Source of the DNA: Chloroflexota bacterium
GTDB taxonomy: Bacteria; Chloroflexota; Dehalococcoidia; Lucifugimonadales; Lucifugimonadaceae
Length of the DNA stretch: 64,000 nt
Direction of reading: 5' to 3'
Assembly (NCBI GenBank): GCA_013204555.1
Contig: JABMNO010000070.1
Location: 1 to 64,000, forward strand
Position numbers and translations under genes: made by a program. Shown one piece after another: positions 1-64,000 of the stretch. The notes below the pieces were generated by a model. The model was not told the DNA's origin. It ran no database searches and saw only the letters and a list, made by a program, of their open reading frames with translations. The first letter of the stretch is position 1; every line of letters begins with the position of its first letter.

Positions 1-1662
1 ACCCTTGAGTTACCAATCTCCCGGGCCACAAACTCGAGCAGTAGCAGGGATGGCTTGTCCGACCAATGAAGGTCTTCCAGCATGAGGACGATAGGTTGCC
101 CCCCTGAGACTGTCTTCAGGAATGTGGTTATCGAATCAAACAGCCTGAAGCGTGCTGAGTCTGGGTCGTCTACTTGTGGCGGAGGTTGAACGTCAGGCAG
201 TCGCTCCTTCACATCCGGAACGATCTCGGAAATCACCGACGCAGTGCTGCCCATCTCGCGTCGGACCGTCTCCGCATCTCTATCGTTCACGTAGCTACGG
301 ATAGCTTGAACCCACGGATAGTAAGCAGGAGCTCCGCCACCTTCGTAGCAGCGGCCCCAGAGCACCTGCCCGCCGCGCATAGATGCATAGGTTGCCAGCT
401 CCTGTGCGGTGCGGGTCTTGCCGATCCCCGGCTCGCCAACCAGCGCAACCATCTTGCCGTGGCCGCCAAGTGTCTCCTCAAAAGTCGCCTTCAGAGTGTC
501 CATCTCCCGGTGCCTACCGACGAAGACGCCCCCCGACATGGAGTCAAGCGATCCCTGACCTTCTTCATGGGCGACTGCGGCATCAGACGGATCGATTGCT
601 TCCAGCGCCTGCAATACCTCCGAAGCGCTGCCGGGACGCTCCGCAGGGTCCTTCGCTAGCAGCCGCATGATGAGCGAATCCAGCGTCTGAGGCAACGACT
701 GGTTGTGCCAGCTTGGGGCCACCGGCGGCGTGTTTACGTGCTGGCCAATGATGGCGATGTCGTCATCGCCCATGAACGGAGGCCTGCCGGTCACCATCTC
801 GTAGAGCATTGCACCGAGCGAATAGAGATCGGCCTTCGGCGTCACCTCACCGCCAGTCGCCTGTTCGGGCGGCATGTAAGAGACGGTACCAACCATCATC
901 TTTTCCTGCGTCAGGCGGGATCGATCTATTGAAAGTGCGAGACCGTAGTCTCCAATGCGTACCGTGCCATTATCCGTGAGCCAGACGTTGCCGGGTTTCA
1001 GATCGCGATGGATGATGCCTTTGGAATGGGCGAACTCCAGGCCGCTGCATATCTCACCGCTGATCCGCAATGCGTCTTCGAGGGATAGTCGGCCATCTTC
1101 CGACTCTGATATCAGCGCTTCGACGTCCCCGCCGACCATGAGCGGCTGGACCATGTATGGCTGACCGTTCTCCTCACCCAGATCAAATATCGGCATGAGA
1201 TTGGGATGGTCGCCAAGGCGCGCCATGGCCTGGGCTTCGCGGGTGATCCGTTGTCGGGAGTCAGCATCGAGTCCCTCGGCTTTGATGAGGCCGAATGCGA
1301 CGTCTCTGTCTAGCGTCGTGTCGTGGGCGAGGTAGACCTTCTTTTTGCCACCCTCGCCGAGGAGGCTTTTGGCCTCGTAGCGGCCGTTGGCGAATGAGGT
1401 GGGCTGTGTTTCGATCTGAGCGACATCATTCGGCTCATTATTATTGCCGCCACCTGTAGCGTCCACTCCTATCGCTGCGGGCGCGGCTCGCTCGGCCATC
1501 GCCATAAGCGAAGAGGCATCCCCGTTTTGTGGATCGACCGCAAGCACCGCGTCTGCCATCTCACGCACAGCAGTCCAATCGCGCTCGGCCAGAGATGCAG
1601 CGGCCTGCGCGAGGAGTGTATCTATCTGCTGTTGAATGAACTCACTCGGCATAGTGCGGATC
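1..1662 (-). CDS. Ser/Thr protein kinase fused to AAA ATPase, C-terminus beyond window
   Basis: The reading frame enters from the left edge, so the C-terminus is missing. After about 90 linker residues comes a kinase domain: Gly-rich loop GEGGKKKVYLA, a candidate ATP lysine in GLIKAEG, catalytic loop HRDLKPGN, then DYG where most kinases have DFG, and a PPEQ motif in the activation segment. A P-loop ATPase domain follows, starting GRHREMDTL with Walker A GEPGIGKT and a Walker B-like LMLEDLHW. This is the PknK/predicted-ATPase architecture, usually a cytosolic signalling switch; the missing end could hold TPR repeats, a cyclase or a LuxR domain. Start is ATG 1662 or ATG 1650 in the same frame; neither has a clear ribosome site. 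Role assignment is from family knowledge. Confidence 0.88.
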
Positions 1663-1822
1663 ATACTAAATGAATTTGGGCGCAGCAGAGAGTTTCTTGG
1701 CTAAGAAGGCACTCAAAATCCCGCCATGGAGCGCCCGTATTAGCAATTGGTTAGCAGAATGCAGTTTTGAGGTGCGTTACTTGAACTTTGATGTTGCAAT
1801 AAACGCCAACTCAAATTGAGTA

Positions 1823-1908
1823 TGGTGCCGGGAGCAGGGATCGAACCTGCACTCCTTTTACGGAAGCGGATTTTAAGTCCGCCGCGTCTACCCTTCCGCC
1901 ACCCCGGC
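1823..1908 (-). tRNA. tRNA-Leu (anticodon UAA)
   Basis: An 86-nt type II tRNA with encoded CCA. Acceptor GCCGGGG pairs with TCCCGGC, the T-loop reads TTCGATC, the long variable arm is typical of Leu, and the seven-base anticodon loop CTTAAAA gives UAA. It stands alone between the kinase gene and the sensor kinase. Confidence 0.95.
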
Positions 1909-1969
1909 ATTGAAATCGATTTTAACTTACCAGACCGGATGGCTCAATCCGAGGATGTGCTGTTCCGAC

Positions 1970-3295
1970 TTAGTGCGCAGCGTTTGCGGTGGGAAGGGCT
2001 ATCCGCACTGTAGTGCCAACGCCTTCGGCTGACTGCATGGTGATGTTGCCGCCGTTTGACTCAACTACGGCTCTGGCGATTGAGAGTCCGAGGCCTACGC
2101 CTCCATCAGCTCTGCTGCGGGCGCGGTCGACGCGGTAGAACCTTGAGAAGACTTCGCCAAGGTCTGTAAGGGCGACTCCAACTCCTGTGTCCTCGACTTC
2201 TACGACTCCCTCGTTACCAGATTGGTAAACCTTGACCGTTATTTCGCCATCCACTTTGTTGTACTTCACGGCGTTATCCAGAATCGACATTAGGACGAGT
2301 CGTATCTGGATGGGATCGGCAGCTACAAATGTGGGCGAGGTGCCGGGCGCGTACGAGATATCGATCCCACCCAGTCCCGCGACTCGGTGCATTGCCTGTG
2401 AGGTTTCCTGCGCAAGGGCTGACAGATCAAAGTCGACCGCCATTGAAGGCTGTACGCCAGCATCCAGCCTGGCTATTTGAAGTAGTCGTCCAACAACATC
2501 GCCGATGAATTTGCTCTCACGCTGCAAGTCCTCCAACAGCGCCCGGTCTTCGTCTGGAAGACTTGATTGGACACGTGCGAGGGCGTCCGCGTCCGCCTGT
2601 ACCACCGCCACCGGCGTTCGTAGCTCATGTGCTGCATCAGCTATGAAAGTGCGCTGGCGGGAGAATGCCTCCTCTATTGGCTGCATGGAACGACGGGCGA
2701 GGAAGAAGCTGGCGAATCCGGCGAGAACCGCGGCAGACGCGCCGACAATGGCCAGTACGACCATCAGTATCGACAACACTCTTTGCTGTGAAGAAATCGA
2801 GGCGGCAACTTGGATGGAGCCAATGGTCACACCATCCGCAACTACCGCCTGGCTGAGCACTTCCACAGGGCCGTTGTCCGTGTCAATCGTTCGGCGATCC
2901 TCTCCCATCAACTGAGCGTTATGTGCGGAGGCGAAATTAGGGAGGCCAGCGTCATGCAAAGTGGTGCCGGAGACAATTGCCCCTGAGGTATCGATCACGA
3001 AGATTGGGAAGACGCGGGTCAGCCCCCCGGACGATGATTCGGGCTCAACCGAAATACTGGGTGGCGTGGGGACCACATCATGATCATCGTCATCACTGTC
3101 GTCATCCGAATGGTCTGAGCCCTCCCCTGAGAGCACTGGTGGGGTCGCTGCCTCTATCAACTCATGCGATGCAAGTTCCGCAGCGGATTCGGTCGCGGAA
3201 TTCAGGTCGTTTCGGGTGTCGCGCTCCAATGATATTTTGACGCTCAGGAATACAGCGATGAGTACGGCGGAAAGCAATACCAACAAGACCGCCAC
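1970..3295 (-). CDS. Two-component sensor histidine kinase with acidic/His-rich sensor loop
   Basis: A 441-residue membrane kinase. TM1 is at about residues 1-20, an extracytosolic loop at about 21-172, TM2 at about 173-200, the phospho-acceptor H-box AAHELRTP with His223, an N-box DNAVKYN, and a G-box GVGLGLS. The loop holds an Asp/His/Ser-only stretch at about residues 59-73, which looks like a divalent-metal or polycation binding patch. It lies 43 bp downstream of its response regulator in the same direction. The start is a GTG; the frame upstream stays open with plausible residues (NPLFSRVVIRL) but no standard start, so the true N-terminus may be slightly longer. Signal specificity is inferred. 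Confidence 0.9.
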   Translation of the reverse strand: MAVLLVLLSAVLIAVFLSVKISLERDTRNDLNSATESAAELASHELIEAATPPVLSGEGSDHSDDDSDDDDHDVVPTPPSISVEPESSSGGLTRVFPIFVIDTSGAIVSGTTLHDAGLPNFASAHNAQLMGEDRRTIDTDNGPVEVLSQAVVADGVTIGSIQVAASISSQQRVLSILMVVLAIVGASAAVLAGFASFFLARRSMQPIEEAFSRQRTFIADAAHELRTPVAVVQADADALARVQSSLPDEDRALLEDLQRESKFIGDVVGRLLQIARLDAGVQPSMAVDFDLSALAQETSQAMHRVAGLGGIDISYAPGTSPTFVAADPIQIRLVLMSILDNAVKYNKVDGEITVKVYQSGNEGVVEVEDTGVGVALTDLGEVFSRFYRVDRARSRADGGVGLGLSIARAVVESNGGNITMQSAEGVGTTVRIALPTANAAH

Positions 3296-3338
3296 GTTGA
3301 AGGCGGTCAGCCTTATTACGACTCGAGAGAACAGCGGA

Positions 3339-4013
3339 TTACCTGCCCAGTCTGTAGCCCACGCCGCGAACGGTGTGGATCAAGGAATCATCTTCGGCGG
3401 CGCCAATCTTGTTTCGGAGGTAATGAATGTAGATATCGACAACGTTCGACTCACCCTCGAAATCGTATCCCCACACTGCATCCAGCAGGCGTCCTCTTGG
3501 AATCACCTGCCCCGCGTTCCTGATCAAGAAATCCAGAAGCCGAAACTCAGTGTCCGTGAGAATCTCAGTCCTGTCTCCAATCTTCAACTCACGCCTGAGC
3601 AGGTCGAGCGTCAACTGACCGCAGGCAATGGTGTTCTGCTGACCTGAATCTGCCTGGCCGCGCCGTACCAGCGCTCGGATCCTTGCCAACAACTCTTCAA
3701 ATGCGAAGGGCTTGGCCAGGTAGTCATCAGCACCCGCGTCGAGCCCGGTCACGCGCTGGTCGACTTCGCCCAGTGCGGTGAGCATCAGCACCGGAGTTGA
3801 AATGTCTGCGGCGCGGATGCTTTTGCAGACCTGTATGCCATCGATGCCGGGAAGCAGAACGTCCAGGATGATCACATCGAAGTCGCCGCCCACCGCCATA
3901 GCGAGGCCGTCCGGGCCTGTGCCTGCCTCTTCCAGCCGATGGCCTTCAAACGTCATCACGCGACGAATGGCACGTCTGAGTGCCTCTTCATCTTCGATCA
4001 ACAAGATACGCAT
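3339..4013 (-). CDS. OmpR/PhoB-family response regulator
   Basis: A 224-residue regulator: receiver domain with the acidic pair in LLIEDEE, phospho-acceptor Asp in VIILDVLLPG, the switch Lys in LAKPF, then a winged-helix DNA-binding domain ending VRGVGYRLGR. The start is ATG 4013, which gives the canonical MRILLIEDEE; a longer frame to 4082 adds 23 non-homologous residues. It precedes the sensor kinase and is divergent from the ApbE/ferric-reductase cluster, which is its most likely target by position. Confidence 0.93.
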   Translation of the reverse strand: MRILLIEDEEALRRAIRRVMTFEGHRLEEAGTGPDGLAMAVGGDFDVIILDVLLPGIDGIQVCKSIRAADISTPVLMLTALGEVDQRVTGLDAGADDYLAKPFAFEELLARIRALVRRGQADSGQQNTIACGQLTLDLLRRELKIGDRTEILTDTEFRLLDFLIRNAGQVIPRGRLLDAVWGYDFEGESNVVDIYIHYLRNKIGAAEDDSLIHTVRGVGYRLGR

Positions 4014-4151
4014 AGATTCACAATTTTCGCATCTCTCCCGGATCTGTCTATTAGAGGATTCAAATCTTCCGCAAATGAACATCTAATTTTCATGGCGCAT
4101 CATGTTGGTACTGAAATATGCAAAACACGTTGAAAGCCCATGGAGACGACC
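4014..4151. promoter_or_regulatory. Divergent intergenic region between regulator and redox cluster
   Basis: This 138-bp AT-richer gap separates the response regulator from the divergent gene at 4152 and must hold promoters for both. Three loosely similar segments of the form AATTTTC or AATCTTC occur near 4021, 4062 and 4085. They could be regulator half-sites, but the match is too weak to assign. Confidence 0.3.
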
Positions 4152-4814
4152 ATGTCAGTGAGAGAACGATTACTTATTGCCGGATGGCTGACCGCATTCG
4201 TGGTCGGAGCCATCGCATTCTTGACCATTCAAGGCGGCAACGCCGATTCTTCAGAACCACAATTCACCTCCCCGAATGAGGTAGTTCAGTCAGGTCAGTG
4301 GCCCGTTGAGCTGACGGCTGAGGCGGCAATTCAGGCGACCATCAATGAGGTTCCTCCCACGCTTCTAATCGGCACTCAGCCTCAGGAAGTAGAAGATGCC
4401 AGGCCACCGAGCCAGACTTCGCTGTCTGATCATTCCATTGCCACGGATCAGCGGCAAGAGGCCCTCGTCGCACAGTCAGGAGGATTCTCATCCGAATCTG
4501 CCAGAGTTACGAGCGCCCCCGCAGGTCCGTCTCCCGAGGTGAATGTTGAGCCAGTGATTACCAGTGGGGAACTTCAACCCGTGGACGTTGCTCCGACTCC
4601 TACTGAACCAGAATTCGTCTACCTGTTCCCTGACGGATCACCCGCTCCAGACCCAAACCTGACGAGCCCGGAGCCAGCGGCAAGTTTTGCTCCATCGTAC
4701 GTCGATGACGATGACCACGAGGGACACGAAGAGCACGACGACGACGACGATGACGATCACGAGCGGCACGAAGAACACGACGACGATGATCACCACGAGC
4801 GAGATGATGACTAA
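4152..4814 (+). CDS. Membrane-anchored protein with Asp/His/Glu-rich C-terminal tail
   Basis: About 220 residues, no recognised family. A single hydrophobic segment (LLIAGWLTAFVVGAIAFLTI, about residues 7-26) is followed by a low-complexity Ser/Pro/Glu-rich extracytosolic region. The last 37 residues are almost only Asp, Glu and His, a probable metal-binding tail. Start chosen at ATG 4152, with GGAG six bases upstream; ATG 4140 is also in frame. It opens a tightly overlapped cluster with the next three genes. The tail resembles the acidic/His stretch in the sensor loop of the neighbouring kinase, so metal capture or sensing is inferred. Confidence 0.75.
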   Translation: MSVRERLLIAGWLTAFVVGAIAFLTIQGGNADSSEPQFTSPNEVVQSGQWPVELTAEAAIQATINEVPPTLLIGTQPQEVEDARPPSQTSLSDHSIATDQRQEALVAQSGGFSSESARVTSAPAGPSPEVNVEPVITSGELQPVDVAPTPTEPEFVYLFPDGSPAPDPNLTSPEPAASFAPSYVDDDDHEGHEEHDDDDDDDHERHEEHDDDDHHERDDD

Positions 4815-5415
4815 CACGCGTAAGCAAGCTTCCCACGTCAGGAAAGACGGACCGGGCGGGTGGCGCGGACTCGCCACCGCCATCACCTTTGCGACCTTTG
4901 CAATTACTTTTGCAGCACTTGCAAACCGCAAACCAGCTGACCCGGAGATCGTTTACGTCGCCGTTGATCCCCCGACTGCTCCGGAAACCGTGTCGGTGGA
5001 CCAGCCCGTTTGGAGTACGCCGACTGGGACCGGAATCCCGAAGACGACCGTGGAGAGCGGGCGGAGGACTGTGCCACTGGCAGCAGCGTTGATTGTGTCA
5101 GGGCCTCAGGTGAATCAGAGTTATTCGTTTCCAGAAGTAAGCTCCGGGACGATCGCTCCGGCGTCCAGCGTGCCTGGTGTCACATTGGACGCTGCGGCCG
5201 CAGTCTCTCCCGCTGCAACTGAGATTGCTGCCGCTCCTCCAACCGCTGCAGTCTCTCCCACTGCAACTGCGATTGCGGTAGTTCCTCCGACGGTCGCCAT
5301 CATCCAGCCGACGGCGACTCCAGTGCCCGCTCCGACGCAGGTGATCGCGACCCCGGCTCCTCAGAGGCGAGTGGTCGTAATCCCGTTCCCCAAGGCGAGG
5401 TCGCGAGCATCATGA
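4804..5415 (+). CDS. Pro/Ala/Thr-rich single-pass membrane protein, unknown function
   Basis: About 203 residues. The start ATGATGACTAA overlaps the stop of the previous gene, implying translational coupling. One membrane segment (ATAITFATFAITFAALA) is followed by PEIVYVAVDPP, which echoes PEFVYLFPDGS in the preceding protein, and then a long Pro/Ala/Thr/Val tail with imperfect repeats of AVSPxATxIAxxPPT type. No FMN_bind domain or ApbE flavinylation motif is visible. It could be a cell-wall-spanning linker; function unknown. Confidence 0.65.
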   Translation: MMTNTRKQASHVRKDGPGGWRGLATAITFATFAITFAALANRKPADPEIVYVAVDPPTAPETVSVDQPVWSTPTGTGIPKTTVESGRRTVPLAAALIVSGPQVNQSYSFPEVSSGTIAPASSVPGVTLDAAAAVSPAATEIAAAPPTAAVSPTATAIAVVPPTVAIIQPTATPVPAPTQVIATPAPQRRVVVIPFPKARSRAS

Positions 5416-6389
5416 TGGGTGAGATCAGAGAGTACGAACGCAGTTTTCATGCGATGGGAACGGAGGTCCGCGTCATCGTCGAGGACAACAACGCAGACGA
5501 GGCCAACGAGTCACTCCGTGGCGTAGAGAGGCTGTTCGAGGAGTTCGAGCAACGGTTCAGTCGTTTCCGGTCCGACAGTGAACTGTCGAAGCTGAATCGC
5601 GACGGCTACCTGGACGAGCCAACGTCCGAAATGGTCAGCGTACTGCGACGTGCAATTGAATGGGCGAAGCACACTTCTGGCGTATTCAACCCGCTGATAC
5701 TTGCGAGTCTAGAGGCCGCAGGATACGACCGCTCGTTCGAGCGATACGGCAGTTTTAAGCCTCGGAAAATCCGCCATGAGCCAGATGCCATCTCTCTGGA
5801 TGATCATCTTCAAATCACTCCAGACTGCGAAGGGTCGGCAGTCCAGATCAATGGCACGAGTGGCCTGGATCTGGGTGGCATTGTTAAGGGATGGACGGTG
5901 GACAGGGCGTCAGAGTTGCTATTGAATCATGACGCGTTTTTGATTGATGCTGGCGGAGACATCCGCACACGCTCGTCCAGCACCCATCCAGGATGGCAGG
6001 TATCGATTGAGGATCCATACTCGCCAGACAACGATCGCGAGATAGTAGATGCCAGCAACCAGGCGATCGCCACCAGCGGCGTATACAAGCGGCGGTGGAG
6101 TGACGGGGTTAGTGAATATCATCACCTCATCGATCCCTGCACCGGTAGTCCGTCCGCCTCCGATGTGATTGCCGCTTCCGTAATCGCCCCATCAACTGAG
6201 ACGGCCGAAGTGCTGGCGAAGACATGTGTAATCGCTGGAACTCAGGCTGCGATCCCGCTACTGGACAGCATGCCGGGCTGCAGTGGCGTGCTTACCTCGA
6301 ATAACGGGCAACGAATCACGTCAAATGAATGGGATTCCTATGTCACTTTTGGGCCGCTCAGGTTCCAGCCAATAAGGAGAATCGCGTGA
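5412..6389 (+). CDS. apbE: FAD:protein FMN transferase (ApbE family)
   Basis: 325 residues. ApbE transfers FMN from FAD to Thr/Ser of target proteins through a phosphoester bond. Family blocks are in order: SRFRSDSELSKLN (about 50-62), DLGGIVKGW (about 153-161), DAGGDI (about 179-184), ATSGVYKRRW (about 220-229) and HHLIDPCTG (about 237-245). Unlike most ApbE proteins it shows no N-terminal signal or lipobox, so the mature enzyme may sit in the cytosol or be exported differently. It starts by ATGA overlap with the previous gene, and the next gene overlaps its stop. The usual FMN_bind partner is absent nearby. Confidence 0.93.
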   Translation: MMGEIREYERSFHAMGTEVRVIVEDNNADEANESLRGVERLFEEFEQRFSRFRSDSELSKLNRDGYLDEPTSEMVSVLRRAIEWAKHTSGVFNPLILASLEAAGYDRSFERYGSFKPRKIRHEPDAISLDDHLQITPDCEGSAVQINGTSGLDLGGIVKGWTVDRASELLLNHDAFLIDAGGDIRTRSSSTHPGWQVSIEDPYSPDNDREIVDASNQAIATSGVYKRRWSDGVSEYHHLIDPCTGSPSASDVIAASVIAPSTETAEVLAKTCVIAGTQAAIPLLDSMPGCSGVLTSNNGQRITSNEWDSYVTFGPLRFQPIRRIA

Positions 6390-7030
6390 GTAGGCGAAAC
6401 ATCATCATCGCGAGTATCTGGGTGGTCGCCGGGATTGCGATGCTCATCGCAGGCCAGAGTCAAACGATTCCGTGGGATCTCTCCAGAGCAGCGGGCTTCG
6501 TGTCATACCTGCTTCTGGCCACTTCGACCGCACTGGGGTTGGCGACGTCATCACTCCTCTTCCGGAGGTACGTTCCGCAGGGTGAAGTGATCAACCTCCA
6601 CATATTCACTTCATATTTGTTGATTGTAGCGACGGTGGTTCACGTGGCGGCCCTGAAGTTTGATGATTACATCAACTACAGCTTCAGTGACTTACTAATG
6701 CCGCTGGCATCCTCATACCGACCGGTAGCGACTGCGATGGGAATTGTGTCGGCCTACCTCGTGATATTGGTTGTGGGAAGCTTCTTCGCCAAGCGCCGGA
6801 TCGGGACGGTCAGATGGCGGTGGCTCCATTACCTCAGCTTCCCGGCGTTTGCGATGGGACTTGTCCACGGCGTAATGGCTGGCAGCGACAGCGGGAATCC
6901 GTATGCGATCGCCATGTACCTGGTGACTGGAGCAGGAATTTTCTACCTGGTGATGGCCCGGGTTTTGATCCCAAGAAAAGAGGCGCCAGCAGCGCGGCGA
7001 CCAGTCCCGGCCACGCCTCCAGCGGCCTGA
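6386..7030 (+). CDS. Ferric reductase-like transmembrane haem b protein
   Basis: 214 residues, six hydrophobic segments. Histidines H72/H86 and H148/H161 sit 13-14 residues apart in two helices, the bis-haem b arrangement of the ferric reductase/MsrQ/NOX superfamily. There is no fused FAD/NADPH domain, so electrons must come from quinol or another protein. The start is GTG 6386 (GTGA overlap with the ApbE stop) with AAGGAGA just upstream. It probably moves electrons across the membrane to a flavinylated or metal-binding partner of this cluster. Confidence 0.87.
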   Translation: MSRRNIIIASIWVVAGIAMLIAGQSQTIPWDLSRAAGFVSYLLLATSTALGLATSSLLFRRYVPQGEVINLHIFTSYLLIVATVVHVAALKFDDYINYSFSDLLMPLASSYRPVATAMGIVSAYLVILVVGSFFAKRRIGTVRWRWLHYLSFPAFAMGLVHGVMAGSDSGNPYAIAMYLVTGAGIFYLVMARVLIPRKEAPAARRPVPATPPAA

Positions 7031-7044
7031 TTTGCAAGAACGCG

Positions 7045-7078
7045 GAGACGCCGGACCCCGAAAAGGGTCCGGCGTCTC
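7045..7078. terminator. Perfect 14-bp hairpin between convergent genes
   Basis: GAGACGCCGGACCC pairs perfectly with GGGTCCGGCGTCTC around a six-base loop, between the end of the ferric-reductase-like gene and the convergent chemoreceptor gene. No strong T-run follows, so it may act bidirectionally or as a stability element. Confidence 0.65.
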
Positions 7079-7123
7079 GATCAATCTGTTAGTTCACGGA
7101 AAGAACCGTGATGCTGTGACCGC

Positions 7124-9166
7124 TCAGGCGTTTGTGCTAGCGATCTTCGGATCATCGTTGACCCGGAAAGTCCCGATCAGTTCCTTCAACTTGTCAGCCA
7201 TGCCGCTCAAGTCCTGTGAGGACGTCACGACCTCCTGAACCTGCGCTCCAACCTGTTCGGTCGATGCTGACATCTGCTGTGCTGCCGCTGCGCTCTGTTC
7301 ACTAATTGAGGACACGCCCTCGATTGAATCACTCACGTTCTGGCTGCTTGCGGTCATTTGCTCGGCCGCTGCCGAGTTCTGTTCCACAATATTGTTCACT
7401 CCATCGAGAGTCCCGGACATCCGATTTGACGCCGACTGGACTTCTGTAACAGCAGACTGAATCGAGTCGATCTGCGTCACGACTTCATCAACAGCGGTCT
7501 GAATTTCGACCAGCGACTCGCCAGATTCCCTGGCAAGCTGCGATCCCTTTGAGACTTCCTCACTACCGGCATCTACCGCTTTTACGGACTCTTCGACACC
7601 GGATTGGACTCGGTCAATCAGACTTGCGATCTCTTTGGTTGCTTCTGTAACTCGCTCGGCGAGTGTCCTCACCTCGTCGGCCACAACGGCGAAACCTCGA
7701 CCCTGATCACCCGCTCGTGCTGCTTCAATAGCTGCGTTGAGCGCCAACAGGTTGGTCTGGGCGGCAATGTCATCAATGACCGCGACGATCTTGCCGATTT
7801 CGTTCGACTGAGTTCCAAGGTCTGCGATTCGCTCTGAGACGACGGAGAACCGTTCGGTGATCCGCTGCATTCCCTCAACGCTATCGTTGACCCTATTGAT
7901 CCCAACCTGCGCTGCTTCTCTCGCGGAGGCGGCACCAGTAGTAGCTCCGTCCGCTGAGGATGTCACTTCGGACGTTGATCCAGATACCTGGCTCATTATC
8001 GAGGTGGCTTCCTGGACCGCTACAGCCTGTTGCTGGCTGCCCGTGGCTATCTGTTCGATTGCCCTGGCGAGTTCACGTACTGTGCCAGCCGTGGTCTCAA
8101 CTGAATCGGCCTGCGAGGTGGCGCCAGTTGCGACTTCCTGTGCACTACGCGCTATTTCGTTGGTACCGTCACCGGCCTGTGCTGCTGCGTTTGCCAGTTG
8201 TTCACCTGCGTTTGAAACTCCCACGGCTGTCTGATTCACCTGTCCAACGAGCGAACCCAGGTTACTAACCATCGTATTGACGCTGTCAGATACATCTCTG
8301 ACCTGACTTCCCACAGTGTTGAATACCCGGGCCATATCGCCCAACTCGTCTGTCGAGTCGACTTCAATATCAGGGATTTCAATTTTGACCGTCTTGGTCA
8401 GGTCACCATCTGCTACGGCAGCGGAAACCGTGCTCAGTTGCGGAAGTATGTTGTTGGCGAGGTTGTTGGCTCCGGCGGCTATCTTTGCCATGTTGCTGGA
8501 GATCGTCCGGCCAACGTACGCGGATGTTCCAAGCCCAATCGCACCTGCAGCTACCAGAACTATGATCAAGATCATCCGTGAGCTCTCGTAGGTGCTGAGT
8601 CCATCTGAAGCCGCTTTCGCCGCTGCTTGCTGGTCGAATTCGGCGAGGTCGCCAAAGAGGCCTGTCCAGGCTCCGATGGCATCACCAAACGCTCCGTCGT
8701 GAATATCGTCTGCGCCTTCGGTGTCACCCGCCAGTGATAGCTCGATGATTTGTTCTTTTGCCACCGAATACGCGGCGAGCGCGTCAACGTGGGTGGCGTT
8801 TGCCGATATCGCTCTGTTAGAACCGTCGGCGAGAGATACGGCTGCGTATCCTTCAAACCCTCCAATTAGGGCGACCGTCAGGTCGTCTATTATCTGAAGA
8901 TCTGACGCCATCTCAGCGGCGTTATCAGCGTTCTTCGCTTCTTCCATCTGCAGGTTGATGCGCTCAGCTGCAATTGAGGCCTCACGAAGGTCCTGCGCAG
9001 GCAGGAAGCGATCTTCGTACATTGAGTTCATGGCGCTGCTGAGGCTGCTCAGCCTCACAATTCCAAGAACACTCACAAGAATGGCGATCCCCAACAGTAG
9101 GCCTGAAATGCCCAGGATCTTGTTGCCAATAGTTAGCTTCAACGGACTACCCCTTTTTAATCGCAC
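7124..9166 (-). CDS. Methyl-accepting chemotaxis protein
   Basis: About 680 residues. TM1 near residues 13-33, a four-helix-bundle-type ligand domain to about 195, TM2 near 196-217, a HAMP linker, and a long coiled coil with the MCP hairpin tip ([20 protein letters not shown], then [16 protein letters not shown]). It transmits ligand occupancy to CheA/CheW; no che genes are in the window. The start is GTG; the protein is on the opposite strand from the redox cluster and ends at the shared hairpin. Confidence 0.95.
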
Positions 9167-9538
9167 GGCAGCGTCATGCTGTCCGTGTCCCCATAGTGTG
9201 GGAGTCTTCGGCGTCCACGCGGCTATAACTCACACGCTCGTAACCGCGCTTATATGAGATCTAGCTCGAACGGCTTACCCACTCATTGAGTTTCCGCACA
9301 CGGCGAATGGGAATTCTTTGTCAGTTGACGCGAGTCTTGAGTGGTTTACCGCCTCAGAGAATGGGGAAAGTTCGACAAAAACGTTTCTGCAGATATAAAG
9401 CACAGATAAACCGCGCTATGAACGTGGTCTAGTTGATGACAGCCCATCGGTCCAGATCAGATTTGAGCGCGATAGGCCCGGCCATTGCCGGGGCATGCGA
9501 ATCTGGAATTCCGACCGAAGATCGGAAGGGGGCTTGAG
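9167..9538. other. Intergenic region with possible hairpin terminator
   Basis: No gene is seen in these 372 bp. They contain the chemoreceptor promoter region and, at 9509-9527, a TTCCGA/TCGGAA hairpin immediately downstream of the cytochrome c gene that could end its transcript. A second GC-rich hairpin lies near 9475-9494. Confidence 0.5.
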
Positions 9539-9955
9539 CTAATTCAGCGTCTTCAGGTAGGCGATGAGGTTGGCCATGTCTGAGCCTGACATGTTGGCGA
9601 AAGTTATGGGCATGATGTTGGCGAACCCGTCTACCACCACTACACCAGGTTCTCGGACCGACTGTTCAATATAGGCTGCGTCGCCCCTGACACCGATGCC
9701 TGCGAGGCCGGGACCGACGATCGTGTTATCGCCAGTGGAATGGCATGCACTGCACCCATTGGAAGTGAAGACGCCTTCTCCAATGGCCGGATCACCCGTT
9801 GTATCCGCGCGCGCTCCGTCTGCTGCGGTTGGAACTGAACTCGTCGGCGGCACGGCTGTGGTTGTGGCGAATGGCGTCTCTTCGCTGCTGCATGCAACCA
9901 CAAAGGTAATTGCCAGCACCGCCGTGACGGCGATCAGTTTCTTATCGAAGCGCAA
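9539..9955 (-). CDS. Lipoprotein cytochrome c (class I, single haem)
   Basis: About 138 residues. A lipoprotein signal ends in the lipobox VVAC, then a Thr/Pro/Ala linker, the haem motif CSACH, and a methionine-rich C-terminal part (IMPITFANMSGSDM) that supplies the likely axial Met. The start is taken as TTG 9955, with AGGAG nine bases upstream, because a longer frame to 10003 puts 16 polar residues before the signal peptide. It is divergent from the cox operon and is probably an electron donor to that oxidase. Confidence 0.88.
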   Translation of the reverse strand: MRFDKKLIAVTAVLAITFVVACSSEETPFATTTAVPPTSSVPTAADGARADTTGDPAIGEGVFTSNGCSACHSTGDNTIVGPGLAGIGVRGDAAYIEQSVREPGVVVVDGFANIMPITFANMSGSDMANLIAYLKTLN

Positions 9956-10291
9956 TCGATCCTGCTCCTGAAATATTGGGTCAACGTGAGAGGACTCGCC
10001 CATCCGGGTGGGAGATCGGCGGACCGGAGGTAACGCTAGCCCAAATCGGAGGGGAAATCACCGGTGTGACCGCACAAAAATCAACATCATCACGAGATTC
10101 TCATTTCGTAACCATTTGGTCGAGACGTATTGGCAGCGATAGCTTGCATCTTCAAACCCCAATTCGCTGCGTACTCACGCAATCCTCATGTGGGGAGCGA
10201 TAAAACTCTCCGCATTGCATTTGGTTGAGTTGAGCGATAGCCGGTTTATGGACTGACTGGTCGCAACAGCTTTATTCATGGAGGGAACGTC

Positions 10292-11032
10292 CTGAACAAG
10301 GACACGATCGCTGCCGCAATTATCTGGGCAGCTTTAACCGCGGTCGGCGAAGTGCTGATCCTCCTGTGGAACATCTTCCCCGTCGCCGCCAGCCGCGAGG
10401 CCGACATCATTGATGAGGCTTTTCTGATTCTGACGATTCTCGCCATTCCGATCATGGCGCTCGTTGTGGTCATAATGGGCTACTCCGTCCTCAAGTTCCG
10501 GAGGAGCGAGGGAGACTTTGAAGACGCCGAGTATGTGACCACGCACAAGACGTGGGTTCATTCATGGCTCATCTGGACCACCGCGCTTTGTATCGCAGTG
10601 ATCATATTTCCTGGGTGGATTGGGCTCGTCGATATCCGAGCGACCCAGAACGATGTGGCCGATGTAACGGTTGATGTTACCGGCCAGCAGTGGGTCTGGA
10701 CATATGAGTATCCAGATCTTGATGTGTCGATAATTTCGGAGCTCGTCTTACCGGTCGATAGCCTGGTCCGGTTCAATATCACGGCACGCCCTGACGATGT
10801 TCTGCACTCGTTTTGGATTCCGGCGTTCCGGATGAAAATTGACGCTGTGCCGGGACTCATCACCAAGATGGATGTCACCACCACGGAAATCGGTGAGTTC
10901 AATCATGATCAGAATTTCCGGGTGCAGTGCGCTGAACTCTGCGGTCTAAATCACGCAATCATGTTTACCCGCGTCCGAGTCGTCGAAAAAGACGAGTTTG
11001 ACGCCTGGGTGGCCGAGCACTCGGCGAGCTAG
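10292..11032 (+). CDS. coxB: Cytochrome c oxidase subunit II (CuA)
   Basis: About 246 residues from CTG 10292. Two membrane helices are followed by a cupredoxin domain with the complete CuA motif C-x3-C-x3-H-x2-M (CAELCGLNHAIM) and the upstream His of VLHSFW. The first standard start in frame is GTG 10352, but it falls inside the first helix; upstream, CTG 10292 restores the helix and has GGAGGGA five bases before it. It receives electrons from cytochrome c and passes them to subunit I. First gene of the coxB-coxA-cox4-coxC operon. Confidence 0.9.
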   Translation: MNKDTIAAAIIWAALTAVGEVLILLWNIFPVAASREADIIDEAFLILTILAIPIMALVVVIMGYSVLKFRRSEGDFEDAEYVTTHKTWVHSWLIWTTALCIAVIIFPGWIGLVDIRATQNDVADVTVDVTGQQWVWTYEYPDLDVSIISELVLPVDSLVRFNITARPDDVLHSFWIPAFRMKIDAVPGLITKMDVTTTEIGEFNHDQNFRVQCAELCGLNHAIMFTRVRVVEKDEFDAWVAEHSAS

Positions 11033-11043
11033 AGGGACATTTG

Positions 11044-12915
11044 ATGCTTACTGCTCTTTGGCCCCTCATACGGGCGATTATTTGGTCAGCGATTGGCGGT
11101 GCCATCGGGTACGGCTTCGCTTCGGGACTTGTGACGTTCACAGACCCGCCACAGAATCTTGAAGTTCAGATATCGCTTGCCTACGTTGGCGCGCTGTTGG
11201 GCTGGCTGTTCGGAATCGGTGTGTGGAAGTACTGGGGACGCGAGTGGTTCGGCTTGAAGCCCGACCACAACGAGATAAAGGGAGCATCCCGCTTCTTCTC
11301 TTTCAGCATTGACCACAAGGTCATTGGCGTTCAGTACCTGGTGACGATGGTCATCCTGTTCCTGCTTGCCGGTGCTCTGGCGATGCTGCTGCGGGTGGAG
11401 TTGGCGAACGGCTCACAGAATTTGATGAACGCGGAGCAGTACAACACCGCGATGAGCCTCCACGGCATCATCATGATCGCCGTGGCGGTGGCCACGATCA
11501 TGGGCGGCTTCTCCAACTTTGTCCTGCCTCTGATGATTGGAGCAGATGATGTCGCGTTCCCGCGACTTAACGCCCTGAGTTACTGGATAGTGCCGCCGGT
11601 TGCGGTGCTTCTAATTCTCACCCCGTTTTTTGGCGGGTTCGATACTGGCTGGACGGCTTATCCGCCGCTTTCTACGGCGGCAAACGGTCCTGATGGAACG
11701 TTGCTGTTCGCATTCGCGTTCCTGACATTCGGGCTATCGTCAATTCTTGGTGGCATGAACTTCCTGGTCACTATCATCGCCAAGCGTGCGCCCGGTATGA
11801 CGTGGGGCAGACTGCCGATATTCGTGTGGTCGGTGTTTGCAGCGGCGATCATCTCTCTAACCGCCACACAGTGGGTTGCCTACGGCCTGATCATGATCAT
11901 CCTTGAGCGGACCACAGGCATGATGTTTTTTGCGCCTACCGCAATTGATGCCGCAGGCGTGGGGCTCTCAGGCGGGAGTTCCATCCTGTTCGAGCATGTC
12001 TTCTGGTTCTACTCACACCCCGCTGTCTACATCATGATCCTGCCAGCGTTTGGGCTGGAACTGGAGATCATTAGCCACTTCACGCGCAAACCTGTATTTG
12101 CTTACAAATGGGTGGTGAGGGCCTTTTTCGCCATCGTCTTCCTTAGCTTCCTCGTCTGGGCACATCACCTGTTTACCAGTGGCATGGGCCAGAATTTGCA
12201 CGGCCCGTTCATGCTGGTTACGGAGTTGATATCAATACCAACCGGAATCGTGTTCTTAGCGGCGCTGGGGACGATGTGGCGAGGCCGAATGTGGCTCAGA
12301 ACGCCAATGTTGTTTGCGCTGGCAATGGTCTTCAACTTCTCCATTGGCGGCCTCACTGGCATCTTCCTGGCAGACGTGGCTACTGATATCAACCTGCAAG
12401 ACACCTACTTTGTGGTGGCTCACTTCCACTACACCATTGTTGGTGGTGAGATCTTTGCCATTATGGCGGCGCTGTACTACTGGTACCCAAAGATCACGGG
12501 CCGGATGTACAACGAGACGCTTGGGCGAATCCACTGGGCTGGAATGTTCCTGTTCTTCAACATGACGTTCCTGACCATGTTCATCCCCGGTGTTGAGGGA
12601 ATGAACCGCCGCGTGGCCGTCTACCCGGAGACCTTTAACGACATCAACTTTGTGGTCTCGATATTCGCGTTCCTGATGGGCCTGTCAATGATTCCGTTTG
12701 CCTACAACATGGCGAATTCTTGGATCCGAGGCGATGTGGCAGGCGATAACCCGTGGCATGCGTCAACGCTGGAGTGGCAGACCACGTCTCCACCGCCGGA
12801 AGAGAACTTTGAGCATGAGCCTGAGGTGTTTGAAGGCCCGTACAACTACGGACGAAAACGGGCGCAGGCATCCCAGCGTCCAGCCAGAACCCCCGCACCG
12901 GCAGAGGGCGACTAA
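11044..12915 (+). CDS. coxA: Cytochrome c oxidase subunit I, A2-type
   Basis: About 623 residues: one extra N-terminal hydrophobic hairpin region and then the 12-helix core. Low-spin haem His is in MSLHGIIM, the CuB/active site in FWFYSHPAVY and AHHLF, and the haem a3/low-spin pair in VAHFHY. Helix VI has YSHPAV instead of HPEV, so the glutamate proton gate of A1 oxidases is replaced by the Tyr-Ser motif that marks A2 enzymes. Start is ATG 11044, with GAGGG upstream, preferred to TTG 11041. Proton-pumping O2 reduction. Confidence 0.95.
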   Translation: MLTALWPLIRAIIWSAIGGAIGYGFASGLVTFTDPPQNLEVQISLAYVGALLGWLFGIGVWKYWGREWFGLKPDHNEIKGASRFFSFSIDHKVIGVQYLVTMVILFLLAGALAMLLRVELANGSQNLMNAEQYNTAMSLHGIIMIAVAVATIMGGFSNFVLPLMIGADDVAFPRLNALSYWIVPPVAVLLILTPFFGGFDTGWTAYPPLSTAANGPDGTLLFAFAFLTFGLSSILGGMNFLVTIIAKRAPGMTWGRLPIFVWSVFAAAIISLTATQWVAYGLIMIILERTTGMMFFAPTAIDAAGVGLSGGSSILFEHVFWFYSHPAVYIMILPAFGLELEIISHFTRKPVFAYKWVVRAFFAIVFLSFLVWAHHLFTSGMGQNLHGPFMLVTELISIPTGIVFLAALGTMWRGRMWLRTPMLFALAMVFNFSIGGLTGIFLADVATDINLQDTYFVVAHFHYTIVGGEIFAIMAALYYWYPKITGRMYNETLGRIHWAGMFLFFNMTFLTMFIPGVEGMNRRVAVYPETFNDINFVVSIFAFLMGLSMIPFAYNMANSWIRGDVAGDNPWHASTLEWQTTSPPPEENFEHEPEVFEGPYNYGRKRAQASQRPARTPAPAEGD

Positions 12916-13011
12916 GAAAGATGCATCAGACGACTCAGCGCTCCAACTTCCTATCCTGGGGGGAAAAGGGGCAAATCAGCTACTGTCAATCCTTGAGGAG
13001 AATAGCCGCTC

Positions 13012-13287
13012 ATGGCTGCTGAAACGAAAAGCAAGGCTCTCATGCGAGGCAACTATGTGATCGTGGTCCTCGCCGTGCTCACGGCGATCGAGTTCGCGAT
13101 CGCCGTCGCCATGACGGGCAACCTCTCGGCCACGTTGTTGGGCATCGTCGCTCTCATAAAAGCCGCACTGATAATCGACTACTTTATGCACTTCAAGCAG
13201 CTCTGGACCTTCGTTGCCGAAGTCTGGTACGAGATGCTGGACGCCGACCCAGACGACGCGCCAGATGACACGAGGAATGCGGCATGA
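13012..13287 (+). CDS. Cytochrome c oxidase subunit IV family protein
   Basis: 91 residues, three hydrophobic segments (YVIVVLAVLTAIEFAIAV; LLGIVALIKAALIIDYFMHF; and a weaker C-terminal one), matching the small prokaryotic COX4/CyoD-like subunit in length and in the IDYFMHF motif. A strong GAGGAGAA ribosome site precedes it. Its stop overlaps the start of coxC (ATGA). It is probably an assembly or stability subunit. Confidence 0.85.
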   Translation: MAAETKSKALMRGNYVIVVLAVLTAIEFAIAVAMTGNLSATLLGIVALIKAALIIDYFMHFKQLWTFVAEVWYEMLDADPDDAPDDTRNAA

Positions 13288-13856
13288 CCACTGCTGTGAG
13301 AAAGGCACTGCCGCAGGGTCTCGATACGGGAACAATGAACAGGCTTGGTCTGTGGCTGTTCCTGGTCTCAGACGCCTCGTTCTTCCTGGCGCTGATATCC
13401 AGTCGATTCTTCGTAGTCCGTCTTGAGACGCCGGAGGACGTCAGCCAGATTCTTGGACTTGGACTGACCATACTGCTGCTGGTGAGTTCGTTGACAGCCT
13501 ACCGGGCAGAAGTTGCAGCGGAGCATGGCGACCAGGCCAATTTCAAGCGATACATCATCGCCACCATGCTGATGGGGATCTTGTTCCTTGGCGGTGTGGG
13601 TTTCGAGTGGCATGAGGCCTACAAGCACTTCCCACCGTCAACCGGCTACGGGACGATACTGTTCACGCTAACCGGAGTGCATGCGACGCACGTATTCTCA
13701 GGTGTGCTGCTACTGGGATTCATCTACTTCAAAGGCAAAAATGGAGCCTACGGCCCGGACGACTACTACCCGGTAGAGGCCGCAGTGAAGTGGTGGCACT
13801 TCGTGGACGTAGCCTGGGTGTTCATCTACCCAACGCTCTACCTGGTGCAGATATAG
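13284..13856 (+). CDS. coxC: Cytochrome c oxidase subunit III
   Basis: 190 residues, five hydrophobic helices, shorter than the seven-helix mitochondrial type and typical of bacterial five-helix forms. Family residues are present: FEWHEAYK, TGVHATHVFSG, and VKWWHFVDVAWVFIYPTLY. Translation is coupled to the preceding gene by ATGA. Last gene of the oxidase operon, followed by a terminator. Confidence 0.94.
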   Translation: MTTAVRKALPQGLDTGTMNRLGLWLFLVSDASFFLALISSRFFVVRLETPEDVSQILGLGLTILLLVSSLTAYRAEVAAEHGDQANFKRYIIATMLMGILFLGGVGFEWHEAYKHFPPSTGYGTILFTLTGVHATHVFSGVLLLGFIYFKGKNGAYGPDDYYPVEAAVKWWHFVDVAWVFIYPTLYLVQI

Positions 13857-13873
13857 ATCCTCTCGCCTCTCTC

Positions 13874-13906
13874 AAAAAGACCCGGCTCTCCCCGCCGGGC
13901 CTTTTT
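13874..13906 (+). terminator. Rho-independent terminator of cox operon
   Basis: The stem CCCGGC/GCCGGG, flanked by AAAAAG on one side and a CCTTTTT tail on the other, lies 17 bp past the coxC stop. Confidence 0.85.
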
Positions 13907-14012
13907 CGTTGCCACGTCGCACGTATAAAAGTTGATCCGCCTGCAGCAATGCCATCGCCTCTCCACCTCATCCTGATTGTTTCGAAGCATTTCACCGATT
14001 AGCATCGACCCA

Positions 14013-14807
14013 ATGAATTCTGAATCTGCAAGACAGGCGGCCGAGTACCTTAGCCGCGCACGTACGAGCCATCGACGGTTGGATGAGCTTGCTGAGAGTA
14101 TTCGGCCGGAGGATGAGGTGGAGGCGTATCTGGTGCAGGAGCGACTGCACAAGACGCTGTCCGAGGCCGGGCACGGTAGGCTGGCAGGTCACAAGATTGG
14201 CTGCACCACTCCGATAATGCAGGAATTTCTGGGCATTCCCAACCCGTGTGCTGGAGCGGTCTTTGAGCCGACTGTAGTCCACGAGAGCGGATCGGTCGAC
14301 TTCTCTTCCTACCTTCATGTGGGTGTGGAGTGTGAGATCGCGGTGCGACTATCTAGCGATCTGCCCGCCGATGTGACACCGCATACTCGGCAGACCGTCG
14401 CTGGCGCGGTAGAGTCAGTAATGTGTGCGATTGAGATAGTGGATGATCGCTGGCTTGACTATCCGAGTGTGAGCACCCCAACGCTGATTGCCGATGATTT
14501 CTTTGGCGCTGGCGCTGTGTTGGGCAACCCGTGTACGGACTGGCAGTCGCTGGACCTTTCGGCCATCACTGGAGGCATGTCAATCAACGGGTCGAGCGTT
14601 GGCAGTGGTATTGGGGGCGACATCCTTGGTCACCCGCTTGAGGCGCTGGCGTGGATTGCGAACTCCCTGAACGGGCGCCGAAGTCTCCTTTGTGCTGGCG
14701 AGTTCGTGCTACTTGGGAGCCTGGTTCAGACGGTCTGGGTGAACAAGGGTGACGCGGTCGAGATCGATGTCGAGCACCTGGGGCGTGCATCGGTGGTGTT
14801 TGAGTAG
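14013..14807 (+). CDS. 2-keto-4-pentenoate hydratase / FAH-family enzyme
   Basis: 264 residues of the MhpD/fumarylacetoacetate-hydrolase fold, which hydrates 2-oxopent-4-enoates or decarboxylates oxo-diacids in catechol or sugar-acid breakdown. Visible blocks: GHKIGCT, the metal-ligand stretch VGVECEIAVRL, AIEIVDDRW, LGNP and GDAVEIDVEHLG near the end. Start chosen at ATG 14013; 12 upstream residues in the longer frame do not look conserved. No other meta-cleavage genes adjoin it, so the physiological substrate is unknown. Confidence 0.85.
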   Translation: MNSESARQAAEYLSRARTSHRRLDELAESIRPEDEVEAYLVQERLHKTLSEAGHGRLAGHKIGCTTPIMQEFLGIPNPCAGAVFEPTVVHESGSVDFSSYLHVGVECEIAVRLSSDLPADVTPHTRQTVAGAVESVMCAIEIVDDRWLDYPSVSTPTLIADDFFGAGAVLGNPCTDWQSLDLSAITGGMSINGSSVGSGIGGDILGHPLEALAWIANSLNGRRSLLCAGEFVLLGSLVQTVWVNKGDAVEIDVEHLGRASVVFE

Positions 14808-14870
14808 TCTCGGATTTCCACGCCCTGACAATGCCTAACTTCAGCGGTTGAAGTCAGCGTAAGGGGAAGA

Positions 14871-15458
14871 GTGGACAGAAACGAGATTAAATCGGCGCTT
14901 TATGGCCTGCTTGAAGAGCATCCAGATTTAGCCACGCCAGAAGTTCTGGAACTCCTGGAAGAGTGGTGGACTGCGGCCAGAACGAGATTCCGTTCAAAGA
15001 TGGAACCGAGGAAGGCTCGCCGAATCTCGAAACTAAGATGGGAAGAGCCTCTTCTGTCGTTCTCTATTGAGCGGCATCCATCTAGTTGGGCTCGGATTCA
15101 GCGCTGGGTTTACGACTTTGAGACCAACGAGGCGCGACTTCTAGGTGACCGTGGCGTAATCAAGAACAAACGCTATACAGCCATGGATGTTCAGAGAGAC
15201 GCCAAAAGGCTTGTGAAAGCTCTGGTGTTCGGTGGGCGACACCCCTGCGTATCTGAGAAGTCCGGAAAGATCACGATCTGGGTTACCCGACACCCAAAAA
15301 CGAAGGCCGTTTCCGGTCGCTTGCCTCAGCGGACAGCACGCGGAAGACAATTGCGGCTCAAGCAAGCCGTGGCAGACCTCATGCGCCGTCGGTACCAGTA
15401 CAAAAGGGCCAAAGAAAGCGAAAGCAAGGGCTCGCTCATCTACCTCTTGAAGTCCTGA
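14871..15458 (+). CDS. Basic protein of unknown function
   Basis: 195 residues, not recognised. A GTG start is preceded by AAGGGGAA. The first 40 residues are acidic and helical (LLEEHPDLATPEVLELLEEWW), the remainder is strongly basic with a Lys/Arg-rich C-terminus (RRRYQYKRAKES). No membrane segment or signal peptide. A nucleic-acid binding role is possible from charge only. It stands alone between the hydratase and the convergent methyltransferase. Confidence 0.6.
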   Translation: MDRNEIKSALYGLLEEHPDLATPEVLELLEEWWTAARTRFRSKMEPRKARRISKLRWEEPLLSFSIERHPSSWARIQRWVYDFETNEARLLGDRGVIKNKRYTAMDVQRDAKRLVKALVFGGRHPCVSEKSGKITIWVTRHPKTKAVSGRLPQRTARGRQLRLKQAVADLMRRRYQYKRAKESESKGSLIYLLKS

Positions 15459-15546
15459 GACCGTCGATCCACGTTGGCATCTCAGTGCCCATCTGTCTGG
15501 CGGATCATTTCAACATCAGTCGCGACGATGTTCGAATCGCGACTGG

Positions 15547-16272
15547 CTAACTCACATCCCGCACCACTCTGATGATTTTGCTGACCTGCAGCGGCTGTGT
15601 CTCGCTGTAGAGCTCTGAAAATCCGTTAGATGAAAGCGCTGCTGGCAATCTGCTGTTCCAACTTGACTCCCAGATAATTCTGAAGAGGTTTTCCGAAACC
15701 CGTTGCCAGGACGGGAATATCCTCATTCCGAGTTTCACTATCTGCCAGTAAACGGTGAAACCTTTGCGAAGCATCGGATTGGTTGGGATGATGAAATCGT
15801 GGAGGACGAGCACTCCTCCAGGCGCCATGACCGTGTCCAAACCGCTAATAAGGTCTGGGATTTCAATCAGCTTAGGGACGAACGAGCCGACGACCAGGTC
15901 AAACTGGCCGGGTAGCTGATCCATGACTTCTATCCGCATGCAGCGCAGTGATACGTTGTTCAGTCCCTTTTTGCGAGCCTTAGCTTCCGCAATGTCGACG
16001 TACTCCTGCATGAGGTCGATTCCAACAACCTCGGCATCTGGAAAGCGCTTGGCCAGCTTCATCGTGACTATGCCGGTCCCACATCCCAGATCGAGGATTC
16101 GATCGTAAGTTCGGTCTTGCGGAATCATGCGTATCAATCGCCGCTTCCACCAGATATCCATGCCAAGCGTGGCCAACCTCACGATCAGGTCATAGGTACC
16201 CGCTGTATCGACGAACATCTCTTCAAGTAGTTCTTGATCAGGGGGTGGCGTGGGTTGATCAGGCGTAGCCAT
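15547..16272 (-). CDS. Class I SAM methyltransferase, UbiE/MenG-like
   Basis: About 241 residues. SAM-binding motif I ILDLGCGTGIVTMKLAKRF, acidic loop EVVGIDL, motif II GQFDLVVGSF, then GGVLVLHDF. Start at ATG 16272, overlapping the end of the iron-sulfur subunit gene by 14 bp; the longer frame reads through that gene. Its position as last gene of the frdCAB cluster supports a role in the last step of menaquinone synthesis, supplying the quinone for that complex, but substrate cannot be fixed from sequence alone. Confidence 0.8.
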   Translation of the reverse strand: MATPDQPTPPPDQELLEEMFVDTAGTYDLIVRLATLGMDIWWKRRLIRMIPQDRTYDRILDLGCGTGIVTMKLAKRFPDAEVVGIDLMQEYVDIAEAKARKKGLNNVSLRCMRIEVMDQLPGQFDLVVGSFVPKLIEIPDLISGLDTVMAPGGVLVLHDFIIPTNPMLRKGFTVYWQIVKLGMRIFPSWQRVSENLFRIIWESSWNSRLPAALSSNGFSELYSETQPLQVSKIIRVVRDVS

Positions 16273-17029
16273 CTGCCACCGTAGATTCCTCAACCTGACT
16301 ACTCTTGCGAAGTGCCAGTAAGGCCGTTTTACGGCGCAGGTATGCAAGCCGGGAGGTTAGAGGAAGATCTTTGGGGCAGTAGTCCTCGCATGCGGCGAGT
16401 CCGATGCATCCAAAGATGCCTTCCTCAGTGCTCACGACGTCGAATACTGCTGCTTCAGGACGCCCGTCCCGGGGATCCGCGAGGAAGCGTGCTATGCGAA
16501 GCATTCCCGCCGCCCCAAGGTACTCTGGGTTCATCTGTGCAGCCCCACAGGCAGCGACACAGCACCCACACTCGATGCAGCGGTCAAGCTCATATATCTC
16601 AGCGGCCGTTTCGTTAGACATGCGGGCTTCTTCGGCGTTGGGATCGAACGGTTCACGGGCATTTATCCAGGATTGAACGCGTGTACCCATATCTCTGAAC
16701 CACTGGCCCGTATCTACCGAAAGATCAGCGACGAGTTTGAAGAACGGCAGTGGCATCAGGGTTATGTCGTTTGGAAGTGTCTCAATCCGCGTGCGACAGG
16801 CGAGTCGCGGCTTGCCGTTGACCAGGATGGCGCATGATCCACATACGGCCGCTCTGCAAACGATGTCGAACTGGAGTGATGGCTCCAACTCCTCACGTAT
16901 CCGTGTTAGTGCCGTAAAAAGCGTCATGCGCGGTGTTTCAGTCAGTTGAAACTGCACCATTCGGGGAGTCGACTCCGGGTCGAAAGGATTGTGCCGGAAG
17001 ACCCTGAAACGAAGCTCTCTATCAGGCAT
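16259..17029 (-). CDS. frdB: Succinate dehydrogenase/fumarate reductase iron-sulfur subunit
   Basis: About 256 residues. N-terminal [2Fe-2S] ferredoxin domain with CRAAVCGSC and a later Cys in PRLAC; C-terminal domain with CIECGCCVAAC and CIGLAACEDYCP, the usual set for the 4Fe and 3Fe clusters. It carries electrons between the flavoprotein and the membrane haem/quinone site. Start is ATG 17029 with GAGGGAG nine bases upstream, overlapping the flavoprotein stop. Confidence 0.93.
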   Translation of the reverse strand: MPDRELRFRVFRHNPFDPESTPRMVQFQLTETPRMTLFTALTRIREELEPSLQFDIVCRAAVCGSCAILVNGKPRLACRTRIETLPNDITLMPLPFFKLVADLSVDTGQWFRDMGTRVQSWINAREPFDPNAEEARMSNETAAEIYELDRCIECGCCVAACGAAQMNPEYLGAAGMLRIARFLADPRDGRPEAAVFDVVSTEEGIFGCIGLAACEDYCPKDLPLTSRLAYLRRKTALLALRKSSQVEESTVADGYA

Positions 17030-18848
17030 CTGACAGCGCTCCCTCTGTTTCTTTGGATCCTTCTCCATACCCTCGGTCCCCCGGAGGCAGATCGGTGATC
17101 CTCACCGGCTCATACGTAACCGACGGTCCTTCTCCGGCTTCTGGCCACGTTGCGAGGGTCCGTTTGAGCCAATTCACATCGTCTCTGTGCGGGTAGTCTT
17201 CTCGGTAGTGACTGCCCCGGCTCTCGGTTCTCATCTGGGCTCCCTGCGCAATGGTGATGGCTAGCCGGATAATCCCCGGAAGACGAAGGGCGTCCGCCAA
17301 CTCTGGATTCGCTCCTCTTCCGCTGGAACGAAGACCAAGACGAGTGGAGCGATCAAGGAGCTCACTCAATTCCATTACCGCCTCGTCTAACTCAGACCCG
17401 GTCCTGAAGATGCCGACTTTTTCAGTCAGAACCTCCGCCACGCGTTGCCGCAGTACGAGCGCGTGCTCGGAGCCGCCATTTCTGAGCTTCACTATTCGGG
17501 CTTCCGTCTGTTTTATTGACTCATGGGCCAGTTTGGTGATGGCGTTCTGCCTCACGGGAGAATCATCAGACTCGAGATATTCGGCGACACTGGCGCCAAC
17601 AATCTTCCCGGCAACGATGGTCTCTGCGACTGAATTACCTCCCAGACGGTTGAACCCATGGAGATCCCAACAAGCGGCTTCTCCGGCCGCGAACAGGCCT
17701 TCAAGTCCGTATGCCTCGCCTTTGATACTCGTCCTGATCCCGCCCATGCTGTAGTGCTGTGTTGGACGGACAGGAATAAGTTCCGTAACCGCGTTAATGC
17801 CAAGGAAATCGCGGGTGATAGTCGCGACTTCCTGCAGGTTTCGTTCGATGTGATCTTTGCCCAGATGACGGAGGTCCAGCCAGAGATGACTGCCGTAGGG
17901 ACTCTCCACGCCAAATCCCTGACGAATGTGACGCATCATGCACCGACTCACCACGTCGCGCGATGCGAGTTCCTTCTTCTCCGGCTCATAGTCAGGCATG
18001 AACCTGTGCCCGGACGCATCCAGCAAGTACCCGCCATCACCTCGACAGGCTTCGCTCACCAGGATGTCTCCCGGAACGACACCGGTCGGATGGAATTGAA
18101 CAGACTCCATGTTCCCAAGTGGTACGACTCCGGTATTGAGTGCCAGCGCCATGCCTGATCCATCGTTTATTACACCGTTTGTGGAGTGTCCATATATGCG
18201 GCCATGGCCACCTGTCGCGATGACCGTAGCGCGGGCGAGGTAGGGCCGTAGTTCTCCGGTCCGCAGGTCTCGGATCAGCGCGCCATGGCAACGCTCACCA
18301 TCCTGTATTAGTGACACCGCTTCAGTCCGGTCATGCACCGCTATTCCAAGTCGGAGAACCTCATTGTCCAGTGCATACATCAATGAATGACCAGTACCAT
18401 CGGAGGCAAAGCAGGCTCGCCAGGACTGTGTCCCGCCAAAGGCGCGGGCGGCAATCAGTCCGGCTTTTTCCTCTGACTCTTCAACCCAGATTCCGTCCGG
18501 CATCTCCCGACGGCCGGGCACGACTCGGCTCCATGGCACGCCCCAGTACGCTGTCTCACGAACGGCAGCGGGGGCAGAATCCGTGAACAGCCGCGCCACA
18601 TCCTGATCACAGCCCCAGTCTGAACCCTTTACGGTGTCGACAAAATGGACGTCGGGAGAATCATCTGCGCCGGCCGCCATGTTCGCCAGGGCAGCCTGCA
18701 TGCCCCCCTGCGCTGCAGCGGAGTGCGACCGACGAGGTGGCACAAGGGAAAGCAAGATGACGTCACTTCCTCGCGAAGCCGCTTCGATGGCGACTCGCTC
18801 CCCCGCGAGGCCGGCACCAATGACCAGCAAATCTGAGCGAACGGTCAC
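17022..18848 (-). CDS. frdA: Succinate dehydrogenase/fumarate reductase flavoprotein subunit
   Basis: About 608 residues. FAD-binding LLVIGAGLAGERVA at the N-terminus, the covalent-FAD His in RSHSAAAQGG, TGGHGRIYG, the HPTG substrate motif, and YSMGGI. The start is a GTG whose last bases form the stop of the cytochrome b gene (GTGA). Catalyses interconversion of succinate and fumarate on the cytosolic face. The longer open frame upstream lies within the cytochrome b gene and is not credible as N-terminus. Confidence 0.94.
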   Translation of the reverse strand: MTVRSDLLVIGAGLAGERVAIEAASRGSDVILLSLVPPRRSHSAAAQGGMQAALANMAAGADDSPDVHFVDTVKGSDWGCDQDVARLFTDSAPAAVRETAYWGVPWSRVVPGRREMPDGIWVEESEEKAGLIAARAFGGTQSWRACFASDGTGHSLMYALDNEVLRLGIAVHDRTEAVSLIQDGERCHGALIRDLRTGELRPYLARATVIATGGHGRIYGHSTNGVINDGSGMALALNTGVVPLGNMESVQFHPTGVVPGDILVSEACRGDGGYLLDASGHRFMPDYEPEKKELASRDVVSRCMMRHIRQGFGVESPYGSHLWLDLRHLGKDHIERNLQEVATITRDFLGINAVTELIPVRPTQHYSMGGIRTSIKGEAYGLEGLFAAGEAACWDLHGFNRLGGNSVAETIVAGKIVGASVAEYLESDDSPVRQNAITKLAHESIKQTEARIVKLRNGGSEHALVLRQRVAEVLTEKVGIFRTGSELDEAVMELSELLDRSTRLGLRSSGRGANPELADALRLPGIIRLAITIAQGAQMRTESRGSHYREDYPHRDDVNWLKRTLATWPEAGEGPSVTYEPVRITDLPPGDRGYGEGSKETEGALSDA

Positions 18849-19504
18849 AGGTCGCTGCCGACGCGGTAGAACGAGATGAGAACGGCGATTCCAAGGCTCA
18901 GGAGCAGGGCGGTCCAGATGCCAAGAACGACGTGAGTCTTGCCTCGTGCCGTGCCAAACCACTTAACAGCCAAACGATAAACGCCGAATGTCATATGCGA
19001 TTCCACGAGCACCACGAACGGGATGTACAGCCACAGGTACTCGCGAAATATGCGCAGGCCGCTCTTATCAGCCTCAATGGGTAGATCAGTCAGCACTACC
19101 CACAGGTGTATCGATGCAATGGCGAGCAGTGCCACGCCGCTCAGAATCTGAAACGCCCATGTCCAGGTATCGGGATGGCGCGTCCGACCCAGGTGTTGGA
19201 TGAGGGTCCACTGTCGCTGAAAACTGGATGGCGTGCGACGTGCGGCGAGGAACACGTGAGCGATCAGTAGCAACACCACAAATGGAGCACCTGCCTGCAA
19301 CAGGTAGTACCTCTCAAGGAATCCAGCCAGTTCATCGAGCGTCCCCTCGCCAAAGAGGATCGTCAGCAGCAGTCCAAGGTGCATGATCATGAAAAGAGAT
19401 AGTGCGGCGCCCGATATGCTCAACGAGATATCAAGTAGCGCCAGGACTCTTGGAGGCAACGTGAAAGCCGTACGGCGTGCTCTTTGAACCGGCAGCGTAA
19501 CCAT
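18845..19504 (-). CDS. frdC: Succinate dehydrogenase/fumarate reductase cytochrome b subunit
   Basis: About 219 residues, five hydrophobic helices with histidines placed for haem b (for example IMHLGLLL, IAHVFLAAR, IASIHLWV, VESHMTFGVY). The five-helix single-subunit anchor is the type B (Wolinella FrdC) arrangement. Start chosen at ATG 19504, with AAAGGG upstream; ATG 19540 is an alternative. First gene of the frdC-frdA-frdB-methyltransferase operon; genes overlap throughout. Confidence 0.88.
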   Translation of the reverse strand: MVTLPVQRARRTAFTLPPRVLALLDISLSISGAALSLFMIMHLGLLLTILFGEGTLDELAGFLERYYLLQAGAPFVVLLLIAHVFLAARRTPSSFQRQWTLIQHLGRTRHPDTWTWAFQILSGVALLAIASIHLWVVLTDLPIEADKSGLRIFREYLWLYIPFVVLVESHMTFGVYRLAVKWFGTARGKTHVVLGIWTALLLSLGIAVLISFYRVGSDL

Positions 19505-19625
19505 CACGAGCCCTTTCTCATCGGTCTCCCCACCGTCCATGGCCGTTGCCTGAAATTCCGCACTAATTTATTGTCCGCCTCGGCACATGAACGGAGCGTG
19601 AGGGTGAGGGCTGGCTCTACCGGAA

Positions 19626-20006
19626 GTGGGATTCACCCTGGATACTCGCTCGCCAACTGCAACCACCAACAACATTGTCAACACCTGCACGGCCAGCTAC
19701 ATGGCGGCTGGACAGCCAGGCCCAATCCCAATCGTCGCTCTATTCATAGTGACCGACGAGGAATCAGCGAAGTCACACTTCCAACTGGTGCGAGGCGGAT
19801 ACGACGAATCAGACCTTGAGTATGAAACAGTCCAGTCAGGGTCGAGAGAGCTGATCACGGCGGAGATTGACCGGGAAGGACCTGGCCGAATCCTAGCGAC
19901 CAGAGAAGGGGCCGGCATGGTCTCCATCCGTCGTGGGAACATTCTGGTCCCTCCTGTCGTTTATGGTGTGGTAGCAGGAATTGAGTGGAACCTTGCGGAA
20001 GGGACG
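19626..20006 (+). pseudogene. 5'-truncated copy of the neighbouring lipoprotein domain
   Basis: The open frame from GTG 19626 encodes GFTLDTRS..., CTASYMAAGQPGPIPIVALFIV and ITAEIDREGPGRILATREG, which align along about 110 residues with the C-terminal domain of the lipoprotein directly downstream (GFRLDSRS..., CSATYASAEDTGPFMTVGLFTF). A stop (TGA, near 19605) lies just before, so it has no signal peptide or linker. It is read in the same frame as the intact gene and runs into it, as expected for a tandem duplication whose first copy lost its 5' half. Confidence 0.6.
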
Positions 20007-20657
20007 TTGACCAATTTGAGATTGCTTGTCGTACTTGTGGCGATCGGACTGGTGGCCTGCTCTGGCGGCGCCAATGACATCGAGCTTGAGTCGACCGCTG
20101 AACCGACACCGGAATTGGCGATAACCCCATCGGCATTAGAAGATCTTCTGTCGTTCGATACCCCCGTTCCAGTCGAGGACGTGTCGTTGGCCGGGGACAA
20201 AATCGATCCGTTCACATGCGATGGCGCCCTGCAGCGACCGGAATTAGGGTTTAGATTGGACTCCCGATCTAACACGGAATCCGCCCGGGCCGATAACCCC
20301 GCCATACTCAGTGCCTGCTCCGCCACCTACGCGAGCGCCGAAGACACGGGGCCGTTCATGACGGTGGGTCTGTTCACGTTTGAAGATCCCAGTGTGGCAG
20401 AGGCGCAACTGCAACTTATCCGGAGTGCCATGGCGGCAACAGGCTTTCAGTTTGAGCAGGCTGAAAACGCGTCCCGAGGAGAGCTGATCTTAGAAGCCAA
20501 CTCGAACGGAATCGGTGTGATGATCTTGACCACTAACGACAACGCGTTTGTATCAGTACACAACGGCCCCACAGAGGACGCCACCAATCTCTGGTCAATC
20601 CCGGTAATGTTTGCCACCGCCAGAGATCTGGCAAGGCAACTAGCCGCCCGGCAATAG
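20007..20657 (+). CDS. Lipoprotein of unknown function
   Basis: About 216 residues. TTG 20007, with GGAAGG upstream, begins a lipoprotein signal (LRLLVVLVAIGLVAC, lipobox GLVAC), then a Thr/Pro/Glu linker and a globular domain with two conserved cysteines that also occur in the truncated copy upstream. No family recognised. Surface-anchored location is inferred from the lipobox. Confidence 0.7.
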   Translation: MTNLRLLVVLVAIGLVACSGGANDIELESTAEPTPELAITPSALEDLLSFDTPVPVEDVSLAGDKIDPFTCDGALQRPELGFRLDSRSNTESARADNPAILSACSATYASAEDTGPFMTVGLFTFEDPSVAEAQLQLIRSAMAATGFQFEQAENASRGELILEANSNGIGVMILTTNDNAFVSVHNGPTEDATNLWSIPVMFATARDLARQLAARQ

Positions 20658-20708
20658 TCTGGGTCTCTGATCGATGATCGCAAGAGCATGTGCGAGGGAG
20701 TTGCATAC

Positions 20709-21098
20709 GTGCCGAAACAACCGTACTTTCACGGCCCAAGGCCATCTAGCGATAAGTTCCCAAATGCGGTGCGATCAGGCAATCTGGTGTTCACGTTCGG
20801 CCATGTAGCAGTTGGAGAGGATGGCGAGGTCATCTCGCCGGACGATATTGTCGGCCAGGCCGATGCGATATTCGAGCGCCTGTCGCAACTCATCGAGCTA
20901 GCTGGCAGCGACATGGCTCACGTCCTTAAGATCACAGCGTTCCTGACGAACGCTGATGACTACCCCGCATACAACCAGGCCCGCCACCGCTGGTTCCCAA
21001 TCAACCCGCCCGCCAGTAGCTCCGTGATTGTCAAAGCACTGGTCAGACCTGAACTGGTTTTGGAGATTGAAGCAGTTGCGGAGCTAGCCGCTCTCTAG
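20709..21098 (+). CDS. RidA/YjgF family protein
   Basis: About 129 residues with the RidA core: FTFGHVA, LIELAGSDMAHVLKITAFLTN, NPPASSSVIVKAL and the terminal EIEAVAEL with the Arg that binds the imine substrate (VRPELVLEIE). RidA enzymes deaminate reactive enamine/imine intermediates. Start set at GTG 20709, eight bases after GAGGGAG; ATG 20688 is in frame but lacks a ribosome site. Its stop shares the CTAG palindrome with the convergent MFS gene. Confidence 0.88.
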   Translation: MPKQPYFHGPRPSSDKFPNAVRSGNLVFTFGHVAVGEDGEVISPDDIVGQADAIFERLSQLIELAGSDMAHVLKITAFLTNADDYPAYNQARHRWFPINPPASSSVIVKALVRPELVLEIEAVAELAAL

Positions 21099-22435
21099 GT
21101 CGTCCAACCCGCCTCATCTTGACCCTGGCCGGTAGCCGACGCCAGATCTCCACCATCGTCATTCTTACGCGGTGCCACCGTAATTGAGGCCAGCGCGGCG
21201 GCAAGCACCATAAGAACTACACCAACCCACCAGATGGAGTTGTATGAGCCCGTGCTGTCTCGGACGTATCCGGCCACCGGCGCGCCGGCGCCGCCGACGA
21301 TAAGGGTGATGGGCATAACGATGCCTCGGATCCGACCCAGATGGGCGCGTCCAAAGTAGTCGGCCCAGATGTAGGTCTGCAGGAACATCATGCCGCCAAT
21401 GCCCATGCCGAACACCGCCATCGAAAGAAACATGATCGGGAGCGTTGTGGCGTAGATAGTCAGGACGCTGGCTATCGCAAGAAACGAGAACCCGGCCGCG
21501 CCCAGGTAGCGAGCCTCCACTCTCGATACGAGCATACCCATGGTGAAGGTACTGACACCCGCCAACACTGCGTCAAGAGCGGTCGCTATAGAGACTAGTG
21601 TGGGATCGAGTCCTCGATCCATGAATGCTGGAATTCGATGTACTCCCACCGTTCCAACTGCCAGCGCCACCATGCCGAATACGGCCACCAACTGCCAGAA
21701 AGCGTACGAACGCATGGCCTCGCGTGCAGTCCATGAGACTTCTGGGGCTACCGGAGCTATTGGCGATTCGGAGCCCGAACGGTCATGGAAGTTTGGATCG
21801 ATGCCGTCTGGATAGAGGCCCAGATCCTCTGGTTCCCGCCTCAGGAAGATGAGGCTCAACGGGATGATGATGCTGGCGGCCATGGTCGACAGCACTACCC
21901 ACGCGATCCGCCAGCCCCACAGGTCGATGAACACCTGTGTCAGTGGCACAAATATCAGCGCGCCAATTGGGAGGCCAAGGGAAGCGTATGCGACTGCCTT
22001 GCCGCGGTTTGTCACAAACCACTTTGTGACCGGCACTGTCGTGACCAGCGAGCCTCCGCCGGCCAGCCCCACAATTCCCATCACACCAAACAGCACAATC
22101 AACTGCCATGAGGCGTTGATCAATGCCAGGGCACTGAGCGCGACCGCGGTTATCAGCACTGCAACTGGAAGGAGAATCCTTGAGCCGTATCGATCCAGTA
22201 TTCCGCCGATCAGCGGGCTACTGACAGCACTGGCCACCTGGCGCACAGAGAAGGCCCAGCCAAACGTAGATCGGCCGATTCCCAGCTCATCGCCCATAGG
22301 CTTGATGAACAGGCCAAAGTTGAGCGTGCCCATCCCCATGCTGACCGCAGCAGCGGTGCCCATGACGCCAACAATCTTCCAACCATAGAAGAAGGTTTTC
22401 TTTGAACGTGAAGTGCCTGAGTTACTCAACCGCAT
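21095..22435 (-). CDS. MFS transporter (oxalate:formate antiporter / monocarboxylate type)
   Basis: 446 residues, 12 hydrophobic segments in two halves with the cytoplasmic loop after TM6 (FLRREPEDLGLYPDG, a signature seen in OFA/MCT-type carriers). The 2-3 loop reads GGILDRYGSR, the MFS motif. Likely imports or exchanges small carboxylates; substrate cannot be told from sequence. Convergent with the RidA gene. Confidence 0.88.
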   Translation of the reverse strand: MRLSNSGTSRSKKTFFYGWKIVGVMGTAAAVSMGMGTLNFGLFIKPMGDELGIGRSTFGWAFSVRQVASAVSSPLIGGILDRYGSRILLPVAVLITAVALSALALINASWQLIVLFGVMGIVGLAGGGSLVTTVPVTKWFVTNRGKAVAYASLGLPIGALIFVPLTQVFIDLWGWRIAWVVLSTMAASIIIPLSLIFLRREPEDLGLYPDGIDPNFHDRSGSESPIAPVAPEVSWTAREAMRSYAFWQLVAVFGMVALAVGTVGVHRIPAFMDRGLDPTLVSIATALDAVLAGVSTFTMGMLVSRVEARYLGAAGFSFLAIASVLTIYATTLPIMFLSMAVFGMGIGGMMFLQTYIWADYFGRAHLGRIRGIVMPITLIVGGAGAPVAGYVRDSTGSYNSIWWVGVVLMVLAAALASITVAPRKNDDGGDLASATGQGQDEAGWTT

Positions 22436-22502
22436 AGCCTGAGTGGGCTTCCGATGTTAGCGACCAGAACGCGACTCCCCAGGGCGTCGATACAGGTTTT
22501 GT

Positions 22503-22550
22503 TGGAGGTGACTGATGGATTTGTGCCCGTGAATGGAGGTTTTACAAACC
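22503..22550 (-). repeat. Decayed tRNA-Cys 3' fragment, candidate att site
   Basis: These 48 bp align without gaps to 29070-29117, the anticodon arm through CCA end of tRNA-Cys, at 37 of 48 positions and in the same orientation. The 20 bp at 22531-22550 match at 19. The match stops exactly at the tRNA 3' end, as expected for a tRNA-derived attachment repeat left by an integrated element. Most of the mismatches in the T-arm part are transitions or clustered, as in decay. Confidence 0.7.
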
Positions 22551-22792
22551 CGTCTCTTTCTTAAACGGGGATTGTAAACACTTCACCTGATTTCCGGGCA
22601 GATACACCACCAATCGCCAGGAAGATTAGGCTGAGAAATATCACGACCCGAGAACACGTCACGATTGAATCGATAACGCCGCTTCCGGTTTTTCTGACTT
22701 CGAGGTGGTCGGTTCTGGAACAAGGCCGGATGCTTACCTTCAACTATCATGTTCGGCACTATGATTCGGCCATCATCAAGGCGTGAAGCTTC
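22551..22792. other. Gene-free left edge of the island
   Basis: Together with the att-like repeat this makes a 357-bp gap between the MFS gene and the NTF2-like gene. A 60-codon minus-strand frame is open here but has no ribosome site or recognisable product. Nothing else is seen. Confidence 0.5.
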
Positions 22793-23167
22793 ATGGATAT
22801 GAGCGACCGGGACTTCGATGATCTCAGACAGCTTGAGGAAGGACTCTGGCGATCCGACGTTCGTTTCAACATCCAGCGAATGGAAGAAGTGCTCGCTCCC
22901 GATTTCTTCGAGTTCGGCAGATCATCTCGGACGTATTCCCGAGCGGAGACGCTAGCGGTTCCTGCTCAGGAAATCGACGCCGTAATTCCATTGCGAGACT
23001 TCAAAGTTCGTCCACTGAATCCAGACGTTGCGCAGGTCACATACGAATCTGAAGCCACTTACCCCAGCGGCAAACAGCGAGCACTACGCAGTTCAATCTG
23101 GATACGAAGTTCGTCTGGGTGGCGGCTGATATTCCATCAAGGCACGCCGATACCTGATTCTGCGTGA
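22793..23167 (+). CDS. NTF2-like/DUF4440 family protein
   Basis: 124 residues of the SnoaL/DUF4440 fold: N-terminal helices (LRQLEEGLWRSDVRFNIQRM), MEEVLAPDFFEFGRSSRTYSR, TYESEATYP, and the closing strand GWRLIFHQGTP. These cytosolic cone-shaped proteins bind small molecules; the specific role is unknown. The gene ends in GTGA, and the next frame opens with that GTG. Confidence 0.82.
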   Translation: MDMSDRDFDDLRQLEEGLWRSDVRFNIQRMEEVLAPDFFEFGRSSRTYSRAETLAVPAQEIDAVIPLRDFKVRPLNPDVAQVTYESEATYPSGKQRALRSSIWIRSSSGWRLIFHQGTPIPDSA

Positions 23168-24447
23168 GGGGCAGTTTGCGCAACGGGAGTTCATGCGGGC
23201 CGTTGGCTCCACTGGCTGAAGGGGTCGCCTCGATAGGCAATCAACAATACGTTGAGCTGAAGCGCGGATTCATTCAATACCCGCAGATATGGGTAGTCAC
23301 CGTTGCCCCGCCAGGGGCCGCAAAGTCTCCGACGGATGATGCCGCTCGCGGACCATTGGATGAGCTTCAAGCAATAGCAATGAGTGTGTACTAACTGCAA
23401 CAAGATCAACCCCGCAGCAACCTTCAAATCTGGAAGGATTCGCATGGTGAGGAACGCAGCTCAGCACCCGAAGCGCCTGAGTTGGACACTTCTATTCCAC
23501 AGACACCACGATTGAAGGCATAAGCCGCATCGTCAAAGGATCATGTGGTGTGGCCCTCTCGCGATGAATTAATTGGGTGGGTCAATTCAATGGACGCCCA
23601 TAAAGATGGACCGCAAGATGAGCAACTCCGTGTTTATTCAGCATCCCGTGATATGCGTCACAGGGGTGTTCAGCCTGACGTGATGAGCGAACTGGCCGTT
23701 GAAGCCGGTCGACGCGATGGATTCCTGGAGCGAATCTTATGGGATGTCCCGGCTGTCAAACCCGCTCGATGATCGGATGCCGAAATATCAATTGAAGCCA
23801 GCCAAGACCTTCTGAGCTTGATTCGCCGCCTCCGTCATGCCGAAAGCAGCACGTTACCCGTCCGGATAAGCGCCAACGGTCACGAACTGATGAAGTCTTG
23901 GTTCAACAAGAATCAGAGCATTACGGCGGAAATGAATGGCTTGATGGCGGGCGTGTACGCCAAGATGCCGCTTCAGCTCGCTCGCATCTCCCTCATCATC
24001 CATTGCTTGAACTATCCAGATGATCCTTCGTCACAGCAGATCTCCGCAGAGACCATGGCTCTAGCAATAGAACTGACCGAGTACTTTCGTGGTTAAGCCG
24101 GTATTGCATTGAGTTTGATTGGTGCAGGCCCACGGTATAGGGGTAGCGGAACTACAGCGCGGGTCTATCGAATTCTTAGTGTGGCAGATGGCGATTGATG
24201 CAATCGATCAAAGTTGCACAAGGACCTGGGTGGACATGTTCCGGGTAAAGAAATTAGCGATTCTCTTATCGAACTTGAGGCGTCGTTGTTGGCAGAGAAA
24301 CGTAAGCCAGAATCAGGTGAAGCAGGTGGCCGCCGCGGTGAGGAGTGGCGGATAACTATTAGCGAACTAACCGAATTAACCGAAGAAACGTATTGGGAGT
24401 CAGCCGGACAAACCGAAAATGAAGGTGTAAAGGAGGTCACGATATGA
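23164..24447 (+). pseudogene. DUF3987 primase/helicase-like gene, broken
   Basis: Fragments in order match the DUF3987 family of element-encoded replication ATPases: IGNQQYVELKRGF with P-loop-like VAPPGAAKSP; then DTTIEGISRIVKGSCGVALS; DELIGWVNSMDAHKDG; GVQPDVMSELAVEAGRRDGF; GLMAGVYAKMPLQLARISL; and the C-terminal winged-helix part LHKDLGGHVPGKEISDSL. Breaks seen: a stop at 23392-23394, frame changes around 23500-23565, a TGA at 23770-23772 in place of an expected Trp codon, TAA 24094-24096 and TGA 24196-24198, plus an internal deletion. The last segment still overlaps the next start by ATGA. Confidence 0.75.
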
Positions 24448-24917
24448 GTGCTGCCGATCTCTTGGAGCGTCTGGATAATCGGGGGGTGCGCGTCTCTTTA
24501 GATGGCGCTGATCTGCGCCTACGAGGCCCCGCTAAAGTCCTCACCTCCGATCTCACCGATGAGATTCGCTTGGTGAAGTCAGAAATGATCCACCTACTGC
24601 TTGCCGATTCCGAGTCCCTGGAGTCACCGCCCCCCGAAGATGGAGATCAAAACCATCTGGCAATTGCTAGCTATTTGGAGAAAGCCGTTCAGATCCAGAT
24701 TTGGTTGACTGACCACGTTGTTGAGCACCTGGCGTTGGAACCGTCTAGCTCGGCCCAGTGGATGAGCACAGTTGTTGAGTTCGACATTATTGAGCGCCAC
24801 ATTCTTCGTGAATCTCTTCGTTTCGACGGATGTATTCACGCAGACGGTATTTGCCCAAGTACCGCTCAGGTGGCTTGCACTTACTGCTTTGAGTCGGGCA
24901 AGTGGCGGGAATTTTGA
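24444..24917 (+). CDS. TubC N-terminal domain-like protein of mobile element
   Basis: 157 residues. The first 50 (LLERLDNRGVRVSLDGADLRLRGPAKVL...) resemble the TubC_N docking fold often found beside DUF3987 genes. The C-terminal part has four Cys and a His (GCIHADGICPS..., VACTYC), a possible zinc site. ATGA overlap with the pseudogene upstream shows an ancestral operon. Function unknown. Confidence 0.6.
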   Translation: MSAADLLERLDNRGVRVSLDGADLRLRGPAKVLTSDLTDEIRLVKSEMIHLLLADSESLESPPPEDGDQNHLAIASYLEKAVQIQIWLTDHVVEHLALEPSSSAQWMSTVVEFDIIERHILRESLRFDGCIHADGICPSTAQVACTYCFESGKWREF

Positions 24918-24918
24918 G

Positions 24919-25134
24919 ATGGGACGCATAGCAGTCATCCCCGCGAACTTCGTGCAAGCGATAACGCAACGTTACAAGTCTGGCGAAGGCTTCAGGGCAC
25001 TCAGCAATTACCTCAAGCGTTGCGGTATTGACGCTAGTCCCGCTTCCTGCCGTCGAGCGATGATGGGCTTGCCACCGTACGAGTACCCTCTAGATTCCAC
25101 CTCCAATATTCGCGGAGATCAATATATGCGGTGA
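24919..25134 (+). CDS. Small helix-turn-helix protein of mobile element
   Basis: 71 residues. IAVIPANFVQAITQRYKSGEGFRALSNYLKR followed by a second helix pair ending AMMGLPPYEYP looks like a resolvase-type HTH. Its ATG follows the previous stop by one base. Such short proteins accompany DUF3987 genes in integrative elements; regulation or recombination accessory functions are plausible but unproven. Confidence 0.5.
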   Translation: MGRIAVIPANFVQAITQRYKSGEGFRALSNYLKRCGIDASPASCRRAMMGLPPYEYPLDSTSNIRGDQYMR

Positions 25135-25230
25135 AATGCAGAAACTCCTCGGACTCGAACGTGACTCTCCTCGGCGGTGTCCGTTCGTCGCACGAAACGC
25201 GTACCGGACCTGGGGCATCCTCATCACTCC

Positions 25231-25896
25231 TCATTTTTCGAAAACGACCCCACCCCAGGATAGTTTCGGTTCGAGCCACCAGACCGAACCATCTGAATGT
25301 CGAAGTTTCGCGAACCGCTGACCACAGATCCATTCCTCAAAAGTAAGAACGACTCCCACACCAATTTGCCGACGCTTCCCCGCCGCGATACAGTCTGCGA
25401 CCGATTCTCTGGCAGTGATTTCTCTCATTATCAATACCGCGTCGCCAGCGGCGTATGCCTGTGGAATGGCGGTCGGCGTTGCCGTCGGAGTCGGAACTGG
25501 TGTCGGGGTGGGGCGTGGTATCGCCGTTTGGTAAATCCGAGTACCGTTGCGCACCCGCGCTGACGGCCTGCCATCAGCGAACACTTGGTATACCCAGTTT
25601 TCGGAAGTTACTTCTACTTCCCAAATGCCACCACCTATCGACGTGGCAGGCCATGCACCGGTTCCGAGCCTTACCGGAACGCGTTCACGTTTGATGAGAG
25701 TCGGATTAGTCAGTTGGGCAATTTTTGACTGATAGATCTCAACTTGATCTCGATATATTTCTTCTGCGAGCTGAGCTTTGGCTTGGTGTTCACCAATAGC
25801 GGGGCCATCATCCCCGGCGCATGCAGAAACTATCGCGACGAGCCAGACCGCCGCGAAAAGATTGATAGCGGAATGCCGGTTCCATCTGGTGGTCAT
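25231..25896 (-). CDS. Lipoprotein with Thr/Pro linker, unknown function
   Basis: 221 residues. Signal with lipobox VSAC (Cys about residue 27), a helical segment, a globular domain with GGGIWEVEV and WVYQVF, a Pro/Thr linker (PRPTPTPVPTPTATPTAIP), and a C-terminal domain with two Cys (ADCIAAG, EWICGQRF) ending in W-rich strands, possibly SH3-like. No family named. A 52-codon frame ends 11 bp upstream on the same strand. Confidence 0.65.
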   Translation of the reverse strand: MTTRWNRHSAINLFAAVWLVAIVSACAGDDGPAIGEHQAKAQLAEEIYRDQVEIYQSKIAQLTNPTLIKRERVPVRLGTGAWPATSIGGGIWEVEVTSENWVYQVFADGRPSARVRNGTRIYQTAIPRPTPTPVPTPTATPTAIPQAYAAGDAVLIMREITARESVADCIAAGKRRQIGVGVVLTFEEWICGQRFAKLRHSDGSVWWLEPKLSWGGVVFEK

Positions 25897-25907
25897 ATCA
25901 TTTGCAC

Positions 25908-26066
25908 CTAGTTCCTCGCCATGTCCTCTGCCTTCGAGACAATCCCCTCATAGTTCGTTCTCGGCGCCGTGTATCCCAGCGGCACGTTTTGCAAGAGATC
26001 AGCTATCCACTTCCTAGCTGGGTGTGGGCGGAGCCGATGCTTGAATGTGGGACCGTACGCCGTCAT
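25908..26066 (-). CDS. Possible 52-residue hypothetical protein
   Basis: A short frame, ATG 26066 to TAG, encodes RLRPHPARKWIADLLQNVPL and GYTAPRTNYEGIVSKAEDMA. The mixed hydrophobic/charged pattern looks protein-like and it sits directly before the lipoprotein gene. It could also be the 3' remnant of a larger gene. No function suggested. The remaining stretch 26067-26362 shows nothing recognisable. Confidence 0.35.
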   Translation of the reverse strand: MTAYGPTFKHRLRPHPARKWIADLLQNVPLGYTAPRTNYEGIVSKAEDMARN

Positions 26067-26362
26067 CGTGATCTGCACATCAGAGATGCACCCGCAGGAA
26101 GCTTATGACCATCTCACCCAAGAAGGGTTCAGCGGGCGCGTGGTGACGACATGAGTCCGAGCGTTGATTTCTCACTCCAACTCGGATTGGCGGTATAGCT
26201 GCGATCTCATCTCCCTCCAAATCGTTGAATCACTGATAGGACTCACGGCCGCCATTGCAAAAAGAGACTCGGTTTGATTCCACTCTTCGCCGTCGGGATC
26301 AAGCGCATAAGTTACGACCACCCGCGCTCGGAGCCGATGGTACTGCTCAGATGCGGCGCTCG

Positions 26363-26776
26363 TCAGCCATTGGCCGTCGCGCTCAATTGACGCGGGAAAT
26401 CGTGCTCGAAAGGGTTTTCCGGGCTAATGTCAGTCACAGTGAAGTCTTCAACCAAAAATCTGGGGCTGGGATCGAGCGCGTCATACGGGCCATCTCCGAA
26501 GCCAAATGTCACCTTGGTGAGTACATCAAATGCCGTTGTATTACCGACGTTGCGAAGAGTGATTGTCATTATCGGCGACCAACCGCCGACTGTCGGCCTT
26601 ACTCGTGCGCGATTTCGGCGAGCTTCCGCGGTTGCCGCTCGAGCCGCATCGCCCACCGCCTCAGCGGACCGGCGTGTCTCGCGAAGGGTCCAGATTTGAG
26701 CGAAGAGGACAAACACGAAGGTCACGAGTGTCGCAGTCGACACCCAAAAGATAGCCCAATCGAGCGTGGTATCCAT
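26363..26776 (-). CDS. Single-pass membrane protein, unknown function
   Basis: 137 residues. TM segment FWVSTATLVTFVFVLFAQIW (about 10-29), a basic Ala/Arg-rich helix (about 32-60), then a beta-rich cytosolic domain (MTITLRNVGNTTAFDV). This resembles bacterial proteins with one N-terminal TM and an Ig-like domain seen near defence or phage genes, but no family can be fixed. Confidence 0.5.
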   Translation of the reverse strand: MDTTLDWAIFWVSTATLVTFVFVLFAQIWTLRETRRSAEAVGDAARAATAEARRNRARVRPTVGGWSPIMTITLRNVGNTTAFDVLTKVTFGFGDGPYDALDPSPRFLVEDFTVTDISPENPFEHDFPRQLSATANG

Positions 26777-26857
26777 GTCGGTGATCTTAGCCCATCCGTA
26801 GAGTCCAGTGCGTGCTCTATTTAGAGAAGTATCCCGCTGTCTGCAGGCGCGATGCCA

Positions 26858-27091
26858 TCAAACCGGCTCCCGCACGATATGAACCCAGCATTCACCATTG
26901 GGAAGCAGGTACACCTGCCCGCCCTCACCTGGAGCGAGTCGACTGTTCTTTAGATCCTCGGCTGACACGCCGTGAGCGTTAATCGCATGCTCGCCCATTC
27001 GTGCCAATCTGTCGCCACGGTACTCGAATCCGTTCCGATTGGGCTTACACAGGAGACAACGGACGCTAGCGGGTAAATCTTTTCGGACCAT
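26858..27091 (-). CDS. Small zinc-finger-like protein
   Basis: 77 residues. CLLCKPNRNGF followed by GDRLARMGEHAINAH gives a C-x2-C...H-x4-H pattern typical of a small zinc finger or Zn ribbon. No membrane segment. It is short and AT-balanced like its neighbours on the island. Function unknown; DNA or protein binding is possible. Confidence 0.5.
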   Translation of the reverse strand: MVRKDLPASVRCLLCKPNRNGFEYRGDRLARMGEHAINAHGVSAEDLKNSRLAPGEGGQVYLLPNGECWVHIVREPV

Positions 27092-27283
27092 CCGATGATC
27101 CTGTCACGGGACGCCCTAAACCCAAACGAATCATTGGCGGGCGAGCCAATCAAGATGTGCGGCAGTACCCCACGCGGTAGCCCAAGGGGTATAACTGAAG
27201 GACTAAACGGCTAGATGAGCGGGGCCACTCCTAGGTACCCCGCATCGTGGCTCCTCCTGCTCTCCGGCCCTCTTATCGCGGCA

Positions 27284-27318
27284 GCCACACACGCCCGCGC
27301 CACGCGTGCGTGTGTGGC
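27284..27318 (-). terminator. Hairpin downstream of pentapeptide channel gene
   Basis: GCCACACACGC and GCGTGTGTGGC form an 11-bp perfect stem 24 bp past the stop of the minus-strand gene at 27342. No T-run follows, so termination is uncertain. Confidence 0.4.
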
Positions 27319-27341
27319 TATCAAGGTATAAACCAAGCCGT

Positions 27342-28658
27342 CTAACGCATCCACTTTCGAGTGGCTGTAACAAGGAATAAGGCCAGGGTTGTTACACCGA
27401 CGAATGACTCGAGAACTCCTAGGTACCTTGTCCAACCAGTCGGCCGAGTGACCCACTCCCCGTATCCGAGTGCGCTGAATGAGACGCCAGAGAAATAGAG
27501 GGCTCTGGCAGATTGTTTGATAAATTCGACTGCTCCATCGAAAGAAACATCAATCCCATGCCACTCGTAGAACCAAACTGAAAACAGGACAATAAATAGT
27601 GCAGCGCCGAGCAGAACACGTAATGGTCGCTCACCGTAGCCAAAAACGTATCTCGCGAACTGTGCGGTCAATATGGGTTGTACATTGCTGCGGAATTTAC
27701 CGCGCGCTCCGGCCCTTGCAACGTTGATCGTAACGCGTCCGGCATTCGCGCCACGAGGGCTAATCTCCGCGGTCAATTGTTTACGATAGGCTTCCTCCTC
27801 TCGATAGTGGAACTCACCGGCCAAACTCCGATCTCCCGCAGTTGTATGCGCACGAGTCAACTCTCGGTAGACGATCACCGACTTCTGATATTCGCCTACT
27901 GATTCTTGCTTGACAACAAACTTTTCGTCCCACTGAATTCCGGTCAAGAAGGTGGTATCAAAATGTGTCCCAGATAAGTCTGCACCCGCCATGCATGAAT
28001 CCCGCAAATCGACGTGGGTGGTCTTTACATTGGTGAATTGCGCAGCGGAAAAATCACAGTCTGAGGCCACAGCATCGCGTAGATCAACCCTCTCCAGCAC
28101 AGCACCTCGAAAACTTGCATTGGGCAAGTGAGCTTCCCTGAAATCTGCCCAGTGAAGTTTCGAATTATCGAACTCGACGTATCGGAGGTCCGCCCGCCGA
28201 AAATTGGCGTGTGTTGCGATCGTGCTACGGAATCCCGTTGGGACTATTTCGTGGTTCAGAATCGAGGGCTTACCCTCAGCCCAGTCCTGTAATACCGGGC
28301 CTGTTGCAAGGTCTCCTGCCGTCAAAGGGGAATCGCCATTTAGCACGATGAGAGGAAACATGATCGCACGCTCAAGTACGGCTCCTTGGAGATAACATCC
28401 CGACATGTCAAGACCTCTGAGATCAATGCCTGTCATATCGAGTCCACCGAGGCGTAATAGGTCTGCCACACCACCGTTCGCTTCGATGAGTTTCTCCAAG
28501 GTCACCCTATCGAGTGGCATCAACTGTTTGAGGTTCCCCGTATCGGCGTCACGTGCGTGAATGCCGCCGTCAAGCAAGATGTGCTCATAGTCCATTGGGT
28601 TGATGTAAATATCCGAACCGCCAGATCGCTTTTCGCGGTCTCTCTTCCCGAAAATCAT
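27342..28658 (-). CDS. Pentapeptide-repeat protein fused to K+-channel-like pore
   Basis: 438 residues. An N-terminal helical part is followed by pentapeptide-type repeats in two blocks (about 75-105, LGGLDMTGIDLRGLDMSGC, and about 155-235, FRRADLRYVEFDNSKLHWAD). A linker leads to a C-terminal Ion_trans_2-type pore: TM RVLLGAALFIVLFSVWFYEW, pore helix ALYFSGVSFSALGYGEW with GYG selectivity-filter residues, and a last TM. It is a probable two-TM ion channel gated by a cytosolic beta-helix. It is the longest intact gene of the island. Confidence 0.85.
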   Translation of the reverse strand: MIFGKRDREKRSGGSDIYINPMDYEHILLDGGIHARDADTGNLKQLMPLDRVTLEKLIEANGGVADLLRLGGLDMTGIDLRGLDMSGCYLQGAVLERAIMFPLIVLNGDSPLTAGDLATGPVLQDWAEGKPSILNHEIVPTGFRSTIATHANFRRADLRYVEFDNSKLHWADFREAHLPNASFRGAVLERVDLRDAVASDCDFSAAQFTNVKTTHVDLRDSCMAGADLSGTHFDTTFLTGIQWDEKFVVKQESVGEYQKSVIVYRELTRAHTTAGDRSLAGEFHYREEEAYRKQLTAEISPRGANAGRVTINVARAGARGKFRSNVQPILTAQFARYVFGYGERPLRVLLGAALFIVLFSVWFYEWHGIDVSFDGAVEFIKQSARALYFSGVSFSALGYGEWVTRPTGWTRYLGVLESFVGVTTLALFLVTATRKWMR

Positions 28659-29022
28659 CTAGTTTCTCCATCGGACTGATCGTGCAGGCCCCACTCCATA
28701 GAGCAGATGGTCAACCCGCCGCTGTACACGCTCAGAAGGCATAGTGCCGGGCATGATAAGCGAAGCCAAGCTCTGAAACCTATTTCGGTGGTCGCTGCAG
28801 CGCGTATAAACGTGGACTCATATTTGGCCCAGGATTATCCGCGAGTATCTACCCACTAATCATTCGAACCGTAGGGGGGAACGCTTCATTAAACAACGAC
28901 CAGCGAACTGGCTCATACGGCGCTCTTACCTTCTTCGGATTGAAGTGAGGTCACCCCGAGGATCGTCTCGATTCAAGTTCTCCCTTGGTCAAATTGTTGG
29001 TCAAACCAAGATTTCCTTAATG
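28659..29022. other. Gene-free right part of island
   Basis: No convincing gene is seen in this stretch between the channel gene and the tRNA terminator. An integrase gene would be expected next to the tRNA in an active element; none is recognisable. Confidence 0.5.
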
Positions 29023-29049
29023 AAAAAGGCCCCAGATATGGGGCCTTTT
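29023..29049 (-). terminator. Terminator of tRNA operon
   Basis: AAAAGGCCCC, a six-base loop, then GGGGCCTTTT. On the minus strand the stem is followed by a T-run, 21 bp past the CCA end of tRNA-Cys. Confidence 0.85.
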
Positions 29050-29069
29050 CTCAATACGAATCAAGTATA

Positions 29070-29146
29070 TGGAGGCGACGGGCGGATTCGAACCGCCGAA
29101 TGGAGGTTTTGCAAACCTCTGCCTTAGGCCACTTGGCTACGTCGCC
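29070..29146 (-). tRNA. tRNA-Cys (anticodon GCA)
   Basis: 77 nt with encoded CCA. Acceptor GGCGACG/CGTCGCC, T-arm GGCGGTTCGAATCCGCC, anticodon loop in GGTTTGCAAAACC. Its 3' 48 bp are duplicated in degenerate form at 22503-22550. Last of three tRNA genes. Confidence 0.95.
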
Positions 29147-29157
29147 CAGTCACTAAT

Positions 29158-29180
29158 CGCGCCCCTCAAAAGGGGGCGCG
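29158..29180. repeat. Hairpin between tRNA-Leu and tRNA-Cys
   Basis: CGCGCCCC and GGGGGCGCG flank a short TCAAAA loop. Probably a processing or spacer structure in the tRNA transcript; a T-run is lacking. Confidence 0.5.
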
Positions 29181-29189
29181 ACCGATAAA

Positions 29190-29276
29190 TGGTGCCGAGG
29201 GTGAGGCTCGAACTCACACGCCCTTACGAGCACAGCGCCCTCAACGCTGCTTGTCTACCAATTCCAACACCTCGGC
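29190..29276 (-). tRNA. tRNA-Leu (anticodon GAG)
   Basis: 87-nt type II tRNA with encoded CCA. Acceptor GCCGAGG/CCTCGGC, long variable arm, T-loop TTCGAGC, anticodon loop TTGAGGG giving GAG. A second leucine isoacceptor in the window. Confidence 0.95.
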
Positions 29277-29300
29277 AGATGTCTTCACGTCGAAGTTTAC

Positions 29301-29377
29301 TGGCAGGAGCGGAGGGATTCGAACCCCCGACCTTCGGTTTTGGAGACCGGTGCTCTAGCCAACTGAGCTACGCTCCT
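29301..29377 (-). tRNA. tRNA-Trp (anticodon CCA)
   Basis: 77 nt with encoded CCA. Acceptor AGGAGCG/CGCTCCT, D-arm AGCTCAGTTGGCTAGAGC, anticodon stem-loop CGGTCTCCAAAACCG giving CCA. First gene of the Trp-Leu-Cys transcript. Confidence 0.95.
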
Positions 29378-29534
29378 TCGACGCGATGAGTCGGCCCTCA
29401 TCCACCTGACACCGTTGTTCAAAAAGCTACCGTAGGCAGGGATGCCCACGCTACGTCAACGGGAGACGGGTGAATTCAGACACAACACCAACTTGAATCT
29501 TATCTCAGCATCAAACGCCCATACAACATAGAGC

Positions 29535-29878
29535 TGAGGTGGTCCCGTTTGTCTGAACAGCGTCGGCCTGTGTGATAAGTGGAATCGTCTGCCGTGGATT
29601 AGGCCGCTGTGGGTGCTGGCAGCGGTCTGTCGTACAACTGGTCCAGAGTCATTCTGCCGAGGCTCGAATGGGGCCTTCTCGCGTTGTAGAACTCGAAATA
29701 CTGCCCGCGTTCAGCTCTGGCCTCTGACACCGATTCGTAAGCGTTCAGGTGCACCTCTCTTCGGCTGGCTCAGGACAACCCCTCGTCATTTTTCGCTCCT
29801 GATTCTAGAGGCGCCATGATGCCTAACTCAGGCAACGATTCCACTTATCCCCCTGTTCAGTTATCCGGAGCCACCTCA
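29535..29878 (-). mobile_element. IS3-family insertion sequence remnant
   Basis: A 344-bp element with ends TGAGGTGG...CCACCTCA. Inner inverted repeats are CTGAACAG plus GATAAGTGGAATCGT on the left (29553-29588) and ACGATTCCACTTATC plus CTGTTCAG on the right (29835-29860). Between them only the C-terminal 52 codons of the transposase remain. TG..CA termini fit the IS3 family. Confidence 0.75.
29599..29757 (-). pseudogene. IS3-family transposase OrfB, C-terminal fragment
   Basis: The frame encodes EVHLNAYESVSEARAERGQ then FEFYNARRPHSSLGRMT, the last conserved block of DDE (IS3/rve) transposases, and stops at TAA 29599-29601. The rest of the gene, including the catalytic D and D, is missing. 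Confidence 0.85.
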
Positions 29879-29962
29879 TTCTCGACAGGCGCTCGTTGTT
29901 CGGACTCGCGGGGAACCATAGAATGCGGCTACGTTTTATCCCACATTCGACACCTTCACGCC

Positions 29963-30469
29963 ATGAGAATTGTTGGCATCGACCCCGGCCTCAACCGCAC
30001 CGGCTACGGTGTGATTGATTCATCTGGAACCCGTTCAGGGGCTCAGGTCGCGGTGGAAGGCGGGGTATGTAAGTCGCGTCAGGCTGATGAGCTTGGGATG
30101 AGAATTCTGGCTATTTACTCCGATGTTTGCGAAGTGCTTGATGAGTTCAAACCGGCGGTCATGGCTCTGGAACAGATTCACAGCCACTATAAGTTCCCCA
30201 AGACGGCTATCTTGATGGGACACGTTCGAGGCGCAATATGCCTGGCCGCTGCCGAGCGCGGGGTTCCGGTGATCGACTACGCTCCCACGCGCGTAAAGAA
30301 CGTACTCACGGGGTCCGGACGGGCAACAAAGGAACAGGTTCAACTATCAGTAGCATCACAGCTTGGACTGCCAGAGCCACCAAACCCGGACGACGTGGCC
30401 GACGCGTTTGCGCTGGCGATATGCCACGCACTTGTGGCGAACATGCCTATGATCGCGGTGGCGAGGTGA
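29963..30469 (+). CDS. ruvC: Holliday junction resolvase RuvC
   Basis: 168 residues from ATG 29963. First catalytic Asp in MRIVGIDPGLNRTG, Glu in MALEQIHSHYKFP, then the ENVLTGSGRATKEQV-like block PTRVKNVLTGSGRATK and the last acidic pair in NPDDVADAFALAICH. It cuts four-way junctions as a dimer with RuvAB. The longer frame upstream (from 29816) runs into the IS remnant and is not used. Confidence 0.96.
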   Translation: MRIVGIDPGLNRTGYGVIDSSGTRSGAQVAVEGGVCKSRQADELGMRILAIYSDVCEVLDEFKPAVMALEQIHSHYKFPKTAILMGHVRGAICLAAAERGVPVIDYAPTRVKNVLTGSGRATKEQVQLSVASQLGLPEPPNPDDVADAFALAICHALVANMPMIAVAR

Positions 30470-30476
30470 AGCAAAG

Positions 30477-31133
30477 ATGATCTCTTATCTTGAGGGCCGG
30501 GTCCGTCGTATGCCCGTAGACGGCCCCGTGATGGTGTTACTGACAGATGGCGGCATTGGCTATGAGATCACGTTGCCTACGTTCGTGCACCATGGTCTCC
30601 AGCAGCGCGGCATATCCGAAGGCGACACCATTGGCCTTGAGATCTACTATCACGTGACCGATCGCCAACCGAAGCCTGTTCTTGTCGGATTCCAGGACAC
30701 GAAGCAGAAAACGTTCTTTGAACGACTCATCGGTGTGGAGGGAGTTGGACCTTCGAAGGCCGCCGCGGCCCTGATTTTTCCAGTAGCAGATATCGCTCGC
30801 GCCATTGAGGATGAAGACGTGACATTGCTTCGGCGCATGCCAGGTATTGGCGATCGTGCGGCGCAGAAGATCGTCGCCGCGTTGCGTGGCAAAGTCACGG
30901 ACTGGGCCATGGACGCGTCCGGCCCGTCAGAGACAGCACCAGTGAAGTCGCCAGAAGAAGAGGCGAAAGAAGCTGTGATCGCGGAAGGGGTGGATATCCT
31001 GGTGGGGCTCGGTCATCGCCCCAACGACGCGAAAGTTGCCATCTCAAATGCACTGGACAGCGAGCCAGAACTGGCAGACGACATAGAAGCGCTCATCCGG
31101 CAGGTGTTCCGTTCACTGGCCGGCGTGGCGTAG
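30477..31133 (+). CDS. ruvA: Holliday junction helicase subunit RuvA
   Basis: 218 residues, slightly longer than the usual 190-205. N-terminal OB fold, central helix-hairpin-helix motifs (LIGVEGVGPSKAAAAL and LLRRMPGIGDRAAQKIVAAL), and the C-terminal domain that contacts RuvB (LVGLGHRPNDAKVAI) after an acidic linker. It binds the junction and loads RuvB. Seven bases separate it from ruvC. Confidence 0.96.
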   Translation: MISYLEGRVRRMPVDGPVMVLLTDGGIGYEITLPTFVHHGLQQRGISEGDTIGLEIYYHVTDRQPKPVLVGFQDTKQKTFFERLIGVEGVGPSKAAAALIFPVADIARAIEDEDVTLLRRMPGIGDRAAQKIVAALRGKVTDWAMDASGPSETAPVKSPEEEAKEAVIAEGVDILVGLGHRPNDAKVAISNALDSEPELADDIEALIRQVFRSLAGVA

Positions 31134-31145
31134 TCGGAGGCCTAT

Positions 31146-32264
31146 GTGGCACGCCAGAAGGTAGTAGGCGAAGGCGCTGAACCACCGAAGAAAAAATTCA
31201 CTCGAGCGAAACGAGACGCAACATCAGAGCCCGTCGAGTCAGCGCCGGTGTTGGACCCGTCTCCAGATACAGTGGAAGATGCTCCGCTTAACGCACTGCG
31301 CCCCACATCGTTCGACGATTACGTGGGCCAGCGTGAGGTTCTCGATAGCCTCAAGATTGCGGTCCAGGCCGCCAGGTCGCGAGACGAAGCCGTCGATCAC
31401 GTACTGTTCAACGGCCCACCCGGCCTTGGCAAGACCACACTCGCACACATCATCTCTAAAGAGTTTGGTTCAAAGCTGACCCAGACGTCTGGCCCAACTC
31501 TGGAACGACCTCTGGATATGGTTGGCCTTCTATCTAACCTTGAAAAGGGCGAGGTTCTCTTCATTGATGAAATCCACCGGATTCCAAGAGCGGTTGAGGA
31601 GTACATGTACTCCGCAATGGAAGACTTCAAGGTGGACTTCGTCACCGGCAAGGGAACATACTCCCGCACACTGACATACCGGCTGGCCCAGTTCACGCTG
31701 GTTGGCGCGACGACTCGTGCTGGCATGCTGAGTGGACCGCTGCGAGATCGTTTCGGCCTGACCTACCACCTTGATTTCTACTCGCCAGAGGAACTCAGCC
31801 AGGTAGTGACCAGATCGGCCGGAATCCTGGGCGTTCAGATCAATCAGGAAGGCTCCGACGAGATCGCCCGTAGGTCTCGTGGCACCCCAAGAATCGCTAA
31901 CCGACTATTGCGCCGCGTTCGCGACTATGCTCAGGTGAACGCCGACGGGATGATAACCGGAAAAATCGCGACCCACGCGTTGACCAGCGAGGGCGTTGAT
32001 GAGATGGGACTGGACCGGCTGGACCGGCTATACCTGACCACCCTGGCGGATCAGTACAGTGGCGGGCCAGCAGGACTCAACGCAATCGCCGCAACCGTAA
32101 ATGAAGACGCCCAAACACTGGAAGACGTCGTCGAGCCATTCCTACTCAAGATAGGTCTGATTGTTCGAACGCCAGCAGGACGCAAAGCAACACAGGCGGG
32201 GATGGATCATTCTGGAGTGCCCTCGCTAATTTCCCCGGGCCCGCAGCAGGCAAGCCTGCTTTAG
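31146..32264 (+). CDS. ruvB: Holliday junction branch migration ATPase RuvB
   Basis: 372 residues with a roughly 45-residue charged N-terminal extension. AAA+ core: ALRPTSFDDYVGQ, Walker A GPPGLGKTT, Walker B LFIDEIHR, sensor I VGATTRAG, arginine-finger region LRDRFG, and the C-terminal winged helix. Start is GTG. Third gene of ruvCAB. Confidence 0.96.
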   Translation: MARQKVVGEGAEPPKKKFTRAKRDATSEPVESAPVLDPSPDTVEDAPLNALRPTSFDDYVGQREVLDSLKIAVQAARSRDEAVDHVLFNGPPGLGKTTLAHIISKEFGSKLTQTSGPTLERPLDMVGLLSNLEKGEVLFIDEIHRIPRAVEEYMYSAMEDFKVDFVTGKGTYSRTLTYRLAQFTLVGATTRAGMLSGPLRDRFGLTYHLDFYSPEELSQVVTRSAGILGVQINQEGSDEIARRSRGTPRIANRLLRRVRDYAQVNADGMITGKIATHALTSEGVDEMGLDRLDRLYLTTLADQYSGGPAGLNAIAATVNEDAQTLEDVVEPFLLKIGLIVRTPAGRKATQAGMDHSGVPSLISPGPQQASLL

Positions 32265-32319
32265 ATTTTTGTTGCCGGTCGAGAGCACATGCGCGTCATG
32301 TAGCCGGATATTCCCCATT

Positions 32320-32461
32320 CCGTCGTCCTGAGGCTCCGGGGGAGGACCTCATCCCCAACGGTGGACGTGAGGAGGCGCTGCAATATCGGCGTATCGCTCG
32401 ATTCGGGGTTGAGGAAGAGATTCTCACGTCGCCCCCAGAGCCTCGCTCCTCAGAACGACGG
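32320..32461. repeat. Inverted-repeat intergenic element
   Basis: CCGTCGTCCTGAGG (32320-32333) and CCTCAGAACGACGG (32448-32461) form 14-bp inverted termini with one mismatch around 114 bp that also contains partly complementary G/C-rich segments. No coding frame. Looks like a REP/MITE-type element; similar CCTGAG-type motifs recur near 62.0-62.2 kb. Confidence 0.55.
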
Positions 32462-32548
32462 ATGATCCATGGTGACAGGTCTAATTTGCGCGACCAAACG
32501 CCCACTTCCCTATACTTCGCAACACGCAATCCTCTCACCCGCATTGAA

Positions 32549-33397
32549 ATGAGAATGACCTTGGCTAAGAAGAAAGTACTTGTAACCGGCCTTCGGGGCC
32601 TTGTTGGAACGGCATTGCGCTCAGAATTTGAAGAGCGGTATGAGCTGTCTGGCTTCTCCCGCTATGGCGCTGAAGATCTTCCCGATGAGCGCAACCACAA
32701 AGGCAACATTGCCGATCTAGACTCGGTGGTAAAGGCATTTGAGGGGCAGCACACGGTGGTTCACCTGGCAGCTGATCGCAGCGCCACGGCTGATTGGGAA
32801 TCGGCGTTGCGCAACAACTTTGTGGGCACATATAACATCTTCGAGGGAGCTAAGAGGGCCGGAGTGAAGCGGGTTGTGTTTGGTAGTTCACAGCATTCCA
32901 TTGGTGGCAACTACCTTGATGAGCCGTACCGTTCCATTCTTGCTGGTGAGTTTGACAAGGTAACCCGGCCCTACGCACTGATGGATGAAACAATTCCCAT
33001 CAGGCCGTCCGGGTACTACGGCGCTTCAAAGGCATATGGCGAGGCCCTTGGTAGCGTGTACAAGGACTACTACGGCGTGCAGTCCATTCACATTCGCATT
33101 GGCTGGACGATATCAAATGACAACCCGAGGGTCTCCGGCGGTGGTCTGGCGATGTGGTTGAGTCATCGCGATACGGCCCAGATTCACTATAAGGCCGTCG
33201 ATGCACCGGATGATCTCGACTACGCGGTGGTGTTCGCAACATCGAACAATTACTGGAACATCTTCTCGCTGGACAAAGCACGCAAGTTGCTTGGATATGA
33301 TCCGCAGGACGATGCGGGCAAAGAGCTTGACCCCAACGCCTCACTACCGGAGCGCGACCGCACAGAGTTCAAAGTACACCCGGACGATCCAGAATAG
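32549..33397 (+). CDS. NAD-dependent epimerase/dehydratase (extended SDR)
   Basis: About 282 residues. Rossmann motif VLVTGLRGLVGTAL, VVHLAADRSA, the catalytic Tyr-Lys in GYYGASKAYGE, and FGSSQHSIGG. Family members include UDP-sugar epimerases and uronate dehydrogenases; the HIRIGWT and WLSHRD blocks fit the latter better. Start ATG 32549; ATG 32555 is close and no strong ribosome site helps. It stands alone between ruvB and the convergent surface-protein gene. Confidence 0.85.
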   Translation: MRMTLAKKKVLVTGLRGLVGTALRSEFEERYELSGFSRYGAEDLPDERNHKGNIADLDSVVKAFEGQHTVVHLAADRSATADWESALRNNFVGTYNIFEGAKRAGVKRVVFGSSQHSIGGNYLDEPYRSILAGEFDKVTRPYALMDETIPIRPSGYYGASKAYGEALGSVYKDYYGVQSIHIRIGWTISNDNPRVSGGGLAMWLSHRDTAQIHYKAVDAPDDLDYAVVFATSNNYWNIFSLDKARKLLGYDPQDDAGKELDPNASLPERDRTEFKVHPDDPE

Positions 33398-33422
33398 ATT
33401 CACGTTCTCTCATTGGTGATGG

Positions 33423-36400
33423 CTAATCTTTGATTAGGGCGATGTTCTCAATGTGGGTCCAATTGATCAGGTCGACGGTCTTGTCGTCCAGCATGAACTT
33501 CAAGACCGTCGATTCCGTTTCGTTGCCTGTGATGTGGGCGTAGAGGTCTATCTCAAGATAGTCGGTCTGATCGATGATTGTGTATTCACCCGGCGTGAAT
33601 GTGCTGGTCTTGGTGACCCAGCCGGTGGCAGCGATGTCGGTGGTTGTCGCCACATGAGAGCCAAGAGTGGTCCGTACATCACCGGTCTGAGTCCGGATCA
33701 GTACGTCCATGTCCGCATGGGTATTTGCGACAAGACCACCGTTGTAGATGGTGTAAGCGGCAATGGAGACATCGACATTCGCTGAACCCAGATATTCACC
33801 CCACTGCGACAGGGCGCTCAACCCCGCAGTGCCCTGCGAATGAGTATTCGCGGCTATTGCCTTGTTCCAGTCATCTGATGAGTCTCCACGACGCAGGCCT
33901 AAGTCGTTGCTCTTGTTCTGGTTATTTTCGACCCTCAGGATAACTCCATTGGCAGAGGTTGGAACGGAGTACGTCGTTGCATCAATCTGCTGCCATGAAC
34001 GGGTTGGAGGATCTGCGACGGCCACATCGTTGGCGTAATAGACGACCGAACCTTTCGTCTGACCAACCATGTATACCTTGATGCCCGCGGTCCCCAGATA
34101 GATTTCCAACTGATCTGCAGCATCTATGCCCACCATGTATAAAACGTTTGCCTGTGTATCAATATCATTGGCCGTATCGGCATCAGTACTTCCGATCTCC
34201 CGGACCGCGTAATTCGTGGCATTTCCTGTGTTGTCGATCATCAGAATGACGCCGTCAGTATCGCCATCAACCTGACCTGTGAGGTCAACCGTAGTCCACT
34301 GGGTTGTTGATGCTGGTGTGATATCCGGCGGAACTAACTCAAACGTCGGATCAACGCCAACCGTGTAGCCGATCACCTTGACCATCACATTGACTGTGTC
34401 TTGCACGTACGCCTGGATGAGTCGGCTTGAATCGACTTTGACGATCTGCCAGCGATGGCCGCGCCCTCCCAGAGTCTGGCCCCCGGATGCCATGTAGTCA
34501 CGGGTGTCAGCTTTGCCCCGGACTACCCCACTCAGGGCGTTGCTTGGGTGACCATTCACTAGCTCTACCAACACACCGGTGGTGTCCACCGGTACGACTG
34601 CGGAAAGGTCAACGTCTTGCCATGAACCAGCGACGGCCGGTGTGACATCTGTAGCGGTGGTGAAATACTGGAATCCATACGGCGGATCGCCGGTCCAGAC
34701 CCGGTATGAGACGTCCCATGTGGAGTCGGTGATGGCTGAGTAGCCGTTGAGTGGGTAGAGAAGACGGCCACCGTTCTCTGTTGGCTGTACCCTCGCGACC
34801 GCGTTTCCGCTGTCGGCCGTCAGGATCGTAGCGTTGCCCTGGGGGTCAGGTTCGTTGTTGCCGGGCAGCACGAGCACTGAGGGATAGAGCGTCGCGTCGT
34901 AGGCGATCATCATCCCACCACTGGAGCCAGCGCCCACGGTGATCTTCAATTCGATCTGATTGCCGTTGGAAACGGTGTAGTTGGAGACGGATATCTCCCC
35001 GGCTTTCTTCACCCATGTACCTGATGCCGCACTGTCCCATGCTGAGGCGCTGATCGTTGTACTGGCGATTTCCGTGTATGTAGAGCCGTTGAAGTCACGC
35101 AGGTAAAGGATTAGTTCGCCGGAAGATGTAGAGCTGAATCCCTGCGCCGCACCCCAGATCTCCACTACGACGTTTCCATCGATCGATGTATCTGCCGCCA
35201 ACACGGGACTCAACCAGTTCTGGTACAGGCTAATGTCGGTCTCACCCGCACCAGACCCGCCCTTCGCAATAGTTCGGCCCACGGTGGAGTCGATATCGCT
35301 GTCATAGTCCCAAAGCGTCGTGTTGTCCGGGTACGTCAGTGTCATACCAAGACCTGATTGGGCCGTCGTGGCGCCGGTTGCCGGAGTGGGGTTGTTGTGC
35401 AAGTAGTAGCCGCTGTCGTGGTACGAGGTCAGGAGGTCGTAATAAGTAGACGTGGCGATCTTGCTCTGTTCGCCATGTCCGTACAGGTCACGCACCAGTG
35501 GGAACTGCACATTTGATGGATAAGAGATGGTGTCGTACGCAACCCACATTGCGGCCGTGGATGAGGCCCCAACGATAACTTTGATCTCAAGCTGGTTGCC
35601 CTGAGCGATTGTGTAGCTGACGTTGCTGAACGAGAGAGTCTTATCGACGAATGTCCCTGTCGCTCCTGCATCCCATGGCCCCGCGGTGAGTGTTGTGCTC
35701 GCGATCTCAGTGGACGTTGAGCCGTTGAAGTTCCGCAGGTATGCGACAAGGCTGCCGGTTGAAGATGTGCTGAAGTTTTCGACCGCTGCGAACAAACGGA
35801 GGCTGATCGTTCCCTGCAACTCAAGGTCGGAACTCAACACCCCTGTCTGCCAGTTCTGGTAGCGGGTCGTGTCTGCCTCATCGGGACCACTGCCGCCGGT
35901 TGCGATGGCGATACCTGTTTGGGCGTCAACGTCTGTGTCGTAGTTGTAGAGCGTCGTCTGACTCGGGTAGAACGGAGTGGCAGGGAGGTCTACTGAAGAG
36001 AGGGTATCTGCGGTTGGGGTCGTCGCTGAGTTGTGGAGATAGAAGCCACAAGGATTCGAGCCGGAGACATCGATTTCAGCGGATGCGCCGCCAGGGGTGG
36101 TGATGCGGATCATGTTTCCGCTGGACGCCCAGACTGACGACGCGAATTCGGCAGTGATCTGTGCGCTCTCACCGGGGTCTACCACGCCTCTGCCAACATT
36201 CTCGGCGCTGCCGCCCGGTGCAAGTATCTGGGCCACAACCCATTCACCGGCAGATGGGGTGTCGGTATCGCTATATGTCAGCCAGGAGACTTGCTCACCG
36301 GCTGATGTGTTGTACCAGGCAATGAAGTCCCAGTCAGAGAAGGTATGAAGCGGTGATGAGCCGGTGTTTTCGACCTCAAATGAGATGGTAGTGCCGAGTG

Positions 36401-36596
36401 CTGTTTCGCAGACATCTACGGGTGTCATTCGGATGCGGCTCAATGCCCCAAGCGTCGTTGACGCTGCGCGTATAGCTTCGGACGCGCCACTAACCTCGTA
36501 GAGCGCGACCTGAGCAAACGCTGTCGCTCCGGAAATAATTATTCCAAAGGCGACCATCCCAATAATTAGAGCAGCCAAATACCGGACGTCCTGCAA
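33423..36596 (-). CDS. Giant repetitive surface protein with archaellar FlaF/FlaG-like N-terminus
   Basis: 1057 residues. A hydrophobic N-terminal helix (LAALIIGMVAFGIIISGATAF) runs into a helical stretch and a small beta domain containing TISFEVENTGSSPLHTFSDW and VVDPGESAQITAEF, which resembles archaeal FlaF/FlaG and related pilin-like proteins. Two about 175-residue repeats follow: xYLHN...YDTDVD...YQNW...GSLVAYLRNFNGST at about 210-400 and YYLHN...YDSDID...YQNW...GELILYLRDFNGST at about 405-575. Then come three looser about 100-residue repeats with W.xVDLS..V..DT.GV and V(Y/K)MVG.T motifs. No LPxTG or lipobox. Probable cell-surface adhesin or filament-associated protein; the archaellar link is inference. 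Confidence 0.7.
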   Translation of the reverse strand: MQDVRYLAALIIGMVAFGIIISGATAFAQVALYEVSGASEAIRAASTTLGALSRIRMTPVDVCETALGTTISFEVENTGSSPLHTFSDWDFIAWYNTSAGEQVSWLTYSDTDTPSAGEWVVAQILAPGGSAENVGRGVVDPGESAQITAEFASSVWASSGNMIRITTPGGASAEIDVSGSNPCGFYLHNSATTPTADTLSSVDLPATPFYPSQTTLYNYDTDVDAQTGIAIATGGSGPDEADTTRYQNWQTGVLSSDLELQGTISLRLFAAVENFSTSSTGSLVAYLRNFNGSTSTEIASTTLTAGPWDAGATGTFVDKTLSFSNVSYTIAQGNQLEIKVIVGASSTAAMWVAYDTISYPSNVQFPLVRDLYGHGEQSKIATSTYYDLLTSYHDSGYYLHNNPTPATGATTAQSGLGMTLTYPDNTTLWDYDSDIDSTVGRTIAKGGSGAGETDISLYQNWLSPVLAADTSIDGNVVVEIWGAAQGFSSTSSGELILYLRDFNGSTYTEIASTTISASAWDSAASGTWVKKAGEISVSNYTVSNGNQIELKITVGAGSSGGMMIAYDATLYPSVLVLPGNNEPDPQGNATILTADSGNAVARVQPTENGGRLLYPLNGYSAITDSTWDVSYRVWTGDPPYGFQYFTTATDVTPAVAGSWQDVDLSAVVPVDTTGVLVELVNGHPSNALSGVVRGKADTRDYMASGGQTLGGRGHRWQIVKVDSSRLIQAYVQDTVNVMVKVIGYTVGVDPTFELVPPDITPASTTQWTTVDLTGQVDGDTDGVILMIDNTGNATNYAVREIGSTDADTANDIDTQANVLYMVGIDAADQLEIYLGTAGIKVYMVGQTKGSVVYYANDVAVADPPTRSWQQIDATTYSVPTSANGVILRVENNQNKSNDLGLRRGDSSDDWNKAIAANTHSQGTAGLSALSQWGEYLGSANVDVSIAAYTIYNGGLVANTHADMDVLIRTQTGDVRTTLGSHVATTTDIAATGWVTKTSTFTPGEYTIIDQTDYLEIDLYAHITGNETESTVLKFMLDDKTVDLINWTHIENIALIKD

Positions 36597-36989
36597 CGCC
36601 CCAGCTCCCCTGATCCAATGAGAATCTCATCTATTTAACTCGATCTGAGTGGTGGCGGCCAATGGCATATCCGCCGAGGCGAAGGCCGGTGTACACCAAC
36701 GCTCGCGCCGTACCCCGTCCCGTAAGGACGCAATGCTGATGCACATTCAACGTAGAAATTGACGAGTTTCGATCTGGTCAAATCCTCCAACCACACCAAG
36801 GTCGTTACTCCAATGTTGGCGCACGCAGTTGTATCTCTAAATAACCCGACCTCTGCCAAGTTATGCTGTCTGATCTCTGGTGGCTGTTAGCGGCACTGAG
36901 ATCCCGGATGCCGAAGCGGCTCCGGGATGACACGTTGGTCCGCGGTCGCGAAAGGGGATTATCTGGCGAATGGCTCGCCCTGGGACGCC
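36597..36989. other. Intergenic region with hairpin
   Basis: No gene seen in 393 bp between two minus-strand genes. It should contain the surface-protein promoter on its left and the end of the ABC operon on its right, where a hairpin lies at 36901-36928. Confidence 0.45.
36901..36928. repeat. ATCCCGGA/TCCGGGAT hairpin
   Basis: An 8-bp perfect stem around an internally paired loop, 62 bp past the ABC operon stop. Either a terminator-like structure or a REP unit; no T-run. Confidence 0.45.
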
Positions 36990-38891
36990 CTATGTGCTTG
37001 CTGCGGGCGCCTCGATCACGTCGTCGGCATTGTCCGTAATGTCGTCGAATGACGAGTAGTTGGTGGTCCAGAGGCTGGCATAGAGGCCATCGACTTCCAG
37101 CAACTCATCGTGAGTGCCCACTTCAACGATTTCACCTGCCTGCACGACGACGATCTTGTCGGCATTTCGTATGGTGGAGAGCCGATGGGCGATCACGAGC
37201 GCGGTGCGGCCTTCCAGCAACTTCTGCAACGCCTCCTGGATAATCTTTTCGGTGTATGAGTCGATGTTGGCGGTTGCTTCATCGAGGATCAGTATCTTGG
37301 GATCAGCAACAAGAGCCCGGGCGAAGCTGACTAACTGCCGCTGGCCCACCGACAGGTTTGATCCACGCTGCTCCAGGACCGTGTCATAACCGTCCTCAAG
37401 CCGCATGATGAACTCGTGCGCCCCGATGATCTGGCAGGCGTTCACGACATCCTCGCGAGTGGCGTAGCGGGTGTTGTAGCGAACATTTTCCATCACGGTC
37501 TGTGAGAAGAGGAAGGGCTCCTGGAGAACCATTCCCATCACTCCGCCAATTGACATCTGTTCAACATCCCTGACGTCGATTCCATCGAGAAGAACCTGTC
37601 CCTCCTGGACATCGTAGAAACGGTGGGCCAGTGACATCAAGCTCGTCTTGCCCGATCCAGTTGGACCCACGATTGCGACAGTCTGACCCGGACTGGCCGT
37701 GAAGTTGATGTCGCGAAGAATTGGGCGATCAGGGTCGTATCCAAACGTGACGTTCTTGAATTCTATTTCCCCTGTGACGTCTCCGATCGGTTTCGCATTT
37801 TCCTTATCGGCGATCTCAGTTGGAATATCCAAGAGTTCGAAGATCCGATGTCCGGATGCGACTGCTCGCTGTAGCAACGCGTAGTGCATCGTGAGGGTAC
37901 GGATCGGCTCAAAGAATCGCTGGACGTATAGCAGGAACGCGATCATCGTTCCGACCTCCATTGAACCGTCCAGTACCTTGGAGCCACCGACCACCAGTAC
38001 GAGAGCCATCGCGACACCGGTTAGGAGTTCTACGGACGGCATTAGCAGGCCGCCAAGGCGGGAGGCTTTCACAGAAGACCAAAAGAACGTGTCAATCTTG
38101 CCGCCCATGATTCCGCGATTTTCCTTCTGACGGTTCATGGCCTGGATAACCCGAATTCCACTCACATTCTGATCCAGGTATGTACCCACGATTGAGGAGT
38201 TTCGTCGTACCCTCAAAAACGCGCGTCGCGCCAGGGGCTGCCAGACGATTCTGACAAGAAATAGCAATGGCATTACTGACAGCGTGATTAGAGCCAGCTG
38301 CCAATCAAGAATCAAGAGCACCAGGATGATGCCAAACAGGGTCAGGAAATCAGCGATGACCTCAATGGATGACTCCAGCATTTCCTGTAGGGCGCCCACG
38401 TCACCAAACATTCGGGCCATCAGGCTGCCTACTGGCGTTTTATCAGAGAAAGACATGCCAAACCGCTGTAGTTGCAGGAACATGTCAGCTCTTATGTCAT
38501 ACAAGACTTCCTGGGCAACGCGGGCAATAAGAATGCGCTGCAAGTAGTTCGAGATCCCCAGTGTCAGCGCCGCAACGCCAAGAGCGATCGCGACGAATGC
38601 GAGCATGCCCGTATCCCTGGCGCCAATGGCATCATCGATGCCGATTTTGACAATAAGAGGGACAGCCAGATTGGCCAACGCAAAACCGATCACGGCGATC
38701 GTAGCTATCAAGATAGCGCGGGTATACGGTCTGACATAGAACCAGAACTGCTTGAAGACCGCTGAATCAAGCTCCGCAAAGAGATCTTCATCCGACTCAT
38801 GGAGAGTAGTGTGCTTGTCAGCGGCCACTACGGGCCGTTCTGGCGCCTTGCCACGCTTCCCGAGCGGTAACTTACCGAATATCGAAGGCAT
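36990..38891 (-). CDS. ABC exporter subunit, canonical ATPase half (pair 2)
   Basis: 633 residues: charged N-terminus, six-helix exporter membrane domain, then an NBD with Walker A GPTGSGKTS, signature LSVGQRQ, Walker B ILILDEAT (catalytic Glu present) and H-loop VIAHRLST. The LSVGQ signature beside a partner lacking the Glu is the TM288/LmrD side of heterodimeric exporters. It follows its partner gene by three bases. Close paralogue of 40982-42895. Confidence 0.93.
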   Translation of the reverse strand: MPSIFGKLPLGKRGKAPERPVVAADKHTTLHESDEDLFAELDSAVFKQFWFYVRPYTRAILIATIAVIGFALANLAVPLIVKIGIDDAIGARDTGMLAFVAIALGVAALTLGISNYLQRILIARVAQEVLYDIRADMFLQLQRFGMSFSDKTPVGSLMARMFGDVGALQEMLESSIEVIADFLTLFGIILVLLILDWQLALITLSVMPLLFLVRIVWQPLARRAFLRVRRNSSIVGTYLDQNVSGIRVIQAMNRQKENRGIMGGKIDTFFWSSVKASRLGGLLMPSVELLTGVAMALVLVVGGSKVLDGSMEVGTMIAFLLYVQRFFEPIRTLTMHYALLQRAVASGHRIFELLDIPTEIADKENAKPIGDVTGEIEFKNVTFGYDPDRPILRDINFTASPGQTVAIVGPTGSGKTSLMSLAHRFYDVQEGQVLLDGIDVRDVEQMSIGGVMGMVLQEPFLFSQTVMENVRYNTRYATREDVVNACQIIGAHEFIMRLEDGYDTVLEQRGSNLSVGQRQLVSFARALVADPKILILDEATANIDSYTEKIIQEALQKLLEGRTALVIAHRLSTIRNADKIVVVQAGEIVEVGTHDELLEVDGLYASLWTTNYSSFDDITDNADDVIEAPAAST

Positions 38892-38894
38892 AAC

Positions 38895-40631
38895 CTACTC
38901 GTCTATCTCCGAACCTTGCTTCTGCTGTAGTTCCCAAAGTTCGCTGTAGCGACCGCCAAGAGAGAGCAATTCAGCATGAGTGCCGCGCTCCACGATCCGG
39001 CTGGCGTCCAGAACCAGAATCTCCTGCGCATGCATCAAGGAACTGAGGCGGTGCGCGATTATGATCGTCGTTCGCTCCTTGGAGATTTTCGCCAACTCGG
39101 CTCTAATGCGGGCATCGGTTCCAGCATCCACGCTTGAGGTTGAATCATCGAATATCAGAACGGGTGGATTTGGAAGTATGGTTCGGGCGATTGCAACTCT
39201 CTGTCGCTGTCCACCGGATAGTCCTGCACCACGCTCACCGATTTCGGACAGGTATCCATCGGGTAGTTGGTCGATAAATGCGTGGACCTGTGCTGCCGTG
39301 GCGGCTTCTATGACGCGAGCATCATCAGCATCAATATCGCCATAAAGAATGTTGTCTCGGATTGTTCCATCGAACAGGAACGGATCCTGTTGGACGATGC
39401 CAACGGCCCGTCTCATGGAGAGGAGATTGACTTCCTTGAGGTCCTGTCCATCAATCGTGATCCGACCGTATGTTGGGTCATAAAAACGCGGCAACAAGTT
39501 GGCAATTGATGATTTGCCGCTCCCTGGTGCACCAACGATTCCGATTGTGTGATCAGGTCCTGCCTCAAAATTAATGTGTCGAAGCGCATGGACCTTGCCG
39601 TAGTCAAATCCAACGTCTTCAAACCTGACCACGGAGCCAGTAACTTTGATGTCTGGAGAGTTTGGAATCTCATAAACAGCGGATTCCAGATCAAGGATTT
39701 CGTAAATACGTCCACCGGCGCCGGCAGCGCGTGCGATTGAGTTGACGATCATTGGGATCATCCTGACGGGGAAGGAGAGCAATGAGAGGTAGGCAATAAA
39801 CTGCGTGAGTTCTCCAATGGTCAGATCACCATTAATTGCCTTGTTGCCTCCGAACCACATCACGATTGCCCATGCGGTCAGGAACGTGACGGACATGAAT
39901 GAGGCGCCGTTTGCCTCGATCTTTGACGCAGCCAGCCGCAGTTCTAGAACTTCTCTGGCCCCGCGATCGAATTTTTGTTCTTCATACCTCTGGGCCGAGA
40001 ACGCTCGAACGACCTTTACCCCGGCGAGGTTCTCCTGCATGGTCGTAGAAAGATCACCAAGCGCGTCCTGTATTTCCTTCCAGAACTTGCGGAGGTGAAG
40101 TTGCATCCTGGTGCTTCGAAGCGTGATGAATGGGACAAAACTCAAGCTGATCAATGCGAGTTGCCAGTCCAACATGACCATGAGGACAGCCGCTGCAATC
40201 ACCATCACAAGCACGCGATATACCTGGATTATTCCGTTCTGGACAAACGCTCTTACGCCCTCAACATCTGATAGGCCACGGGACATCAGTTGACCTGAAT
40301 GCACCTCATCGTGGAACCCAAAACTTAACTCCTGAAGCTTCTGGAAGAACCGCATCCGAAGCCGAGTTCCAACTCTCTCCGCCAGAGTCTCTCCAAGGAA
40401 CATCTGAACGAATCCAAAGGTACCGCGGAGAGTGGCGACTATGATTACAAGGATCGCCGTCTTAAGCAGGAGGGCTTCGATTTCGTCGCGGGTGTGCGTT
40501 CCGTCCTGGATAAGGGTGAACGCCTGGTCGACGCCCTCGCCAAGCAGGCGCGGGATCAGTAAAAAGAGAACGCCCGTAACGGTTGCTGCCAGCGCAGCAC
40601 CAGCAAAATGTAGCTTGAATGAGAGCGCCAT
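38895..40631 (-). CDS. ABC exporter subunit, degenerate ATPase half (pair 2)
   Basis: At least 578 residues. Six-helix membrane domain and NBD with Walker A GAPGSGKSS, signature LSGGQRQ and Walker B LIFDDST, where Asp replaces the catalytic Glu: the TM287/LmrC side of a heterodimer. ATG 40631 is the first standard start, but the frame stays open to about 40777 and encodes ARERRSRRIRITDSQL, clearly homologous to the N-terminus of the paralogue at 42895-44751. That stretch has no ATG, GTG or TTG, so the start is either non-standard or damaged. Confidence 0.9.
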   Translation of the reverse strand: MALSFKLHFAGAALAATVTGVLFLLIPRLLGEGVDQAFTLIQDGTHTRDEIEALLLKTAILVIIVATLRGTFGFVQMFLGETLAERVGTRLRMRFFQKLQELSFGFHDEVHSGQLMSRGLSDVEGVRAFVQNGIIQVYRVLVMVIAAAVLMVMLDWQLALISLSFVPFITLRSTRMQLHLRKFWKEIQDALGDLSTTMQENLAGVKVVRAFSAQRYEEQKFDRGAREVLELRLAASKIEANGASFMSVTFLTAWAIVMWFGGNKAINGDLTIGELTQFIAYLSLLSFPVRMIPMIVNSIARAAGAGGRIYEILDLESAVYEIPNSPDIKVTGSVVRFEDVGFDYGKVHALRHINFEAGPDHTIGIVGAPGSGKSSIANLLPRFYDPTYGRITIDGQDLKEVNLLSMRRAVGIVQQDPFLFDGTIRDNILYGDIDADDARVIEAATAAQVHAFIDQLPDGYLSEIGERGAGLSGGQRQRVAIARTILPNPPVLIFDDSTSSVDAGTDARIRAELAKISKERTTIIIAHRLSSLMHAQEILVLDASRIVERGTHAELLSLGGRYSELWELQQKQGSEIDE

Positions 40632-40981
40632 CTTGTATATCCGCCAAACGGCTCCAGCGCTGGTGAGCTGAGAGTCGGTAATACGGATGCGGCGGCTTCT
40701 CCGCTCGCGGGCGGCTTTGGAGGCCCCATCTGGGCCTGACGCTGCGACTGTCGTAACTTTACCTCGGCTGCTTCCGGTCTACGTTATCGCGTCTCGTCGG
40801 AGCGGCGGGCGCTGGTAACACAATACTTCTGGCACGACATTTGAGTATACGCTTGAGATTGCCCTGTGAAGTATATGAAGAGGGAATCAGTTAGACCAAC
40901 GGATTCGAGCACGTGTTTCCACGAATATGGCGCCAGTTGTAATCCCGATCGGTTGATCGGTCTTGATTCCTCCGCGCTAAC
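40632..40981. other. Upstream region of exporter pair 2
   Basis: The right part to about 40728 appears to encode the missing N-terminus of the preceding subunit. The remainder carries the shared 14-bp motif at 40841 and, at 40975-40994, a CGCTAAC/GTTAGCG hairpin overlapping the stop of the upstream ABC gene. Confidence 0.5.
40840..40858 (-). promoter_or_regulatory. Conserved exporter operon upstream motif, copy 2
   Basis: TTGAGTATACGCTT at 40841-40854 is identical to 44830-44843 upstream of exporter pair 1. Read on the minus strand it contains TATACT, a good -10 element, inside an imperfect palindrome, so promoter and operator are both possible. Confidence 0.55.
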
Positions 40982-42895
40982 TTACGTGTTAGCGGCAGGG
41001 GCGCTGATTACCTCATCCGCGTTGCCGGCGATATCGTCGAACGAGGAGTAGTTGGTAGTCCACAACCGAGCATATAGGCCGCCGATAGCCAGAAGTTCGT
41101 TGTGCGTGCCCTGTTCGATCAACTCCCCATTCTCGATGACTACGATCCGGTCTGCGTTTCGAATCGTTGAGAGACGGTGGGCGATCACCAATGCTGTGCG
41201 CCCTGAAAGGAGCTTTAAGAGAGCTTCCTGGATGACCTTTTCGGTGTAACTATCGATATTGGCCGTAGCTTCGTCCAGAACCAATATTTTCGGGTCTGCG
41301 ACGAGGGCGCGAGCGAAGCTCAATAGCTGACGCTGGCCAACTGACAGGTTTGTGCCCCGCTGCTCTAGTACGGAGTCGTAGCCATCATCTAACTGCATAA
41401 TGAAATCGTGGGCGCCAATTATCTGGCAGGCGTTTACGGCGTCCTCACGGGTGGCATGCTGAGTGTTGTAACGGATGTTCTCCATTACCGACTGAGAGAA
41501 GAGGAATGGTTCCTGAAGCACCATCCCCATCACACTGCCAATCGACTCCTGCGCCACATAGCGAACATCTTTGCCGCCCAGCAACACGGCGCCGCCCTGA
41601 ACATCGTAGAAACGGTGAGCCAGCGACGTAAGGCTGGTCTTTCCGGAACCCGTCGGACCCACAATAGCGACGGTTTCACCCGGGTTGGCTTTGAAGCTGA
41701 CATTTCTGAGGATGGGACGATTGGAGTCGTAGCCAAATGTCACATCCCTGAATTCCACCGACGCCTCTACTTCTCCGATTGGCTGGGCGTTCTCTTTATC
41801 GGCTATCTCGATAGGGATATCCAGGAGCTCAAAGATCCTGTGCCCCGATGCTACTGCCCGCTGCAACATCGCATAGTGCATGGTCAATTGACGGATCGGC
41901 TCGAAGAAGCGTTGGACGTACAGGAGGAAGGCGATCATCACTCCAACGCCCATCTCACCCTCAAGGACCCGGGACCCGCCGATGATGATCACAAGGGCCA
42001 GGGCGACCCCGGTCATTAGCTCCACAGTAGGCATGAGCACACCACCAAGGCGTGCCGCCCGCACTGAGGACCAGAAGAATGCGTGGACTTTTCCATCCAT
42101 CTCATCGTGATTCACATCCTCGCGATTGAGCGCTTGAATCACACGCACACCGCTCACGTTTTGATCCAGATAGCCGCCAATGATTGAGGAGTTTCTGCGC
42201 ATTACCAGGAACGCTTTCCGAGCGATTGGCTGCCAGAGCACACGTATCAAGAAGAGGGCTGGCATGACCGACATTGTGATCAATCCAAGTTGCCAGTCCA
42301 GATACAAAAGAACTGCTACGATTCCAACGAGCGTAAGCAGATCACCAATTACCTCAATGGATGATTCAAGCATCTCTTGGAGTGCGCCAACGTCACCAAA
42401 CATCCGGGACATCAGGCCGCCTACCGGGGTCCTGTCTGAGAATGACATTCCAAGCCGCTGAAGCTGCAGGAACATGTCTGCCCGAATGTCGTACAGGACC
42501 TCCAGGGTGATCCTGCTAATCAGGATGTGCTGGAGGTAGAGGGTGAACCAGTATCCTCCAGCAACCAGAGCCATGAGGATCGATAACGTGGCAAGCAGGG
42601 ATTTGCTGCCATCAGAGATAGCGTGATCAATCCCGATGCCGATGATCAGAGGAATCGAGAGATTCGCCACCGTGAACCCGGCCACCGCCAAAAGCGCGAT
42701 GAACATGGCGCGCTTATACGGTTTTGTGTAGTAGAAGAATCTCTTGAATACCGTGCCATCTAACTCGGCGAACATCTCCTCATCGGACTCATGGAGAGTC
42801 TCGTGCTCTTCTTCAGCCTTCGCCGGCCGATTCTCAACCTCTGCACGGGGATCGCGTCGGTTTGAAGGGCGTCGTTGGTCATCTTTGGAAGGCAC
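40982..42895 (-). CDS. ABC exporter subunit, canonical ATPase half (pair 1)
   Basis: 637 residues, paralogous along its length with 36990-38891. Walker A GPTGSGKTS, signature LSVGQRQ, Walker B ILVLDEAT with catalytic Glu, H-loop VIAHRLST. Its start overlaps the partner stop by one base, so the two subunits are translationally linked. Heterodimeric type IV exporters move drugs, lipids or peptides outward; substrate unknown. Confidence 0.93.
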   Translation of the reverse strand: MPSKDDQRRPSNRRDPRAEVENRPAKAEEEHETLHESDEEMFAELDGTVFKRFFYYTKPYKRAMFIALLAVAGFTVANLSIPLIIGIGIDHAISDGSKSLLATLSILMALVAGGYWFTLYLQHILISRITLEVLYDIRADMFLQLQRLGMSFSDRTPVGGLMSRMFGDVGALQEMLESSIEVIGDLLTLVGIVAVLLYLDWQLGLITMSVMPALFLIRVLWQPIARKAFLVMRRNSSIIGGYLDQNVSGVRVIQALNREDVNHDEMDGKVHAFFWSSVRAARLGGVLMPTVELMTGVALALVIIIGGSRVLEGEMGVGVMIAFLLYVQRFFEPIRQLTMHYAMLQRAVASGHRIFELLDIPIEIADKENAQPIGEVEASVEFRDVTFGYDSNRPILRNVSFKANPGETVAIVGPTGSGKTSLTSLAHRFYDVQGGAVLLGGKDVRYVAQESIGSVMGMVLQEPFLFSQSVMENIRYNTQHATREDAVNACQIIGAHDFIMQLDDGYDSVLEQRGTNLSVGQRQLLSFARALVADPKILVLDEATANIDSYTEKVIQEALLKLLSGRTALVIAHRLSTIRNADRIVVIENGELIEQGTHNELLAIGGLYARLWTTNYSSFDDIAGNADEVISAPAANT

Positions 42896-44751
42896 TATTC
42901 GTCAATCTCCGCGGCTTGAGTCTGTTGCAAGTCGTAGAGCTCGCGGTAGCGGCCGCCGAGGGCGATCAGTTCATCATGATTCCCTCGTTCAACAATCCGA
43001 CCGGTGTCAAGCACCAAAATCTCATCGGCATGAAACAGGGAACTCAGGCGGTGAGCAACGATGATTGTTGTTCGCCCTTCTGAAACCTTGAGGAGTTCTG
43101 CGCGGATGCGGGCATCCGTTCCGGCATCAACACTGGAAGTGGAGTCGTCAAATATCAGCACCGCTGGGTTAGGCAGCAATGTGCGAGCTATTGCAACTCT
43201 CTGGCGTTGGCCTCCTGAGAGTCCGACGCCCCGCTCTCCGATCATTGAGCCATATCCGCCTGGCAGACTCACGATGAACTCGTGAATCTGTGCCATTTTC
43301 GCGGCCTCAATTACTCGTTCTTCACTCGCGTCATATTCGCCGTATCTGATGTTGTCGCGAATCGTTCCGTTAAAAAGAAACGGATCTTGCTCAACGATTC
43401 CAACGGTGAGTCTCACCGATTTCACCGAGGCGTCTTTGATATCCACACCGTCAACGGTTATTCGTCCCGAAGTCGGATCATAGAAGCGGGGGAGCAGGTG
43501 GACCACGGAGGTCTTCCCGCTGCCGGGTGGGCCAACGATTCCGACAGTGTGATCCGGTCTCGCTTCAAACGAAATATGTTCCAGGGCGGTTGCTTCGTCG
43601 TATTTGAAAGATACGTCCTCAAACTTGACTACGCTGTCGCTAATCGCCAGAGGGGCGGCTCCGGGACTGTCTGTGATCGCAGACGGGATATCTAGGATCT
43701 CAAAAATGCGGCCACCAGCGGAAGCTGCACGTGCCGCTGAATTCACAATCTGGGTGATCATCCTTACCGGGAATCGAAGGAGGGCCAAAAAAGTGAAGAA
43801 CTGGGCCAACTCACCAACGGTCAACTGACCATCGATTACCTTGGATCCGCCGAACCAGAGCACAATCGCCCACGCCAGGATGAAAGAGAAAGATATGAAT
43901 CCACTGCCACGAGCGTGAACCCGTTCGGCCTTCATCCTGAGATCGATAAATTCCCGGGCGATGGTGTCGAACTTCTGCTCTTCGTACTTCTGCGCTGAAA
44001 AGGCACGAACAACCCTGACTCCGGCGAGGTTCTCCTGCATGCTGGTAGATAGCTCACCCAGGATGTCTTGAATCTGTTTCCAGAAAACCCTTAGCGATAG
44101 TCTCAGCCGGGTACTCCGAAACACCATGAAGGGTATGAAGCTCAGACTCAACAGAGCCAGTTGCCAGTCCAGGATTAGCATGAATACGGCGGCGGAGATG
44201 AGCATGAAGGTCACGCGGAATATCTGCACCATGCCCATTTGGATGAACATGCGCACGCCTTCAATATCAGAAAGGCCGCGCGACATCAGCTGGCCTGTAT
44301 GCACGTTGTCGTGGAAGCTGAAACTGAGGGCCTGCAGCTTGTCAAAAAAGACCATCCGTAGACGTGTTGAGACGCGCTGCGCCAGAGTCTCTCCCAGAAA
44401 CATCGTGGCAAATCCGGTGATGCCTCGAAGGAAGGACACCAGGATCACGAGCATCGCGGTGTTAAAGAGAAGGGAACGGACCTGATCCTCGTTGTGCCCG
44501 CCGTCTTGGATCAGGGTGAACGCTTGATCGACACCCTCGCCCAGCAGGCGCGGAATCATCACCTGCAGAACAGATGAAATTATCGCCAGGGCAATAGCGC
44601 CGCCAAGATGCCACTTGTAACCGATGGAAATCTTGACGATGCGCCAGATAGCGCTGGTGCCGGTCAAGTCAGATTCGGTGATGCGGGTACGTGTGCTACG
44701 ACGCTCGCGAAGTTCTTTGCGGCGCTGATCTTCAGAGAGGGTCGATGACAC
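42895..44751 (-). CDS. ABC exporter subunit, degenerate ATPase half (pair 1)
   Basis: 618 residues. GTG start eight bases after GGGAGGG. Arg-rich cytosolic N-terminus (RKELRERRSTRTRITESDL), six helices, NBD with Walker A GPPGSGKTS, LSGGQRQ, and Walker B LIFDDST with Asp at the catalytic position. It pairs with the gene at 40982-42895. The shared motif at 44829 lies about 80 bp upstream. Confidence 0.93.
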   Translation of the reverse strand: MSSTLSEDQRRKELRERRSTRTRITESDLTGTSAIWRIVKISIGYKWHLGGAIALAIISSVLQVMIPRLLGEGVDQAFTLIQDGGHNEDQVRSLLFNTAMLVILVSFLRGITGFATMFLGETLAQRVSTRLRMVFFDKLQALSFSFHDNVHTGQLMSRGLSDIEGVRMFIQMGMVQIFRVTFMLISAAVFMLILDWQLALLSLSFIPFMVFRSTRLRLSLRVFWKQIQDILGELSTSMQENLAGVRVVRAFSAQKYEEQKFDTIAREFIDLRMKAERVHARGSGFISFSFILAWAIVLWFGGSKVIDGQLTVGELAQFFTFLALLRFPVRMITQIVNSAARAASAGGRIFEILDIPSAITDSPGAAPLAISDSVVKFEDVSFKYDEATALEHISFEARPDHTVGIVGPPGSGKTSVVHLLPRFYDPTSGRITVDGVDIKDASVKSVRLTVGIVEQDPFLFNGTIRDNIRYGEYDASEERVIEAAKMAQIHEFIVSLPGGYGSMIGERGVGLSGGQRQRVAIARTLLPNPAVLIFDDSTSSVDAGTDARIRAELLKVSEGRTTIIVAHRLSSLFHADEILVLDTGRIVERGNHDELIALGGRYRELYDLQQTQAAEIDE

Positions 44752-44828
44752 AGCTTTTACCCTCCCTGAATAACGCCTACTCGGTCATGTTGAGTCCCGG
44801 CGCTGGTAGCACTACATTCAGCACAATT

Positions 44829-44847
44829 CTTGAGTATACGCTTCAAG
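44829..44847 (-). promoter_or_regulatory. Conserved exporter operon upstream motif, copy 1
   Basis: CTTGAGTATACGCTTCAAG, with CTTGA/TCAAG ends in inverted orientation and TATACT on the transcribed strand. Its 14-bp core is identical to the copy at 40841 before the paralogous operon. Confidence 0.55.
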
Positions 44848-45033
44848 TACGCTTTCTTAAGAATATGAACGTTGCAACAGGACGACCCATGGGAACTCGT
44901 CAAGAGTTAGGCGAACGTTCCGAACAGGGGCAGAGATGACGCTCCCAGAAGAGGAATTCGTATTGGGTTGACCAATTGGTTCTCATTTGGAACACTTCCG
45001 GTGTCGACGCCACCGGTCAGGAGAACGATAAGT

Positions 45034-45321
45034 ATGCCCCGGCTCACCGATGCCGAAATATCGAGCCGACTCAATTCCGTTCCCGGTTGGGAAATTAGGG
45101 ATGAAAGCGAGATCAATCAACTGACGAGAGCGTTCGAATTCGAGAACTTTGCGACGGCGCTGGAATTTACAAACAGCGTAGGGGAGTTGGCTGAGAAAGC
45201 TGACCACCATCCACGCATCGTCACAGAATGGGGCCGAGTTGTGGTCTCATTCTGGAGCCACGATCACGGCGGCGTTGTTGAAAAAGACTTTGTAATGGCA
45301 GGACAGGTAAACAATCTATGA
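45034..45321 (+). CDS. 4a-hydroxytetrahydrobiopterin dehydratase (PCD/DCoH)
   Basis: 95 residues, the usual length. Active-site block EKADHHPRIVTEWGRVVVSFWSH matches the [E/K]xxxHHP signature, with DHGGVVEKD following. Start ATG 45034 with AGGAGAA eight bases upstream; the frame extends to 44968 without support. It dehydrates the hydroxypterin made by aromatic amino acid hydroxylases. Next gene overlaps by ATGA. Confidence 0.92.
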   Translation: MPRLTDAEISSRLNSVPGWEIRDESEINQLTRAFEFENFATALEFTNSVGELAEKADHHPRIVTEWGRVVVSFWSHDHGGVVEKDFVMAGQVNNL

Positions 45322-45893
45322 GTTCCAATCCCGTAATAGAGGCGATTCAGTCACGTCGCACCGTACGTGAATACACAGACAGGTCCATTAGCAGAGACCA
45401 GCTAACAAGCTGGCTTGAGGCGGCATGTTGGGCGCCAAATCATCGCTTGACCGAACCGTGGCGATTCATTGTTCTGGAGCACGGCGGCGCGAAGAGGCGT
45501 GAAGTGGCGGAAATGTGCAGGGACCACGCTTTTGATACCTCCGATCAACTCCCAGAACCCAAGCGCTCTGACACGGCGGATGCGGCACGAGATGAAGTGC
45601 TGAGTGCTCCAGCGTTCGTCTATGCATATTCGTTAGCAGGCGATAACGAAGTGGCAAAGAAAGAAAACTACGCTGCGTCCGCTTGCGCGGTGCAGAACTT
45701 ATCCCTGGCGGCTCACGCTGATGGTTTCGCTGTTGGGTGGTCCACCGGCCGAGCGACGTTGCTATCGGGACTTGCCTCAACGATTGGCGCGGACGAGTCG
45801 TGGCAGATGGTTGGCATCCTGTTCATCGGCGAGCCTGAGCGCATCCCGCGCGCCCAGCGCCAGCCGATGGAAGAGGTAGTTACCTGGCTTTAG
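45318..45893 (+). CDS. Nitroreductase family protein
   Basis: 191 residues. FMN-binding starts with SRRTVREYTDR and CWAPNHRLTEPWRFIV; the later GFAVGWSTG block contacts the flavin. These homodimeric flavoproteins reduce nitro compounds, quinones or flavins; some act on iodotyrosine or in BluB-like chemistry. Coupled to the pterin dehydratase gene. Confidence 0.88.
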   Translation: MSSNPVIEAIQSRRTVREYTDRSISRDQLTSWLEAACWAPNHRLTEPWRFIVLEHGGAKRREVAEMCRDHAFDTSDQLPEPKRSDTADAARDEVLSAPAFVYAYSLAGDNEVAKKENYAASACAVQNLSLAAHADGFAVGWSTGRATLLSGLASTIGADESWQMVGILFIGEPERIPRAQRQPMEEVVTWL

Positions 45894-46804
45894 CCCCTCT
45901 GGTCCCAGCCTGAGCCAACCTGCTCAAACCTGCGATGGAGTTCTCCGATAACCGAATCTGAGATACCCACCCCGGCGTTGACCATTTCGATGTTCGATGC
46001 CATGTGGGCGTCGTTGGCCGTTCCTACGATGGCGACGTTGACTTCCGGGTGCGCAAAGGTGAAACCCAGCGATGTGTGCACCGCATTGTCTGGTTCACCC
46101 GCGATGTCGCCCAGGTCAACCATCTCAAGCGCGCGCTCGAAGTACTCCGCACCGTAGCCGTCTACGTTTCCTGCGTGACCTTCTCGGCGCGCCACGAGCC
46201 ACACCGCGTTGGCGATAGGCCGTTTGGCAATTACGCCCATGCCTGCCGCAGCTGCTTTCTCCAGCAGCCCGGATGTGCGGGCTTTTTGCTCAACCAGGTT
46301 GAAGCTTGTCTGAAGGGTGTTGAACTTGCCGCTGTCTACTGCCCAATGGGCTGCATCATTGTCGCCGGAGTAGCCGATGAAGCGCGTCTTCCCCGCGTCT
46401 CGGGCTTCCTCAAGTGCTCGAATTACGCCGCCCTCTTCCAGAACATCGATTCCGCATGAGTGGAGTTGGACAAGGTCCAGGTGGTCTGTTTTAAGCCGTC
46501 TCAAGCTCGCGTCGATGGACGATACAACGATGTCGTAGGTCCACTCTTCACCCGTCGTGTGGTCATTGGAGTGTCCGGCTTTGGTTGCCAGGAAATACTC
46601 GTCGCGCCGATGCGACACGGCTGCGCCAACCAGGTCTTCGCTGTCGTCGTAGCAGGTTGACGTATCAAGGAAATTGATTCCTGAGTCAAGCGCTTTATTG
46701 AGAACCTGCGCGGCTTTCGCTTCACCCGCGCCCCGAATTTCTGAGAGGCCAACGCCGAGTCTCGATGCGTTGAAGCCGGTGCTTCCAAACGGAACTTTTT
46801 GCAT
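45890..46804 (-). CDS. Aldo/keto reductase
   Basis: 304 residues. N-terminal GSTGFNASRLGVGLSEIRGAG, catalytic Asp in FLDTSTCYDDSEDLVG with Tyr, Lys in FLATKAGHS, His region LDLVQLHSCG, and late NADP-binding VAIVGTANDAH. The enzyme reduces aldehydes or ketones, of the YdjG/galactose-dehydrogenase-like type. Convergent with the nitroreductase gene with a four-base overlap of stops. Confidence 0.92.
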   Translation of the reverse strand: MQKVPFGSTGFNASRLGVGLSEIRGAGEAKAAQVLNKALDSGINFLDTSTCYDDSEDLVGAAVSHRRDEYFLATKAGHSNDHTTGEEWTYDIVVSSIDASLRRLKTDHLDLVQLHSCGIDVLEEGGVIRALEEARDAGKTRFIGYSGDNDAAHWAVDSGKFNTLQTSFNLVEQKARTSGLLEKAAAAGMGVIAKRPIANAVWLVARREGHAGNVDGYGAEYFERALEMVDLGDIAGEPDNAVHTSLGFTFAHPEVNVAIVGTANDAHMASNIEMVNAGVGISDSVIGELHRRFEQVGSGWDQRG

Positions 46805-47022
46805 GTGATGTGATTCCTTTATTCAAAGTAGCGGCGTGGCGATGACCACAATACGTCACCGACCACTATGTCACCGCAAGCTAAGTCGAAAAATCTCAAT
46901 TGGTGGGTTGAGGAACTCCGTGAGCTCTCAGCCACCCTTGGCTCCGTCACTTCTACGTCTCCCAAGATGACATGTGGAGTGATCCAGCGCCTCAGATACG
47001 GCAATCTGGATGGGATTCCGGA

Positions 47023-47712
47023 CTAAAACGGCAATCCCACCGCGCGTGTCAAAAATCCAATGTACGGGGACACATTTATGCAATCCTCAGTCCACTGGTC
47101 TATGAAATCAGGGGATGTGACCTCATCCTCTGTGTACTTCCCTACGGCGAAATGATCTTTCTTTTTCAGGTCGTCAATCAACGGGTGGTCGGGGTCGTAT
47201 CCTTTTGGTGGCCGTTTCAGTGAATCGCCTTCGAGCGTGTGGCGGGCGAGCACGCCTTTGTCTGTTTTGGCAGCGATCCACTCGTCATCTTTCTCAATGA
47301 TCGTCTGGCGAACCTTGGCGAGGGTCTTGGTGTCTGCATGCCAGACTCCACCTCCGCCAAACGCCGCGCCAGGCTCGATGTGGAGGTACAGGCCGGGGGC
47401 GTGGGCGTCCTTGCCAGCCTCGTGTCGGAACTGCATTCCGGCGTTGGTCTTGTACGGAGTCTTGTCCTTGGCGAACCGCGTGTCCCTGTAAATTCGGAAC
47501 ATTGAGCCGCCGTTTGTACGGGTGTCGGCAACCAGATGTGGGCTTATCGACTCTATTCGTTCATCGAAGTCGGCGATGAAGTTGAGGATTGGCTCTTTGA
47601 CGTCGGATTCGTAACGACTCTTGTTGTCGTTGAACCATTCCCTGTTGTTGTTATCCGCAAGATCGACCAGGAACTTGAATATTCCCGGTGTGAAGTGACC
47701 TGTTGCTGCCAT
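47023..47712 (-). CDS. DUF2461 family protein
   Basis: 229 residues from ATG 47712, seven bases after GGAGG. Signature blocks: FTPGIFKFLVDLADNNNREWFNDNK, MFRIYRDTRFAKDKTPYKTN, GLYLHIEPG, GGVWHAD. The biochemical role of this widespread family is unknown. A longer frame to 47787 is not supported. Confidence 0.92.
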   Translation of the reverse strand: MAATGHFTPGIFKFLVDLADNNNREWFNDNKSRYESDVKEPILNFIADFDERIESISPHLVADTRTNGGSMFRIYRDTRFAKDKTPYKTNAGMQFRHEAGKDAHAPGLYLHIEPGAAFGGGGVWHADTKTLAKVRQTIIEKDDEWIAAKTDKGVLARHTLEGDSLKRPPKGYDPDHPLIDDLKKKDHFAVGKYTEDEVTSPDFIDQWTEDCINVSPYIGFLTRAVGLPF

Positions 47713-47877
47713 ATTTATGCCTCCAAGCGAGAACGAAGTGTAGCGATTTGTGCACCAATCGAAAACTGCCACGTGACCATCGGCCAAAACTCTTATACTG
47801 CCGGACGTTAGATCGACGAACGACGGCTCCTTGTTTTGACTCAGCCATCATCAGGCGAATATTCGAGGGAGATCAAC

Positions 47878-48720
47878 TTGCGGGCAATCGATATTCACGC
47901 TCACGTACCAAGGAAACCCGGACTGCCGGACATTGAGATTGAGCCGCATCTGCGTAGCTTCTTCAAGATTGGAGAGGTCCCTACCGTCGATCAGATGGTC
48001 GCAGAGTACGAACGGCTGGACACACTCGCAGTCATATTCTCGGTTGACGCAAAAACTCGTACTGGCGATGAACCCGACACAAACGAGTACGTGTCCGACA
48101 TCGTAAAGATGCACCCGGAGCGGTTCATTGGATTCGCCACCGTTGACCCGTGGCAGGAGCAGGCTGCGGTCGATGAGCTTGAACATGCGGTGACTGATCT
48201 CGGTCTACGCGGCCTGAAGCTGCACCCCATCCACCAGGCGTTCTATCCAAACGATGAACGCTTTCACCCACTCTGGCAGAAGTGCTCAGACCTGGGCGTC
48301 CCAACGATCATCCACGCCGGATACGCCGCAGCAGGTACCGGTATGGCAGGTGGTGGTGGGTTCAAGCTTGGCCACGCACAGCCAATTCCGTACATCGACG
48401 ATGTGGCCGCCGACTTTCCTGATTTGACAATCATCATGGCTCATCCGGCGTGGCCCTGGATTGATCAACAGATAGCGGTGGCATTGCACAAACCAAATGT
48501 TTACATTGACCTCTCCGGATGGGCGCCAAAGTACATCCCGAAAGATCTCATCCGCGAAGCGGGGTCACGACTCAGGCGGAAAGTGGTGTTTGGGTCGGAC
48601 TATCCGTACATGACGCCTGAACGCTGGCTCGCGGAGTTTGAGGAGCTGGACATTAGAGATGAAGCGCGCGAGTTGATACTTCTTGAGAACGCGAGAAAGA
48701 TTTTAGGTCTGGAAAATTGA
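47878..48720 (+). CDS. Amidohydrolase-family metal-dependent hydrolase
   Basis: About 280 residues from TTG 47878, six bases after GAGGGAG; TTG 47836 is also in frame. Metal ligands: H-x-H in AIDIHAH, His in LKLHPIHQ and IIHAGY, His in IIMAHPAWPW, and the Asp of VFGSDYPYM. This is the amidohydrolase-2 (ACMSD/decarboxylase-like) branch, which includes hydrolases and decarboxylases of aromatic and lactone compounds. TTGA overlap with the next gene suggests a shared pathway. Confidence 0.88.
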   Translation: MRAIDIHAHVPRKPGLPDIEIEPHLRSFFKIGEVPTVDQMVAEYERLDTLAVIFSVDAKTRTGDEPDTNEYVSDIVKMHPERFIGFATVDPWQEQAAVDELEHAVTDLGLRGLKLHPIHQAFYPNDERFHPLWQKCSDLGVPTIIHAGYAAAGTGMAGGGGFKLGHAQPIPYIDDVAADFPDLTIIMAHPAWPWIDQQIAVALHKPNVYIDLSGWAPKYIPKDLIREAGSRLRRKVVFGSDYPYMTPERWLAEFEELDIRDEARELILLENARKILGLEN

Positions 48721-50246
48721 TCAATTCCCGGTATGACGTAATCGTGGTCGGATCAGGGTCTGCTGGCGGACCGCTTGCGGCGAGGCTATCGGAGGATCCG
48801 AAGCGGTCAGTGCTGCTACTGGAAGCGGGACCTGACTACCTGAGCGTGGATGCACTTCCCGATGAGATCAGGAACGGTCTTGCCACGGGCGCCGATCTTG
48901 CGGTTGGAACGGATCACGACTGGCAGTTCGTTGGCAGGGCCACCGATGAGCAGCCCGAAATGCACGTGCCTCGCGGAAAGATTCTTGGCGGGACCAGCGC
49001 TATCAATGGTCAGGTATTCCTCCGCGGCGTTCCAGATGACTACGATGATTGGGCCAGCTGGGGCAACGACGAGTGGTCGTTTGAGAAGCTACTGCCGTTC
49101 TTCCGCAAGCTTGAGTCCGATCAGGATTTCTCCGATGACTGGCACGGCGGTGATGGCCCAATCCCGGTGCGAAGAAATCGTCGTGACACCCTGACACCGG
49201 ACCAAATCGCGTTCTACGATGCCTGCCTTGCGGCCGGATACCCGGAGTGCCCAGATCACAACAACCCTGACGGATGGGGTGTTGGGCCGCTCCCGCTGAA
49301 TGATGTTGATGGGCTCCGGTGGTCTACTGCGATGGGGTATATCGAGCCAATTCGACATCGCATGAATCTCACAATTCGCGGTAACTCGATGGTCCATCGA
49401 GTTCTCTTCGATGGCAATCGCGCAGTCGGCGTGCTGGTCGAATCGGGAGGCGAGACATTTGAGGTACTGGGCGACGAGATAGTCCTGAGCGCAGGACCAA
49501 TCGCATCTCCGCAACTGCTGATGCTGTCTGGAATTGGGCCAGCCGATCATCTGGCGGAGTTCGGTATCGAGGCTATCGTTGACTCCCCGGGCGTTGGCCA
49601 GAATCTTCGCGATCACCCTTCGGTTCATATTGCCTACAAGACGCCCCCGGGATACGTGATCCCCGCCGATTATCCCGGTGCGCAGAAGGTGGCATTGCGG
49701 TATACAGCGCCCGACTCAGACGCTCGACTCGACATGATTACTGTGATGCGGTTCCGGTATGAAACCAGCGAAGCGGTGCTCAGCGCAGGCTTATACCTTG
49801 AGCGATCGTCCGGCGAAATACGCCTCCAATCGGCCGAAGCAGGTGTGCAGCCGGTTGTGGACTACAACTACCTGTCTGATGAGTCAGATCTGCACAGGCT
49901 ACGAGATGGTCTCAAGCTCAACTTGGAGCTAGCGCGCCAGGAGAATTTCAACGGTGTAATAGGTGAGTTGGTCGACCCGGCGCCGAGCATCGTCGAGGAT
50001 GAAGAAGCGCTAAACCTGTGGATTCGTCGCAACGTCGGCACCATGCACCACACCTCCGGCACAGCCAAGATGGGGCCAGACTCAGATCCGTTGGCGGTAG
50101 TCGATCAGTACGGCCGGGTGAAGGGCGCTGATGGCCTGCGTGTCTGCGATGGCTCCATCATGCCGGACTGCATCCGAGCGAATACGAACGTCACGATCAT
50201 GATGATTGGCGAGCGGATCGCTGAGTTCATACGAAGCGGGGATTGA
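48717..50246 (+). CDS. GMC-family FAD-dependent oxidoreductase
   Basis: 509 residues. FAD dinucleotide motif VIVVGSGSAGGPLAARL, GMC signature 1 RGKILGGTSAINGQ, signature 2 in ILSAGPIASPQLLMLSGIGP, and the C-terminal catalytic HHTSGTAKMG. Oxidises alcohols or sugars (choline/glucose dehydrogenase type). TTG start overlaps the stop of the amidohydrolase gene, so the two are probably consecutive steps of one catabolic route. Confidence 0.94.
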   Translation: MINSRYDVIVVGSGSAGGPLAARLSEDPKRSVLLLEAGPDYLSVDALPDEIRNGLATGADLAVGTDHDWQFVGRATDEQPEMHVPRGKILGGTSAINGQVFLRGVPDDYDDWASWGNDEWSFEKLLPFFRKLESDQDFSDDWHGGDGPIPVRRNRRDTLTPDQIAFYDACLAAGYPECPDHNNPDGWGVGPLPLNDVDGLRWSTAMGYIEPIRHRMNLTIRGNSMVHRVLFDGNRAVGVLVESGGETFEVLGDEIVLSAGPIASPQLLMLSGIGPADHLAEFGIEAIVDSPGVGQNLRDHPSVHIAYKTPPGYVIPADYPGAQKVALRYTAPDSDARLDMITVMRFRYETSEAVLSAGLYLERSSGEIRLQSAEAGVQPVVDYNYLSDESDLHRLRDGLKLNLELARQENFNGVIGELVDPAPSIVEDEEALNLWIRRNVGTMHHTSGTAKMGPDSDPLAVVDQYGRVKGADGLRVCDGSIMPDCIRANTNVTIMMIGERIAEFIRSGD

Positions 50247-50288
50247 GCAACTGTTCTGGGTGAACCTCAGGCGTTCGGCGATTGCGCG

Positions 50289-50313
50289 TAGGGCCGGGCA
50301 AGCCCGGCGTCTA
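50289..50313. terminator. Hairpin between convergent genes
   Basis: GCCGGGC, AA, GCCCGGC at 50293-50308, flanked by further partly pairing bases, between the GMC gene and the convergent VOC gene. Suitable as a bidirectional terminator. Confidence 0.55.
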
Positions 50314-50345
50314 CCCTAGAATAGTGGACGACGCAACACGCGTCC

Positions 50346-50735
50346 CTACGGGGCGAAGCGGCCGCGTTCTTCCTGAACTGCGTGGAGGTTGCCGTCCGGG
50401 TCGTGGAAGAAGGCCATCCACAACTCATAGTTGTCGGTAGTGAAGACAGCGTGCGGTTCCCCTTCCATCGGAACGCGAGCGGCCTTGAGTGATTTGTAGG
50501 TCGCATGAACGTCGTCCACCTGGAAGTAGATGGTGGAGTTGTTCGGCTTGCCCTCGGTTGTGAGCATGAGCCGGGTGCCATCGCAGTCGAAAAACGCCAG
50601 GCCGGGCGGGTTGAATATCCCGATGAACGGTATGCCCAGCGTCTCACGGTAGAAATCGACTGCAGTGTCGAGATTCTTTATGCCGTTGATGGCAATCTGG
50701 CCGATTTTTCCGAGCGTCAATCCATTGTTCTCCAT
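50346..50735 (-). CDS. VOC (glyoxalase/dioxygenase fold) protein
   Basis: 129 residues. Paired beta-alpha-beta-beta-beta modules: IAINGIKNLDTAVDFYRETLG, GLAFFDCDGTRLML, then YFQVDDVHATYKSL and MAFFHDPDGNLHAVQEE. The last Glu of HAVQEE is a typical metal ligand. Could be a lyase, isomerase or resistance protein; substrate unknown. A terminator separates it from the upstream dehydratase gene. Confidence 0.88.
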   Translation of the reverse strand: MENNGLTLGKIGQIAINGIKNLDTAVDFYRETLGIPFIGIFNPPGLAFFDCDGTRLMLTTEGKPNNSTIYFQVDDVHATYKSLKAARVPMEGEPHAVFTTDNYELWMAFFHDPDGNLHAVQEERGRFAP

Positions 50736-50755
50736 TGATCTCCGCTTTCCTGAGC

Positions 50756-50774
50756 AAAAAGGGGCCGGCCCCTA
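50756..50774 (-). terminator. Rho-independent terminator of dehydratase gene
   Basis: AGGGGCCGGCCCC followed on the minus strand by TTTTT. It starts within the stop codon of the enolase-superfamily gene. Confidence 0.8.
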
Positions 50775-51929
50775 GCCCCCGAAACCTTCCACAGCGTTGG
50801 CGTGGAAGTAGTCCATATTAATGTCTATGCCCAGTCCCGGCTTGCCGTTGAGCTTCAACGTGCCACCTGAGTTGTCCAGCGGCTCTTCGATGAACGCGTT
50901 GTAGCTGCTCAGGTCCTGGTTTGAGGTCTCAACCCGGTAGAAGTTTGGGGTGGTCATCATCACATGCGCCCCGGCAACTACGTTGATTGGGCCGCTGGCA
51001 TCGTGTGGTGACACGGGAATGTAGTACGCCTCCGCCATCGTGGCTATCTTCTTCAACTCCGTGATGCCTCCGGTCCATGTGACGTCTGGCATGACGTAGT
51101 CCGCGAGTTTGTTCTCGAAGATCGGCACGAAATCCCAGCGAGTGTGCAGCCGCTCTCCAACTGAGATAGCCACGTTCACCTTGTCGCGCACCTGGCTGAG
51201 GGCGTGATAGCTCTCGACCGGCACGGGTTCCTCGAACCAGTCGATCTGGCCAGCGTCTTCCAGTGAGTTGCACAGCCTGATCGCCGTGGGTACATCGAAG
51301 CGGCCGTGGGCATCTATCAGCAGCTCCATTTCAGGCCCGGCGTACTCGCGAATCTTCGCGGTCATCTCGGCGGCGATTCGCTCACCCTCAGCAGGCATCT
51401 TGCCGCTCAGATAGCCGGCGTTCGCCTGGGACTGCTCTCCAATGTGCGGGAACGGGTCAAACTTCATGGCCGTGTGGCCAGAATCTGAGATGGCCCTTAC
51501 TTCCTTCTCAATACCCTCGTCGGAATTGAAGTTACTCTGGTCCGGGTGGGTGTACAGCGAGACATCATCTCTAACTTTGCCGCCAAGGAGATCGTAAATC
51601 GGCTGCCCAAGCATCTTGCCGCGGATGTCCCACAGCGCAATATCGATGCCGCTGATGACGTGGGTAGATGCGCCCCGTGAACCCATATACGTGAACGAGC
51701 GGAACGTCTTGTGCCAGAGGCGCTCAATCTGCGTCGGATCTTCACCAACGAGTGAGGCGTTCAGCTCTTTGACGATACCGGCGACGGCCCGGTTCGCAAC
51801 TAGTGTGGTGGTGGTTATTTCACCCCAGCCTGTGATTCCTTCGTCGGTGTTGACCTCAACGAAAAAATACTCGCCCCAGTAGGTTTTCGGAACTTTGACG
51901 AGCCAGGGTTTGATTGCCGTGATTTTCAA
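50772..51929 (-). CDS. Enolase-superfamily sugar-acid dehydratase (MR/MLE), copy 1
   Basis: 385 residues. N-terminal capping domain and TIM barrel with base/ligand residues in order: Lys in TAMKFDPFP, Asp-x-His in LLIDAHGRFD, Glu in WFEEPVP, Glu in SVGERLHTRW, Asp in MPDVTWTGG, and His in VSPHDASGPI. The set (D, E, E metal ligands and a barrel His) fits galactonate/mannonate/gluconate-type dehydratases. Exact acid unknown. Highly similar to the gene at 55733. Confidence 0.92.
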   Translation of the reverse strand: MKITAIKPWLVKVPKTYWGEYFFVEVNTDEGITGWGEITTTTLVANRAVAGIVKELNASLVGEDPTQIERLWHKTFRSFTYMGSRGASTHVISGIDIALWDIRGKMLGQPIYDLLGGKVRDDVSLYTHPDQSNFNSDEGIEKEVRAISDSGHTAMKFDPFPHIGEQSQANAGYLSGKMPAEGERIAAEMTAKIREYAGPEMELLIDAHGRFDVPTAIRLCNSLEDAGQIDWFEEPVPVESYHALSQVRDKVNVAISVGERLHTRWDFVPIFENKLADYVMPDVTWTGGITELKKIATMAEAYYIPVSPHDASGPINVVAGAHVMMTTPNFYRVETSNQDLSSYNAFIEEPLDNSGGTLKLNGKPGLGIDINMDYFHANAVEGFGG

Positions 51930-52121
51930 TGTAGTGATCTGCCGTGAAATTGTGGGGACGCGTCATTGAGATCGCATCATCGCACGATGCCGCTGTGGGA
52001 GCGACCGTTTTGGGCTCTGAGCATCAGTAACTATTTGAGTCAGAGCGATTCACGAAATGCCAAAGTCGTTGAGCCGATCACCTATTTGCACGCGAGATAA
52101 GAAACGAGAGCTCGGGGAGTA

Positions 52122-55100
52122 TTACTCGTCTGACGCGGTGTCGTCCTCTGGGGAAAGCCTCGATCGCGTTGACTTCGATTTCTCTGCATGGCCCTGGGCC
52201 GCAAGATGTGCGGCGCTGGGGCCTTCTCTGCAATCAGACAGGCTGATTGCGACCGTGGTGCCGACGCCGTACTCACTTTCAATTGAGACGTTGCCGCCGT
52301 GCAATTCGACGATGGCCTTGACGATGGTGAGGCCGAGACCGCTTCCAGCCTCTGCCTGTGTCTCTGCGTTGTTGGCGCGGAAGAACGGGGTGAAAAGGCT
52401 CGCTTGATCTTCCTCACTGATTCCTATTCCGGAATCACGAACCGTGACTTTAAGATTTCCCTCGTCCACCGACGATTTCAGGTTTATGTTTGTTCCTTCG
52501 TCGGAATATTTAGACGCGTTGCTGACCAGGTTTGAGATGATCTGTATGACTCGGTCCCTGTCCGCAAGGAGCCAGATTCCCCTGGCCGGTTGGTGAACAT
52601 TTAACTTCTGCTTCTTCAGTCTCAGAATCGGCTCAAGGCTGAGTTGAACCTCTTTTTGAACCTCTTTAAAGTCGAACTCGGTGATCTCCAGGGTGAACGT
52701 CCCCGCACCCAACCTGGATACGTCCAACAGGTCATTGATCAACACTTCCAGCCTGCGCCCACTACGCTGCATTACATCAATCTGCTGCCCTTGCCGAGGC
52801 GTCAAATTGTTATCCCGATTTCTTGAAAATATGTCCAGAAATGCGAGAAGACTTGTCAGCGGAGTCCTGAGTTCGTGCGAGATTGTTGAGAGGAACTGGC
52901 TTCGATCATCGTCTAGCTTGACGAGCTCCAGTTGCGCCGCTTCGGCATCGGCTCGTGCGCGTTCCGCCAACATGACCTGTTGATATGTAAGGGCATTGGC
53001 AAACGCTCCAGCGATCTGCGCGCCGATTCGATTCCCAAGCAGTCGGTGATCCTCTGTGTACGTACCTTCGTGAGTTGAGCCAACGTGTATCACTCCAATT
53101 GGCTGACCATCTGAGATTAAAGGAATGGAAAGGATTTCCTTGATCTCATGGTGGCGAAGCGCGTCCAGTTGTTCCGACAACTGGACACGATCATCTTTTG
53201 CCAGTTCAGCAAGGCTTATAACACGCGTATCTCGGGCTGACATTGACTGTTCGCCGAGGGATCCTTTGATCGGAATATTCGCACCGATACCGAGGTCCGG
53301 GATGTTAGTCCCTGCCACGAACTGCAGTACCAGGTACTCTCTGGAATCTTCCAGAGCGAGATAGCTGATTCGGTCAAACGGGATCAATTTCGAGACCTGT
53401 GAAGCGAATCGCTGGTACACGTCCTCAAGTCGAAGTGAAGAGCCTACAATCCGTCCTATCTCTGCGAGTATCGATTGCTCTTCTGCCTGGCGCTGAGTGA
53501 TGCCCATGTACTGCCAGGTGGCCAGAGGCGGTGCTACTTGCGTTGCCACCCGGACTGCAAGATCAACATCAGCTTCGCCATACGCCTCATCCTCTTTTGA
53601 CCAGAAATCGAGCATCCCAACCGGACGATCCTCCCAGATCAGCGGTACAGCAAGGAGGCTTTTTAACCCGAGGTCCAGCCGACTATCGATAACTCTGATT
53701 CGATTCGGATTGTTGACAATATCCTCGGCACTCCAAATCACGGGACTACCGCCGCCAATCACATTTTCTGCGACTGACCCAACAATGGGGGTGATTTCTC
53801 GGTCGGGGGCGTTGGGCACTGGTAGTCCAGCCACGTGCAGATCTGTTTTCGTGCCGGTGATTTCATCGAACAGGACAATAGCAAATCTGTCGAATGGAAT
53901 CAGGCCCTGAATGACGGCCGTGCAGTCGTCGAAAACGGACGGAATATTTTGAGTGGACGAAAGAATTCGACCAATCTCACCCAGGGCATCTTTGACTCTT
54001 GCATCTTCCTGAAGACGTGAGACCAACAATGAACTGGCAATTGAACCAGCGATCTGACCGGCGATCCGCTCAGCAAGTTCCACATGTCTTTCATCAGTCT
54101 CAATTTCTCCATCTCTCCATAGATGGATAGCGCCGACCACCTCATTTCGGTGGATCATTGGGGCAACCAGAATTTTGACGCGTTGAGCATGTGCGAGGTC
54201 TAAGTCAGTTATCGGAAATCGACGTTGTAACTCTTTCAATGGTGATGCGCAATCGATCAGAATAGGGGCGCGAGTTTTCACCACTTCCCCGGTCATTGTC
54301 CCTTCGAATGGAGTCTCAGCGAAGCTCTCCGTTTCAGGCGTCCTAAGTCCCCAATCCTGGTGGTGGCTAAACGTGCCGGAATCAGAGTCGACTGTTAGCA
54401 CAACTACCTTGACGGATGGGAGGATCTCTGAAATCCGTGTTGCGCTCTGATCCCACACATCCGCTAGCTCGGTTGAGGAGCTGATGATTTTGCCAATCTC
54501 GACGAGGGCGGACCTCTCTCGGCTCTCTTCTTCGGCAGCGGCCAAAAGGCGACCATTTTCAATTGCCGGTGATATCTGTGCTGCGACCCTTTCCAGCAGG
54601 CCAGCATCGCTATCTGAATAAGCATTTTCATGAATGCTCCGCAGACCGAGATATCCGATTGGATTATCTGAGTCTCCCAGTGGCACCTCAACCCAGGATT
54701 GAAGGCCGATAAATGCCGTGTCCACTGAGGGTGGGGCGCCAACAACCGGACTATCGTCAGACGTTGATCCCACGAAAGATCTTTCCGCCGCGGGGGTGCC
54801 AGCAGCAACGTCGCTTCTAATACCAACGCCCACACCGGGCACCTGAACGCCCATCACAAAAACGCGCTCAACCACCCCGGGCATATTGGTGTTCATGCTC
54901 ACAACCAGGCGGTCGTATGGGACAAGAACCTGAATCGAGTCGCTTACCAACCGGTAAATCTTGTTGATATCACGCTCGGAGTTGACGATGCGACCAATCT
55001 CCGCCAGCAACAAATCTTCCAGAGATCTGCGTTCTTCTGAACTTCGGTCGTGAACCGTGGCAGCGATGAGCGGGTCATCATCTCCTGGCAGAGGATTCAG

Positions 55101-55448
55101 TCCTACGTCAACAGGAATGACGGTGCCATCTTTTCGCCGCAACTGCAGGTCGCGCAATGTCCCCATTTGTCTTGACGAAGGGGACTCCTGATAACGCGCT
55201 CGCCAACCCGTGTGTGATCTGCGTTTTGATTCAGGAACAAGAACTTCTACGGGAAAACTAACAAGCTCTTCAGCAGCGTAACCAGTCATCTCCTGAGCCG
55301 CTACGTTAACGAATCGAATTCTGCCGCGATCATCAACCAGAACGATGGCATCGGGAAGCGCTTGAAGGGCTTGCTCCGTGGCGTCACTCTGTCCGGCCAT
55401 AGCCAGGCCCGGGTCCTGGGGCGCATCTGTTGAGGGGATGTTTACCAT
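52122..55448 (-). CDS. PAS and multi-GAF sensor histidine kinase
   Basis: 1108 residues, no membrane segment. A PAS domain (about 25-145; IRFVNVAAQEMTGYAAEELV) is followed by four GAF-type domains (about 150-310, 315-480, 490-650, 665-835) separated by helical signalling linkers with repeated EIGRI(I/V)(N/G/S)S motifs. H-box FLSTISHELRTPLTSLLAFL, N-box NLVSNASKYS, G-boxes VRDSGIGIS and GSGLGLTI complete the kinase. Probably integrates several small-molecule or redox inputs. No response regulator is adjacent. Confidence 0.94.
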   Translation of the reverse strand: MVNIPSTDAPQDPGLAMAGQSDATEQALQALPDAIVLVDDRGRIRFVNVAAQEMTGYAAEELVSFPVEVLVPESKRRSHTGWRARYQESPSSRQMGTLRDLQLRRKDGTVIPVDVGLNPLPGDDDPLIAATVHDRSSEERRSLEDLLLAEIGRIVNSERDINKIYRLVSDSIQVLVPYDRLVVSMNTNMPGVVERVFVMGVQVPGVGVGIRSDVAAGTPAAERSFVGSTSDDSPVVGAPPSVDTAFIGLQSWVEVPLGDSDNPIGYLGLRSIHENAYSDSDAGLLERVAAQISPAIENGRLLAAAEEESRERSALVEIGKIISSSTELADVWDQSATRISEILPSVKVVVLTVDSDSGTFSHHQDWGLRTPETESFAETPFEGTMTGEVVKTRAPILIDCASPLKELQRRFPITDLDLAHAQRVKILVAPMIHRNEVVGAIHLWRDGEIETDERHVELAERIAGQIAGSIASSLLVSRLQEDARVKDALGEIGRILSSTQNIPSVFDDCTAVIQGLIPFDRFAIVLFDEITGTKTDLHVAGLPVPNAPDREITPIVGSVAENVIGGGSPVIWSAEDIVNNPNRIRVIDSRLDLGLKSLLAVPLIWEDRPVGMLDFWSKEDEAYGEADVDLAVRVATQVAPPLATWQYMGITQRQAEEQSILAEIGRIVGSSLRLEDVYQRFASQVSKLIPFDRISYLALEDSREYLVLQFVAGTNIPDLGIGANIPIKGSLGEQSMSARDTRVISLAELAKDDRVQLSEQLDALRHHEIKEILSIPLISDGQPIGVIHVGSTHEGTYTEDHRLLGNRIGAQIAGAFANALTYQQVMLAERARADAEAAQLELVKLDDDRSQFLSTISHELRTPLTSLLAFLDIFSRNRDNNLTPRQGQQIDVMQRSGRRLEVLINDLLDVSRLGAGTFTLEITEFDFKEVQKEVQLSLEPILRLKKQKLNVHQPARGIWLLADRDRVIQIISNLVSNASKYSDEGTNINLKSSVDEGNLKVTVRDSGIGISEEDQASLFTPFFRANNAETQAEAGSGLGLTIVKAIVELHGGNVSIESEYGVGTTVAISLSDCREGPSAAHLAAQGHAEKSKSTRSRLSPEDDTASDE

Positions 55449-55732
55449 ACGTTTGCCCGTGAGGCGTATCCACCTGATCCCACTGAAGACCGGGCAGACA
55501 ATGGCGTGAAATACCCAGAGGACACTACATGTCTGCCTAATTGGCGTGGATTGTCACACAACTTAGATGGCTATGCACGTCATTTCGATACGGTGATTGG
55601 TGAATATGGCGTAAAGAAATCGCTGGGCTCGTCCGTCGCGAAGAAATCCGTAAGAGTTGACTCGGCAGTCTGGAAGGGCAGGTTTTAACCTTGCCGCTAT
55701 CCAAGGTAGGAAGGGAATCGCGAGTCGTCTCG
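55449..55732. other. Intergenic region
   Basis: 284 bp between two minus-strand genes; no gene or clear structure seen. It should hold the promoter of the sensor kinase. Confidence 0.4.
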
Positions 55733-56887
55733 TTAGTCGCCTCGGAACTCCTCATCGGCATTGGCGCGGAAGAAGTCCATGTTCATCTCCAGTCCCAACC
55801 CCGGTAGGTCTGGCACGTGCAGCTGACCTTCTTTGATGACGAGCGGCTTATCGATGAAGATGTCATAGGCGTGGAGGCTATAGCGCGCGGTTTCCAGCTT
55901 GTAGAAGTTGGGCACGGTCATCATTACGTGGGCGCCGGCCAGGACGTTTATTGGGCCGCTGGCATCGTGAGGAGACATTGGGATGTAGTAAGCCTCAGCC
56001 ATGGTGGAGATCTTCTTCATCTCGGATATTCCGCCGGTCCACGTGACGTCTGGCATGACGTAGTCAGCAAGTTCGTTCTCGAAGATGGGGACGAACTCCC
56101 AGCGCGTGTAAAGGCGTTCTCCAACTGAGATGGGCACGTCTATCTGATCGCGGACCTGTTTGAGCGCGTGGTTACTCTCCGGCGGAACAGGCTCTTCCCA
56201 CCAGCCCAGGTTCCATTCGTTCAGCCTGCGAGCCAGACGGACTGTAGTTGGTACGTCGAAACGTGCGTGGGCGTCAATAAGCAGCTCCATGTTGGGGCCA
56301 GCACCCTCGCGAATCGCTGCCGTTACATCTGCCCCAACCTGTTCGAACTCCGGGCTCAGCTTGCCGCTCATGTAGCCGTTCTGCTCTTCAGGCATGGTTG
56401 GGAACGGGTCAAACTTCATTGCAGTGTGGCCGGAGGCAGCGATATCTTTCGCCTCCTGCTTAGCTTCGTCTGGAGAGATGTTGGGACTGGGAAGTGTGTA
56501 GAGCTCAATGGAGTCCCGGACCTTGCCGCCGAGAAGTTTGTAGATTGGCTCACCCAGCATCTTGCCGCGGATGTCCCAGAGAGCGATATCGATACCGCTG
56601 ATGGCGTTCGTAGATGCACCTCGGGAACCCATGTATGTGAACGAGCGGAAGATCTTGTGCCAGATTCGCTCGATCTGGGTTGGGTCGTCGCCAACGAGAA
56701 TGTCGTTGAGTTGCTTGATCATGCCGCAGACGGCGCGATTGGCTACTGGATAGGTTGTGGTGACCTCCCCCCAGCCAGTGATGCCGTCGTCCGTATTGAC
56801 TTCGACAAACAGATAAGTGCCGCGACGACCGAAGTTGTATGCAATGTCAGCGTGGATAAGCCACGGGGTTACGCGGGTGATTTTCAT
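55733..56887 (-). CDS. Enolase-superfamily sugar-acid dehydratase (MR/MLE), copy 2
   Basis: 384 residues from ATG 56887 (AAAGGA six bases upstream); the frame extends to 56941 without support. The same catalytic set as the first copy: TAMKFDPFP, LLIDAHARFD, WWEEPVP, SVGERLYTRW, MPDVTWTGG, MSPHDASGPI. The main differences are a longer N-terminal loop (YNFGRRGTY) and a variable cap segment, where substrate specificity usually lies, so the two may act on different acids. Confidence 0.92.
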   Translation of the reverse strand: MKITRVTPWLIHADIAYNFGRRGTYLFVEVNTDDGITGWGEVTTTYPVANRAVCGMIKQLNDILVGDDPTQIERIWHKIFRSFTYMGSRGASTNAISGIDIALWDIRGKMLGEPIYKLLGGKVRDSIELYTLPSPNISPDEAKQEAKDIAASGHTAMKFDPFPTMPEEQNGYMSGKLSPEFEQVGADVTAAIREGAGPNMELLIDAHARFDVPTTVRLARRLNEWNLGWWEEPVPPESNHALKQVRDQIDVPISVGERLYTRWEFVPIFENELADYVMPDVTWTGGISEMKKISTMAEAYYIPMSPHDASGPINVLAGAHVMMTVPNFYKLETARYSLHAYDIFIDKPLVIKEGQLHVPDLPGLGLEMNMDFFRANADEEFRGD

Positions 56888-56966
56888 TGGAGATCCTTTG
56901 GCTGGATACGGGGGGCGTGAAGCCGATTCTAGCTCAGGCACGGTGGCGGGATTGGTTTAGAGGCGA

Positions 56967-57557
56967 TCAATTAACCGGCCTCTTCAGATTGTGTTCCGCG
57001 TAGAATTTGTCCAGTTCGCTTGCTGACCGGATATGTATCTGCGTCACATGCTGGCCGTAGTCATCAAGGTACTGCTGCCGCCTGGCCAATCGTCGGCTCC
57101 AGGCTCGCGAAAGCCTCAATGTGATGTACCACCATATGATCGACTCTCTACTCAGAAAATTATGACGCCATGTTTCTATGTTTTCGCCGCAGATAAAGTT
57201 TCTATCGCGAGACCGCGCAATACTGCGTTTGAAGATACGCCAGAAGACTGATCGCCACGGCAACTCAAGCCAAATGACCGTGTCGGCGCGCTCAAGAACC
57301 GACTGGCCCAGATGAGAGAGATACTGGCCATCGGCGATCCATGAGGCGCCAGATTCATCCAGAGTCCGGGTAACCAGTGCTTTGAACTCGACAGGGTCAC
57401 GCTCTTTCCAGTTCGGCAGCCAGTACAGCGCGTCCAGTTCAATAACCGGGTAACCAAGATTCTCTCCCAGCGCGCGCGAAAGGGTCGTTTTTCCGCCCCC
57501 GCCCCAGAGTAATATCCGTCGTCCGAGAAGGCTGTGTGAACTGTCCATATCAATCAT
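56967..57557 (-). CDS. P-loop kinase, adenylate kinase/FlaR-like
   Basis: 196 residues. Nucleotide-binding start RRILLWGGGGKTTLSRALG, acceptor-binding region YPVIELDALYWLPNWKERD, WIADGQYL, and an Arg-rich lid. These topology-modulation/FlaR-type proteins phosphorylate unknown small molecules. The P-loop reads WGGGGKTT, apparently one residue shorter than the usual G-x4-GK[S/T], which may affect activity. Divergent from the hybrid sensor at 57773. Confidence 0.78.
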   Translation of the reverse strand: MIDMDSSHSLLGRRILLWGGGGKTTLSRALGENLGYPVIELDALYWLPNWKERDPVEFKALVTRTLDESGASWIADGQYLSHLGQSVLERADTVIWLELPWRSVFWRIFKRSIARSRDRNFICGENIETWRHNFLSRESIIWWYITLRLSRAWSRRLARRQQYLDDYGQHVTQIHIRSASELDKFYAEHNLKRPVN

Positions 57558-57772
57558 GATTTCAGCGCTGAACAGGAATGATTTGGGTTGATTTACCTCT
57601 GCTCAAGTGTGCCATATCACTCAAGCAGGGGGGTCCATATTGTGCGGTCGTGTGAGGGATTCCGCCCGGATACTGGGCGAAAAGGCGAGTGTCCGTGACC
57701 TTGAACTGCCTCAACATCAAGTAAGGACTTGGACGGCGTTCATCAATAGATCATCTGTCATGGCGTGGAGCG

Positions 57773-59545
57773 GTGATTGATCAAATGATTGGTAATAATC
57801 GACACGTGTATAGCGTTTTGCTAGTTGAGAAGAATGCGGAGCAAGCGCGCGCCATTCAAGAACTCCTCATTCAACCCGTTGGTGTGAACGCTATCGTGGC
57901 GCATGAAACGGATGTGAATTCCGCGCTGAAGCGTCTCGCCCAGACCAGTTTTGACGCGATCCTTCTGGATATCTCAGGTACGAGATCATCTGGAGTTGAA
58001 AGCCTGCGAGCAATAATCGGTTCCGTTGATCGAACTGCCGTCATTGCAATGTCCGATGACGATGATCCTGAACGAATCGCTCTGGTGATCAAAAATGGAG
58101 CTCAGGACTGTCTAAACAAGAGCGATATCAATGCAGGATATCTCGCTCGCTCGATTGGCAATTCTGTCGAACGGCAACGGAATGTCGTCGAGAGAGACGC
58201 CCTTGCCGAGATTGGTCGAATCGTTTCGTCGACGGTCAACATCGGTTCCGTACTTGATCAATTGGGCTATGAGATTGGTCGGCTTGTGCCGTTGGACCGG
58301 CTCGAAATCTCCAAAACGGAATTTGATAAGTCCCGGATAGTTGATGAATTCGTCTGGGGAGTTCGGATCGATGGTTGGGACGATAAGCCCTCTCATCCAA
58401 TGCTTGGTGCACGATCAGTCGCCGCGCTGGGATCTGGAAGAGGCGGATTCGCCACAATTCATCCGGGTGACGGATTCACAGAATTTGATGCAGGCCAGTT
58501 ATCTATTGAAGCCGGCCTTATGTCCGGGATGTTCGCCCCGTTGATTTCCAACGGCGAGGTATTTGGAACGCTCAGCGTCAAATCCCGAACTCCCGATGTA
58601 TATGATGAGTCGCATTTCGCTTCCTTGAAAATGATCGCTGATCAGGTGGCTGGTGCCTTGCGGGTGGCCGATCTTTACGATCAGGCGCTGATGTGGGCGC
58701 AGGATAAGGAGCACCGGATACTCCTGGAGGCTGAAAAGCTGGAACTGGAGCGGGTCAGCCGCTCTAAGAGCGAGTTCATCGCTACCGTTTCGCACGAGTT
58801 GAAGACGCCGCTCACCAGTATCAATGCGTTTGTGGACATACTTTCACGTAACCGGTCCGGCACGCTCGATAAAAAGCAGCTTGAGCAGATTGAGATCATT
58901 CGTCGCAATGGTCAGCGCCTGGATATGCTCATAAATGATCTGCTGGATATATCACGGATCGATTCAGGCAGACTTGCCCTCAGTCTGGTTCCGTTCGATG
59001 CAAATCATGTAATTACCGACCTGGCATCCAGTTTTGAACCGATCGCCAGGGGAAAATCGCAGACCATAGAAGTCGCGGTGCCTGAAATCCCCACATGGAT
59101 TCGTGCGGATCAGGCACGCATCTCTCAGGTTGTCAGTAATCTTCTTGCCAACGCCAGCAAATATTCCGGCCCAGAACGTGTGATTCAACTCAGGGTGAGT
59201 GTGGTTTCGAAAACGCTGCAAATTGAGGTCGTAGATTCCGGGATAGGCATCGCCGAAGAAGACATAGCCAATGTGTTTGGCCCGTTCTTCAGGGCCGATA
59301 ATATAGCGACTCGCTCGGTATCTGGAACAGGACTTGGCCTGACAATTGCCAAGACGATTATCGACCTGCATGCAGGGGAGATTTCAGTATCCAGTAAATA
59401 TGGATCCGGCACGAAAGTGACGATCACGCTCCCGGGCATCATTGATTCACAAGTGGCCGCAGAGGAGCTGGCGGCGCTGAACCATCCGGTGGTGCCACGT
59501 TCGCGCCTTGAGTTCATAGAAATTGATTCAGGCTGGGCGGCCTGA
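57773..59545 (+). CDS. Receiver-GAF-histidine kinase hybrid
   Basis: 590 residues, cytosolic. N-terminal receiver (about 13-130) with phospho-acceptor in AILLDISG and the late Lys in CLNKSD, but the acidic pocket residue pair is reduced (LLVEKN). A GAF domain (about 140-300), H-box FIATVSHELKTPLTSINAF, N-box NLLANASKYS, and G-boxes VDSGIGIA and GTGLGLTI follow. Input by phosphorelay and small ligand is likely. The kinase half is close to that of the 1108-residue sensor. GTG start with GGAG very near; ATG 57785 is an alternative. Confidence 0.9.
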   Translation: MIDQMIGNNRHVYSVLLVEKNAEQARAIQELLIQPVGVNAIVAHETDVNSALKRLAQTSFDAILLDISGTRSSGVESLRAIIGSVDRTAVIAMSDDDDPERIALVIKNGAQDCLNKSDINAGYLARSIGNSVERQRNVVERDALAEIGRIVSSTVNIGSVLDQLGYEIGRLVPLDRLEISKTEFDKSRIVDEFVWGVRIDGWDDKPSHPMLGARSVAALGSGRGGFATIHPGDGFTEFDAGQLSIEAGLMSGMFAPLISNGEVFGTLSVKSRTPDVYDESHFASLKMIADQVAGALRVADLYDQALMWAQDKEHRILLEAEKLELERVSRSKSEFIATVSHELKTPLTSINAFVDILSRNRSGTLDKKQLEQIEIIRRNGQRLDMLINDLLDISRIDSGRLALSLVPFDANHVITDLASSFEPIARGKSQTIEVAVPEIPTWIRADQARISQVVSNLLANASKYSGPERVIQLRVSVVSKTLQIEVVDSGIGIAEEDIANVFGPFFRADNIATRSVSGTGLGLTIAKTIIDLHAGEISVSSKYGSGTKVTITLPGIIDSQVAAEELAALNHPVVPRSRLEFIEIDSGWAA

Positions 59546-59613
59546 TACCACTGCCCCTGTAGCTCGTTTATGATGCGCTCTCGATCTCCCTGCTAGCTTC
59601 GAGAGGAACCATA

Positions 59614-60498
59614 ATGATCTGGGTAGACGATCTGGCCAATCCTGAAGGGCCTGTACTTCTGCCGGACGGCAGCTGGGCGCTGGTGGAAATGCACGCCGAC
59701 CGCGGCTGGCTCCTCCACATCAGCGCAGATGGCAAATCTCGCGAGGTCATCCTGAAGACCGGGCGACCGAATGGGATGTGTATCGATGCCAACGGTACCT
59801 TCTGGGTGGCGGAGTCGATAAATCCTCCTTCCCTTCTCAAAGTCGAATGGGATGGATCAGGCGCAGGCAAGTCCGAAATTTTCCTGGAAGGTGACGGAGA
59901 TGGCCCATTTCTCTTCCCAAATGATCTGGCGTTTGGGCCTGACGGACTCCTCTATATGACCGACTCAGGTGTGGCCTCCGGTGATTGGGGGAGGCTCAGC
60001 CCGGCTGAGCGTGCGAAGCAGGGTACCGACGGCCGACTCTACCGAATCGATATTGAATCAAAGTCCATCGAAAAGCTGGACTCAGGACTCCCATTCGCCA
60101 ATGGCATCGCGTTCGGTTCGGATGATGCCATCTACGTCTCAACGACGATCGATGGGCAGGTTTACCGGTATGAGTACACCAACGGAAACATTGGCCCGCG
60201 TGAACATTTCGCTGATCTGATTGATCCTGCCAAGCCTGCGGGATTCAGGGGTGGCGATGGCATGGCCTTTGGCGCGGATGGCAATCTGTACGCCGCCGTC
60301 GTGGGGCAGGGCGATGTGACGATTCTTGGCAAGAGCGGAGAAGTCGTCGATCGCATCCAGCTTGCCGGTCCCGCACCAACCAACGTGGCGTTCGGCCCTG
60401 ATGGTGAGCAGAAGATCTACGTGACGGAGCAGGGCGTCGGCCACTTCGAGACGCATGAAGTTGGAACCTCTGGAGCAGCCCTCTATGCCAGAAAGTAG
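59614..60498 (+). CDS. SMP-30/gluconolactonase-family protein
   Basis: 294 residues, six-bladed propeller. Metal ligands: Glu11 in NPEGPVLLPDG, Asn in FPNDLAFGPDG with the Asp of MTDSG, and FANGIAFGSDD. GAGAGGAA lies just before the ATG. Hydrolyses sugar lactones to acids, which would feed the dehydratases nearby. Its 3' end overlaps the sulfatase gene by 14 bp. Confidence 0.9.
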   Translation: MIWVDDLANPEGPVLLPDGSWALVEMHADRGWLLHISADGKSREVILKTGRPNGMCIDANGTFWVAESINPPSLLKVEWDGSGAGKSEIFLEGDGDGPFLFPNDLAFGPDGLLYMTDSGVASGDWGRLSPAERAKQGTDGRLYRIDIESKSIEKLDSGLPFANGIAFGSDDAIYVSTTIDGQVYRYEYTNGNIGPREHFADLIDPAKPAGFRGGDGMAFGADGNLYAAVVGQGDVTILGKSGEVVDRIQLAGPAPTNVAFGPDGEQKIYVTEQGVGHFETHEVGTSGAALYARK

Positions 60499-61966
60499 CC
60501 AACAAGACCAGCGTCCCAACATCCTCGTAATCATCTCCGATCAGCAGCGTCGCGACTCCCTGGGCTGCTACGGCAACGACTGGATTGAGACCCCCGCGTT
60601 GAACGCCCTCGCAGACCGCAGCTACGTCTTTGAGAACGCCTACGTGATGCAGGCCGTCTGTACTCCCGCCCGCGCCACGCTCATGACCGGCCTCTACCCG
60701 CACTCCGCCAAAGTTGTGCGGAATAGCCAGCCCGGCCGCTTCATGAGCAACCTGCCAGAGGACGTCAAAACAATCGCTGAAATGGCACCGGATGAGTACG
60801 TCTGCGCCAAGTTCGGCAAGTGGCATCTTGGGGATGACCTGATCCCGCAGCACGGCTTCGAGGAGTGGGTCTCCACTGAAGACGCTCACGACGCCAACTA
60901 CCCCAACTTCCAGACCCGCGAAGGCCGCTTCAGACACTCCGACTACTACGACTATCTCGTCGAACACGGCTACGAGCCTGAAGGCGAGGCAGACGGCCAC
61001 CTATCGCATACGCAAACTCAGCGCGGCTTCCTACCTGAAGAGCACACCATGGCGTCGTTCCTGGGCGACCGCGCCGCTGAGTTCATCACCCGACAGTCCG
61101 ACTCTGACCGACCGTTCCTGATGTACCTCACCATGTTTGAGCCGCACCCGCCCTACAACGGCCCGCTCAACGACCTCTACGACCCCGATTCGATTCCCGA
61201 CGGTCCACTGTTGAACACCAAGCCAGCCGCCAACACGCCGCTGTTTAGCCGCCTGCGCTCAGACCGCCACACCGCCGAAGCCGAAGCAACCGGCGACGCC
61301 ACAAAGTACTGGCGCGAGCTACGCGCCCGCTACTACGGCAACGTAACAGTGCTCGATCGCGCCGTCGCAAAAACGCTGGATGCGCTGGAGGCGTCCGGCA
61401 TGGCAGACAACACAGTGGTCGTATTCACCACCGACCATGGCGACAGTCTGGGTGACCGGGGAATGATCAACAAACGCTCGTTCTACGAAGAGGTCTCCCG
61501 CGTCCCCTGCATGATGGCCATCCCATGGATGAGCGGCCAGCAACTCCGCGTCAACGGCAGCTTCGGCCAGATCGACATCGTCCCAACGCTCCTCGACCTC
61601 ATGGGCGCTGAACTCCCAGACCACCTGCAAGGCCAGAGCATCGTCGACGAGCTAATGGGCAGTCGCCAACTTGAACGAGACGTATTCATGCAATGGCACG
61701 GTGGCGCAGCAACAGTCCCCCTCGGAGACGCCGCAATCGAACAAATGTCCACCGTCCCCTGGCGCTCAGTAGTGAGTGGCGACCGCTGGAAACTAAACCT
61801 CTCCCCCGGCGATCAGTGCGAACTCTACAACCTCAACACCGACCCCCTCGAGCTAACGAACTTGTTCGATATGCCGGAGCACCGAGACCGAGTCCGAGAC
61901 CTTGCCGCAAGGATCCGAATCTGGCAAGAAGAAACTGGAGACAACCTGGCGCTGCCGGCTACGTGA
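60485..61966 (+). CDS. Type I sulfatase (formylglycine-dependent)
   Basis: 493 residues from ATG 60485. The sulfatase signature CTPARATLMTGLYPH supplies Cys59 for conversion to formylglycine. Metal ligands in ILVIISDQQRRD and FTTDHGDSLGD; LGKWH-type block KFGKWHLGDD. No signal peptide is visible, so it is probably cytosolic. Removes sulfate esters from sugars or small organics. Coupled to the lactonase gene, which suggests breakdown of sulfated sugars. Confidence 0.94.
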   Translation: MPESSQQDQRPNILVIISDQQRRDSLGCYGNDWIETPALNALADRSYVFENAYVMQAVCTPARATLMTGLYPHSAKVVRNSQPGRFMSNLPEDVKTIAEMAPDEYVCAKFGKWHLGDDLIPQHGFEEWVSTEDAHDANYPNFQTREGRFRHSDYYDYLVEHGYEPEGEADGHLSHTQTQRGFLPEEHTMASFLGDRAAEFITRQSDSDRPFLMYLTMFEPHPPYNGPLNDLYDPDSIPDGPLLNTKPAANTPLFSRLRSDRHTAEAEATGDATKYWRELRARYYGNVTVLDRAVAKTLDALEASGMADNTVVVFTTDHGDSLGDRGMINKRSFYEEVSRVPCMMAIPWMSGQQLRVNGSFGQIDIVPTLLDLMGAELPDHLQGQSIVDELMGSRQLERDVFMQWHGGAATVPLGDAAIEQMSTVPWRSVVSGDRWKLNLSPGDQCELYNLNTDPLELTNLFDMPEHRDRVRDLAARIRIWQEETGDNLALPAT

Positions 61967-61977
61967 GTGCCTCGTAC

Positions 61978-62244
61978 CTACCGCACGGACATAGCGAAGC
62001 TGGTAATTCGAACGGAGCCGCTGGGGCTCGCAGCAATGTCACCCTGAGCCCCGCGTGAGGGCCTCTGCCAGTCTCGAATTACCCAAATGGCACATCAACC
62101 AAAAGAACTACTCCCCACGCAAGGGTTTCGGCTCCACGTGACGTTCACCTACATCATGACTGGCAGAGGCCCTCACGTCCGTCGCGGAGCCTCCCTCCTC
62201 AGGGTGACATGTGTGGCTACCGCACGGGCACAGCAAAGCTGGTA
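61978..62244 (+). repeat. Direct repeat pair of 28 bp
   Basis: CTACCGCACGGACATAGCGA... at 61978-62005 and CTACCGCACGGGCACAGCAA... at 62217-62244 match at 25 of 28 positions and flank the inverted-repeat element at 62037-62209. No coding frame of note lies between them. Confidence 0.6.
62037..62209. repeat. Inverted-repeat element (MITE-like), 173 bp
   Basis: Ends TGTCACCCTGAG (62037-62048) and CTCAGGGTGACA (62198-62209) are perfect inverted repeats, with a second perfect 18-bp pair GTGAGGGCCTCTGCCAGT (62055-62072) / ACTGGCAGAGGCCCTCAC (62159-62176). Non-coding. Probably a non-autonomous element or REP-like unit. Confidence 0.65.
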
Positions 62245-62563
62245 CTAGCAGACACGCCCTCTCCTCTTCGACCCGTCGCGTGGGCATCCCTGCCCACAGA
62301 AAACGCGGGCTAGAAGCCCGCGCGACGGAACAGGAAAACCGCAGACACTCCCAGCACCCCCGCGCTAACGGCCCGTGCGGCAGGCACCGCCTTCGCCCCC
62401 CAGCGGATTTGCGCTCAGTGCCCGTGCGGCAGACACCCGCGTGCGGCAGGCACCCCCGCCCACATCACCGGCGCACACCACATCCGTCGTTCCGGCGGAG
62501 GCCGGAACCCAGGCACGTCCACGATGATTAACACCCAGAGCACATACGCCCGCCCCCAGCGAA

Positions 62564-62725
62564 ATGTCATCCAGAGCGAAGGCGCCTCCGCGCCGAAGTC
62601 GAAGGATCTGCGGTGGTGGATGCAACGGGGAGGTTGGCGTGGCGGGCGTGGCTGAAACCACCCTCTTCTGGTACACGGAGGTTTCAGATCCTTCGACTCC
62701 GCTACCGCTGCATTCTGGATGACAT
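62564..62725. repeat. Inverted-repeat element, 162 bp
   Basis: ATGTCATCCAG (62564-62574) pairs with CTGGATGACAT (62715-62725), and GTCGAAGGATCTG (62598-62610) with CAGATCCTTCGAC (62685-62697). Non-coding, MITE/REP-like, different in sequence from the one at 62037. Confidence 0.6.
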
Positions 62726-62795
62726 GGGTGTGGGCGCGTTTGTGTGGCATGTAAGTCTGTGAGTGTGATTGGGCGCGTTGAATTGACCTTTGGTT

Positions 62796-62867
62796 AGGTC
62801 CCTCTTCCTAAGTGCCTCCATGGCAAATGGTCAGGTCCCTTTTTTACGTGCCTCCATGGCAGATGGC
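62796..62867 (+). repeat. Two tandem units of about 36 bp
   Basis: AGGTCCCTCTTCCTAAGTGC...CCATGGCAAATGG is followed 37 bp later by AGGTCCCTTTTTTACGTGC...CCATGGCAGATGG. Only two units, no spacers. Confidence 0.6.
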
Positions 62868-63292
62868 TTCTTCACGTGAATACATGGTGTCCCACCGGCT
62901 GATCCACACACGCCAGTCAGCCGCCGAGGTGTGCGTGTTGGTAGGACGTGTACTTAGCTTCGAGTGGGATGGCGGAGGGAAGGTGACGGCGATGGATCAC
63001 AGATCAATGCGAAGATGTGAATGATTGGCTCTTCTACGAGGATAAGATCCGAGAAGTTGCGGTATTTCATTGTTTTCTCGATCAGAGACAGAATGTGTTC
63101 CGTTTGACCTACGCGGTGGATCGATTCAATACTCAAAACCTAGGAGCGATGTTCAAGGATCAGGATTGTGGCGTAACGCTGGAATCTGTGTGGGGTGCGA
63201 GGAAATCGTTAAATTGCTGGCCGACGGCCAACTAGCGACCTGAACATCATGCAGTGAGCAGAGACGTGTGTGCCCGATGGAGAATCAAGACA

Positions 63293-64000
63293 ATGCCCAA
63301 AAACAGTATCGATAGTGCCCACGCGATTTTTCATAATGCGTCAGCCACCGGCGAGCTCCAATCTGCATTCGAATCTCTTGGAAATGAATTGTATCTACGA
63401 TCTCTCGCGGTCAGAGGCTCTAGACTGGAAAATGATCCTCGGTTTGATCACTCCGATTTAGCGGGATATTTTAGCTATGTGTCCAATCGACTATCGGACG
63501 TATTTGCTCGACTTCTGTATCTGCGCTGGACGGAGCAGCGATTGATTTCTGAAGGTACTGATCAGGCTCAATCCGAATGGCGAATGTTCTCGGGATTGGG
63601 GATCAATGATTTTCATGCTGACATCGCGTCGGCGATGGATTCAATTGCTCCAGTGGTCATTGAGTCAATGATTGGAATGCGTAAAAAAGATATTCGAAAG
63701 ATGCCAGGGTTTCCGGCAATCACAGACGATAGCAATAGACGGAATCGAATTACCGGCTGATATTGTGCAGATAATTGACTCGGCGAGTTTGTGGTGGCCC
63801 GCAGTGAAGAAAATCCGAGATTCAGTAATGCATCGTGAACACGATCGAATCGTTTTCGGGAATCTTGGTGATTCACTGCAATTTCAAATCTACGATAAGA
63901 CCAGAAAACCACTGATGATCAATCCCCGATTGCTCGTGTCAGGCGCGCACAACGTCGTGGGCTTCAATATTTATTCTGCGTATGTTATTGGCAATCTGTG
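63293..64000 (+). pseudogene. HEPN-like gene, apparently frameshifted, runs off window
   Basis: ATG 63293 opens a 155-codon frame (FESLGNELYLRSLAVRGSRL, LAGYFSYVSNRLSDVFARLL) that ends at 63760. From about 63671 the +1 frame is open to the window end and reads as a natural continuation: LPADIVQIIDSASLWWPAVKKIRDSVMHREHD, then FGNLGDSLQFQIYDKTRK. The R-x4-H in IRDSVMH recalls HEPN nuclease/scaffold domains. A frameshift near 63700-63760 is likely, or two overlapping genes. Codon and base composition are more AT-rich than the neighbours. Family assignment is tentative. Confidence 0.45.

Follow-up and report, generated by a model that had tools for sequence, protein, structure and literature searches.

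A probable decayed integrative element at a tRNA-Cys gene of a Chloroflexota bacterium, with relatives in other tRNA genes

Introduction

A stretch of 6.6 kb in the genome of a Chloroflexota bacterium, located within the 64-kb window (that is, the whole stretch of DNA that was analysed), is very probably the residue of an integrative element that was targeted to a tRNA-Cys gene and has since decayed. tRNA-targeted integration followed by decay had been proposed for this region in a preliminary description, and the proposal has gained support from two sides: relatives have been found that carry the same replication genes together with tyrosine integrases in tRNA sites, and the window shares gene order and orientation with the closest of them. 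The window itself holds a decayed tRNA-Cys genomic island of an ordinary, known kind (Table 1). Of more interest as a lead are the TubC_N-primase elements found more widely in SAR202, a clade of marine bacteria; the island draws attention to a group of tRNA-targeting elements there, and little on mobile islands of this clade was found in the open-access literature.

Table 1. Features of the island (coordinates in the window) and related loci carrying a tRNA gene and a tyrosine integrase
Feature	Position	Strand	Evidence or content
Displaced 3' fragment of tRNA-Cys (tRNA nt 30-77), putative distal att remnant	22503-22550	-	37/48, ends at CCA
Inner flank of the att remnant: decayed tRNA similarity, then TGTAAACACTTCA (22573-22585)	22551-22592		Common to the tRNA-Cys fragment of G002
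DUF4440 ORF between att remnant and truncated primase; cargo or later insertion	22793-23167	+	PF14534, E 4e-16
DUF3987 primase-helicase pseudogene	23212-24444	+	tblastn, in-frame stops
Intact gene of a 157-aa TubC_N-domain protein, putative primase partner	24444-24917	+	PF18563, E 4e-8
Small ORF after TubC_N, previously labelled small HTH	24920-25134	+	ORF
Putative lipoprotein/hypothetical protein, cargo	25231-25896	-	ORF, no significant family match
Small hypothetical membrane-anchored protein, cargo	26363-26776	-	ORF, no significant family match
438-aa pentapeptide-repeat protein with C-terminal Ion_trans_2, cargo	27342-28658	-	PF00805, E 8e-24; PF07885, E 4e-7
5' remnant of kinase-like gene (MPSERVQRR..., 27 codons, then stop)	28659-28742	-	Gene present elsewhere in genome
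Intact tRNA-Cys(GCA), putatively regenerated proximal att side	29070-29146	-	ARAGORN
G014 element in tRNA-Ala(TGC), apparently intact	L104 6710-18783		Tyrosine integrase, HTH_17 gene, primase-TubC_N
G140 element in tRNA-Thr(CGT), 9.4 kb			Integrase, primase-TubC_N; layout similar to G014 element
G037 locus at tRNA-Gly(TCC)			Integrase (recognised by eye from sequence), adjoining primase-TubC_N
G151 locus at tRNA-Arg(CCT)			Integrase, adjoining primase-TubC_N

A displaced 3' copy of tRNA-Cys

The intact tRNA-Cys(GCA) is adjoined by tRNA-Leu(GAG) and tRNA-Trp, as detected by ARAGORN. On its 3' side, and in unchanged orientation, lies a fragment that is aligned without gaps to positions 29070-29117 with 37 identities, and the earlier claim of a repeat in the same orientation ending exactly at the CCA was borne out by this alignment. 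The repeated part extends from the anticodon arm to the CCA; the match starts at the base complementary to the final A of the encoded CCA, and on the outer side the similarity stops there. When both strands of the window were scanned, the next-best match outside tRNA genes reached 28/48.

This arrangement corresponds to the signature on which Islander is based, namely an intact tDNA accompanied by a displaced fragment, usually of the 3' part, and a crossover that in many cases has the anticodon loop at its centre (PMC4383910). Like the anticodon-centred class A islands, the island has an intact tRNA at one end and a downstream 3' fragment in the same orientation that ends at the gene end. Unlike Islander islands it has no integrase gene inside, so that the Islander integrase filter would reject it (PMC4383910), as a standard island finder would also discard it, and it is therefore filed as a decayed and not as an active island. 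In fact, no PF00589 or PF00239 recombinase sequence was found on contig C62 with stops read through (both occur elsewhere in the genome), and the integrases of G014 and G037 gave no significant match to the island. This search for an integrase had been suggested beforehand, and its negative outcome is as expected for a fossil; nevertheless, the lack of any integrase remnant counts against the reading of the island as an integrated element. Having neither a tyrosine nor a serine recombinase, the island is probably locked in place. Its GC content (53.6%, compared with 55-57% in the flanks) is so close to that of its surroundings as to be uninformative on foreign origin.

The primase-TubC_N pair and its relatives

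The DUF3987 pseudogene corresponds to amino acids 378-810 of a Prim-Pol/PriCT_1/DUF3987 protein of G014 (53% identity in 438 columns, E 1e-134 by tblastn), and is interrupted by five in-frame stops, two TGA and three TAA, at 23392, 23521, 23770, 24094, and 24196. The alignment begins at amino acid 378 of the G014 protein, and the N-terminal Prim-Pol domain is absent from the window copy; stretches from the middle of the protein are missing as well, and the remainder is collinear with the G014 primase. In a Pfam search of the window ORFs, DUF3987 was matched by two separate pieces (E 1e-8 and 2e-10). The pseudogene is the sole DUF3987 sequence of the genome, and no relative of this stretch was found in the viral contigs searched. 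The TubC_N gene directly abuts the end of the pseudogene, and its product is 42% identical over 150 columns to that of the gene following the G014 primase; the succession of a primase-helicase gene and a TubC_N gene, typical of the G014-type element, is present here as a pseudogene followed by an intact gene. The open TubC_N frame is not by itself evidence of selection. With respect to the element-type genes named in the preliminary description, DUF3987 and TubC_N were recovered by Pfam, and the "small HTH" label of the ORF downstream was left unconfirmed, this ORF having no Pfam or PHROG match.

The genome G014 corresponds to Candidatus Lucifugimonas marina JH1073 (its sequence is found in CP046147 at 100% identity), a member of the SAR202 cluster, and the genome of the window is grouped in the same family. 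TubC_N is uncommon in the order, with matches in 12 of 250 genomes, at 14 places. Two of these places (G092 and G237) are near contig ends and were left out of the neighbour count; at the other 12, window counted, the neighbour is primase-like according to its similarity to element primases or to PHROGs, although at G133, G223:C45, and one of the G037 loci (C47) the call is based on a weaker similarity or on appearance. In this order, TubC_N proteins are tied in this way to element primases. Four loci, those of G014, G037, G140, and G151, combine the pair with a tRNA gene and a tyrosine integrase (Table 1). In G014, the 3' part of the tRNA from nt 32, together with downstream bases, is repeated 12 kb away (94/97), and in G140 the 3' part from nt 31 is repeated 9.4 kb away (97.8% of 45 bp); no second copy of the tRNA part was found for G037 and G151 within the DNA compared.

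The closest counterpart of the island is the tRNA-Ala(TGC) element of JH1073, which has in common with it the primase-TubC_N pair, the order and orientation relative to the tRNA and att, and a repeat that starts at the anticodon loop. In G014 the tRNA and the cargo are followed, on the opposite strand, by TubC_N and the primase, and then by a Zn finger, the HTH_17 gene, a gene of 309 aa that overlaps the integrase, the integrase itself, a further gene, and the tRNA fragment; in the window the tRNA and the cargo are likewise followed by TubC_N and the primase on the opposite strand, and these by the DUF4440 ORF and the tRNA fragment. The JH1073 element thus differs from the island in having an integrase, an HTH_17 gene, a Zn finger, and a complete Prim-Pol domain, and in residing in a different tRNA, and this difference in layout would be explained by a loss from the primase N-terminus through the integrase. 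The strongly mutated att copy of the window is still recognisable once intact relatives supply the expected geometry.

By analogy with these relatives, an element encoding a tyrosine integrase would have entered the tRNA-Cys gene through recombination at its anticodon loop. The 3' half of a tRNA carried by the element would have restored the gene at 29070-29146, and the original 3' half would have been displaced 6.5 kb, to 22503-22550. The Prim-Pol/DUF3987 primase-helicase and the TubC_N protein would have formed the replication module of the element. A later deletion, from the distal att site to about codon 378 of the primase, would have taken away the integrase and the regulator together with the N-terminal part of the primase; the remaining primase would then have acquired its five stops, and the distal att fragment would have drifted to 77% identity. 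The element would now be fixed in place, and of its genes TubC_N remains intact next to some of the cargo. The sequence TTTGCAA is present in the anticodon loops of both tRNA-Cys(GCA) and tRNA-Ala(TGC), and we suggest that this common motif may let a related integrase use either tRNA.

Comparison with known systems

Integrated elements that encode Prim-Pol primases have been described, 14 of the 25 mapped ones being located in tRNA genes, according to the available text of Kazlauskas et al. (2018; PMC5862659). In that text, as in the intact relative, the primase is fused to a DUF3987 helicase-like domain, unlike the window copy, which has lost the Prim-Pol domain; no mention of a TubC_N partner was found there for these elements. 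Another point of comparison is provided by the PICMI phage satellites, which resemble the intact relative in having a DUF3987 primase, an HTH_17 gene, and an integrase; unlike in PICMI, no Fis gene was recognised among the element genes scanned (PMC10803314). From the PICMI set (integrase, AlpA-type regulator, DUF3987 primase, and Fis), the window ORFs scanned keep the DUF3987 remnant only. In the G140 element, a terminase small subunit-like gene (L133 8957-9460; PF03592, E 8e-7; PHROG 51, E 3e-13) hints at a possible satellite lifestyle. Tentatively, and with rather less than even confidence, it may be proposed that integrative elements targeted to tRNA genes form an undescribed family in SAR202-type Chloroflexota, perhaps one of phage satellites (one member encodes this terminase small subunit-like protein), in which the primase would be regularly paired with a small TubC_N protein as a replication partner and not as a peptide-synthetase docking domain.

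Cargo and the right part of the island

The cargo of the JH1073 element is unlike that of the window and includes, at L104 8434-10688, a full-length candidate defence protein of type PDC-S02 (E 7e-123), as well as an HNH protein with a resemblance to restriction enzymes of type IV. Inside the same element, at L104 7807-7845, there is a 39-bp identical extra copy of part of the DNA downstream of the tRNA-Ala, which may mark an older or tandem insertion.

The genes at 25231-28658 of the window are not homologous to the G014 cargo, and some of them could have arrived separately. A history of nested events, in which the DUF3987-TubC_N element entered by the att fragment and cargo at 25231-28742 accreted separately beside the tRNA, from another element or through host rearrangement, would accommodate the intact minus-strand genes of the right part, unrelated to the G014 cargo, and the 5' remnant of a gene that the genome also carries at other places. 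We consider it rather unlikely, since cargo varies freely among related elements and no further tRNA-Cys fragment was found inside the island on either strand; it is in any case compatible with integration at tRNA-Cys followed by decay, and alters the origin of the right half only.

The first 12 or so codons of the truncated kinase-like gene (MPSERVQRRI/V...) and the DNA just upstream are common to several genes on contigs C35, C80, and C68 of the same genome, at least two of which encode kinase-like proteins. The 438-aa pentapeptide-repeat protein resembles HalA, the Hailong anti-phage effector, over a long stretch but weakly (NF051894, 19 bits, far below the cut-off of 250); no partner gene for it was recognised among the island ORFs examined, and a PADLOC defence search of the window cargo gave no match.

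The tRNA-Cys fragments in relatives

A genus mate, G002, has a better preserved 62-nt 3' fragment of tRNA-Cys, 94% identical to the window tRNA, which is adjoined by a nitroreductase-like gene (named by eye) and lies near the end of contig C157; of the putative element, 134 bp are left before this contig stops. If a 4-nt gap is allowed, the resemblance of the window fragment extends to about the end point of this longer one. In both genomes the fragment is followed by TGTAAACACTTCA, a pattern that was found in 2 of 76 family genomes (G000 and G002 only) and in none with the reversed control. The element-side flanks of the window and G002 reach a local score of 29 (shuffle maximum, 24), whereas the host-side flanks are unrelated (score 18; shuffle mean, 18.4). 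This same pattern would result from two insertions of related elements as well as from a single insertion with later rearrangement.

It might alternatively be argued that the 48-bp match is a tRNA-Cys pseudogene that arose when the tRNA cluster was duplicated or rearranged, the element genes being adjacent by coincidence. The surroundings of the tRNA are indeed rearranged in the genus, two family-conserved neighbours (of 408 and 117 aa) are missing here, and an IS-type transposase fragment, recognised by eye near 29600, is partly common to G003. Nevertheless, such an origin appears very improbable: the end points of the match are the CCA and the anticodon region, the latter as for the intact elements of G014 and G140; the G002 fragment is similar and has the same inner flank; and both the side and the orientation of the element genes are those expected. 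A chance match, which might be invoked given an identity of just 77% over 48 nt, is refuted to the point of being negligible, since none of 300 first-order Markov sequences of 64 kb, examined on either strand, exceeded 30/48 (mean of the best matches, 26.8) and the position, orientation, and end points of the repeat are as predicted; the statistical check suggested for the repeat at the outset, made here with simulated sequences, places it beyond chance.

An empty site, the lack of which likewise counts against integration, is not demonstrable in the relatives because these lack the MFS gene of the left flank: in genus mates there are just distant paralogues of about 30% identity, and in the relatives compared tRNA-Cys is on other contigs. 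Moreover, in genus mates the contigs that carry the tRNA are short or have been rearranged, and gene order on the 3' side of tRNA-Cys is not conserved across the genus.

Isolated 3' fragments of tRNA-Cys (44-47 bp, 93-98%) have also been found at G032:C59:7404-7450, G051:C32:7663-7706, and G051:C8:4246-4289, which suggests that tRNA-Cys is a recurrent insertion target; no element features were seen by eye in the genes near these three fragments. To the right of tRNA-Trp, from 29378 onward, the window lacks the 408-aa and 117-aa genes that in most of the relatives compared accompany the Trp-Leu-Cys tRNA cluster, and therefore this other side of the cluster has been rearranged as well. The IS-type remnant is located at about 29526-29700 on the minus strand and reads, by eye, as the C-terminal end of a transposase; 144 bp of it are common to contig C142 of G003, where they lie beside the tRNA cluster of that genome.
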